Shown: piece by piece, positions 1 through 39,375 of the stretch
Layout: each line of letters starts with the position of its first letter
Position numbering within the stretch: position 1 is the first letter of the stretch
Assembly: GCA_904373325.1 (NCBI GenBank)
Contig: CAJFFP010000020.1
Span: 1-39,375 of the forward strand
DNA from: Candidatus Gallimonas merdigallinarum
GTDB taxonomy: Bacteria > Bacillota > Clostridia > Christensenellales > Borkfalkiaceae
DNA: 39,375 nt
Reading direction: 5' to 3'
Notes under the pieces: generated by a model
Database searches by the model: none
The model's input: the letters and a program-made list of their open reading frames with translations, nothing else
What the model was told of the DNA's origin: nothing
Translations under genes and position numbers: made by a program

Positions 1-249
1 GGCAAAGTGGTCGAGGTGGGAATGGGTGACGAAGATGTACTTCACACTGTCCATGCGCAGGCGGTACTGCATGGCATGGATGAAGGAATCGGACGGATAG
101 TCGATGAGAAAATCGTCGTCGATGATCGCCTGCGAGCGGGTACGGAGATTTTTTCCGCCCGCTTTTCGCGCCGCCTCGCAGTACGCACAGCCGCAGTACA
201 TGGCGGGGAAGCCCTCCGCCGCGCCCGTACCCAAAAATCTGAATTTCAT
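1..249 (-). CDS. PhnP-like MBL-fold metallohydrolase (N-terminal part, runs off the window)
   Basis: This is the first 83 codons of a gene that continues past the left edge. The protein begins MKFRFLGTGAAEGFPA, followed by a CGCAYC cysteine cluster and the THSHLDHF metal-binding motif (H-x-H-x-D-H type). This arrangement is typical of PhnP-like phosphoribosyl cyclic phosphodiesterases and related metallo-beta-lactamase-fold phosphodiesterases. The start at 249 is supported by an AGAGAGG ribosome binding site 7 bases upstream. It lies 67 bases downstream of the large lipoprotein gene on the same strand, so it may be the last gene of the sugar operon or have its own transcript. The substrate is unknown. 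The fold assignment is firm; the PhnP-like subfamily is inference from the N-terminal motifs. Confidence 0.8.
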   Translation of the reverse strand, partial: MKFRFLGTGAAEGFPAMYCGCAYCEAARKAGGKNLRTRSQAIIDDDFLIDYPSDSFIHAMQYRLRMDSVKYIFVTHSHLDHFA

Positions 250-279
250 AAACTTACCTCTCTTTATTTCCCGTTATTT

Positions 280-303
280 CCCGCGCGGCGTTCGCCGCGC
301 GGG
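280..303. terminator. GC-rich hairpin between the lipoprotein and MBL genes
   Basis: An 11-bp perfect inverted repeat (CCCGCGCGGCG at 280-290 pairing with 293-303) lies just downstream of the lipoprotein stop at 317. Neither strand has a real T-tract after the stem, so it is not a classical intrinsic terminator. It may be an attenuator or an mRNA-stabilising hairpin. Confidence 0.4.
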
Positions 304-316
304 AACGTTTGCTCCG

Positions 317-2980
317 TTATGCTTCTGCCGTGGTAATCACGTAATCGGTCTCGCCGCTGCCGGGCGTGTTCGTATAGAACATTCCGCCGATACGGACTTC
401 GGAAATATTCGGGAAATGCCCGCTTGCATTCGTCTGCCCGAACCCGCACTGCAACAGGAATCCCGTACCCGCGGCGGCATTGCTCGAATAGAACATATCA
501 AGAGATAAATATACCGTGATCCATGTATTCGCCTGCAAGCCTGCGTGTTCCCTGTCATTCCTGTATATGGCATTCTGTTGAAGGAAATATCCGCTGACGC
601 CGTTCGTATTGCTGTCGGAAACATAATACAATTCTACCGCAATGTAGTCGTACACCGTTTCCGCATTGCAGGTCGCGCGCGTATTCGGGTCAAAATACAG
701 GGACTGCCAATTGTCCGTACCCTGCCAGCTCAGATACGCCTGCTCCCCTTCGTTTTCGGCAACGTACCCGAACGTTCCGGAAGGCTGCGTGAACAGATCG
801 ACGACGGAATCATCGGACATATCGAGGAATTGCGTACTCGTGTCAGGCTCCGTCACAGGCACAAAGCCTTTCAGGCGAACTTCCTGCACGTTGGGGAAAT
901 GTCCGCTCGTGCCGTCGCCCTGATCGAACCCGACTTGCAGGAAGTCTGCGGAGCCTGCCAGAATGCGGTCAGTCAGCTCAGAAAGCGGAATATATGCCGT
1001 GTACCACGCGTCGTGCGGGATCTGGCGCAATTTGTTTTCAGCCGTATCGGTATTCCCGAACATCGCCTTGCCGCAGAACCAACCCGTCACGTTGCCCGTC
1101 GCGCCGTCCGTCTGATAATAGACCTGCACTTTCAGGTACTCGTATCCCTGCTCCTGCAAGGCGGCAACCGTCGTATTGAAGTTGATGTAGAGGAATCTCC
1201 AATTCGTGCTTCCCGTCCATGTGAGATACTGTCCTTCCGCATTGTATCCCACGGTTGTATCCGCAGAGGCGGTTACATATTCGAGCACGTCGGCATTGCG
1301 CATATCGAGCAATGCGCCCGTCGTGTTCGCCGCCTTGTCGATCGTGATTTCCAGCGTCTGCGTCGCCGCGTCTTTGTACGTATAGGTGACGGTGAGCTTT
1401 CCGCTCGACGCAGGCGTATACGTTGCGCTCGTAATGTTTTCTTCGCGCGCGTCGCCGTACGCAGGCTCGAATACCGCGCTGTACTCTGCCACGTTTTGCG
1501 TGGCTGCGCCGTCCACCCAGATCTGTCCCGTCGGAATGGTGTACTCCTGCATTGCCGTGCCGCTGTCCACCTCATCGGGCAGAACGATCTGCGTGTTGCT
1601 GTTCACCGAGAACGTACCGCTGACAGAACCGAGATACCGCTCGTCCGCAGAAGTAATCGTGTAGGTATAAGTTCCAATCGGGAGATCGGCGCTGATCACG
1701 TTTCCGCTGATCGTGCTTTGTACCGGCTTCTGCGTTGCCGAATCTCTGATTTCCGCCGTGAACGCGTTCGCTCCCGTTGCGACCGTGAGCGTAACGCTGC
1801 TCGTCTGCCCGGGCGTGACCTCGGGCGCGGACACCGTGACTTCGGGCGCAAAATCGTATCTTGCCATGACGGCGCCGAGGCGGACCTCCGTCACGTTCGC
1901 ATGGTTGCCGCTGTTCGGAGCCATAACGTTGATCGGGAACAGTGCTTTTGAACCGATATTGTTGAAGAAGGTCTCCGCGTCTATGCTGACTTTTGCCCAC
2001 GTATTGCCGGGGAACGTACGCATGAGCGGATCGGCGTCGCCCGTAGTACCGCCGAGCAGACCGATCTTCACGTTTTTGGAACTCGTTACAAAGTAGACCC
2101 AGAACTCCGCCTCGTCAAACTCGGCGTAGGCGTCGATCTCCTGACGGGGCGTCAGGCGGAGATCCACCCAATTCCCCGCCGTAAGCTGCGAGAAGTCAAA
2201 TTTCAGATACGCGCCCTGATAGTCGCCCTCGGAAGAGGTCTCCGTCGAGATATCGATTTTATCCGTTGCAATGCCCGCGCCTGCCGTGAAGGAGACCTGC
2301 GCGGCGGGATCGTATACGTCGGGCGAGAATATCTCGCCTTCGAGAACGGCATTATCGACGATAAAGGAACGCGTCGCCGTCTTACTCTGTCCGTTTTCTT
2401 TGGAAGCCGTCACTTCGATCTGATAGCTGCCGACTTCGGAAGGCGAAAAGTAATATCTGCCCTCCCGCTCGGTAAGTCCTGTAACTTCCGTCTTGGAATC
2501 CCCTTCCACAAGATACACTTTCACCGTGACCGCCGGCTGCGTTCCCGCAAGGTCGCTCACCGAAATTTCGGGCAGACGGTACTCGGTATTCACAATCCCG
2601 TCGTCGGGCTTGTTGATGTTGATCACGGGCGCGGTGTTGTCTGTCACGCTGAGCGTAACGACGCTCTGCTGCGTCTCCGTGTCCGAAATCAACGCCGTGT
2701 AGGTGATGGTGTATCCGCTCACGTCGCTGACGTCAAAGCTGTTCTCGAACACGGGAACCGCGCCGCCGTCCTGCGTGACGACCTGCGAGCTCAGACGGTA
2801 CGTTGTGCCGTCCTCGCCCTCGACCTGCGTTCTCAGCTCGTACACGCTGCCAAGCTCCGCCGTCTCTTCCGTTTCGGCAGGGAAATCTTTAAGCGAGACG
2901 CCCGAGCCGCACGCCGCCAATCCGAAGCAGAGCGACGCCGCAAGCAGCATAGCCGCTATGGCAATAGTCTTTTTCTTCAT
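317..2980 (-). CDS. Large secreted lipoprotein with Ig-like and three carbohydrate-binding-like modules
   Basis: This is an 887-residue lipoprotein with a signal peptide starting MKKKTIAIA and a LAAC lipobox, so it should be anchored on the outer face of the membrane. Residues about 30-215 look like two Ig-like or cadherin-like beta-sandwich domains (TDNTAPVI junction). Three similar modules follow at about 230-375, 556-705 and 720-868. Each ends in a related motif: SGNHANVTEVRLG, SGHFPNVQEVRLK and SGHFPNISEVRIG. Further Ig-like domains separate modules 1 and 2. The modules resemble galactose-binding-like carbohydrate-binding domains, but no named CBM family is recognised. The ATG at 2980 has an AAGGGG ribosome binding site, 34 bases after the previous gene. 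A role in capturing polysaccharide at the surface for the adjacent ABC transporter is inference. Confidence 0.8.
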   Translation of the reverse strand: MKKKTIAIAAMLLAASLCFGLAACGSGVSLKDFPAETEETAELGSVYELRTQVEGEDGTTYRLSSQVVTQDGGAVPVFENSFDVSDVSGYTITYTALISDTETQQSVVTLSVTDNTAPVININKPDDGIVNTEYRLPEISVSDLAGTQPAVTVKVYLVEGDSKTEVTGLTEREGRYYFSPSEVGSYQIEVTASKENGQSKTATRSFIVDNAVLEGEIFSPDVYDPAAQVSFTAGAGIATDKIDISTETSSEGDYQGAYLKFDFSQLTAGNWVDLRLTPRQEIDAYAEFDEAEFWVYFVTSSKNVKIGLLGGTTGDADPLMRTFPGNTWAKVSIDAETFFNNIGSKALFPINVMAPNSGNHANVTEVRLGAVMARYDFAPEVTVSAPEVTPGQTSSVTLTVATGANAFTAEIRDSATQKPVQSTISGNVISADLPIGTYTYTITSADERYLGSVSGTFSVNSNTQIVLPDEVDSGTAMQEYTIPTGQIWVDGAATQNVAEYSAVFEPAYGDAREENITSATYTPASSGKLTVTYTYKDAATQTLEITIDKAANTTGALLDMRNADVLEYVTASADTTVGYNAEGQYLTWTGSTNWRFLYINFNTTVAALQEQGYEYLKVQVYYQTDGATGNVTGWFCGKAMFGNTDTAENKLRQIPHDAWYTAYIPLSELTDRILAGSADFLQVGFDQGDGTSGHFPNVQEVRLKGFVPVTEPDTSTQFLDMSDDSVVDLFTQPSGTFGYVAENEGEQAYLSWQGTDNWQSLYFDPNTRATCNAETVYDYIAVELYYVSDSNTNGVSGYFLQQNAIYRNDREHAGLQANTWITVYLSLDMFYSSNAAAGTGFLLQCGFGQTNASGHFPNISEVRIGGMFYTNTPGSGETDYVITTAEA

Positions 2981-3014
2981 AATTTTTACCCCTTATAATT
3001 TATTCTCTCGCAAA

Positions 3015-4217
3015 TCAGTCCCTGATCTCAATGCGGAAATTATCGAAGAAATACTCTTTTTCTCCCGTATAATCGTCCTTATAAGAGATCTGGAAATTGC
3101 CCATTGCCGTCAGGAAGGCGTTCTCCATGGCAAGCAGGTCGGCAACGCAGTACTCGTAACTCGTCCACGTGTGCGGCGCGCAGTAATTTTCCGTCGAAAG
3201 AAGCTGGCTCGTCGGCGTACGGTACACCATGCACAGATTCACCGTAGTATCGGTATTGTTGTACGTCTCGAAGCAGATATACGCGTTTTCCGCCGTTTCC
3301 GCATCCATGCCGAACAGCGCGGTCTTATCGAGCAGTTTGGACGAGATTTCCATTTGCAGCCAATTTCCGGAATTTGTCCCGCCGAACTTGGCGTGCAGGA
3401 CCTTTTCGCCCGAAGGCGCCGTAAGGCCATAATCGGACGCTTCGACGACTTCCACAAGCCCGGGATTATCGTTGGTGAACATATAGCCCTGCCAGAGGCT
3501 CTCGAAATCGGCGATCTCGTTCTCGCGCAGAGATACGTCGAACTTCGTTTCCGACTTATCGGGTTTTTTAATCAGCCACATATTGTCGAGATAGTAGCGC
3601 GGCGTTCTGCCCTCTCCGTCCTCCACGACGTTGGCAGATTCTGCGCTTTCAAAGCGGAAGTACACGCCGGGAACTTCGGTCAGGTCGCCCACGATGGAGA
3701 GCAGCGACGCCTCCACCTGCAATTCGCAGCTATTCCACCCGGGTTTGAGCGTAAAACTCTTTTCCCCGACGCGGCTGATCGACGTGACGCCATTCAGATC
3801 GGAGGCAAAACCCGCGTAAATCGTCTCGTCCTCGTCCTGCGCGTTGTAAATATCGAAGGAGAGATAGTCCGCATAGACGAGGTCCGCATAGTCGAAACCG
3901 TAGGTATCCGATTTGAGCGAGAACATGACGATGGGCGCGGCGGACGAAGCGTACCTCCCGCCGAGCGGGTCGAGACGGGCGGAGCGTTCGCCCTCCGTCA
4001 CGTACTGCTTGTCCGTATTCAGGCTGACTTTGCCGAAGTCGTTGTAGATGAGCGCCGTCTGCAAATCGGGCGTCCAGTTTTCAAACCCGTTGACGAGGAC
4101 GTCCTCTTTGAGCGCGGCGTCGGGGTCGGTCGTCTCTCCGCCGCCGCAAGCCGCAAATCCTGCTGCGCAGCACGAAAGCGTCAGCAATCCCGCAAGAAGA
4201 ACAAATTTCTTTTTCAT
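3015..4217 (-). CDS. Secreted lipoprotein with two jelly-roll-like domains
   Basis: This is a 400-residue protein with a lipoprotein signal (MKKKFVLLAGLL, lipobox FAAC). The mature part contains two similar halves. The first opens with VNGFENW and closes with YYLDNMWL. The second opens with IADFESLW and closes with YFFDNFRIE. The F-E-x-W/L opening and the (Y/F)-x-DN-x-(W/R) ending are typical of beta-jelly-roll carbohydrate-binding modules, although no exact family can be assigned. An AAGGGGG ribosome binding site precedes the ATG at 4217. The gene starts 12 bases after the frame-restored end of the DUF4091 gene, so it is in the same operon. A glycan-binding role is inference; no catalytic motif was seen. 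Confidence 0.75.
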   Translation of the reverse strand: MKKKFVLLAGLLTLSCCAAGFAACGGGETTDPDAALKEDVLVNGFENWTPDLQTALIYNDFGKVSLNTDKQYVTEGERSARLDPLGGRYASSAAPIVMFSLKSDTYGFDYADLVYADYLSFDIYNAQDEDETIYAGFASDLNGVTSISRVGEKSFTLKPGWNSCELQVEASLLSIVGDLTEVPGVYFRFESAESANVVEDGEGRTPRYYLDNMWLIKKPDKSETKFDVSLRENEIADFESLWQGYMFTNDNPGLVEVVEASDYGLTAPSGEKVLHAKFGGTNSGNWLQMEISSKLLDKTALFGMDAETAENAYICFETYNNTDTTVNLCMVYRTPTSQLLSTENYCAPHTWTSYEYCVADLLAMENAFLTAMGNFQISYKDDYTGEKEYFFDNFRIEIRD

Positions 4218-4229
4218 CTGCTCACCCCC

Positions 4230-6723
4230 TTAAAAATGGTATACCGTCATCTGCCCGAGATATACGGTCATTGCGTCATAATTTGCTGCAAGGTCTGTGA
4301 AGTAAAGTCCGACAGACTCTACCGTACCCCCCCCCCAGAATCTGCGAAAGATCGGTAATTTCCAGCGTATTCCATCCGGGGTCGAGCGTTTCGTTGGCGA
4401 CCGAGACGCCGTAACTGCTCCCCGCAAAGCGCACCGTAAGGCGGAGCGGGATCTCGTCCGTCCCGGGGTTGAAGATGGTGAGAACGAGCGTCTTGGTATC
4501 TGTTCCGATTGCGGAAGCCACGCTGCCGCCCGCATAGATATACTGATTGCCGCCTGTAACGGAGCCGATCGAGAGCTGCAAGATCTGCCCTTCGCCCGCG
4601 CCGACGGAAGCGCCGTCGACGACTGCCGCCGTCAGAGCCCCGCCCCCTTCCGAAACGGCTGCGAGCATATCTTCCGCGCTGAGGATGGTAATTGTGCTCT
4701 CGGGGAAGGAGAAACTCTCGGAAACGCCTTCCTTGCTCACCGTGAAGGAGAGATTGCCGACGGTCTGCGTGTCGAGCGTAAGTTTCCACGTATTCGAGCC
4801 AGCGTCCGCGACCTGAATCCCGTCGGAAGCGGTCAGAACGGTGCCCGCCGCCCCGCGCACGGTGTACGTCACGGAAGTTCCGTTCTCCTCAATGTCGGTG
4901 ATCCCGACGGAGAGCGGACTTTCCGCAAGTTCCAGAAGGCGGATGACCGTCTCGCGCGCGAGCCGCATCCGCTCCGAGGTGGAAACGACCTTCGCGCCCT
5001 GATAGATGAGGGAAGAAACTTTGCGCTGAATGTCCTCCCAATCGTACCCCGCCGCCGTATACTTTTCGTGCAGAGCGTACCAGAGCTCGTACTCTTCCGC
5101 GCCGTCGCGGATGGCTTCCAGCCGCAGCGACGGGAGCGGTTCGTCCATGCCGTAGGGCGCGCCGGGATACATCAGATACCCGTCGCCGTTGGCGCGTTCA
5201 TACCGTTCCGCCGTGCCGTAGTAGTCGTCGATGGGAAGATACGAGCCGTTGCCCGCGTATTTCTGATACAGATCCGCCGCCCAATAAAAGTTGCCCGTAA
5301 TATCGTACTCGCTCATCATCCAGCTCAGCGATCTTGCGGAAACGAGCGTGTCTTCGATGTGGTAGGTCGGATAGGGCGAAGTCGGCTGAACGCAGGTGTA
5401 GATCCACCGCTGTTCCTGCTGCGCGTACACCTCGCGCTGTTCCGCGCTGTCGTACAAATTGATGAGCGGACAGGACGTAATGATCTTCTCCGCGTCCGAA
5501 CCGGCTTCGGGCGACCACGCGGTCGTCAGGGAGACGATGAGCGGGAAGTTATCGAGCGAGGCTTCGATCTGTCCGACAAATTCATCCGATATGCCCATCT
5601 CCTCCGCCTGCGCGTTCAGATAATCCTTCGCTTGGGAGACCGCGCTTTCAAACTGTGCGGCAACGCCGGGAACGCGGTCGAGCGTATCGTTGAGGTCAGG
5701 CTCGTCGATGATGCTGACCGTGCAGATCGCGTAAGACATCAGGTCGAATCCAAGCTGCGTCTCCGCGTTGTAGCTTTCGAGGGAAGTATCGATGATGGCG
5801 TTGAGGTATTTCCCGAAAATACTTCCGTTCAGCGTCGGCAGTCCGGTAGAAGAATCCGTCATCGTCGGCGTGGGAACGGCAAACGTGCTCATTTTCGGAT
5901 TTTCCTGCAACAGCTCGTACGCCTTGTCCGCATACGCCGAGATGCTCTCATCCGTGTAGTTGGAGTCGTTGCCGAACATGATAAGCCCGGGAGAGATGCG
6001 GTATTCCGCCATCATGGAAATGTAGGAATCGAGCATATCCTGCGTGCTGTCGAGCTCGCCCAGCCAGTGCGCGAACGTGACGTTGAATTTCGACTTCGTG
6101 TGCGTCGTCTGGCTCACGGTGATCTCGTTGACGGTAAGCGTGACGGGAACGGAGATCTGCACGCCGTCGCAGGTGATGGCGATCGTGCCGCTGTACGTTC
6201 CCGACGCCTGATCCACGGGGACGTTGAACGTCACGTACAGCCCCTGATTGTTCCCTGCGGCGATCTCGTTTTCGCCGTACTCGACCGCTTTCTCCACGGG
6301 CAGGAGCGCGTCGGGATACCACCCCGCTTCCGCGCCGTTGCCCTCGTACACGTTTGTGATTTCGATGTATTTTTCGTGGTACACGAGGATGTTATCCGCA
6401 GAGAACGTATGTCCCGCGCCGTCCGAAAGATCGGAGACGGTCACGTTATAATCGGCGATGTCCTTCTGCGCCGTTAAAATAAGCTGCGTGCTCTCGTATT
6501 CGCCCTTGCAGGCGCTGACCGTTACCTTCGGGTCAAAGCGGACGGAAGCATACTCGTCGTACCCGCTGCGCATGATCTTTTCCGTTGCGTAAGTAGACCA
6601 CACTTCCACGGTCTCTTCGCTCGCGATCGTGTGCAGCACGCTGCCCATGGGGAGCGAAACCGTTGCCGCGGCAAGAAGAAATGCCGCCGCTTTCATCCCC
6701 GCTCTGTTCTTCGTTCTGCTCAT
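4230..6723 (-). CDS. DUF4091-type glycosidase-like secreted protein, frameshifted at a G10 tract
   Basis: The chosen start is 6723 (MSRTKNRAG), which has a GGAGGGG ribosome binding site; an upstream in-frame start at 6804 lacks one. A signal peptide covers about residues 10-35. A beta-sandwich domain (about 40-190) is followed by a barrel-like central region. Near residue 534 is the motif RLEAIRDGAEEYE, typical of DUF4091 proteins, which are considered glycoside-hydrolase-like. The C-terminal part (about 600 onward) is a beta-rich binding-like module. As read, the frame ends at 4276 with the unrelated tail YGRVCRTLLHRPCSKL. Removing one G from the ten-G run (4327-4336) gives a hydrophobic beta-strand ending, TVESVGLYFTDLAANYD, and a stop at 4230, 12 bases before the next gene. 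The full product would be about 830 residues. The cause may be sequencing error, slippage or real mutation. Confidence 0.75.
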
Positions 6724-6815
6724 TTTTCCCCTCCTTGTCAGCCTATGGAGATGCCCGCCTGCGAGCAGGCGATCCTGAACCGGCTGCTGTTGTTCTCCGT
6801 CCAATACTGAATGAT

Positions 6816-8396
6816 CTAGTCGTAGACCTCCTGCGCGGTAGACCCGTTCGTCTGAAATTCATACCCCGGGTTTTCGCAGGGATACCATGACGAGAACCCG
6901 CCGCGCAGAACAAGCGGATACTTCGCGACGTTGGGCATAATGTTCAGATCGGGATCGCTGAACAGTTCCAGACGCTGCTGCTGCATGGCGGAGAAGCTGT
7001 TCCAGAGCTCCGTGTTCTCCTGATAGTTGTAGTCGAACGGAAGGCTTGCGCCGCCCGTCATGGACGCGTACGTTTCCAGCGATTTGTCCGTCGCCATGTA
7101 CAGAATGAAATCCGCCGCAAGTTCTTTCGCAGGGGAGCATTCGGGGATAACGACGTTATGACGGGGACCGATGGAATAGACGAGCATGCGCGCGTCATGC
7201 ACGGTCTGATAGTCTGTATCCTTAATTCCCTTGCCCGCAAGTTCGGGATACTTTGCCGCCGCCTCTTCGATGGTATTGCAGCCGTTATCGACCGCCTCCA
7301 CGATGAGCGAAAGCGTCGCGTCGTCCGGAATGGACGGCGTCTTTTCGCGGATGGAGCTGAGCACGGGCGTGTTCATCAGGCGCACTTCGCCCGCCCCGGG
7401 TGCGGATGCGGCAAAGTCGCGCTCCTCCATATCGAACCAGTCGCCGTTCGCCATGAAGAGCGAAACGCCCATGACGACTTCGTTCTGCGCGCGGCGGTAT
7501 GCGTCGCGCTCTGCGGAGGGATACAGACGGGTATAGTCCATCATCGCGTCTGTCGCTTCCAGCGCTTTGAGCCTCCCCGTCTGACGGGTCACGGCGCTGT
7601 TGCCCGCGATCCCGTCGCTGACGCCCTCGAAATAGTTGACGTAATTTCCGACGCCCTCATACTGCGCCCACCACGTTTCGACCGTATAGTTGATATATGC
7701 GGAAACGCCGTAGGTGACGAACGCCGATTGGGAAGCGTATACGTTCCTGTCGACGGACTGCCCCACCGTATAATCGCCGGACGCGCCTGCAACGTAGCTG
7801 CCCGTGCTGATGCTCTCGGCAATGGCGAAAAGTTCGTCCGTCGTGTTCGGCTCTTCAAAGCCGAGCTCTTCCAGAACGGTGGCGTTGTAGGCGATCCCCG
7901 CCATGCCGGAGGCAAACGTCGCGGTGTAATAGTGCGGATCCTCCGCGGTGCTGTCGGGATCGCGGTTGGATTCGAGAACGGAATCGAACATTTTCTCCGC
8001 GAACGTGACGTCCTCGCCGGGGACGGTCTTGTTATAGACGAGCTCGGTCAGATCCACCGTCTTGCCTTCGCTTGCGCCGAGGTAAGATTCGAGGTTTGTG
8101 CACATGATGACGTCGTAGTTCGTGCTGTTGTTTTCCAGCCAGTTCTTGGAGTTCTGCTCCACGGCGTCCTGCGCGAAATCGATCTGTAAGTTGGGATATT
8201 TTTCCTTGACCCAATCCTCCTGCGCGAAATCTTCGAGCATCTGCTCTGCCCACGCATACCCGTAGCCCAGATTGCAAACATACACTTCCAGCGTCTCCGG
8301 ACTCTCGGAGTCGACGTTGGAGCCGCAGCCGGCAAACGCCGCGAGCGACGTACCCGCAAGCATTGCGGCGACTGCAACAGAAACAACCTTCTTCAT
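6816..8396 (-). CDS. Sugar ABC transporter substrate-binding lipoprotein (CUT1 type), ending at an early TAG
   Basis: This is a 526-residue extracellular solute-binding protein with a lipoprotein signal (MKKVVSVAVAAML, lipobox FAGC). It follows the family 1 pattern, including an N-terminal LEVYVCNLGYGYAW strand and a central hinge-type region. An AGGAGG ribosome binding site precedes the ATG at 8396. It sits 25 bases after the second permease gene and should deliver ligand to those permeases. The frame ends at a TAG (6816-6818). The same frame stays open for 25 more codons (IIQYWTENN and onward, stop TGA at 6738-6740). That tail looks like the usual C-terminal helix of binding proteins and would bring the gene to within 14 bases of the next start. 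The TAG is therefore probably premature. The ligand cannot be told from the sequence. Confidence 0.88.
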   Translation of the reverse strand: MKKVVSVAVAAMLAGTSLAAFAGCGSNVDSESPETLEVYVCNLGYGYAWAEQMLEDFAQEDWVKEKYPNLQIDFAQDAVEQNSKNWLENNSTNYDVIMCTNLESYLGASEGKTVDLTELVYNKTVPGEDVTFAEKMFDSVLESNRDPDSTAEDPHYYTATFASGMAGIAYNATVLEELGFEEPNTTDELFAIAESISTGSYVAGASGDYTVGQSVDRNVYASQSAFVTYGVSAYINYTVETWWAQYEGVGNYVNYFEGVSDGIAGNSAVTRQTGRLKALEATDAMMDYTRLYPSAERDAYRRAQNEVVMGVSLFMANGDWFDMEERDFAASAPGAGEVRLMNTPVLSSIREKTPSIPDDATLSLIVEAVDNGCNTIEEAAAKYPELAGKGIKDTDYQTVHDARMLVYSIGPRHNVVIPECSPAKELAADFILYMATDKSLETYASMTGGASLPFDYNYQENTELWNSFSAMQQQRLELFSDPDLNIMPNVAKYPLVLRGGFSSWYPCENPGYEFQTNGSTAQEVYD

Positions 8397-8421
8397 TATA
8401 TTTCCTCCTTTTTTACGCGTA

Positions 8422-9330
8422 TCAGCCTTTCAATCCGCCGACAGCAAAGTTCTTCATAATGACGTTGGAAAAACAGGAAAATACCACGAGGACGGGGATC
8501 ATGGAGATGACGAGCGCCGCGAAATAAGCGGGAGAGTTCCCTTCGCGGGGCAGCGTTCTCGAAACCCCGTACATGCCCGACGCGATCGTCGGGAAACTCG
8601 GAAGGTACATCAGCACGTCCATGTATTCGTTCCATGCGCTGATCCCCGACAAAATGCACAGCGTGACGGTTGCGGGCAGCGCCATAGGAAGCATGATGCT
8701 GAAAAATACCCGCGCGTGCCCCGCGCCGTCCATGAACGCCGCCTCCGCATAGCTCCACGAAACGTTCTTGAAAAAGCCGTACATGACGAGGAAATTCAGC
8801 CCCGTGCCGCACAGGTGTTTCAGAATAACGTACAGGGGAGAATCGTACAGATGCAGCACGTTATAGACGAGGTTGAACATTGCGCCCGTCGTACCGACGG
8901 TGGGAACGGTCATCGTGAAGATGATCGCGCCGTACATAAGCCCGCGCGCCTTGAATCTGTATTTTGCGAGCGCGTAGCCCGTAAAGGCGCTCATCAGCAC
9001 GCCGCCCAGCACACAGGCGAGCGTGTACCATATGCTGTTGAAGAACATCATGAAGATGTTCGCCCCGTTGTAACTCAGCTGCGTGAAGGCGTAGCTGTAA
9101 TTTTCCCAATGCAGCGAAGTCGGAAACGCAAAGCCCTCGCCGTACATCTGATTGAGTTCATAGATCGTTCTGTCTTGCAGCGAGTTGACGAGCAGCCAGA
9201 AGAGCGGAAAGAGAAGGCTCACGGCATACGCCAGAAAAATGATAAAAACAATGGCATACAGGACTTTTTCCCCTTTTGAACGCTGATAGAGGATGGCAGC
9301 CTCAACCGGTTTTCTGTGTAAAATACGCAT
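8422..9330 (-). CDS. Carbohydrate ABC transporter permease, MalG-like
   Basis: This 302-residue integral membrane protein is the MalG-type half of a CUT1 sugar importer. The cytoplasmic EAA loop reads EAAFMDGAGHARVFFSIMLP, the site that docks the ATPase. About six hydrophobic segments are visible, starting with one at residues 25-50. The gene begins 12 bases after the upstream permease and ends 25 bases before the binding-protein gene, so the three are co-transcribed. No ATPase gene is present in the window, so the transporter probably shares a general MsmX/UgpC-type ATPase encoded elsewhere, as is common in Bacillota. Confidence 0.93.
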   Translation of the reverse strand: MRILHRKPVEAAILYQRSKGEKVLYAIVFIIFLAYAVSLLFPLFWLLVNSLQDRTIYELNQMYGEGFAFPTSLHWENYSYAFTQLSYNGANIFMMFFNSIWYTLACVLGGVLMSAFTGYALAKYRFKARGLMYGAIIFTMTVPTVGTTGAMFNLVYNVLHLYDSPLYVILKHLCGTGLNFLVMYGFFKNVSWSYAEAAFMDGAGHARVFFSIMLPMALPATVTLCILSGISAWNEYMDVLMYLPSFPTIASGMYGVSRTLPREGNSPAYFAALVISMIPVLVVFSCFSNVIMKNFAVGGLKG

Positions 9331-9342
9331 TTTCGCCCCTCC

Positions 9343-10326
9343 TCAGTATTCCACCGTGGGAACTTTCTCAATGAGCCAGCGGATGAACAGGATCAGCGGA
9401 ACGCCGATACAGGTAAAGATCAGCCCCGTACAGGAAACAAGCCCGTAATTGCCCGTGCCGCCGTACGTGCCCCCGCCGTACACCTGCTGATAGATCCAGA
9501 ACGAAAGCGTCATGGTGTTGAATCCGCCGTCCGGATGGAACAGCAGGATGGGACCGCCCGCATTGAAAATCCCCGTAAAGAGGAAGATGACCCACGTCGA
9601 AATAGACGACCAGATGAGCGGCAGAATGAGATAGACCAGCTCTTTGAACGCCGTACACCCGTCAAGACGCGCCGATTCCAGCACTTCCACGGGAATGCGG
9701 GACATTGCGCTGCCGATGATGATCATATTCGTGCTGAACCCCGTCCAGACGCAGTAAATCAGGATCGCGGGCGTCGCCGTGCTCGGGTTATTCAGAAAGC
9801 CTTCTTCGGGGACGGTGATCCCCATTTTCTCCAACAGAGAGCCGATCGGTCCGGACGGCGAGATCATGTTGGAATACACGCTGACAAGAACGATGCCCGA
9901 GATGATGGCGGGCAGGAAGAAAATCACGCGGAAAGCGGCGTATCCTGCAAGTTTTTTATAGATAAAATAACTGATGAGCAGCGTCAGCGGGAAAATTACC
10001 AGCAGGTTGACCGAAAAGTACTTCAAAGTGTTCAGAATCCCCATGCCGATCGTTTCACCGTACGGAGAGGTAAGCTGATGCCAGAAAAGCGTAAAGTTGA
10101 CCAGACTCCAATTCCCCATATTGTCCTGAAATGCCAGCACAAAGGAACTGAGGTTGACGTACAGCCAGAATACGAGCCAGTTCAGAACGGGCAAAGCGAG
10201 AATGCAGATAAGAAAAATCGTTTCTCTTCTCTTCATCCCCGACTTTTTCTTTTTCTCTTTGGACGCAGGCGGCTGTTTGGTTTCTTGCGCGAAATCGTCC
10301 AGAACTTCATTCGTTTCTGCTTCCAT
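9343..10326 (-). CDS. Carbohydrate ABC transporter permease, MalF/UgpA-like
   Basis: This is a 327-residue membrane permease and the first gene of the operon. A charged, lysine-rich N-terminal tail (KEKKKKSGMKRRE) precedes the first membrane segment at about residues 35-57. The EAA loop reads PVEVLESARLDGCTAFKELV at about residues 218-238. A GGAGG ribosome binding site supports the ATG at 10326; an overlapping ATG at 10330 is in another frame. It pairs with the MalG-like permease to form the channel of a sugar importer. A candidate promoter and an inverted repeat lie directly upstream. Confidence 0.93.
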   Translation of the reverse strand: MEAETNEVLDDFAQETKQPPASKEKKKKSGMKRRETIFLICILALPVLNWLVFWLYVNLSSFVLAFQDNMGNWSLVNFTLFWHQLTSPYGETIGMGILNTLKYFSVNLLVIFPLTLLISYFIYKKLAGYAAFRVIFFLPAIISGIVLVSVYSNMISPSGPIGSLLEKMGITVPEEGFLNNPSTATPAILIYCVWTGFSTNMIIIGSAMSRIPVEVLESARLDGCTAFKELVYLILPLIWSSISTWVIFLFTGIFNAGGPILLFHPDGGFNTMTLSFWIYQQVYGGGTYGGTGNYGLVSCTGLIFTCIGVPLILFIRWLIEKVPTVEY

Positions 10327-10351
10327 TCATTTTCCTCCTTATTCTTTTGCA

Positions 10352-10388
10352 TTTATATACTAACACAATCCTTTTCGCGTATGTTAGT
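10352..10388 (-). promoter_or_regulatory. Candidate operon promoter with an ACTAACA inverted repeat
   Basis: A TATAAA -10-like hexamer (10352-10357, read on the minus strand) lies about 25 bases upstream of the permease start and has no good -35. Directly upstream is the perfect 7-bp inverted repeat ACTAACA (10359-10365) and TGTTAGT (10382-10388). Half-site centres are 23 bases apart, close to two helical turns. Its position over the -35 region suggests an activator site for the neighbouring AraC-type regulator. This is inference. Confidence 0.5.
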
Positions 10389-10435
10389 CTTATTTTTGCA
10401 TTTTTTTATAGAATCTTATTATCAAAAATAAATTC

Positions 10436-10464
10436 TTGACATTATTTCACAATTATGCTACAAT
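10436..10464 (+). promoter_or_regulatory. Promoter of the AraC-family gene
   Basis: TTGACA (10436-10441) and TACAAT (10459-10464) are separated by 17 bases, which is near-consensus for the housekeeping sigma factor. It reads towards the AraC gene, whose ATG lies 27 bases further on. Confidence 0.85.
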
Positions 10465-10491
10465 GAAGCAAAAGATTATCGGAGGAAAAAC

Positions 10492-11400
10492 ATGGATGTA
10501 GCACAAGTGGAGCTGACCCCTACCGATCTGCCGTCTACGCTCACGATCAGGCAACTGTATTGCGTATATTCCTATTACTACACGCCGAAATTTTCCTTCC
10601 GCGGCGAACGACACGCGCCGTGGGAGATCGTATTCGTCCAATCGGGGCGCGTCGCCGTGGAAACGCCCGACTACACGCAGACGCTCACACACGGCATGTG
10701 CATTCTGCATAAACCGTGGATCCCGCACAAGATCCGCGCGGACAACGTCTCCTGCTACGTCAACATCATCAGCTTTACCGCCGATCAGGACGAGCTGATC
10801 ATGCCCATCGCCGATCGCCCGATCGAACTTGACAAGACGTCGCAAAGCTATCTCATCAGCATCGTGAACGACGGAACGACGATCGTTGCGGGGAAAAACC
10901 ACGTTCCCGAAATGAAAAAATTTCAGACGAAGAAGTTCGCGTCGCATCAGACGGTTAAAAATCTGCTGGAACTGCTTCTGATCCGCCTGCTCCGCCGGAA
11001 CGACGACGAAAAGGAATCGGAAAGCAACGAATCGAGCAAAATGAACTCGGCAGTCCTCTCCGTAATCAACATTCTTGCCGACCACCTCTGCGAAAAGCTG
11101 TGTCTGGATACGATCGCCCGAAAGGTCGGGTACAGCGTTTCGCGGATCTCCTCCATCTTCAAGGAGTACACGGGGGAATCCATCATCAACTATTTCATCA
11201 AAATGCGCATTCAGAAGGCGCAGGAGCTGATTCTGCTCAATCAGATGTCCTTCCGCGAAATCAGCGATTACCTCGGGTTCGATACCATTCAGTATTTCTC
11301 ATCGCAGTTCAAAAAGACGACGGGACTCACGCCCCTTCAATATAAAAAACTTGTGCAAGTCAGCGACACTTATTGCGATACGAACTACAATAAATCGTAA
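10492..11400 (+). CDS. AraC-family transcriptional regulator
   Basis: This is a 302-residue regulator. The N-terminal half is a cupin-like sensing domain (PWEIVFVQSGRVAVETPDYT, then HGMCILHKPWIPHKI). The C-terminal 100 residues carry the double helix-turn-helix of the AraC family: DTIARKVGYSVSRISSIFK followed by FREISDYLGFDTIQYFSSQF and the closing KKTTGLTPLQYKK. A GGAGG site precedes the ATG at 10492. It is divergent from the sugar-transport operon, which is the usual position for an AraC protein activating its neighbour in response to the imported sugar. Its own promoter is close to consensus. Confidence 0.93.
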   Translation: MDVAQVELTPTDLPSTLTIRQLYCVYSYYYTPKFSFRGERHAPWEIVFVQSGRVAVETPDYTQTLTHGMCILHKPWIPHKIRADNVSCYVNIISFTADQDELIMPIADRPIELDKTSQSYLISIVNDGTTIVAGKNHVPEMKKFQTKKFASHQTVKNLLELLLIRLLRRNDDEKESESNESSKMNSAVLSVINILADHLCEKLCLDTIARKVGYSVSRISSIFKEYTGESIINYFIKMRIQKAQELILLNQMSFREISDYLGFDTIQYFSSQFKKTTGLTPLQYKKLVQVSDTYCDTNYNKS

Positions 11401-11405
11401 CCGCA

Positions 11406-11419
11406 CGCCCGAGCGGGCG
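11406..11419. terminator. Hairpin between convergent genes
   Basis: A 6-bp inverted repeat, CGCCCG-AG-CGGGCG, fills the 20-base gap between the convergent AraC and oxidoreductase genes. It has no clear T-tract, so it is a weak bidirectional terminator candidate. Confidence 0.35.
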
Positions 11420-11420
11420 A

Positions 11421-12644
11421 TCAGAGCGGAACGACGTCCTCGTTCTTTCTCGTTTTCCAGCGTCCGCCCGTAAAATCGGGAATCGCGACCGCCGCGCCGC
11501 CCGCACGGATCGACTGCTCCGAAAGCGGCGTGATCGCCATCCATGCGGCGGCGTCGTAGACGTCGATGGGCATGGGCGCGCCCGAAAGGACCGCGCGGAA
11601 AAATTCGCGCAGCATGAGGTAATCCATCCCCCCATGCCCGCAGCGAAGTCTGTCCCGCTCCACGTTTTTCCAGATCTCGGGAAGATACTCCGCAAAATCG
11701 TCGGCGTTCCCGAGGTATTTTTTTACCGAATCCCGCGGCTCAAAAAATTCTTCCAGCCCCTCGTCGTCCAGAAGGATCGCGTCGATATCCTGCAAGCAGC
11801 AGCCCTTCGTGCCGCGGACGGTAAATTCGCGGGAATAATAGCGCGGGAGCGTTGTATCGAGTTTTAAAGAGATCGTCGTGCCGTCCTCGCAGGTGATGAG
11901 CGTATTGACGATATCCCCCTGTGCGAACTTCTGCCCGACCAGCGAAGGATCGGGGTTGCGCGGCGTGCGGGAGAACTCCTCCAATCCCGCGGACTTTGAC
12001 GAAACGGAGACGAGGCTGCGCATTCTGTTCCCGCGGTTGATCCCGACCAGACGGGCGATCGGACCCAATTCGTGCGTGGGATAATTTTCGCAGTTGCGCT
12101 CCATATAATTTTTCAGGCGGTAATGCCTGTTGACCTTTCCGCCAAGCACTTCGCCGCGCAGGTCATGCCCGTACGCGCCGTGACAATGCACGACGGCGCC
12201 GAGCTTCCCCGCACGCGCCAGCGCCGTAGAGAGCAATTCAAACTTGCCGTAACAGCAGTTTTCCAAGAACATGAACGGCGTTCCGGTCTGCTCATAGACC
12301 TGCACCAATGTTTCGCAGTCCTCAATGCTGTATGCGCCGCCCACTTCCAATGCCGTGACTTTTCCCGCACGGAGGCAGTCGAGCGCAATCGGAACGTGGC
12401 TCTCCCACGACGTTGCGATGATCACGGCGTCCACGTCTGGATCGTTCAGTATTTCATGATAATCGGCGCACGCCTTCGGCTTGCGCCCGCTTTTTTTGGC
12501 GACCGTCTCCGCCGCTTCCTCCCGTCTGTCCGCATATAGATCGCAGACGGCAACGACGGACGCCTCCTCCATGTCGGCAACAATCGACGTAAGCAAACTG
12601 CCGCGGCATCCCTGCCCGATGACCGCCGTATTTACCCTTTGCAT
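11421..12644 (-). CDS. Gfo/Idh/MocA-family oxidoreductase, GH109-like
   Basis: This is a 407-residue NAD(P)-dependent protein. Residues 1-130 form a Rossmann fold (AVIGQGCRGSLL, VVAVCDLYADR, DAVIIATSWESHVPIAL). Residues about 165-215 contain GAYGHDLRGEV, NYPTHELGPIARLVGINRGN and LVSVSSKS, which match the pattern of GH109 enzymes; these act on alpha-N-acetylgalactosamine by an NAD-dependent oxidation-elimination route. The start at 12644 is chosen because GGGAGG lies 7 bases upstream; an upstream in-frame ATG at 12665 has none. It ends 20 bases from the convergent AraC gene. A role in processing the imported sugar is inference. It could instead be an ordinary sugar dehydrogenase of the same superfamily. 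Confidence 0.82.
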   Translation of the reverse strand: MQRVNTAVIGQGCRGSLLTSIVADMEEASVVAVCDLYADRREEAAETVAKKSGRKPKACADYHEILNDPDVDAVIIATSWESHVPIALDCLRAGKVTALEVGGAYSIEDCETLVQVYEQTGTPFMFLENCCYGKFELLSTALARAGKLGAVVHCHGAYGHDLRGEVLGGKVNRHYRLKNYMERNCENYPTHELGPIARLVGINRGNRMRSLVSVSSKSAGLEEFSRTPRNPDPSLVGQKFAQGDIVNTLITCEDGTTISLKLDTTLPRYYSREFTVRGTKGCCLQDIDAILLDDEGLEEFFEPRDSVKKYLGNADDFAEYLPEIWKNVERDRLRCGHGGMDYLMLREFFRAVLSGAPMPIDVYDAAAWMAITPLSEQSIRAGGAAVAIPDFTGGRWKTRKNEDVVPL

Positions 12645-12973
12645 AAGAATCCTCCCATTTTTCATCTACAAAAATTATACCATCACGGTATATAAAGTGG
12701 TAGTCACATTCTCCTTAATTTTTATAATATCTGACTATTTTTCAATTCAAAACAGAACTGATTTGATAAATTTGATGCTATCCATGAGAGCGGCTTCTTG
12801 CATATTGCGCCTTCCTTTTCTGATAACGGAGTTTTAAGAAATGTGATGGAATATCCCGTTTCCAAACTTTCGTCAACGTTGTTTCTGACCTTTTCGCAGC
12901 CGTATCATCGGATTTTGGCGGCAAGGCGGACGGCGTCAGAAAAAAGTCTTTGCCTTAAATAAAAAACCGCGAA

Positions 12974-13008
12974 AAAAAGAACCGAGCGCATTTACTCGGC
13001 TCTTTTCT
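12974..13008 (-). terminator. Intrinsic terminator
   Basis: On the minus strand a GAGCCGAG/CTCGGTTC stem-loop is followed by TTTTTTT. It lies downstream of the acetyltransferase gene, after the repeat copy at 13021-13054. Confidence 0.7.
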
Positions 13009-13020
13009 GCATGAAAAAAA

Positions 13021-13054
13021 GCGCCGCCGAAGCGGTGCTTTCGTGGTGGTGGAG
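13021..13054. repeat. Copy 1 of the tRNA-Ala 3' flank repeat
   Basis: These 34 bases repeat, with one mismatch and one single-base gap, the 35 bases at 13837-13871, which cover the tRNA-Ala terminator hairpin and the tRNA 3' terminus. Read on the minus strand, this copy ends in a hairpin with TTTTTTT, so it is the more normal terminator. The two copies bracket the acetyltransferase gene. Confidence 0.8.
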
Positions 13055-13094
13055 AGGTAGTAACCTAAAACGAATTTTATGAAGTAGATTAACT

Positions 13095-13694
13095 TTAATA
13101 AGTTCCATTATACACGGGATATCTATGCTTATCATCTTCTGTAATTTCTCTCAAAATTTTACAGGGCACCCCAACAGCCACGACATTAGACGGAATATCT
13201 TTGTTTACTACACTTCCTGCCCCAATAACAGAGTTGTCCCCGATTGTAACACCTGCTAAAATAACAGATCCGGCACCAATCCACACATTGTTTCCAATAG
13301 TAATAGGTTTAGATATTTCAATTCCATCTTTACGCATTTCGGGATCAATCGCGTGTTCTGCCGTTGTAAAAGTGCAATTCGGACCGACAAAAACATAATC
13401 TCCAAATATCACTTTCGATCCATCCTGAATAATACAATTATGATTGGCGTAGAAAAAATCTCCAACTTCAATGTTATAACCGTAATCACACCAAAATGGC
13501 GGTACAAATGTGGCGTTTTTTCCGAGTTTTCCTATTAAATTCTGAAGGATTTCACTATGTCCTACAACATCGCTTGGACAAAGCTGGTTATATTTATGAC
13601 ATTTGATTTTTACCGTTTGTATTAGTCTTTCATATTCGGGATTGTAACTTCCTTTGAAAAAGCAGTTTTGTGGTACGAAAGGTTTATTACTCAT
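13095..13694 (-). CDS. Sugar O-acetyltransferase (LacA/Maa family, hexapeptide repeat)
   Basis: This 199-residue protein should transfer acetyl groups from acetyl-CoA to sugar hydroxyls. The N-terminal 55 residues form the Maa-type cap helices (YNPEYERLIQTVKIKCHKYN). A left-handed beta-helix of hexapeptide repeats follows (PPFWCDYGYNIEVGDFFYAN, then KPITIGNNVWIGAGSVIL). The catalytic His is likely in TTAEHAIDP. Length is normal for the family. A GGAGG site precedes the ATG at 13694, and a TTGCAT-N18-TAAAAT promoter lies upstream. The gene is clearly more AT-rich than its neighbours and is bracketed by direct repeats of the tRNA-Ala 3' flank, which suggests horizontal acquisition. The actual sugar is unknown. 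Confidence 0.92.
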   Translation of the reverse strand: MSNKPFVPQNCFFKGSYNPEYERLIQTVKIKCHKYNQLCPSDVVGHSEILQNLIGKLGKNATFVPPFWCDYGYNIEVGDFFYANHNCIIQDGSKVIFGDYVFVGPNCTFTTAEHAIDPEMRKDGIEISKPITIGNNVWIGAGSVILAGVTIGDNSVIGAGSVVNKDIPSNVVAVGVPCKILREITEDDKHRYPVYNGTY

Positions 13695-13739
13695 GAATTA
13701 ACGCCTCCTTATTCTCTATGAAATTATTGTTCTTACATT

Positions 13740-13769
13740 ATTTTACCATATTCACTAATATAAATGCAA
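13740..13769 (-). promoter_or_regulatory. Promoter of the acetyltransferase gene
   Basis: On the minus strand TTGCAT (13764-13769) and TAAAAT (13740-13745) are 18 bases apart and lie about 45 bases upstream of the start codon. Confidence 0.6.
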
Positions 13770-13816
13770 CTTAAAATATTTTGGCACTATGGCGGGTGCT
13801 TGAATAAACGAGCGGC

Positions 13817-13874
13817 TAGCTCCACCACCACGAAAAGCACCGCCGAAGCGGTGCTTTTCGTGGTGGTGGAGCTA
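13817..13874. repeat. 58-bp near-perfect palindrome overlapping the tRNA-Ala 3' end
   Basis: Two perfectly complementary 27-bp arms (13817-13843 and 13848-13874) flank a CGAA loop. The right arm contains the last 11 bases of the tRNA-Ala gene, including the encoded CCA, plus the AAAAGCACCGC terminator stem. The left arm is an inverted copy of all of this. In RNA it forms the terminator hairpin, but it could extend into the tRNA acceptor strand. Confidence 0.9.
13837..13871. repeat. Copy 2 of the tRNA-Ala 3' flank repeat
   Basis: This is the second copy of the repeat at 13021-13054. It covers the tRNA-Ala terminator hairpin (GCACCGC-TTCG-GCGGTGC on the minus strand, followed by TTTT) and the tRNA CCA end. 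It also serves as the terminator of tRNA-Ala. Confidence 0.8.
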
Positions 13875-13939
13875 AGGGGATTCGAACCCCTGACCTTTTG
13901 AATGCCATTCAAACGCGCTACCAACTGCGCTATAACCCC
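13864..13939 (-). tRNA. tRNA-Ala (anticodon GGC)
   Basis: This 76-base gene folds into a complete cloverleaf. The acceptor stem GGGGTTA/TAGCTCC includes the G3:U70 pair that defines alanine tRNAs. The D arm is GCGCAGTTGGTAGCGC. The anticodon stem TTTGA/TCAAA encloses loop ATGGCAT with anticodon GGC. The T arm is AGGGG-TTCGAAT-CCCCT, and CCA is encoded. Upstream lie two further copies of its first 26 bases and an 84-bp repeat array. The only consensus promoter seen is about 480 bases upstream, so the transcript probably reads through the array. Confidence 0.97.
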
Positions 13940-13982
13940 GTGTCGATTCAGTTGTGTTTGGAAACTGATTTTATAGCGCTCC

Positions 13983-14066
13983 CGATGAATGCCATTGCGG
14001 CGCGTCGAGGGGACCTCTCCGCACCGATGCCATTTTGCACGTCCGTGCAAAGCTTCGCTTCGCTCG
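13983..14066. repeat. 84-bp repeat, unit A
   Basis: This is one of three identical-looking 84-base units. Each holds a TTTGCAC/GTGCAAA hairpin, a GAGGGGACCTCTC near-palindrome, two ATGCCAT words, and a CTTCGCTTCGCTCG end. A related stretch around CTGATTTTA precedes each unit. Unit A lies between the functional tRNA-Ala and the first truncated copy. Confidence 0.88.
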
Positions 14067-14083
14067 CGCACCCGCCGCGCACC

Positions 14084-14109
14084 CGCGCTACCAACTGCGC
14101 TATAACCCC
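14084..14109 (-). pseudogene. Truncated tRNA-Ala copy (5' half only), copy 2
   Basis: These 26 bases are identical to the first 26 bases of the tRNA-Ala gene (acceptor 5' strand and D arm). The anticodon arm, T arm and acceptor 3' strand are missing; GC-rich repeat sequence follows instead. It cannot fold as a tRNA. Confidence 0.88.
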
Positions 14110-14152
14110 ATTTTAATTCAGTTGTGTTCGGAAGCTGATTTTACAACGCCGC

Positions 14153-14236
14153 CGATGAATGCCATTGCGGCGCGTCGAGGGGACCTCTCCGCACCGATGC
14201 CATTTTGCACGTCCGTGCAAAGCTTCGCTTCGCTCG
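14153..14236. repeat. 84-bp repeat, unit B
   Basis: This is the second copy of the 84-base unit. It joins directly to the CTGATTTTA leader of unit C without a tRNA half between, as expected if one boundary was lost by recombination. Confidence 0.88.
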
Positions 14237-14258
14237 GAACCTGATTTTATAACGCTCC

Positions 14259-14342
14259 CGATGAATGCCATTGCGGCGCGTCGAGGGGACCTCTCCGCAC
14301 CGATGCCATTTTGCACGTCCGTGCAAAGCTTCGCTTCGCTCG
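14259..14342. repeat. 84-bp repeat, unit C
   Basis: This is the third copy of the 84-base unit. It is followed by a short nested duplication of the CGCTTCGCTCGCGCACCCG motif and then by a tRNA-Ala 5' half. Confidence 0.88.
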
Positions 14343-14371
14343 CGCACCCGCCTTCGCTTCGCTCGCGCACC

Positions 14372-14397
14372 CGCGCTACCAACTGCGCTATAACCCC
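14372..14397 (-). pseudogene. Truncated tRNA-Ala copy (5' half only), copy 3
   Basis: This is a second extra copy of the first 26 bases of tRNA-Ala, perfectly conserved and closest to the promoter at 14421-14449. It marks the original position where the tRNA would be expected, about 20-25 bases after the predicted transcription start. Confidence 0.88.
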
Positions 14398-14420
14398 GTA
14401 TTAATCCGTACAACATGGCT

Positions 14421-14449
14421 ATTATACGATATTCCGCCGCATTTGTCAA
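14421..14449 (-). promoter_or_regulatory. Consensus promoter of the tRNA-Ala/repeat transcript
   Basis: On the minus strand TTGACA (14444-14449) and TATAAT (14421-14426) are exactly 17 bases apart, a perfect consensus. It reads into the truncated tRNA copies and then the functional tRNA-Ala. Confidence 0.92.
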
Positions 14450-14502
14450 TGCAAAATGCAGCTTACCGCAGAAATTCATCGGACACAATCCCCCCATCTC
14501 AT

Positions 14503-14528
14503 AAAAAAAGGGCGGCTGCCCGCCGCCC
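14503..14528 (-). terminator. Terminator of pyruvate kinase
   Basis: On the minus strand a GGGCGGC/GCCGCCC stem is followed by TTTTTTT, 17 bases downstream of the pyruvate kinase stop codon. Confidence 0.88.
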
Positions 14529-14544
14529 TTTTGTCTTTTGAGTT

Positions 14545-15957
14545 TTATACGGTTTCAATATTGATGAGATTTGAGTTGCCGCTCTTGCCGTTCGGCGTAC
14601 CGCCCGTAATTACGATGGTATCCCCTTTCTTCACCAGCCCTGAATCGCGCGCCGCGCATTTTGCGAAGTGGAACAGAACGTCCACCGAGTTGTATTCCTC
14701 GCTCATCATCGGGAGAACGCCCCAGCTTAGCGCAAGTTTACGGTAACTTCTCTCATCCGTCGTCATGCCGATAATATCGATCATCGGACGGAAACGGGAG
14801 ACCATCTTCGCGGTGCCGCCCGTCCGCGTACAGACGACGATCGCCTTTGCGTGGACGTCGCGCGCCAGCGTGCAAGCCGAATGCGAGAGCGCGTCCGCAA
14901 TTCCCGTAATACGGTAATCTTTCTCGTCGATGGATTGAATGAAGTTCTGCTTGCTCTCCGCCTGCTGCGCGATGCGCGCCATCGCGGCGACCGCCTGCAC
15001 GGGATAAAGCCCCGCCGCAGTCTCGCCCGAGAGCATGATCGCGCTCGACCCGTCGTAGACGGCGTTCGCCACGTCGGAGATTTCCGCACGCGTAGGACGG
15101 GGCTGCTTGATCATGGATTCCAGCATCTCCGTCGCCGTAATGCAACGTTTTCCCGCCCTGCGGCAGGCGTTGATGATCGTTTTCTGAATGTCGGGCAGCT
15201 CTTCATAGGGAATTTCCACGCCCATATCGCCGCGCCCGATCATGATGCCGTCCGAAACTTCGAGAATGGATTGCAGGTTGTTCACGCCCGCGCGGTTTTC
15301 GATCTTGGCGATCAGGTCAATGTCGTCGGAGCCGTGCTCGTGCAGGAATGTTCTGACATCGATGATGTCCTGCGCTTTGGAAACGAAGGAGCAGGCGACA
15401 AAGTCCACCCCCTGCTCGATGCCGAACAGCAGATCGCTCTTATCCTGTTCGGAAAGATAGACGAGTCTGAGCTCCTTCTCGGGGAAGAACATGCTCTTGC
15501 GGTTGGAAAGCTCGCCGCCGATCACGACGGTGCAGACGACCTCGGGCTTTTTGACTTTTTTCACCTCAAAAACCATCAGACCGTTGTTGAGAAGGATCTT
15601 GTCCCCGGGGTTCATCTCCTCGCAGATGCCCTTGTAGGAAACGGAGACGCGCGTCTCGTCGCCCTCGACCTCCTCGGTCGTAAATGCAAAAGTGTCCCCT
15701 TCCTTCAAAAAGACTTTGCCGTCCCGAAAGGTCTTGATGCGGAATTCCGGACCTTTGGTATCGAGCAGGATGGGAAGCGGAATGTTTTTCTCCTCGCGCA
15801 CCTTTTTGATGGTTGCGATTTTTTTCGCATGATCTTCATAAGTTCCGTGAGAGAAATTGATGCGCGCGACGTTCATTCCGGCATCCGCCATGGCGCCGAT
15901 GATTTCTTCGGTCTCGGAAGCGGGTCCCAACGTGCAGACGATCTTGGTCTTTTTCAT
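14545..15957 (-). CDS. pyk: Pyruvate kinase
   Basis: This 470-residue enzyme makes pyruvate and ATP from phosphoenolpyruvate and ADP in glycolysis. It opens KIVCTLGPASETEEII, followed by MNVARINFSHGTYEDH. The active-site signature is IENRAGVNN with MIGRGDMGVEIPYE, and TATEMLESMIKQPRPTRAE follows. The C-terminal domain contains TRTGGTAKMVSRFRP. The length matches the classic 470-residue form without an extra phosphohistidine domain. A GAGGAG site precedes the ATG at 15957, and a terminator lies downstream, so it is a single-gene unit divergent from the RNase P RNA gene. Confidence 0.98.
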   Translation of the reverse strand: MKKTKIVCTLGPASETEEIIGAMADAGMNVARINFSHGTYEDHAKKIATIKKVREEKNIPLPILLDTKGPEFRIKTFRDGKVFLKEGDTFAFTTEEVEGDETRVSVSYKGICEEMNPGDKILLNNGLMVFEVKKVKKPEVVCTVVIGGELSNRKSMFFPEKELRLVYLSEQDKSDLLFGIEQGVDFVACSFVSKAQDIIDVRTFLHEHGSDDIDLIAKIENRAGVNNLQSILEVSDGIMIGRGDMGVEIPYEELPDIQKTIINACRRAGKRCITATEMLESMIKQPRPTRAEISDVANAVYDGSSAIMLSGETAAGLYPVQAVAAMARIAQQAESKQNFIQSIDEKDYRITGIADALSHSACTLARDVHAKAIVVCTRTGGTAKMVSRFRPMIDIIGMTTDERSYRKLALSWGVLPMMSEEYNSVDVLFHFAKCAARDSGLVKKGDTIVITGGTPNGKSGNSNLINIETV

Positions 15958-15989
15958 ACGATCTCCTCAATGCAAAATATTTCTATATT

Positions 15990-16017
15990 ATTCTATCATA
16001 TTTTCCGTAAAAAACAA
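15990..16017 (-). promoter_or_regulatory. Promoter of pyk
   Basis: On the minus strand TTGTTT (16012-16017) and TAGAAT (15990-15995) are 16 bases apart, about 33 bases before the pyk start codon. Confidence 0.65.
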
Positions 16018-16035
16018 GCCTTTTTTTAAATTTTG

Positions 16036-16044
16036 TGCTATAAT
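16036..16044 (+). promoter_or_regulatory. Extended -10 promoter of rnpB
   Basis: TG-C-TATAAT (16036-16044) lies 8 bases before the RNA start. There is no recognisable -35, which fits an extended -10 promoter. Confidence 0.65.
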
Positions 16045-16051
16045 ATTACTG

Positions 16052-16397
16052 CTTCGAGCGGACTGCGCGGCCGCGGCGCATCCCGAATGCGACGAGGAAA
16101 GTCCGGGCATCGCAGGGCAGGACGCCTGATAACATCAGGTGAAGGCGACTTTAAGGAAAGTGCAACAGAAATAGACCGCCGCTCACGCGGCAAGGGTGGA
16201 AAGGCGAGGTAAGAGCTCACCGACGGGACGGTAACGCCCCGTGCCATGTAAACCCCGTCCGATGCAAGGTTGGGCTGTATTCACACAGGGTTGCCCGCCC
16301 GAATGCAGCCGCGAATACCGCTTGAACTTATCGGTGACGATAAGTGTAGATAAATGACCGCGCTCGACAGAACCCGGCTTACAGGTCCGTCTCGAAG
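16052..16397 (+). ncRNA. rnpB: RNase P RNA (bacterial type A)
   Basis: This is the catalytic RNA of RNase P, which trims tRNA 5' leaders. Hallmarks in order are GAGGAAAGTCCGGGCA, GGGCAGGACGCCTG, GTGCAACAGAAATAGACCGC, GGTAAGAGCTCACCG, and the 3' AGATAAATGACCGC with ACAGAACCCGGCTTA. The ends pair (CTTCGAG at 16052-16058 with CTCGAAG at 16391-16397), forming P1. A T-run follows at 16398-16403. The layout is type A rather than the Bacillus type B. The gene lies between pyk and tRNA-Pro. Confidence 0.97.
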
Positions 16398-16412
16398 TTT
16401 TTTCGGAATACA

Positions 16413-16440
16413 ATGCGCCCCACATTATGTGCGGGCGCAT
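16413..16440 (+). terminator. Hairpin downstream of rnpB
   Basis: A stem ATGCGCCC/GGGCGCAT with an inner CACA/TGTG lies 16 bases after the RNase P RNA. An A/T-rich stretch follows, not a clean T-tract. The T-run straight after P1 may be the main end signal, with this as back-up. Confidence 0.5.
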
Positions 16441-16495
16441 AACATTTAAAATTTGTGATTTCGCCAAAAATTTTGTCTGCGGACAGAAAAATCGC

Positions 16496-16523
16496 TTGAC
16501 ACACAATGAATAATTGATATAAT
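16496..16523 (+). promoter_or_regulatory. Promoter of tRNA-Pro
   Basis: TTGACA (16496-16501) and TATAAT (16518-16523) are 16 bases apart, with the tRNA beginning 17 bases after the -10. Confidence 0.9.
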
Positions 16524-16539
16524 AGGATATGCTCTTTAT

Positions 16540-16616
16540 TGAGGTGTAGCGCAGTTTGGTAGCGCGCTTGGTTAGGGACCAAGAGGTCGTGGGTTCAAGT
16601 CCCGTCACCTCAACCA
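16540..16616 (+). tRNA. tRNA-Pro (anticodon AGG)
   Basis: This 77-base gene has acceptor stem TGAGGTG/CACCTCA, D arm GCGCAGTTTGGTAGCGC, and anticodon stem CTTGG/CCAAG. The loop TTAGGGA gives anticodon AGG. The T arm is GTGGG-TTCAAGT-CCCGT, and ACCA is encoded. The GGG-A context of the anticodon loop is typical of proline tRNAs. The first pair is U1:A72, whereas bacterial proline tRNAs usually have C1:G72. Duplicated pieces of this gene lie just downstream. Confidence 0.94.
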
Positions 16617-16653
16617 AAAACAGCCCATCGTCATTTGACGGTGGGCTGTTTTT
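16617..16653 (+). terminator. Terminator of tRNA-Pro
   Basis: A 13-bp stem (CAGCCCATCGTCA with TGACGGTGGGCTG, one G-U pair) is followed by TTTTT, directly after the tRNA CCA end. Confidence 0.92.
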
Positions 16654-16794
16654 GCATTGTGCGTATTTGACGGGACTTGAAGGTGGAGGCGTGAGCGAGA
16701 GCGAGCGGTTTGCGGACGGAGCAGGAAATAGAAAGCAGGGGCGCAAACTGCACCAGCCCTGTGGGCTGTGCACCGGGGCGCGCCGCCAAAGGCG

Positions 16795-16819
16795 CAAGTC
16801 CCGTCACCTCAACCAAAAA
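16795..16819 (+). repeat. Direct repeat of the tRNA-Pro 3' end
   Basis: These 25 bases are identical to 16596-16620, covering the T loop to the encoded CCA and the following A-run of tRNA-Pro. The copy is 199 bases downstream of the original. This is the usual form of a tRNA attachment-site duplication, though no integrase is near. Confidence 0.88.
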
Positions 16820-16854
16820 GAAAAACTCCGCTTTTGTGCGGGGTTTTTCTTTTT
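16815..16854. terminator. Bidirectional intrinsic terminator
   Basis: The stem AAAAACTCCGC/GCGGGGTTTTT is flanked by A-rich and T-rich tracts (TTTTTCTTTTT on the plus strand). It lies directly after the duplicated tRNA-Pro 3' end. Confidence 0.8.
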
Positions 16855-16867
16855 GCATTCAGGAAAC

Positions 16868-16907
16868 GGATTCGCCCGCGGCTCTTGGTCCCGACACAAG
16901 CGCGCTA
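16868..16907 (-). pseudogene. Decayed inverted tRNA-Pro-like fragment
   Basis: Read on the minus strand, the first 26 bases match the D-arm-to-anticodon part of tRNA-Pro at 23 positions, including TAGCGCGCTTG and GGGACCAAGAG. The variable and T regions have decayed. The anticodon position would read CGG. There is no acceptor stem. Confidence 0.55.
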
Positions 16908-17089
16908 TCGCGGTTACGGGGTCCCCGAAAAAAGGCGCAGCATTTTTTTGGGGAGAGGAGGAGCGGCGGCGAATGTGCGGCGGAAGCGCCGCGCCCGCCG
17001 CGGGAAGCATTTCAATGTTCAATCTTGGTCGCAGATGGTCAAGAATGGTTCCTGATAAACGCACATGCAATAATTTTGGCATAAAAGGC

Positions 17090-17139
17090 TTGACAGGATT
17101 ATAACTTAGAGTTATAATAAATTCGCAAAAGTGCGAATT
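17090..17139 (+). promoter_or_regulatory. Promoter and two operator-like inverted repeats of the toxin-antitoxin genes
   Basis: TTGACA (17090-17095) and TATAAT (17113-17118) are 17 bases apart. The inverted repeat ATTATAACT-TAG-AGTTATAAT (17098-17118) covers the spacer and -10. A second repeat, AATTCGCA-AAAG-TGCGAATT (17120-17139), covers the start of the transcript. Both are likely sites for autorepression by the antitoxin. Confidence 0.85.
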
Positions 17140-17169
17140 CCGTGCATATATATGAGAGACTAACAAAAG

Positions 17170-17484
17170 ATGATTATTGAGTATCGCAATAATGAGACAC
17201 AGAGAATATGCGAAAATACAGCTTATGCACGCAGAAAATTTTCACCGAGTGTAGTAACACGCTTAGGAATGGTCATGTATCAGCTTTCCGCATACGATAA
17301 ATTCGACACATTCAGAAATAACCCTGCAAGTGCAAGATATAGAATACACCAACTAAAAGGGCAAGAATCCCATCTTACTTCCATTAGCCTTGATCATTCT
17401 GCTCGCATGACGTTGATAGTTGAAGTGAAGATGACGGAAGATAAAGTGATTATATGGGAGGTATCGAATCATTATGGCGACTGA
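17170..17484 (+). CDS. higB: HigB-like toxin (RelE/ParE superfamily)
   Basis: This small 104-residue basic protein has the HigB pattern. It includes the N-terminal EYRNNETQRICENTAYARRK, a central LSAYDKFDTFRNNPASARYR, then HQLKGQESHLTSISLDHSAR and a C-terminal VIIWEVSNHYGD. Members cut mRNA on the ribosome. The toxin comes before the antitoxin, as in HigBA pairs, and overlaps it by 11 bases. The ribosome binding site is weak. The gene is more AT-rich than its surroundings, in line with acquisition by transfer. Family assignment is from motif pattern and gene order. Confidence 0.85.
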   Translation: MIIEYRNNETQRICENTAYARRKFSPSVVTRLGMVMYQLSAYDKFDTFRNNPASARYRIHQLKGQESHLTSISLDHSARMTLIVEVKMTEDKVIIWEVSNHYGD

Positions 17485-17800
17485 ATTCAGACCGGACTAT
17501 GCAATTCACCCCGGGGTTTTTTTGCGTGAAGAAATGGAAGCAATGAATCTTTCGCAAAAAGAACTCGCGGAAAAACTCGACTGTTCCCCATCCGTGATCA
17601 GTGAAATACTGCATGAAAAGCGAAAAATCAACGCGGATTTTGCCGTGCGTCTAGAAACCGCATTATATAGCCCTGCGAGCTATTGGCTTCGCTTGCAAGC
17701 TACCTACGATGAAGTGAATGCCCGTAAGAAAATTGCTGACGGGAATTCCTCCATAGGCAGACGTTCTTCCCGTAGCAGAAAAGAACAGAAAAGAATGTAA
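17474..17800 (+). CDS. higA: HigA-like antitoxin (XRE-type HTH)
   Basis: This 108-residue antitoxin opens with the HigA signature HPGVFLREEMEAMNLSQKEL. A helix-turn-helix (LAEKLDCSPSVISEILHEKR) follows, then the family ending RLETALYSPASYWLRLQATY. It should neutralise the HigB-like toxin and repress the shared promoter through the inverted repeats upstream. It overlaps the toxin gene by 11 bases, and GGGAGG lies 12 bases before its ATG, inside the toxin gene. A terminator-like hairpin follows. Confidence 0.92.
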   Translation: MATEFRPDYAIHPGVFLREEMEAMNLSQKELAEKLDCSPSVISEILHEKRKINADFAVRLETALYSPASYWLRLQATYDEVNARKKIADGNSSIGRRSSRSRKEQKRM

Positions 17801-17836
17801 TAAGTTAAGGCAATACGGAGAAAGCGCCCAAATGCG

Positions 17837-17880
17837 ATATGCACCCCAAAAGTTGGATAGACTTTTGGGGTGCATATTTT
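17837..17880 (+). terminator. Long hairpin after the antitoxin gene
   Basis: A perfect 17-bp stem (17837-17853 with 17861-17877) has a 7-base loop and a TTTTTT end, so it can act as a strong terminator. The arm word GCACCCCAAAAGTTGGA also resembles terminal repeats of IS3-family elements as recalled, which is noted as inference only. Confidence 0.8.
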
Positions 17881-17930
17881 TTATGCGGTTTTTTTTATTA
17901 TTTCGCAATTTGCTGTTTTCAAACTTTCCG

Positions 17931-17960
17931 CCCGCGCCGTATCGGCGCGGGCGGAAAAAA
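17931..17960. terminator. GC-rich hairpin after ppk
   Basis: A 14-bp stem CCGCCCGCGCCG/CGGCGCGGGCGG (with flanking TT/AA pairs) lies 25 bases after the ppk stop. No clear T-tract follows on either strand, so termination is only likely. Confidence 0.5.
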
Positions 17961-17984
17961 ATCAAATCATTCTATCCGTCTCTG

Positions 17985-20063
17985 TTACTGACGCGACGCT
18001 TCGTTCAGGAAGTACGCCTGCGCGTCGAGCGGCTCGCCCAGCGTTTCCACCTTGCGGTATTCGCCGTCCGGGCACAGCTTGCGCGCCTTGACGTTATCGG
18101 CGAGCATCGTCTGCAAAATGCCCACAATGCGGTCGGCAATGCGGCTGTCCAGAACGGGAGCGGCGATCTCTACGCGCTTATCGGTATTGCGCGTCATAAG
18201 ATCGGCGCTTGAAATGTAGGTGACGCGGTCCTCCCCCCTGCCGAAGGAATACACGCGGGAGTGTTCGAGGAATCTTCCGACAATGCTGACCACGCGGATA
18301 TTCTCCGTCTTTTCGGGAACGCCGGGCAGCAGACAGCAGATCCCGCGGATGACGAGTTCGATTTTCACGCCCGCCGCGCTCGCCTCTGCAAACTTATCGA
18401 TGATCTCCTTATCGGTCAGGCTGTTCATCTTGGCGAGGATATATCCCTCTTCGCCGCGCTTTGCCTTTTCGATTTCGCGGTCCATGTACCCGATGAGTCC
18501 GCTTTTCAGCGTTTTCGGCGCAACGAGCAGGCGTTCGTACTCAAAATCGGTATTGCAGATGGAGACGTTGCGGAAGAACGCCACGGCGTCCTCGCCGATC
18601 TTCCGATCTGCCGTAATGATATTGAGGTCGGTGTATTGGCGGCTGGTCGATTCGTTGTAATTGCCCGTGCCGAGGTGGGTGATGTAGCGGAGCTGCTCCC
18701 CCTCTTTGAGCACGACGGAGATGATCTTGGAATGCACCTTGTAATTGTCCATGCCGTAGATGATGGTACACCCCGCCTCTTGGAGCTTGCTTGCAAAGTA
18801 CATATTATTCTCTTCGTCGAAACGGGCGCACAGCTCGATGACGACGACGACCTGTTTCCCGTTCTCGCTCGCGCGGCATAAAAGCTCGGCAATGCGGGAA
18901 TGGTGCGCAAGGCGGTAGATCGTGATCATGATCGAGCTGACGCGCTTATCCTTTGCGCACTCTTCGAGCAGATCGACGACGGGCGTCATGGCGTCGTACG
19001 GGTAAGAAAGGAACACGTCGTGACGGAACACCGTATCGATGAGCGAGGGCGCCATGGAGAGCTCGTCGGAGACGGCGCCCTTGAAGGGCGCGTATTTGAG
19101 GGGCGCGCTCTGCTCGGCGGAGAAGTAATTGCCCAGCGAGAAGAGGAACTTATAGTCGAAGAACCTTTCGTCGCAGAAACAGAACTTGGGATTGAGATTT
19201 AAAAGTTTGAGCACGAATTCTTTGAGCTTGCTCTCGGCGTTGTCCATTTCGAGGCGGACGACGTTGAGCTTCGCGCGCGACTCCACCTTCTTCTTCATGA
19301 TTTCCGAGAAATCGCGTTCAACGTCCGAATCGTCGATATGCGTATCGAAATCGGCGTTGCGGGTCACGCGCATGAGCATCTGTTCGTTGACGGTGTAGCC
19401 CGTGAACGCAAGTTTGCCGAACATACGGACAAGCTCTTCGAGCGGAATGAGGCGCACCTTCTTTTCGCCGCTCAGGCGGTACAGACGATCGAGCGACGGA
19501 TTGACGGAGATGACGCCGATCATGCGCCTGCCGTCCTTTTCGAGCTGGCAGATCATATAGCTGCGCTTGTTCTCAAACTGCATGAGCGGATGCTTGGCGT
19601 CAAGCACCATCAGCGACAGCAGCGGCAGGACGTGGCGGAGGAAAATCTGCCTGCATTCCTCCGTCTGGCGCGGCGTGAGGTCCTCTGCGCGCAGAATGCG
19701 CAGACCGTTTTTGCCCAGATCCTTGCGGAGCGCAGAATAGCAGACGGCGCGCATTTCGTAGAGCTTCTGCACGACGTCCGCAATGCCGTCGAGCTGTTTG
19801 GCGGAAGTCAGGCGCGTCTTGTTCTCCGTCGCCTGCGGCTCGGAAATGCTCTCGTTGTACAGGCTCCCCACCCGCACCATAAAAAATTCGTCGAGGTTGG
19901 AGGTGAAAATGGAGAGAAACTTGCAGCGTTCCAACAGCGGGTTGGTGAGATCGACCGACTGATCGAGAACGCGCTTGTTGAAGAGCAGCCAACTGTACTC
20001 GCGGTTGACGTAAATATCGCGGATAAACTTCTTCTTGATTTTTTGCGGAACTGTCAGTTTCAT
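17985..20063 (-). CDS. ppk: Polyphosphate kinase (PPK1)
   Basis: This 692-residue enzyme polymerises ATP gamma-phosphate into polyphosphate. The N-terminal part has YVNREYSWLLFNKRVLDQ and FLSIFTSNLDEFFMVRVGSL. The catalytic phospholipase-D-like core has VHSKIISVVLK, holding the phosphorylated His, then HLGTGNYNESTSRQYTDLN. The second His is in FLEHSRVYSFGRGEDR, followed by SSADLMTRNTDKRVE. The start at 20063 (MKLTVPQ) is preferred because the 27 codons upstream are arginine/proline-rich and overlap the end of the previous gene. The ribosome binding site is modest. It is the third gene of an operon with phosphofructokinase and a Ppx-like protein, 31 bases after the latter. Confidence 0.97.
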   Translation of the reverse strand: MKLTVPQKIKKKFIRDIYVNREYSWLLFNKRVLDQSVDLTNPLLERCKFLSIFTSNLDEFFMVRVGSLYNESISEPQATENKTRLTSAKQLDGIADVVQKLYEMRAVCYSALRKDLGKNGLRILRAEDLTPRQTEECRQIFLRHVLPLLSLMVLDAKHPLMQFENKRSYMICQLEKDGRRMIGVISVNPSLDRLYRLSGEKKVRLIPLEELVRMFGKLAFTGYTVNEQMLMRVTRNADFDTHIDDSDVERDFSEIMKKKVESRAKLNVVRLEMDNAESKLKEFVLKLLNLNPKFCFCDERFFDYKFLFSLGNYFSAEQSAPLKYAPFKGAVSDELSMAPSLIDTVFRHDVFLSYPYDAMTPVVDLLEECAKDKRVSSIMITIYRLAHHSRIAELLCRASENGKQVVVVIELCARFDEENNMYFASKLQEAGCTIIYGMDNYKVHSKIISVVLKEGEQLRYITHLGTGNYNESTSRQYTDLNIITADRKIGEDAVAFFRNVSICNTDFEYERLLVAPKTLKSGLIGYMDREIEKAKRGEEGYILAKMNSLTDKEIIDKFAEASAAGVKIELVIRGICCLLPGVPEKTENIRVVSIVGRFLEHSRVYSFGRGEDRVTYISSADLMTRNTDKRVEIAAPVLDSRIADRIVGILQTMLADNVKARKLCPDGEYRKVETLGEPLDAQAYFLNEASRQ

Positions 20064-20094
20064 GGTATCTTCTTTATCCTGCCCGATTATTTTT

Positions 20095-21435
20095 TTACGA
20101 GGGGTCCGCCTCGCCGTCGGCGGGCGCGGCGGGCGTTTCCGCATTTTCCGCAGGCGCGGGCGCGGTCTTCTTGGGTCTGCCGCGCCGCTTGGGAGCGGGC
20201 GTCCCGACAGGCGCGGGCACGCTCACGCTCTCCGTTTTTTCCGCGCTCTCTGCCGCGGGCGCAGCCTTCTTGGGTCTGCCGCGCCGCTTGGGAGCGGGCG
20301 TCCCGGCAGGCGCGGCGGCGGGCGATTCGGAAGCATTCTTCTTTGCTTCCGCCTTCTTTTCCGCGGAAGGCTTCTTTTCTTCGGAAGATTTCTTCTCTTT
20401 TTCGGCCGACTTCTCCTTGTCGGGAGACTTTTTGCCCTTTTCCTTTTTCTCTGCGGGCTTTTCAGACTCGGCGGGCGCAGTGCGCTCCTCGCCGCCCGTT
20501 TCGCCCGTTGCGAAATCGTACCACAGCCCCGTCTCCTTGCCTTCGAGCACGAGCTGCAAATACCCTTCCTTCACGCCGCGGTCGCTGACGACGATGTTAT
20601 CCACGCCGAACCGCTTGAAGAGCGTTTTCAGAACGACCGCCGCCGAACCGATGAGGTAGAGCTTTTCGGGCGCGTTGTTGAGAACGAGTTTGGAGCGGTC
20701 CTCCCCCGTGAGCAGATGCCGCACGAGCTTTTTGAATTTTTTGTAGCGGATGACCCTGACGCCGCCCTCCGTTTTTTCGTCGGCGTAATCGGCGTACACG
20801 TCGTAAATCGCCGCGTTTGCCGCGCCGACCATGACCGCCGTCGCATACACGCCCTCGCCGGGGAGTTCCGCGCGGTCGAACTTATCCTTGACGTACGCCC
20901 TGATCGCCTTCGCCTCCTTCTCGTCGGGGAAAATGTTCGAGACGAACTTGCGGTACAGATCGAGAAGCCCGAACGCAAAGAAGGTCATGTCTTCCTTGCG
21001 GCGTTTGGCGAGGTCGCACACCTCGATGCTCTTGCCGCCCAGATCGATGAGCACGGGGCGCTCGTAGGAGGCATAGTAGACGTTGGCAACGTAGTCGCAG
21101 TATGCCTCGGTGGCGGCGTCGATGAAGTTGACGGGGAAGCCCGTCTCCGCCTGCACGCGCGCGCGCACTTCGTCGAAATTCTCTATGTATCTGAGCGCGG
21201 CGGTCGAGATGAGATAGCACCGCTCCGCGCCGAAATTTTTGCAGGTATCCTTCATTTCGCGCAGGCAGTCAACAAGTTTTTCGATGCCGCGCTCCGTGAA
21301 TTTGCGCCCGTCGAGATAGTGCACGAGGCTGATCGGGAACCGCTCCTTGAAGAGGATCTCCGTTTTGCGCTCATCCGCCGCCGCCACGATGAGAGAAAGG
21401 CTGCTCGAACTGATGTCAATGACAGAATATTTCAT
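20095..21435 (-). CDS. Ppx/GppA-family phosphatase with an AT-hook tail
   Basis: This is a 446-residue protein. Residues 1 to about 305 follow the Ppx/GppA fold: VIDISSSSLSLIVAAAD, then LISTAALRYIENF, TEAYCDYVANVYY and LIDLGGKSIEVCDL. The two phosphate loops are altered from the usual DIGSNS and DIGGGS forms, so activity is uncertain. From about residue 318 the chain becomes a lysine/glutamate- then alanine/proline-rich tail of about 125 residues. The tail contains two copies of GTPAPKRRGRPKK, which match the AT-hook DNA-binding motif. The start at 21435 has an AAGGAG site. Its neighbour PPK1 makes polyphosphate, so this protein could degrade or sense it. The tail is encoded by duplicated DNA. 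Confidence 0.88.
   Translation of the reverse strand: MKYSVIDISSSSLSLIVAAADERKTEILFKERFPISLVHYLDGRKFTERGIEKLVDCLREMKDTCKNFGAERCYLISTAALRYIENFDEVRARVQAETGFPVNFIDAATEAYCDYVANVYYASYERPVLIDLGGKSIEVCDLAKRRKEDMTFFAFGLLDLYRKFVSNIFPDEKEAKAIRAYVKDKFDRAELPGEGVYATAVMVGAANAAIYDVYADYADEKTEGGVRVIRYKKFKKLVRHLLTGEDRSKLVLNNAPEKLYLIGSAAVVLKTLFKRFGVDNIVVSDRGVKEGYLQLVLEGKETGLWYDFATGETGGEERTAPAESEKPAEKKEKGKKSPDKEKSAEKEKKSSEEKKPSAEKKAEAKKNASESPAAAPAGTPAPKRRGRPKKAAPAAESAEKTESVSVPAPVGTPAPKRRGRPKKTAPAPAENAETPAAPADGEADPS
20167..20316. repeat. Pair of 50-bp direct repeats encoding the AT-hook segments
   Basis: 20167-20216 and 20266-20315 are identical apart from one base and lie 99 bases (33 codons) apart. Each encodes one GTPAPKRRGRPKK block, so the tail grew by in-frame duplication. 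Confidence 0.88.
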
Positions 21436-21460
21436 AACAAACTCCTTAAAATACTTATAT

Positions 21461-22534
21461 TTACGCGCGGTCGCCGAAAGAAATACCGATCTCGCGGGCA
21501 AAGCGCACCGTGTCGCCCGCGGGGTCTACGAATTTGTATTTGCCCGCGACGTCGGCAAGGGCGTTGAACGTGATCTTATTGTCTTCGAGCGCGACGGTCA
21601 CGCCGAACCGACCCTCCGCCGCAAGGCGCGCCGCATAGCCGCCCATGCGCGAGCACAGCAGGCGGTCGTACGCGCAGGGACTTCCGCCCCGCTGCAAATA
21701 TCCGAGGACGGAGTAGCGCGTCTCCGCGCCCGTGCGCTCGCCGATGACTTCGGCAAGGCGGCGGGTCACCGTGCTCTCCCCAAGCTCGGTGCGGACGAAC
21801 GCGCGCTCCTCTTTTTTAAAGCGCGCCTCGCTGTCGAGCACCGCGCCCTCCGCCACGGCGACCATGGAATAGCGCTCCCCCGCCTGCACGCGCGCGGCGA
21901 GGAACTCGCATACCGCGTCCACCGAAAAGGGAATTTCGGGAATGAGGATCATGTGCGCGCCCGCGGCAAGCCCCGCGTGCAGCGTGAGCCAGCCCGCCTT
22001 GTTGCCCATGACCTCCACGAGCATGATGCGGCTGTGGCTGCGCGCCGTCGTCTCGATGCGGCAGATGGCGTCCGTCGCGACCTCCACCGCCGTCTGGAAC
22101 CCGAAAGTGACGTCCGTGCCGTAAATATCGTTGTCGATGGTCTTTGGCACGCCGATGACGTTGCAGCCCTCCATACTCAGAAGCGCGGCGGTCTTGTGCG
22201 TTCCCGCGCCGCCCAGCGTGAAAAGGCAGTCCAGCCCCATTTTTTTGTAGTTGGCGACCATTCTGGAAAGGCGCGTGCCGCCCTCCTCCTGCACCGTCAT
22301 CTTTTTAAAGGGCTGGCGGGACGTGCGCAGAATCGTGCCGCCTACGTCCAGAATCCCTTCAAAATCTTCCTGCGCGAGCGGATAGCTCTCGCCGCGGATA
22401 AGTCCGCCGTATCCGTCGGGGATGCCGACGATCTCGGCGTTTTTGACGTTGCGCGTCAGATACATTCCGATGGCGCGGATGACCGCGTTCAGCCCCGCGC
22501 AGTCCCCTCCGCTCGTTAAAATTCCGAATTTCAT
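21461..22534 (-). CDS. 6-phosphofructokinase with a variant nucleotide-binding motif
   Basis: This 357-residue enzyme phosphorylates fructose 6-phosphate, the committed step of glycolysis. It opens MKFGILTSGGDCAGLNAVIR. The catalytic motif is VPKTIDNDIYGTD, and VEVMGNKAGWLTLHAGLAAG binds the sugar phosphate. Where ATP enzymes usually have GGDGS, this one has LGGAGTHKTA, with alanine for the Asp that binds Mg-ATP. The lysine in PKTIDND is common in PPi-using and mixed-substrate forms. The phosphoryl donor is therefore uncertain. The start at 22534 is chosen because the next upstream start (22582) lies inside the promoter. It is the first gene of an operon with Ppx-like and PPK1 proteins. Confidence 0.93.
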   Translation of the reverse strand: MKFGILTSGGDCAGLNAVIRAIGMYLTRNVKNAEIVGIPDGYGGLIRGESYPLAQEDFEGILDVGGTILRTSRQPFKKMTVQEEGGTRLSRMVANYKKMGLDCLFTLGGAGTHKTAALLSMEGCNVIGVPKTIDNDIYGTDVTFGFQTAVEVATDAICRIETTARSHSRIMLVEVMGNKAGWLTLHAGLAAGAHMILIPEIPFSVDAVCEFLAARVQAGERYSMVAVAEGAVLDSEARFKKEERAFVRTELGESTVTRRLAEVIGERTGAETRYSVLGYLQRGGSPCAYDRLLCSRMGGYAARLAAEGRFGVTVALEDNKITFNALADVAGKYKFVDPAGDTVRFAREIGISFGDRA

Positions 22535-22560
22535 ATTCCTCTTACAATCCTCCAAAATGT

Positions 22561-22589
22561 ATTGTACTATACCCGTCCGCACTTGTCAA
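22561..22589 (-). promoter_or_regulatory. Promoter of the pfk-ppx-ppk operon
   Basis: On the minus strand TTGACA (22584-22589) and TACAAT (22561-22566) are 17 bases apart, about 27 bases before the phosphofructokinase start codon. Confidence 0.9.
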
Positions 22590-22604
22590 TACGGCTTTGA
22601 TTTT

Positions 22605-22643
22605 TTTACACATATTTTACATCTGCGTTACATTTGCGTGACA
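22605..22643 (+). promoter_or_regulatory. Pho-box-like array of four hexamers
   Basis: Four hexamers, TTTACA (22605), TTTACA (22616), GTTACA (22627) and GTGACA (22638), are spaced exactly 11 bases apart. Bacillus PhoP sites are known as TT(A/C/T)ACA repeats with about 11-base spacing. The array lies 16-54 bases upstream of the -35 of the pfk-ppx-ppk promoter and reads on the opposite strand to the operon. PhoP control is inference from the spacing and the gene content. Confidence 0.7.
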
Positions 22644-22703
22644 ATTCGACGGTTTTCGCACGCGGCGGAGATGCAATCCGCGAAATTCCGCCGCGCAAAG
22701 ATT

Positions 22704-22733
22704 CCGCAGACGCGCCGGACGGCGCGTCTGCGG
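22704..22733. terminator. GC-rich hairpin after the topoisomerase A gene
   Basis: A perfect 13-bp stem (CCGCAGACGCGCC with its complement) with a 4-base loop lies about 40 bases after the topoisomerase A stop. On the minus strand AATCTTTG follows, not a strong T-tract. Confidence 0.55.
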
Positions 22734-22771
22734 GCATCGCGTGTTATAAAAATATCCGATCGGCGAGGAGG

Positions 22772-25216
22772 TCAGGATTCCTCCGCCTCGCGGTAGCGCA
22801 TGGCGTAAACTTCCTGCGCCTTCCACTTTACGCCTTTGAGCGTTCTGCCGCGAGTGTTCGTCGCGTCGATGGGGATCTCCTCCGTGCTCAGCTCCGTCAT
22901 CGTATCGTCCTGCGTGACGACGGCGAGCATATACGGCACGGTGACGTAGTTTGCGAAAATGACCTTCGCGCCTTTGAGCGAGGAGATCTGCACGCCCTTC
23001 CTGTACCGCGGCAGCGGGTCGATCTGCGCGGCGATGACGCGTTTGAAACGGCTCTCCGACGTGGCGATGACGATCTCGCCCTCGCCGTCGATCTGGGAGG
23101 CGAACACGACGCGGTCGCCCTCGCGGAGATTGATGCCCTTTACGCCGCCCGAGACGCGCCCCTGCACGGGAATATCGTCCTTCTTGGCGTTGAGGCACAT
23201 TCCGTCCTGCGTGACGAAGAACACGGTGACGCCCTCTTCGTCGGCGTCGGGCTGCACGTAGAGGAGCTTGTCTCCGTCGTTGAGACGGATCCCCTGAAAG
23301 ACGCTCTTGCCCACGGCGTATTCCGCCCACGCCGTCTTTTTGAGCATTCCCTTTTCGGTGATGAACAGCAGATTTCCGTTGCCGACTTCCGCGCGGAAGA
23401 GCGCAACGGGCTTTTCGTCCTCGGCGGCGTCCTCGTGCAGTTCGCAAAGGCGGAAACCCTGATCGGAGAACTTGCACCCGACCGTCTCGCCGTAAATGCG
23501 GTAGCAGTTGCCGTAATCGGAGATGACGAGCATCTGTTCGTCGGAGAGCAGGCGGATATGCTTGACGACGACGGAACTCGGCTTGGAATTGGGTCCGATG
23601 ATCTTGTTGGAAGAATTGAAGTTGCGCTCCGTCACGCATTTGAGCCTGCCGTCCGCGGTGATGCACGCCACGCTCTGCACGCCCGGTTCTTTGACGTCCG
23701 CGCGCTCCGCCTCCGCCTCGTCCTCCGAGAACACGAGCACGGACTTGCGCGGCGTCTTGTATTTTTTCTTGATTTCGAGAATCTCTTCCTTGACGACTTC
23801 GAGCTGTTTTTTCTGGCTGTTGACGATGGCGGTGAGCTTTTCGATCAGCTCTTTCAGCCGTTTCAGCTCCTCTTCCAGCTTATAAACTTCGAGCTTGGTG
23901 AGGCGGGCGAGACGGAGATCGAGGATCGCCTGCGCCTGCTTTTCGGAGAGCGAGAAGCGCTTCCGCAGCTTGTCGCGCGCGTCCGCCGTCGATTCGGCGT
24001 TCTTGATGATTTTGACGACCTCGTCGATATTGCGCACGGCGATGATGAGTCCTTCGAGGATATGACACCGCTCCTTTGCCGCCGCGAGGTCGAACTTGGT
24101 GCGGCGGAGGACGACTTCGCGCTGATAGTTCACGTAGTAGCGGATAATATCCATCAGCCCCATCAGCATGGGTTTGCCGCCCGCAATGGCGACCATGTTC
24201 ATGCCGAACGTCACTTCGAGGTCGGTGTATTTATATAGGATTTTCAAAATCTTGTTCACGTCGCCGTCGGGGCGCACCTCGATGACGGCGCGGATGCCGT
24301 CGCGGTCGGATTCGTCGCTCACGCGGGAGATCGCGGCAAGCTGTTCCTTCTTCTCCTCGCGAAGGTCGGCGATCTTTCTGAGCAGCGTGGATTTGTTCAC
24401 CTGATAGGGAAGTTCCGTAATGACGATGTTCTTTTTATCCCCATCGCCGTCCTCCACGCGCACCTTTGCGCGGATGAGAATGCGCCCTTTGCCCGTTTTG
24501 TACGCCTGATTGAGCTCGTTGGCGATGATGTACCCGCCCGTGGGGAAGTCGGGCGCGGGAATGTAGCGGAGCATCTCGTTGAACTTGATATTGGGATGAT
24601 CGATATAGGCGACCACGCCGTCGATCACCTCGCCCAGATTGTGGGGCGGGATATTCGTCGCAAGTCCCACCGCAATGCCCGACGCGCCGTTTACGAGGAG
24701 ATTGGGGAAACGCCCGGGGAGCATATCCGGCTCTTTGAGCGAATCGTCGAAATTGAGCGAAAACGGAACGGTGTTCTTATCGAGATCGCGCAGCAGTTCG
24801 AGCGCGAGCGGCTCCAAACGCGCCTCCGTGTAGCGCATGGCGGCGGCAGGGTCGCCGTCCACCGAGCCGAAGTTGCCGTGTCCGTTGACGAGCGTGCGCC
24901 CCATGTTGAAATCCTGCGCCATGCGCACCATGGCGTCGTACACCGAGGAGTCGCCGTGCGGGTGATATTTACCCATGCAGTCGCCGACGATACGCGCCGA
25001 CTTCTTATGCGGCTTGTCGGGCGTAAGCCCCATCTCGTACATGGTATAGAGAATGCGCCGCTGAACGGGTTTCAGACCGTCCTCCACGCGGGGAAGGGCG
25101 CGGTCGAGAATGACGAACTCCGCATACGGGAGCATTGCGGAAGGCAGGACCTCTTCGAGCGGCGTTACGAACAGGTTCCCCTGCGGTTCTTCCTGCTTCT
25201 TTTCCTCACGCTTCAT
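22772..25216 (-). CDS. Type II topoisomerase subunit A (gyrase/topoisomerase IV)
   Basis: This 814-residue DNA breakage-rejoining subunit contains [17 protein letters not shown], the [19 protein letters not shown] quinolone region (Ser and Asp at the usual sensitive positions), and the catalytic Tyr129 in MRYTEARL. The C-terminal part is a DNA-wrapping beta-propeller. The GyrA box, normally QRRGGKG, is replaced by a looser [10 protein letters not shown]. This makes a pure gyrase assignment uncertain; it may be the ParC-like second subunit found in many Clostridia. The ATG at 25216 overlaps the end of the B-subunit gene by 11 bases, with an AGGAGG site. It acts with the B subunit as a heterotetramer on DNA. 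Confidence 0.93.
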
Positions 25217-27269
25217 CGCCGTCCTCCTTCCTGATCTTCACCTTATCCATGAACGCGTCCGTCTTGTTGAAATTGGCGTTCCTGTTGAGAAATTCCTTTC
25301 TGCCTTCCACCCTGTCGCCCATGAGCGTCGTGATCATATCCTCCGCCGCCACGGCGTCCTCGATGGTCACCTGCGTCAGATTGCGGCGCATGGGGTCCAT
25401 GGTCGTTTTCCAGAGCTGTTCCGCGCTCATCTCGCCCAAGCCCTTGTACCGCTGCACGAGGTATCCGCGCCCCACCTTTTCAATCTTTTCGGCGAGTTCC
25501 TTTTCGTCGTACGCGTACTCCTCCGCGCTGCCGTTGGCGCGGTAGACCTTGTAGAGCGGCGGCATTCCGATATAGACGTGCCCCGCGTTGACAAGCTCGC
25601 GCATATACCTGAAAAAGAAGGTGAGCAGAATGCAGCGGATATGAAATCCGTCCTGATCGGCGTCGGAGAGAATGATGACCTTGTGGTAGTTGAGCTTATC
25701 GAGGTTGAAGTCGTTCCCGACGCCCGCGCCGAGCGCGGAGATGATGGTGCGGATCTCCTCGTTCGCGAGCACCTGATCGAGGCGTTTTTTCTCGACGTTG
25801 AGCGGCTTGCCGCGGAGGGGCAGAATGGATTGGAACTGCCTTACGCGCGCCTGTTTCGCCGTGCCGCCCGCCGAGTCGCCCTCGACGATGAACAGCTCGT
25901 TCAGCTCGGGTTTTCTGCCCGAGCAGGCGGCGAGCTTGCCCACGAGCTGCAACGAATCGATGCTGTTTTTGGCGCGCGCAGTGTCCTTCGCCTGCCGCGC
26001 CGCAATGCGCACGCGCGCCGCGCCCTGCGCCTTTTTGATGATCTCGTCGAACGTCTTTTTGTTCTTCGCCTGCGCGGCAAGTTCGCGGAGTCCTTCCACC
26101 ACGACGCTCTCGACGGGCGCGCGCGCTTCGGGGTTGCCGAGCTTGGTCTTGGTCTGACCCTCGAACTGCACGTTCTTCATCTTGACGGAGAGGACCGCCG
26201 TAATACCCTCGCGGAAATCGTCGCCGAGGAAATTGGGGTCTTTATCCTTGATGAGCTTGTTGTCGCGCGCGTAGTCGTTGAGCATACGCGTGATGCCGCC
26301 GCGGAAACCCATTTCGTGGAAACCGCCCTCGGGCGTGGGAATGTTGTTGACGAAGGAAAAGAGGTTTTCGGTGAACTCCCCCGTGTGCTGAATGGCGAAC
26401 TCCACATAGATGCCGTCGCGCTCGCCCTTGTAGTAGAGGGGCTGCGAATAGAGCCTGCTCTTCCCCTCGTTGAGATAGGCGGCGAAATCGGCAATGCCGC
26501 CCTGATAGCAGTAGGTCACCGAATAGGGCTGCGTTGCGCCCATCAGATCGAGCTGGCGCGCCTCGCCGTCGTCCGCGCCCGTCTTTTCGGCGTATTCGTT
26601 CATCGTGATGCGCTCGTCGGTGAGCACGATGGTAAGCCCCTTGTTGAGGAAGGCAAGCTCTCTGAGACGGTGCTCGACCGTGGAAAGCTGGAACTCGACC
26701 GAGGAGAACACCGTATCGTCGGGCAGGAACTGCACGAGCGTGCCGTGCGCCTTCCCGCACTTGCCCGTCTTTTTGAGGGGCGCGACGGGAACGCCCGATT
26801 CCGTCTTTTGCTTCTTCTCGTCGAAATAGGAATGGAACGCCATTTCCCACGTGTCGCCGTCCTTGTTGACGCGCACTTTCAGCCACTTGGAGAGCGCGTT
26901 GGTGACGGACGCGCCCACGCCGTGCAGACCGCCCGAAAAGGAGTAATTGTGCTCGTCGAACTTGCCGCCCGCGTGGAGCTGCGTAAAGACGACCTGCACG
27001 CCCGAAACCTTCGTTTTGGGGTGAATATCGGTGGGAATGCCGCGGCCGTTGTCCTCGACGGAGACGCTCCCGTCCTTATGCAGGGTCACGCCGATCTTGT
27101 CCGCGTACCCGTTCGCCGCCTCGTCGATCGCGTTATCCACGATCTCCCAGAGAATGTGGTGCAATCCGCGCGTACCCGTCGAGCCGATATACATACCCGG
27201 GCGCAGACGCACCGCGTCCAGCCCTTCGAGAATGGTAATATCGCCCGCATCGTAATGCTGCTGTGCCAT
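25206..27269 (-). CDS. Type II topoisomerase subunit B (gyrase/topoisomerase IV)
   Basis: This is a 687-residue ATPase subunit. The GHKL domain has [35 protein letters not shown] and VEDNGRGIP. The lid carries [19 protein letters not shown]. The TOPRIM domain has [34 protein letters not shown] and [13 protein letters not shown]. The start at 27269 (MAQQHYD) lies 35 bases after a good promoter and has an AGGGG site; upstream in-frame codons lie within that promoter. The gene is co-transcribed with the A subunit. GyrB and ParE cannot be told apart from these motifs alone. Confidence 0.95.
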
Positions 27270-27303
27270 AGTCGCCCCTTCAAAATGCAAAATTCTTTTC
27301 CTT

Positions 27304-27332
27304 ATTATACCATATTTTGCGGTATGCGGCAA
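27304..27332 (-). promoter_or_regulatory. Promoter of the topoisomerase operon
   Basis: On the minus strand TTGCCG (27327-27332) and TATAAT (27304-27309) are 17 bases apart, 35 bases before the B-subunit start codon. Confidence 0.75.
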
Positions 27333-27471
27333 GTCTTTTGCGCAATATTTAGCGTTTTTCGGCATATTTCGCACGGAAACGCGCATATATTCATTCCCGA
27401 TTCGCCCGAAACCGCCCGCGCCCGCAACGCGTTCCGCCGCGCCCCGCGCCGCGCGGCATGAAAGCGGCATG

Positions 27472-27508
27472 AAAAAAGAGCCGCGCCACTGCGCAGCCCT
27501 CGTAAATT
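27472..27508 (-). terminator. Likely terminator of acpP
   Basis: On the minus strand an imperfect GAGGGCTGCGC/GCGCGGCTC stem is followed by TTTTTT, starting about 15 bases after the acyl carrier protein stop. Confidence 0.65.
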
Positions 27509-27524
27509 CTCTCGATCCGTTCGG

Positions 27525-27752
27525 TTATTTCTGCAATTTTTCCATCATATCGACGATGTCCTGCACCGTCTTGACGTTTTCAACTTCGCCCTCGGGAAGG
27601 GTGATGCCGTACTCGTCTTCGAGCGCCATCATGAGTTCGACGACGTCGAGCGAATCCGCGCCGAGATCCTTGACGACTTCGGACTGCGGGGTGATCGTAT
27701 CGGCGGAAATATCGAGCTGCTCTGCGAGCATTTTGCAAACTTTTTCGTACAT
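27525..27752 (-). CDS. acpP: Acyl carrier protein
   Basis: This 75-residue acidic carrier protein holds growing fatty-acyl chains on a phosphopantetheine arm. Ser34 in the DLGADSLDVVELMM motif is the attachment site. Length and the acidic helix pattern are typical. A GGAGG site precedes the ATG, and a strong promoter of its own lies upstream. No other fatty-acid genes are near, so it may be a stand-alone or second copy. Confidence 0.97.
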   Translation of the reverse strand: MYEKVCKMLAEQLDISADTITPQSEVVKDLGADSLDVVELMMALEDEYGITLPEGEVENVKTVQDIVDMMEKLQK

Positions 27753-27805
27753 GACTGATCCTCCATGTCGCCCCGCGAACGGCGGGTGCGCGTATATTTT
27801 TTCAT

Positions 27806-27834
27806 ATTCTACCCCATTCGGGGAAATTTGTCAA
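27806..27834 (-). promoter_or_regulatory. Promoter of acpP
   Basis: On the minus strand TTGACA (27829-27834) and TAGAAT (27806-27811) are 17 bases apart, about 54 bases before the acpP start codon. Confidence 0.88.
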
Positions 27835-27866
27835 TACTTTTCCTGCAAACAGGTGTGAAAAAGTCA

Positions 27867-28553
27867 CTATTTTTTGTGACAGCCGCACCTGAGCGCGCGG
27901 AGCGCCTCTTTGCGCTGCGGCGTGACGCGGAAACTCTCGCACGCCTTGCGGATCGCGCGGTCGTGCGTGACGGGATCGAGCGCGCGCTCCGTTAAGAGCT
28001 TCTCGCCCGCCGAAGGGAACTTCACGATGACTTCCGCCGCCAGCCACGCCGCCGCCATGGAGACGTAGTACTCCTCCGCGCGCACCTTTTTCAGGCAGTC
28101 CAGCACGAAGGGAAGCCCCTCCCCGTCCACATAGAAATGCAGGAGCGTGGTCAGCGCGAACCGCCGCACGAATACGCGCCCGTCGGAAAGATACTTTTCG
28201 ATATACGGCGCGAACTCCGCCCGACGCTTTGCAATGCACGCGGGCGCGAATCCGTCGCACGTCGCCCAATTATCGAGCACTCCCACAAGCCCGTCGAGAA
28301 CGGAAACGAGCTGTTCATAGGGAAGCTGCGCCGCGACGGCGCACTTCAAAAAAGTGACCTCGTAATACTCGTCGGGGAACGCGCGCACGCATTCCCACTC
28401 CCCTTTCCACCTCTTTGCGAGGGCGCGGAGAACGGGCATCCGCACGCCGATGACGTTGATCGAATCGTCCTTTAAAAGTTTTTTGTGGAAGGCGCGGTAG
28501 CCTTCATCTTGATGCTCTTTCAGCGCGGCGAGCGCCGCCTCGTATGTAAGCAT
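27867..28553 (-). CDS. DNA alkylation repair protein, AlkD-like
   Basis: This 228-residue HEAT-like-repeat DNA glycosylase of the AlkC/AlkD family removes bulky or charged alkylated bases. Typical segments are SINVIGVRMPVLRALAKRW, EVTFLKCAVAAQLPYEQL, DNWATCDGFAPACIAK, DGRVFVRRFALTTLLHFYV and YYVSMAAAWLAAEVIVKFP. The start codon directly follows the stop of the deoxyinosine glycosylase gene (TAAATG), so the two are translationally coupled. The gene ends TAG TGA, a tandem stop. Spacing to the acpP promoter downstream is short. Confidence 0.92.
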   Translation of the reverse strand: MLTYEAALAALKEHQDEGYRAFHKKLLKDDSINVIGVRMPVLRALAKRWKGEWECVRAFPDEYYEVTFLKCAVAAQLPYEQLVSVLDGLVGVLDNWATCDGFAPACIAKRRAEFAPYIEKYLSDGRVFVRRFALTTLLHFYVDGEGLPFVLDCLKKVRAEEYYVSMAAAWLAAEVIVKFPSAGEKLLTERALDPVTHDRAIRKACESFRVTPQRKEALRALRCGCHKK

Positions 28554-29039
28554 TTATCCCTCCTCCAACGCCTCCGCAAGCGCCGCGCGCCACGTATCCG
28601 CCGAAAAACGCGGATTGGCGGGCGACGTCGAAGGCAGGCACAGAACGCGGACATGGTCGGGGAGAAACTCCTTTGGAAGGTACGCAAACGCCGCCTTGCC
28701 GTTGCACAGAACGGTATGCACCGCCGTGCCGCGGATCAGCCCCGCGACGTCCGCCCTGTCCGCTTCGCGGATGGACGCGTCCTCAGAGGCGTGAATGGAA
28801 CAGGCAGTCACGGAGTCCCACAGCGCAATGTTCCTGCGGCGCAGAAAATCCACCTTGCCCGCAATGTCCTTCGGCACAGGCTCCCCGAAAAACCCGCACA
28901 CGACGCCCCAGAAACGGTTGCGCGGATTGCCGTAGTAGAACCCCTCGGCGCGGCTCTTGACGGAGGGAAAACTCCCCAAAATCAGCACGCGGCTGTCCGC
29001 AAAACAGACGGGCGCAAAGCCCTCGACGCGGTCGCTCAT
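28554..29039 (-). CDS. DNA-deoxyinosine glycosylase (uracil-DNA glycosylase superfamily)
   Basis: This 161-residue protein contains LILGSFPSVKSRAEGFYYGN, PRNRFWGVVCGFF and LCLPSTSPAN, which together match the family 6-type deoxyinosine/hypoxanthine glycosylase of the UDG superfamily. It removes deaminated adenine. The start at 29039 (MSDRVEG) gives a normal family length; it overlaps the M16 peptidase stop by the sequence ATGA. Upstream in-frame codons lie inside that peptidase gene. It is directly joined to the AlkD-like gene, forming a base-excision pair. Confidence 0.92.
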   Translation of the reverse strand: MSDRVEGFAPVCFADSRVLILGSFPSVKSRAEGFYYGNPRNRFWGVVCGFFGEPVPKDIAGKVDFLRRRNIALWDSVTACSIHASEDASIREADRADVAGLIRGTAVHTVLCNGKAAFAYLPKEFLPDHVRVLCLPSTSPANPRFSADTWRAALAEALEEG

Positions 29040-30274
29040 ATTTTGATCTCTTCTTCGAGATTGCCCACCGAGGCGACCGCCGCGCGCGAGAAATCGAAGC
29101 CCGATTCGATCGCCGCGCATACGTCTGCGCGGGTCAGCGCGGAGATCTCCGCCATGCGCTTTTCAAAATCGTACACGGCGTTGTTGTAGAGCATTTCCTT
29201 GCCGTACAGGAGCATCTGCGCGGAGGTGTTCTCCTGCGAATAGATGCTGCTCGCTTTGAGCTGTTCCCTGCCGCGCAGGAACTCCGCCTCCGAAACGCCG
29301 TCCTGTTTCATCGCCTCGATGACGGCGCGCACCGCCTCCGCCGCGTCCTGCGCCTTGGCGGGATTCACGCCCGCGTAGACGGTGAGCAGCCCCGTTTCCA
29401 GATAGTGGGTGGAGTAGGAATAGACGGAGTACGCCAGCCCCAGCTCCTCGCGCACGCGCTTGAAGAGGCGGGAACTCATGCCGCCGCCGAAGATCGCGTT
29501 CATGACCTGCACCGCGGGACGGGACGCGTCCTCCCGCTTTACGGAGGGGAACGCAACGGCGAAATGCGCCTGTTCGATGGGCTTTTTGCGGAAGAGCGTT
29601 CCGCCCTGCCAGACGACCTTCTTTTCCCGTTCGCGGAAGGCGGTGCGCGCCATGCCGCCGAAATACTCTTCCGTCATGGCGATCGCCTGCGCGGGATCGA
29701 TGTTCCCCGCAAAGGAGACGACGACGTTTTCGGGGCAGTACCGCTCCTTTCTGTACGCTTGCAGGTCCTCGCGGGTGAAGCCGTTCACGTTCTCCGCCGT
29801 GCCGAGAATATTCCTGCCGTAGTTTGCGCCGCCGAACGCCGCGCGCGACAGAAGGTCGAGGCATAAATCTTCGGGCGAATCCTCGTCCATGTTGATCTCT
29901 TCGACGACGACGCCCTTTTCGCGCGCCATCTCCTCTTCGGGGAATACGGAATGCAAAAAGAGGTCGGCAAGCAGCGCGAACGCCTCGGCGGCGTGGTCGC
30001 TCGTCGCTTTGGAGTAATAGCAGGTCAGATCCTTCCCCGTGAACGCGTTCACCTGCGCGCCGAGGGAATCGAACGCGTCGGAAATTTCAAACGCCGTGCG
30101 CTTTTCCGTCCCCTTGAAGAGCATATGCTCGATAAAGTGGGAGATGCCGTCCTCGCGGTCGGTCTCGTACGCCGCGCCCGTGCCGACGAGCACGCCCATG
30201 GAGACGGAGAGCAGCCCCTCCATGCGTTTGACGATGACGCGCACGCCGTTTTCGAGAATCTTTGTCTGAATCAT
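29036..30274 (-). CDS. M16-family metallopeptidase (processing-peptidase type)
   Basis: This 412-residue protein of the pitrilysin/insulinase superfamily has the inverted zinc motif H46-F-I-E-H50 in GISHFIEHMLFKGTEKRT. The second glutamate lies in VVVEEINMDEDSPE. The C-terminal half has SSRLFKRVREELGLAYSVYS, the R-x-x-Y type closing motif. Length matches the bacterial YmxG/PqqL-type single-unit enzyme. A GAGG site precedes the ATG. It lies 37 bases after the deacetylase-like gene. The substrate is unknown. Confidence 0.95.
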   Translation of the reverse strand: MIQTKILENGVRVIVKRMEGLLSVSMGVLVGTGAAYETDREDGISHFIEHMLFKGTEKRTAFEISDAFDSLGAQVNAFTGKDLTCYYSKATSDHAAEAFALLADLFLHSVFPEEEMAREKGVVVEEINMDEDSPEDLCLDLLSRAAFGGANYGRNILGTAENVNGFTREDLQAYRKERYCPENVVVSFAGNIDPAQAIAMTEEYFGGMARTAFREREKKVVWQGGTLFRKKPIEQAHFAVAFPSVKREDASRPAVQVMNAIFGGGMSSRLFKRVREELGLAYSVYSYSTHYLETGLLTVYAGVNPAKAQDAAEAVRAVIEAMKQDGVSEAEFLRGREQLKASSIYSQENTSAQMLLYGKEMLYNNAVYDFEKRMAEISALTRADVCAAIESGFDFSRAAVASVGNLEEEIKI

Positions 30275-30311
30275 AATCTTTCCTCGTTATGTATGTGTAG
30301 TTTCCGTTTTT

Positions 30312-31016
30312 TTATCCGATATTTTCGCTCACGGTCACAACGCGCAGACCGTGTTCCGCGCAGTAGCCGAGAATGCGCGGGAGCGCTTTGAGCGTGTGCT
30401 CCATGGGGTGCATGAGGACGAGCTCGCCCGCTTCCAGATTTTGGGTGGCGCGGGTATAACAAACCTCCTCGTCCTTATCCCGCCAATCGACGGTATCGCG
30501 GCTCCACATGACCGTTTTCAGCCCCAGACTTTCGGCGGCGAGCACCGTGTCGTCGTTATACGCGCCCGACGGGGGCGCGAACAGCGCGATCTCCCGCCCT
30601 GCGGCGAGCGAGAGAAAATCGACGCTCTGTTTGATCTCCTTATAATTCCCGTCGTAATCGAGCGCGGAGTGGTCGCGGTGGAAATACCCGTGCGAGGCGA
30701 CTTCATGCCCCGCCTCGGCAATGCGCCTGACGAGCGCGGTGTTGTCGTCCGCCCAGCTTCCGCCCACAAAGAAGGTCGCCTTCGCGCCGTGCTCTTCCAG
30801 CACGGACAGGATCCCCTCCACTTCTTCGCTACCCCAATAGACGTTGAACATGAAAGAAACCGCGTCGTCCGCGTTGCCGCGGTATAAAACGCGCTCCTCC
30901 ACCCCCGCCACGTGCGAGGACGTCGGGAAGAAACACACCGCGCCCACGACGATGAGAATGAGCGCGAGAACGCCGTTCGTGAGCGCGGCGATCGCCCGCG
31001 CGGAGAGTTTTTTCAA
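30312..31016 (-). CDS. Polysaccharide deacetylase-like protein, membrane-anchored
   Basis: This 234-residue protein has an N-terminal membrane anchor (residues 8-30) and a NodB-like domain. The second metal motif is present (HEVASHGYFHRDHSAL), as are the following FAPPSGAYNDDT and LVLMHPMEHTLKALPRIL. The first motif, usually TFDDG, reads SFMFNVYWGSEEV, so the catalytic/metal Asp pair is missing. It may therefore bind glycans without cleaving them. The start codon is TTG at 31016, with GAGG about 9 bases upstream. It begins 60 bases after mutS2 and precedes the M16 peptidase gene. Confidence 0.85.
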   Translation of the reverse strand: MKKLSARAIAALTNGVLALILIVVGAVCFFPTSSHVAGVEERVLYRGNADDAVSFMFNVYWGSEEVEGILSVLEEHGAKATFFVGGSWADDNTALVRRIAEAGHEVASHGYFHRDHSALDYDGNYKEIKQSVDFLSLAAGREIALFAPPSGAYNDDTVLAAESLGLKTVMWSRDTVDWRDKDEEVCYTRATQNLEAGELVLMHPMEHTLKALPRILGYCAEHGLRVVTVSENIG

Positions 31017-31076
31017 AGCAGGTCACCTCACAGAGAGTATCACTCTATTGTATCGGAGACCCGTCCGGAATATGCG

Positions 31077-33434
31077 CTATTTTAAGGTGACGACCGTAAC
31101 GCCGCTCTCGCCCTCCCCGTATTTTCCGAGGCGGAAGGAGGCGACGCGCTTGTTTTTTCTGAGGAAATCGTGAACGGCGGCGCGGAGTTTGCCTGTGCCC
31201 ATGCCGTGAACGATGCGGACTTCGGGAAGATTGGCGAGCACCGCGCTGTCGAGAAACGCCTCCACTTCGGGGAGCGCCTCCGCCGTCGTCATGCCGATGA
31301 CGTTGCATTCGAGGTGCGCCGCGGCGCGCTCTTTGAGATTGCGCGTGACCTGCACGCTGTGCTTTTTCTCCTGCTTTTCCGCTTTCGCCTTGCCCGCGGT
31401 AAAGAGGTCGGAAATCTTCGCGTTCACCTTGAACGCGCCCGCCTGCACCTCGCACGTTCCCTTCTCTTTGCGCACGCTTAAAACGACGCCCTCGGCGTTC
31501 ATCGACCCGACGAGCACCTTATCGCCCGCTTTCAGTTTGGAAGCGTCCACGGGAACGGCGCGGACGGGCTCTTCCTCCGCGGGCGCGTTTTCCATTTTGT
31601 TTTTCAGCGTGCGCGCGCGGATGAGATCGGCTTCGGTGTAGTTTTCCTTGCGGAAGATCTCTTCCATTTCGGCGAGCAGTTCCTCCGCGTCCTGCGTGCG
31701 CGCCGCGACGATGCGCCTTGCCTCCGCCTTGGCGGAAGTAAGAAAACGTTCGCGTTCGGCGCGGAACTTCTCCTCCTCCTTGCCGAGCGCGGAGAGCCGC
31801 TCTTCCCAGCTCTTTTTGAGCGATTCGGCGTTTTTCATCGTCTCTTCCGTGCGGATACGGCTCTCTTCGGCGGCGCGGAGCGTCTCCGAGAAGGAGCGCG
31901 CGCCCTCCGAAAGATAGCTCTTCGCCTCGTCCACCGTCTCCTGCGGAAGCCCCAGCCGCGTACAGATGAGCAGGGCGTTGGAGGACCCGGGCGCGCCGAT
32001 TTTGAGTTTATAGAGCGGTTTGAAGTCGCTCGCGTCGAACTCCATACACCCGTTTTCGATGCCCTCCGCCCCGTAAGCGAACTCTTTGAGCGCGGAATAG
32101 TGAGTGGTGACGATGCCTCTGCACCCGCGGGCAAGCAGCGCGTTCAAAACCGCCCGCGCGAGCGCCGCGCCCTCTTCGGGATCGGTGCCGCCGCCCGGCT
32201 CGTCGATGAGCACCAGCGAGCGCGCCGTGGCACATTCCAGAATCTCTTTGATATGCACGATATGCGACGAGAACGTGGAGAGGTTCTCTTCGATGGATTG
32301 GCTGTCTCCGACGTCGCACCACACGCCGTCGAATACGGAAAGGCGCGTTCCCTCCGCCGCAGGCACGAACAGACCGCACGCCGCCATCAGGCAGAACAGC
32401 CCGCACATTTTGAGCGTGACCGTCTTGCCGCCTGTATTCGCGCCCGAAATGAGCAGGAATTTATACCGTTCCCCCACCGAGAGCGTGACGGGCACGGCGG
32501 TGTTCCGATCGAGCAGCGGGTGCCTGCCTTTGAGAATTTCCACAACGCCGTTTCCGTTCAGAACGGGCTTGACGCATTTCAGCCGATACCCGTACTCCGC
32601 GCGGGCGTAGAAGCTGTCCGCCTCGGCAAGCACTTCCGTATCGCGTTCAAGTTCGGCGCGCATTCCGCCCACCGCGCGGGAGAGCTCGGAAAGAATGCGC
32701 TCGATCTCCTCACGCTCGTCCAGCATGAGCGAACGCAGTTCGTTGTTCATTTCCAGCACTTCCTCGGGTTCGATGAACACCGTTGCGCCGCTCTGCGAGC
32801 GGTCGTGGATAAACCCGCGGATACTGCGCTTATATTCTGCCTTGACGGGAATGACGTATCTGTCTCCGCGCACCGTGACGATGCCCTCTTGCAGATATTT
32901 GCGCTCTTCGCCGCCGAGATAGCTTTGCAGACGGGCGCGGATACGCTCGCCCAGAAGGCGGATCTGCGAACGGAGCGAATACAGCCGTTCGCTCGCGTGG
33001 TCGGAAAGTTCGTTTTCGTTTAAAATTTTGCGCCCGATGTCCTCTTCGAGATTTTTATCGAACGCAAGGTGTTCGGTAAGCGCCTTCATGCGCTCCACGC
33101 TCACGTCGGCATAGCTGCGTACGGACGCGTATAAAATGCGCGCGGCGCGCAGGAGCTTTGCCACCGCCAGCAGCTCCGCAGGCGAGAGCGCAGAGCCCTT
33201 CTCCGCGCGTTCCAGACTGTCCGCAACGGGCGGAAATTCCTCGATCTTGCCCGCGCCGCACCGATAGAGCAGCGTGCTCGCCTCCTCCGTGAGGTCGAGC
33301 AGCCGCCTTGCCTCCGCAAGGTCCGCCGTCGGCTCAGCGGCAAGCAGCAGCGCGCGCCCCCCTTCGAGGGCGGCGCAGGAAGCCGCCTGCGCGAGAATTT
33401 TATCAAGTTCCAGCCGTTTTGCGCTCTCGTTCAT
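31077..33434 (-). CDS. mutS2: MutS2 endonuclease/ATPase
   Basis: This 785-residue protein (start MNESAKRL at 33434, AGGAGT site) acts in ribosome rescue and DNA recombination control. The core has VIPVKAEYKRSIRGFIHDRS and the Walker A GANTGGKT, then VLIDEPGGGTDPEEGAALA. A long coiled coil follows (about 515-620), then a KOW-like strand region and the C-terminal Smr nuclease domain (NVIGMTTAEALPEVEAF, IVHGMGTGKLR). In the Smr domain the usual LDLRGM reads CNVIGM, so one typical residue is changed. An upstream 300-codon open stretch is a GC-rich extension lacking homology and was not used. The ATG overlaps the U32 stop by ATGA. The stop is TAG. Confidence 0.96.
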   Translation of the reverse strand: MNESAKRLELDKILAQAASCAALEGGRALLLAAEPTADLAEARRLLDLTEEASTLLYRCGAGKIEEFPPVADSLERAEKGSALSPAELLAVAKLLRAARILYASVRSYADVSVERMKALTEHLAFDKNLEEDIGRKILNENELSDHASERLYSLRSQIRLLGERIRARLQSYLGGEERKYLQEGIVTVRGDRYVIPVKAEYKRSIRGFIHDRSQSGATVFIEPEEVLEMNNELRSLMLDEREEIERILSELSRAVGGMRAELERDTEVLAEADSFYARAEYGYRLKCVKPVLNGNGVVEILKGRHPLLDRNTAVPVTLSVGERYKFLLISGANTGGKTVTLKMCGLFCLMAACGLFVPAAEGTRLSVFDGVWCDVGDSQSIEENLSTFSSHIVHIKEILECATARSLVLIDEPGGGTDPEEGAALARAVLNALLARGCRGIVTTHYSALKEFAYGAEGIENGCMEFDASDFKPLYKLKIGAPGSSNALLICTRLGLPQETVDEAKSYLSEGARSFSETLRAAEESRIRTEETMKNAESLKKSWEERLSALGKEEEKFRAERERFLTSAKAEARRIVAARTQDAEELLAEMEEIFRKENYTEADLIRARTLKNKMENAPAEEEPVRAVPVDASKLKAGDKVLVGSMNAEGVVLSVRKEKGTCEVQAGAFKVNAKISDLFTAGKAKAEKQEKKHSVQVTRNLKERAAAHLECNVIGMTTAEALPEVEAFLDSAVLANLPEVRIVHGMGTGKLRAAVHDFLRKNKRVASFRLGKYGEGESGVTVVTLK

Positions 33435-35581
33435 TGCATACTCCTGACGCTGTGCCCCTTGGTAGCGTTTGTATAATATTTTTCGGGATGGCGCGCGTCC
33501 GCCGCCGCGCGCACATCGCCCAGCGAACAGTCGAGCAGCGCCGAGGCGCACCCGCCGCCCGCCGCAAGCGGCACGCAGTTGAACAGCTCGAACCTGCACC
33601 CTTCCGCGGCGCGGTATCTGCGCAGCGGGAACTGCCGCCCCGCTTCGTCCGTCAGCGTGTACCGCCCGCGCCGATCGCACGACGCGCAGGTGCGCGAAAA
33701 CGGACAATAACAAAGATCCATCACTTTTAAATCGCCGCCCGCAAGGTAAAACGCGTTGTCCGCGGCGAGCCGCTCCTGTTCGCGCGCGGAAATTTCCTTG
33801 GAAAGCGTGAAGTATTCCGCCACCCTGCCCGCGCCGACGGCGGCGAACGGATTCGTTATATTCCAGCCCGCGCCCGCAAACAGCTTCACGCCGTATTTGC
33901 GCGCAAGCGCGATGCCGTACGTTCCCTCGCAGAACACGCCCGCAAACTCCGAAAGGCGCGGCGCGACGAGCTTCTCGTCCGCCGCCGTGAAGAGGGGCGG
34001 CAGATACAGCCATACGCCTGCGGGCGGGGTAAGGTTCGCGTAGTCGCGCGGCTTCCAGACGACGATGTCCGCCTTTGGCAGGGGCGTTCCCTCCGCAACG
34101 ATCACCGCGGTCATGCCCCCTTCCGAACGCCCGACCTCGGGCATGGGTATCTCCTTTTCCGCCAAGGGAGCGCGCGCGGGCGCAAGGTGCGCGGCAAGTC
34201 CTTCGTAAAAGGCGCGGCGGAAGGCGTTGAGCGCGGACTTGGGCAGGAATACGCCGTCCGTCCCGACGCGCACGTCGGGCGCGAGCGGAAGTCCGTCCGT
34301 CTTTGCAAAATTCGCGGCGACGTCCGAGGCCGCGAGCGGCGCGTTCTTTGCCGCCTCGCACACGACGCCCGTGAGCGAGAACCCCTCGCAGGAGGCGAAC
34401 GCGGGCTGCCCCGCGTTCAGGCGGACGAACACCTCCGCGCGCCGCCCTGCCGCAGGCGCAAGCGCGCGGGCGTTGGCGGCGGTATCGGTGGTGACGCGCA
34501 CCTCGTCGCCCTCGCAGAGCTTTTCGGAAGAAGCGATGAAAAATCCGCCCGTTCCGTTCCCCGCGAACGCCGCGCCGCCGACCTCTTTGCCGCCGCGCAG
34601 GATCTTGAACGCGTCCCCCTTCTGCGCCGCGAACCTGCTCTCGCAGAAGAATTTTCCGTTCCGGCGGGAAAGAAATCCCGCCCGTTCGCCGATATGCCCC
34701 TGTACGGCGCGCGAAAGGAGCGACTTATCCTGTCCGAATCCGATGCCGCGCGTATAACCGCCGCGGTTGTAGGCGCGCGCGAGGTCGGAAAACTCGCCGC
34801 TTGCCTCCTTCCCCGCGAGCAGGGCGCGGTAATACTTCACCGCCGCGGCGGCATAGGCGGGCGAACGCATACGCCCTTCGATCTTCAATGAAGTCACGCC
34901 TGCGGAGAGCAAAGTCCTGACGTCCTTCCCGACGGAGAGGTCGGAGAGCGAAAGCGCATAGGCGGGCTCTTCAAACCCCGCGCGGTCGACGGCGTACTTT
35001 TTGCGGCAGGGCTGTTTACACCGCCCGCGGTTGCCGCTGTTGCCGCCCGCAAAGGACGAGAGATAGCACTGCCCCGAAAAACAGGTGCAGAGCGCGCCCT
35101 GAATAAACGCCTCCGTTTCAATGACGGCGGAAATGGCGGGAATGTCCTCCGCGGGCGTTTCCCGCGCAAGCACCGCGCGCGAAAATCCGTACTCCTTCGC
35201 GACCTCCGCGCCGTGAACGTTGCAGCAGCCCGCCTGCGTGGAGAGGTGCAGCGTCAGTTCGGGATAGGCGTCTTTGAGCGCCCGCCCGAGGAAAATATCC
35301 TGCAACAAAATCGCGTCCGCGCCCGCGTTGTACGCCTCGCGCGCGGCATGGAAAAACGCGCCCGTCTCCTCCTCCTTGACGAGCGTGTTGAGCGCAACAT
35401 AGACCTTCGCGCCGCGGATATGCGCAAACCGCGCGACCCGTTCCAGCGCGGAAAGGGAAAAATTTTCCGCGCTTTCGCGCGCGGAAAATCGCGTAAGTCC
35501 CAGATATACGGCGTCCGCGCCTGCGTTCAGCGCGGCGTACGCCGATTGTTCGTCCCCCGCGGGGGCAAGAAGTTCCGTCAT
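33431..35581 (-). CDS. Peptidase U32-family protein with DUF3656
   Basis: This 716-residue protein opens with TELLAPAGDEQSAYAALNAG. The U32 signature is ETEAFIQGALCTCFSGQCYL, with the cysteine cluster SGNRGRCKQPCRKKY. Members are now linked to RNA hydroxylation (RlhA/TrhP types) as well as collagenase-like names, so a tRNA or rRNA modification role is more likely than proteolysis. The C-terminal half is the DUF3656 part, followed by a cysteine-containing tail. It overlaps hprK upstream and mutS2 downstream by ATGA. Confidence 0.93.
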   Translation of the reverse strand: MTELLAPAGDEQSAYAALNAGADAVYLGLTRFSARESAENFSLSALERVARFAHIRGAKVYVALNTLVKEEETGAFFHAAREAYNAGADAILLQDIFLGRALKDAYPELTLHLSTQAGCCNVHGAEVAKEYGFSRAVLARETPAEDIPAISAVIETEAFIQGALCTCFSGQCYLSSFAGGNSGNRGRCKQPCRKKYAVDRAGFEEPAYALSLSDLSVGKDVRTLLSAGVTSLKIEGRMRSPAYAAAAVKYYRALLAGKEASGEFSDLARAYNRGGYTRGIGFGQDKSLLSRAVQGHIGERAGFLSRRNGKFFCESRFAAQKGDAFKILRGGKEVGGAAFAGNGTGGFFIASSEKLCEGDEVRVTTDTAANARALAPAAGRRAEVFVRLNAGQPAFASCEGFSLTGVVCEAAKNAPLAASDVAANFAKTDGLPLAPDVRVGTDGVFLPKSALNAFRRAFYEGLAAHLAPARAPLAEKEIPMPEVGRSEGGMTAVIVAEGTPLPKADIVVWKPRDYANLTPPAGVWLYLPPLFTAADEKLVAPRLSEFAGVFCEGTYGIALARKYGVKLFAGAGWNITNPFAAVGAGRVAEYFTLSKEISAREQERLAADNAFYLAGGDLKVMDLCYCPFSRTCASCDRRGRYTLTDEAGRQFPLRRYRAAEGCRFELFNCVPLAAGGGCASALLDCSLGDVRAAADARHPEKYYTNATKGHSVRSMQ

Positions 35582-36504
35582 CTTCCGATCGTTCTCTGAA
35601 TGAGTTCCTGCGCCGCGTCGTAGCCCATGTTCTTCAAACGCTGATCGCGCGCGGCAACTTCGATCAGGATGGCAAGGTTCCGCCCTGCGCTGACGGGTAC
35701 GATAAGGCGGGGAATATCCACGCCGAGAATGGTCTCCACGTTGGATTCGCCGCCGATGCGGTCGTACTCCTTATCTTTCCGCCACGGTTCGAGTTCCATG
35801 ACGAGTTCGATCTCTTTTTCCTTCATGACGGCGCCCGAGCCGTACATATTCTTGACGTTGATGATGCCGATCCCGCGCAGCTCCATAAAGTAACGGATGC
35901 GGTCGGGCGCGGTGCCGATCAGCTCGTTCTCCACGCGGTGAATGAGCACGGAATCGTCCGCAACGAGGCGGTGTCCGCGCTTGATGAGTTCCATTGCCGT
36001 CTCGCTCTTTCCGACGCCGCTGTTGCCCGTCAGAAGAATGCCCGCGCCGAATACGTCCATCAGAACGCCGTGCACCGTCGTCGTGGGCGCGAGCAGGCGG
36101 TTGAGATAGATACACAGATCGACCATGATGGACGACGTCATTTTGCCCGTGCGGAAGATGGGCGTCTGCGACGCGCGCGCGCACTCCATGAACTCGGGCA
36201 GAACAGGCAGATCGCGCGCAAAGATGACGCACGGGATCTCCCCGCAGTCAAAGAGCTTTTTGATCATTTCCCTGCGCTGTTCGGAGGAGAAGGAGTGCAT
36301 ATACTCGTGCTCCGTCAGCCCGATGAGCATGATGCGCGCCGCGTCGAAATAGCTGAAAAATCCCGCGAGGCGAAGCCCCGGGCGGTCGACGCTGATGCTC
36401 GTGAGCGTGATGATCCCGCGCCCCGCGTACAACATTTCCAGCCCCAGATCGGACGCAAACTTATCGAGCATCACGGTTTCTCTCGGCAATAGATTGTCGG
36501 TCAT
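35578..36504 (-). CDS. hprK: HPr kinase/phosphorylase
   Basis: This 308-residue enzyme phosphorylates HPr on Ser46 and drives carbon catabolite control in Gram-positives. The Walker A is GILLTGNSGVGKSETAMEL. The HPr-kinase signature is MELRGIGIINVKNMYGSG, and PVSAGRNLAILIEVAARD lies near the end. The start at 36504 (MTDNLLP) with an AGGGGG site is preferred over an upstream TTG at 36525. It overlaps the U32 gene by ATGA and follows the HAD gene by 45 bases. Confidence 0.97.
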   Translation of the reverse strand: MTDNLLPRETVMLDKFASDLGLEMLYAGRGIITLTSISVDRPGLRLAGFFSYFDAARIMLIGLTEHEYMHSFSSEQRREMIKKLFDCGEIPCVIFARDLPVLPEFMECARASQTPIFRTGKMTSSIMVDLCIYLNRLLAPTTTVHGVLMDVFGAGILLTGNSGVGKSETAMELIKRGHRLVADDSVLIHRVENELIGTAPDRIRYFMELRGIGIINVKNMYGSGAVMKEKEIELVMELEPWRKDKEYDRIGGESNVETILGVDIPRLIVPVSAGRNLAILIEVAARDQRLKNMGYDAAQELIQRTIGR

Positions 36505-36549
36505 ATCGAATCTGCCCCCTTTCAATTTCCTTTCAAACGCCGCGGCATT

Positions 36550-37362
36550 TCACTCGCCTGCCGCGATTTGCAGCGCTTCCGCCACGCCGTCCTCTTCCAC
36601 GGAGGAGACGACGCGCGCGATTGCTTTGAGTTCCGGCTCCGCGTTGCCGACGGCAAACCTGCCGCCCGCCCGCGCGACCATCGGCACGTCGTTGAGCTGA
36701 TCGCCGATGGCGGCGATCTCCGCACGCGGCACATGGTAGTATGCGGAAAGAAAATCCACCGCCGCCGCCTTCGACTGCCCCGCGGGCATGACCTCGACGA
36801 GACAGTCGGAAGAAGTCGTCACGTAAAACCCGTCGCCGAGCGCCTTTTTCAGCTTTTCCATGAGCGGACGGCGGGCGTCCGGTTCCACCATGGCGAGAAT
36901 CTTCACAACGCGCATTCTCTCCCGCTTCACGCGCGCGGAGAGCCGCTCTCCCCGCACGATACGCGCCTTCACGCCGCAGACGCGCTCATACGCTCTGAGC
37001 GCATCGTCGTCGCGGTTGCAGTACACGTCCTGCACGGTGTACACGTGCGCGTGATGTCCGTCGTCCTCCAACAGATCGAGAATGCGGAGCGCGTCCGCCT
37101 GCTCGAATCCGTCGTTTTTGAGCAGCGCGCCCGTTCTCACGTCGGCAATGGTCGCGCCCTGATAGGCGACGACCAGCCCGTCCTCGATGCCCAGCTCTTT
37201 GAGCCGCGGAAGAATGGACGCGAGCATCCGCCCCGTGCATACGGCGAACACGCCGCCCGCCGCGCGGTAGGCGGCAATGGCGTTCTTGTTGGTTTGGGAA
37301 ATTGTACCGTCGGCACGGACGAGCGTGCCGTCAAAATCGGAGAGAAAAATACGATACTTCAT
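36550..37362 (-). CDS. Cof-type HAD-IIB sugar-phosphatase-like hydrolase
   Basis: This 270-residue phosphatase has the nucleophile motif FLSDFDGTLVRADGTIS (Asp9, Asp11), motif II AVCTGRML, and motif IV IAAIGDQLNDVPMVARAG. A Cof-type cap domain (about 80-185) lies between, with MPAGQSKAAAV giving the conserved lysine. Members dephosphorylate sugar phosphates and nucleotides; the substrate here is unknown. Its start overlaps the uvrC stop by ATGA, with a GAGG site. Confidence 0.94.
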   Translation of the reverse strand: MKYRIFLSDFDGTLVRADGTISQTNKNAIAAYRAAGGVFAVCTGRMLASILPRLKELGIEDGLVVAYQGATIADVRTGALLKNDGFEQADALRILDLLEDDGHHAHVYTVQDVYCNRDDDALRAYERVCGVKARIVRGERLSARVKRERMRVVKILAMVEPDARRPLMEKLKKALGDGFYVTTSSDCLVEVMPAGQSKAAAVDFLSAYYHVPRAEIAAIGDQLNDVPMVARAGGRFAVGNAEPELKAIARVVSSVEEDGVAEALQIAAGE

Positions 37363-39173
37363 AATTCCTCAAAATAAGTATGGATCCGCGCGGCGAGTTG
37401 GGGACCGATCCCCTCCACCCGCGCAAGTTCTTCGGGAGCGGCGCGCATGATCCTGTCAATCGTGCCGAACGCCTTTTGCAGCGCGGCGCGCTTGCTCTTG
37501 CCCACGCCCTCGATCTCTTCGAGCACGGAAGCGAGATTGCGCTTGCTGTGCAGGTTTCTGAAATAGGTGACGGCAAAGCGGTGCGCCTCGTCGCGGATAC
37601 GCTGCAAGGTGCGCAGGGCGTAGTCCCGCCGATCCAGCCGCACAGGCTCGTCCTGCCACAGCGTGTAGACCTCTTCCTCCTGCTTGGCGAGCGCAACGAG
37701 GTCGATGTCCGAAACGCCGAGTTCGTCGAAAATCGCCTTGACGGAGCTGAGCTGCCCCTTGCCGCCGTCGATGACGATGAGCTGGGGCTTTGCAAAGCGT
37801 TCCTCTTCCTCCGTTCCGAGTTTTGCAAGGCGGCGGCGCAGGACTTCCTGCAAGGATGCGAAATCGTTCGCGCCCTCCACCGTTCTGATGCGGAAACGGC
37901 GGTACTCGTACTTATCCGCTTCGCCGTCGGTGAACACGACCATGCTCCCCACCTTGTCCACGCCCGAGACGTTGGAAATATCGTAGCATTCCATGCGTTT
38001 GGGATAGCGCGAAAGGCGGAGCAGCGTCTTTAACCGTTCGCAGGCGTTCACCGTCATGTCGTTCTTGTGCTGAATGGCGGAAATGGACTTTTCGAGGTAT
38101 TCCTTGGCGTTGCCCTCCGCCATATCGAGAAGTTCGCGGCGGATGCCGAATTTGGGGCGGGTGAGTTCCACCTTGCGCCCCGCCCGCTCCTCCGCATAGG
38201 AGAGAAAGAGCGCGTCGTCGATCTGCTCGTCGAGCACGATCTCGTGCGGAAAGGCGTGCGCGGCGTAGTATTGCGTGAGGAAGGAGAGAAAGCTCTCCGC
38301 GCGGTCGCCCGCGCCCTCGTCCAAAGAATAGCTGCGGCTGCCCTGCATGATGCCGCCGCGCGTGACGAGCACGCTGATGGACGCGTACAGTCCGTTGGAG
38401 GCGTACGCCCAGATATCGGCGTCCACGTCGCGCGGCATGGCGGTGATCCGCCGTTCGCCGAGGCGCGAGAGCATTTCGATCTTGTTGCGGTATTCGAGCG
38501 CAAGCTCGAACTCCTCGTTCTCCGCAAAGGCGTTCATCTTCTGCGTGAGGAGCGTCTCCGCTTCCTCGTAGTTGCCGCCCAGAAAGGCAAGAGCCTTTTC
38601 AACGCAGACGGCGTATTCCTCACGGGAGATGAAGTGCGCGCAGGGCGCGCCGCACCGCCCGAGATGGTAGTTGAGGCAGGGTTTTTTGGGTTTTTCCGTG
38701 ATGGCGACCCCGCAGGTGCGGATATGATAGACGCGCGCGGCGACGTCCACGATGTCTTTGCACGAAACGCCGCCCATGAACGGGCCGAAATACTTGCCGT
38801 CCCCCAATTTCACCCGCCGCGTGACGGATATGCGGGGAAACGCCTCTTTGGTATGCACCTTGATGTAGGGATAGGTCTTATCGTCCTTTAAAAGGATATT
38901 GTACTTCGGTTTATACTTCTTGATATAGGTGTTTTCGAGCGCGAGCGCGTCCACCTCCGACGGGGTGACGATATAGGAAAAATCGGCAATGCAGTCCACC
39001 ATCGCCTGCACTTTGCTCGGCTTGGGCGAGGAATGGAAATACTGCCGCACGCGGTTTTTCAGCACGCGGGCTTTCCCCACATAGATGACCGTCCCCTCTT
39101 TATCCAGCATGATATAGACGCCGGGAGAATCGGGCAGCAGTTTGAGTTTTTCCCGTACGACGTTTTCGCCCAT
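37359..39173 (-). CDS. uvrC: UvrABC excinuclease subunit C
   Basis: This 604-residue DNA repair nuclease makes both incisions in nucleotide excision repair. The GIY-YIG domain starts SPGVYIMLDKEGTVIYVGKA. The cysteine cluster RTCGVAITEK and CLNYHLGRCGAPC fits the known iron-sulfur site. A UVR helix pair is near FELALEYRNKIEMLSRLG. The RNase H-like part has MECYDISNVSGVDKVGSMVV and LIVIDGGKGQLSS. HhH motifs lie at the end (EGVGKSKRAALQKAFG and VEGIGPQLAARI). The ATG at 39173 lies only 6 bases from the -10 hexamer and has no ribosome binding site, so the mRNA is probably leaderless. Confidence 0.97.
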   Translation of the reverse strand: MGENVVREKLKLLPDSPGVYIMLDKEGTVIYVGKARVLKNRVRQYFHSSPKPSKVQAMVDCIADFSYIVTPSEVDALALENTYIKKYKPKYNILLKDDKTYPYIKVHTKEAFPRISVTRRVKLGDGKYFGPFMGGVSCKDIVDVAARVYHIRTCGVAITEKPKKPCLNYHLGRCGAPCAHFISREEYAVCVEKALAFLGGNYEEAETLLTQKMNAFAENEEFELALEYRNKIEMLSRLGERRITAMPRDVDADIWAYASNGLYASISVLVTRGGIMQGSRSYSLDEGAGDRAESFLSFLTQYYAAHAFPHEIVLDEQIDDALFLSYAEERAGRKVELTRPKFGIRRELLDMAEGNAKEYLEKSISAIQHKNDMTVNACERLKTLLRLSRYPKRMECYDISNVSGVDKVGSMVVFTDGEADKYEYRRFRIRTVEGANDFASLQEVLRRRLAKLGTEEEERFAKPQLIVIDGGKGQLSSVKAIFDELGVSDIDLVALAKQEEEVYTLWQDEPVRLDRRDYALRTLQRIRDEAHRFAVTYFRNLHSKRNLASVLEEIEGVGKSKRAALQKAFGTIDRIMRAAPEELARVEGIGPQLAARIHTYFEEL

Positions 39174-39179
39174 AGTTTT

Positions 39180-39208
39180 ATTATACACGCTTTGCGCATA
39201 TTTTTCAA
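39180..39208 (-). promoter_or_regulatory. Promoter of the uvrC operon
   Basis: On the minus strand TTGAAA (39203-39208) and TATAAT (39180-39185) are 17 bases apart. The -10 ends 6 bases before the uvrC ATG, so transcription should begin at or very near the start codon. Confidence 0.85.
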
Positions 39209-39375
39209 GCAATTGGCAGAAATTGCCCGAAGAAAACGCAAAATCCGCAGGTATGCGCGCAGGCTATCGGGCGGTGTACTGTAAGGGAAAAATACGAACC
39301 ACGCCTTTGGCGGAATCTTTTCGGCATCTTTTTGCTCATCTTCCTTGTAATACCTCGGTATTACTGCGTCATCTT
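39209..39375. other. Right-edge interval upstream of uvrC
   Basis: No complete gene is seen. GTAATACC-TC-GGTATTAC (39347-39364) is an 8-bp perfect inverted repeat. On the minus strand one frame is open from the window edge and contains YYKEDEQKDAEKIPPKAW, which looks protein-like, but it runs on into uvrC in another frame, so it is left uncalled. Confidence 0.4.

Follow-up and report, generated by a model that had tools for sequence, protein, structure and literature searches.

The 39,375-nucleotide stretch of Candidatus Gallimonas merdigallinarum DNA analysed here (the window) carries four hexamers in tandem at 11-bp spacing upstream of an operon (pfkA2-ppx-ppk) that encodes a second phosphofructokinase (PFK), a Ppx-like protein and polyphosphate kinase; this array is probably the operator of the genome's own PhoP, which would activate the operon at a complete promoter when phosphate is short. 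We observed the array itself and found that it recurs in relatives, that arrays at pstS and npt-phoP are like it, that its distance to the promoter is helically phased, and that these promoters co-occur with phoP.

Results

Array, promoter and operon

A sequence-only reading of the window had reported four TTTACA-like hexamers at exact 11-bp spacing upstream of a polyphosphate operon. The positions proved exact, with plus-strand starts at 22605 (TTTACA), 22616 (TTTACA), 22627 (GTTACA) and 22638 (GTGACA), each step being exactly 11 bp, and the whole array occurs once in the 1,560,207-base genome; it thus has the tandem direct repeats of 11-bp period of a PhoP box. The array does lie upstream of pfkA2-ppx-ppk, but since this operon is on the minus strand, the TTTACA-like reading is that of the non-coding strand; on the coding strand the boxes read TGTCAC-N5-TGTAAC-N5-TGTAAA-N5-TGTAAA, followed by 15 nt and then by TTGACA-17-TACAAT. 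The features are as follows.

22605..22643, minus strand: four-box PhoP-type array, recurring in relatives
22584..22589, minus strand: -35 hexamer TTGACA, with the array edge 15 nt upstream
22561..22566, minus strand: -10 hexamer TACAAT, after a 17-nt spacer from the -35
21461..22534, minus strand: pfkA2, second 6-phosphofructokinase with donor loop GGAGT and PKTIDND motif (Pfam PF00365; NF002872 over cut-off)
20095..21435, minus strand: ppx, Ppx/GppA-family protein (PF02541)
17985..20144, minus strand: ppk, polyphosphate kinase 1 (TIGR03705 over cut-off)

The TIGR03705 and PF02541 matches bear out the earlier statement that the operon encodes polyphosphate kinase and a Ppx-like protein; ppk as listed overlaps the end of ppx, and its start codon position is provisional. 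Upstream of the operon, gyrB and gyrA lie on the same strand, and a search of positions 22400-22850 found no terminator-like site between gyrA and pfkA2. The order pfkA2-ppx-ppk is kept in all 12 genus members with pfkA2, where the fetched locus stops inside ppk in four (G021, G034, G001 and G026). The Ppx-like protein of the window has DISSSS as its first motif and a K/E/S/A-rich C-terminal tail with two AT-hook-like KRRGRPKK motifs; a pattern that gave a row for 8 of 21 sources matched seven other Ppx proteins, six with 1 to 3 copies of KRRGRPKK and the seventh (G011) with KRRGRPPK.

The array compared with chance expectation

Four KTKACA boxes at 11 bp with at most three mismatches were found at five sites in the genome, as compared to none for a reversed-pattern control. 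When three consecutive boxes with at most two mismatches were sought, the window matched only at the array (two overlapping matches), a number reached in 0 of 100 shuffles (mean 0.01, largest 1). A hexamer weight matrix trained on ten arrays (seven at pstS and three at npt, with no pfkA2 array used) gave the window array 41.4 bits; the best of 300 shuffles scored 9.2, and none reached the array's score. With the same approach, the best four-box scores upstream of pfkA2 in the 12 genus members ranged from 9.6 to 41.4 bits, each reached by 0 to 2 of 300 shuffles, as compared to 157, 102 and 201 of 300 shuffles for three outgroup PFK promoters. Among five full arrays, hexamer columns were 96% identical and spacer columns 65%.

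TTTACA-like words arise easily in AT-rich upstream DNA, and T-runs of terminator-like sequence precede some of the relatives' arrays. A four-box scan (at most three mismatches) of 61 genomes of the order, i.e., 37 of the genus including the window's own and 24 of other families, found sites in 24 genomes, with 52 matches versus 8 for the reversed control (row sum), so lone sites in distant genomes can be due to chance. That the hexamers of the window arose by chance or from the composition of AT-rich promoter DNA is nevertheless exceedingly improbable, and we rejected this explanation on the genome scan (a single perfect array and no control sites), the shuffles, the conservation of boxes over variable spacers, and the prevalence of 11 bp and its multiples among the box spacings described below.

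Like arrays at phosphate genes and elsewhere

The sequence-only reading had likened the hexamers to PhoP sites and had proposed a search for similar sites at phosphate-uptake genes. Arrays of the same spacing were indeed found at pstS in the window's genome and in six congeners (G028, G013, G027, G011, G017 and G004), and at the Na/Pi cotransporter gene npt in three congeners (G027, with PF02690, G034 and G026); in G034 and G026, the array precedes an Na/Pi cotransporter-like gene with phoP at the right distance behind. The pstS promoter of the window's genome reads TTTACA-N5-GTGACA-N5-GTGCGG-N5-GTTACA, in which the third box is degenerate, followed by 9 nt and TATGAT. We inspected the surroundings of 25 sites at 23 loci in seven genomes of the sub-clade that shares pfkA2. 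Among the coding-strand arrays entered, 27 in number (24 from the inspected sites and the three pfkA2 arrays of G034, G001 and G026), box 4 is followed at a distance of exactly 9 nt by a -10 hexamer in 25, including all seven at pstS, all three at npt, and the three at pfkA2; the exceptions are the C30 array of the window's genome and one G004 lipoprotein array. Three further arrays (G028:C4:325 and the C30-type arrays of G015 and G004) have no -10 at 9 nt and bring the count to 25 of 30; the G021:C58 site and, at G013:C54, two overlapping registers do not enter it.

Further genes behind arrays include lipoprotein-like genes (judged by eye), small-RNA-like loci, and a gene whose product is probably secreted and has a choice-of-anchor domain as well as a lamin-tail match below cut-off. 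Pho-type arrays with a -10 at 9 nt behind were also seen at L069 (about 1872-1735, minus strand), L073 (two arrays), L084 and L087, as well as before a gene with a small 126-aa product, probably a membrane protein (L088/L017, G000:C7:28879-28917); behind the G015:C6 array (L072) stands a gene for 124 aa that looks similar by eye. The C30-type array precedes a small membrane-protein gene in G000 (L012, 7451-7489, contig C30), G004 and G015 (L071 and L083). At the arrays of the L069, L073, L084 and L087 kind, a conserved stretch of about 90 nt that ends in a hairpin and a T-run comes next in G028, G015 and G004 and is likely a PhoP-activated small RNA; this stretch had no Rfam match, and its fold z-score in G028 was only -1.7. 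In the window's genome (C14, upstream of a pgk-like gene), the array is kept and the downstream stretch differs from that of the three relatives. A comparison of six loci bearing Pho-type arrays, including L001 and L018, with Rfam gave no match.

The PhoP candidate

The genome encodes four response regulators with a Trans_reg_C domain. One of these stands in a cluster with the order pstS, one pstC/A-like permease gene, pstB, phoU, an Na/Pi cotransporter-like gene with PhoU domains, response regulator, and histidine kinase. By domains and context this is a PhoP-PhoR pair with pst and phoU, although regulator and kinase score below the PhoB, PhoR and PnpS equivalog cut-offs: the best NCBIfam model for the regulator is PhoB (180 bits, cut-off 296), the best models for the kinase are PnpS (205 bits, cut-off 400) and PhoR (178 bits, cut-off 334), and the binding protein scores 152 bits against the PstS family (cut-off 207). 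The names PhoP, PhoR and PstS therefore lean on context as well.

A PhoP orthologue (at least 71% identity) was found in 13 of the 61 genomes, all 13 among the 37 of the genus; 11 of the 12 genus members that carry pfkA2 and ppk (the window's genome included) have it, as compared to 2 of the 25 other genus members, related genomes being non-independent observations. G014 and G020 have a PhoP orthologue without pfkA2; in G011, the array is present and the orthologue was not found in an assembly that is 74% complete. With G011 set aside, the 13 genus members with a PhoP orthologue hold 33 four-box sites, a total that counts overlapping registers and C30-type sites, versus 6 sites over the 23 members without one. 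Together, the like arrays at pstS and npt, the PhoP-PhoR-like pair beside pst and phoU, and the co-occurrence of PhoP with pfkA2 point to a PhoP site, as the earlier reading had proposed.

Promoters of pfkA2 in relatives

Three designs were seen at pfkA2. In design (a), a reversed array lies upstream of a complete promoter; this design is found in the window's genome, G011, G015, G028, G004, G027, L168, L169, L172-L179 and L184, with four boxes in some and two or three in others. The distance from the array edge to the -35 in 16 of these 17 promoters is 15-16 nt (5 promoters), 25-26 nt (6) or 35-37 nt (5), with L174 at 37 or 15 nt depending on which weak box counts; in G004 it is 45 nt, or 35 nt when the count takes in a box spaced by 10 bp. 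The distances thus step by one helical turn: the phase concentration at a period of 10.5 bp is 0.919, a value reached by 0 of 20000 random sets, and by 85 and 203 of 20000 when the distances are thinned to five and three values, respectively. Design (b), a pstS-like four-box array on the coding strand with the -10 at 9 nt, is found in G034, G001 and G026, with weaker boxes (9.6 to 16.7 bits). In design (c), a complete promoter follows 30 nt behind two coding-strand boxes (G013, G017, G021 and L171); two coding-strand boxes in other settings were found at L200, L217, L222, L243 and L245.

Grouped by the loop that is GGAGT in pfkA2, the best 80 of 571 confirmed named loci divide into 47 GGAGT and 33 GGNGT loci. 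The GGAGT promoter set comprised 56 sequences, i.e., those of the 12 genus members and of 44 of the 47 named loci, L170 (a duplicate of G013) as well as L187 and L197 (upstream sequence absent) having been dropped. A two-box match of at least 14 bits was present in 26 of the 56 (shuffle mean 0.38, maximum 2), as compared to 1 of the 33 GGNGT-PFK promoters (shuffle mean 0.15, maximum 2); the other 30, among them G034, G001 and G026, have no such match, so control by the array is not universal. Same-strand box pairs in the 56 promoters were most frequent at spacings of 11 bp (24), 22 bp (10) and 33 bp (6), with 1 to 4 at each of the other spacings from 6 to 40; no same-strand pair was found in the 33 GGNGT-PFK promoters.

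The second phosphofructokinase

The housekeeping PFK of the window's genome sits elsewhere (C9:69761-70582), which is why we named the PFK of the operon pfkA2; we dropped the idea that the operon encodes the cell's only PFK, given this second locus and its promoter without an array (0.6 bits). Ten housekeeping PFK promoters were scored as controls with the hexamer matrix used above; apart from that of the window's genome, eight gave -7.2 to 7.4 bits and that of G026 gave 14.7. At L099 and L114, two-box matches in the housekeeping PFK promoters of G026 (18.4 bits) and G015 (15.4 bits), reached by 0 of 300 shuffles, extend the motif beyond pfkA2 among PFK genes, and the regulator may also touch the housekeeping PFK in these two genomes.

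With regard to its family, pfkA2 exceeds the cut-off of the ATP-dependent 6-phosphofructokinase subfamily NF002872 (358.5 vs. 253 bits), stays below that of the mixed-substrate model TIGR02483 (PFK_mixed; 354.8 vs. 430.55 bits), and is far below the models for pyrophosphate (PPi)-dependent PFKs. In an alignment to bacterial PFKs of known structure, GGAGT replaces GGDGS, and two Gly residues of those enzymes are replaced by Thr and Lys; residue numbers (103, 104, 108 and 124) are our reading of this alignment in E. coli numbering. In the housekeeping PFKs of the genus, the corresponding motifs are GGDGS and PGTIDND in the six checked. Lys in PKTIDND marks PPi enzymes, and pfkA2 resembles Group III/mixed-substrate and PPi-dependent PFKs in this Lys, in its Pfam family, and in Thr at E. 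coli Gly108. It differs from these PFKs in having Gly at 104 as in ATP enzymes, Ala for Asp at 103, and a tie to ppx-ppk; Gly rather than Asp stands at 104 in all 12 genus members with pfkA2. The portions of one paper available to us state that Asp at 104 marks PPi-dependent PFKs and that Gly104 permits nucleotide binding, that residues larger than Gly at 108 occur in PPi enzymes, and that Thr at this position is reported for one such enzyme (PMC10339645).

Among the same best 80 of 571 loci, ppk lies downstream in 44 of the 47 GGAGT loci, the other three of which reach contig ends, versus 1 of the 33 GGNGT loci; for ppx, the counts are 41 of 47 versus 0 of 33. Against a strict rule stands G044, in which a PFK with loop GGNGS has a ppk (28% identical) nearby on the other strand. 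A branch with 100/99 support has the GGAGT PFKs, six Spirochaetota sequences included, on one side; with a single supported branch, the loop and the linkage to ppk may share one origin and have travelled together afterwards. In six contigs of Spirochaetales/Spirochaetaceae (L205-L210), ppx and ppk follow a GGAGT PFK. At five other GGAGT-PFK loci (L199-L202 and L204, one of them from Candidatus Coproplasma), ppk lies behind and ppx was undetected. The nearest PFK among the matches listed is from an uncultured Clostridia bacterium (90%), and others, including one from Candidatus Gallimonas faecavium (chicken sample), are at 82-84%. That the GGAGT PFK is linked to ppk in two phyla suggests a functional tie to polyphosphate, though such linkage by itself does not identify the donor.

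Discussion

Our preferred mechanism is that phosphorylated PhoP, the OmpR/PhoB-type regulator of the pst-phoU-npt-phoPR cluster, would occupy the 11-bp tandem repeats as a head-to-tail row on a single helical face; from there, upstream of a complete sigma-A-type promoter, it would make a class I-like contact with RNA polymerase, so that phosphate shortage would stimulate transcription of pfkA2-ppx-ppk. Binding by PhoP, its dependence on phosphorylation, and activation rather than repression are predictions from sequence and genome content, as is a benefit from producing a second PFK together with polyphosphate enzymes. Repeats of 11 nt bound head to tail by an OmpR-type regulator are described for the Pho regulon, and ppk is an induced Pho target in other bacteria, in the parts of a published account available to us (PMC4415409). 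The arrays described here resemble the PhoP (PHO) boxes of Bacillus PhoP and E. coli PhoB in their tandem 11-nt repeats and in their presence, in this group, at pstS and npt-phoP as well. Unlike in known boxes, the target operon begins with a second phosphofructokinase, the window array has the opposite orientation to that at pstS and precedes a complete promoter rather than taking the place of the -35, and the hexamers often start with G. The consensus of the Bacillus PhoP box is TTAACA-type.

Two other ways to read the array as a regulatory site have to be weighed. One is that another regulator of the OmpR family, WalR-like or encoded on C30, binds it and that the operon answers another signal. 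WalR (YycF) sites, given as TGTWAH-N5-TGTWAH in the accessible text of one study (PMC9210968), have the same 11-bp period and a near-identical coding-strand half-site, which three of the four half-sites of the window fit and from which TGTCAC departs; the genome's four Trans_reg_C regulators include those on C15 and C2; and in G000, G004 and G015 a TTTACA-type array lies 2.5 to 4 kb from the C30-type regulator. The C30 regulator thus seems to own arrays of this type, and its recognition could overlap with that of PhoP. As WalR-type sites are alike, sequence by itself does not separate the regulators; distribution and gene content do, and they make PhoP the best candidate binder. Cell-envelope targets, as for WalR, were not what we found behind the window array, whose target is pfkA2-ppx-ppk and whose likes stand at pstS and npt-phoP. 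In addition, a search at E <= 1e-40 found no C30 regulator in 7 of the 12 genomes with pfkA2, some of these assemblies being incomplete; G027, G017 and G001, which do have arrays at pfkA2, are among the seven. The C30 array of the window's genome lacks the -10 at 9 nt; in G034, G001 and G026, the pfkA2 promoter has the architecture of a pstS promoter. Moreover, four-box sites are concentrated in genomes with a PhoP orthologue, while 21 of the 23 genomes without one hold other regulators that match PhoP at E <= 1e-25. On distribution, gene content and promoter build, we ranked WalR and the C30 regulator below PhoP and regard control by either, or by another OmpR-family regulator, as very unlikely.

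The other reading accepts PhoP and reverses its effect: PhoP would repress the operon at low phosphate, or unphosphorylated PhoP would act when phosphate is plentiful, with polyphosphate stored under plenty. The near-consensus promoter and the inverted orientation of the array with respect to pstS could mean activity without PhoP, or repression, and the Pho regulon is described, in the same partly available account, as activating and repressing genes in other bacteria (PMC4415409). The array, however, lies upstream of the -35 and not over or downstream of the promoter, its distance to the -35 steps by helical turns, and in G034, G001 and G026 the array takes the place of the -35, a pstS-like arrangement that an activator would be expected to have. 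Upstream position, helical phasing, and the pstS-like form in three relatives thus favour activation by PhoP, and we consider repression unlikely.

Under activation by PhoP, the evidence suggests that pfkA2 is a polyphosphate-linked glycolytic enzyme in a Pho regulon. A literature search, mostly of titles and the openings of abstracts, showed no PFK controlled by a Pho box and no pfk-ppx-ppk operon; we know of no described Pho regulon for the Borkfalkia/Gallimonas group, and the search showed none. In Streptomyces, one of several PFK proteins (SCO1957) belongs to a group upregulated in Pi limitation, according to the part of a proteomics paper that could be consulted (PMC8981147). What is new here is that pfkA2, by its sequence and neighbourhood, is a second isozyme beside the housekeeping PFK, with the loop GGAGT and a tie to ppk. 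As a tentative and somewhat doubtful extension, the GGAGT PFKs might be a distinct subfamily that works with polyphosphate, the donor being polyphosphate, pyrophosphate, or ATP made by Ppk out of polyphosphate, and PhoP might turn on this entry to glycolysis beside the housekeeping PFK at low phosphate in these gut Clostridia.

For the Borkfalkia/Gallimonas group, the arrays offer a usable motif and promoter grammar, i.e., a coding-strand array with the -10 at 9 nt or a reversed array at helical-turn steps from the -35. If the proposed control holds, a committed step of glycolysis would lie inside a bacterial Pho regulon together with the enzymes that make and break polyphosphate, and these anaerobic gut bacteria would provide a ready test of whether polyphosphate feeds glycolysis.
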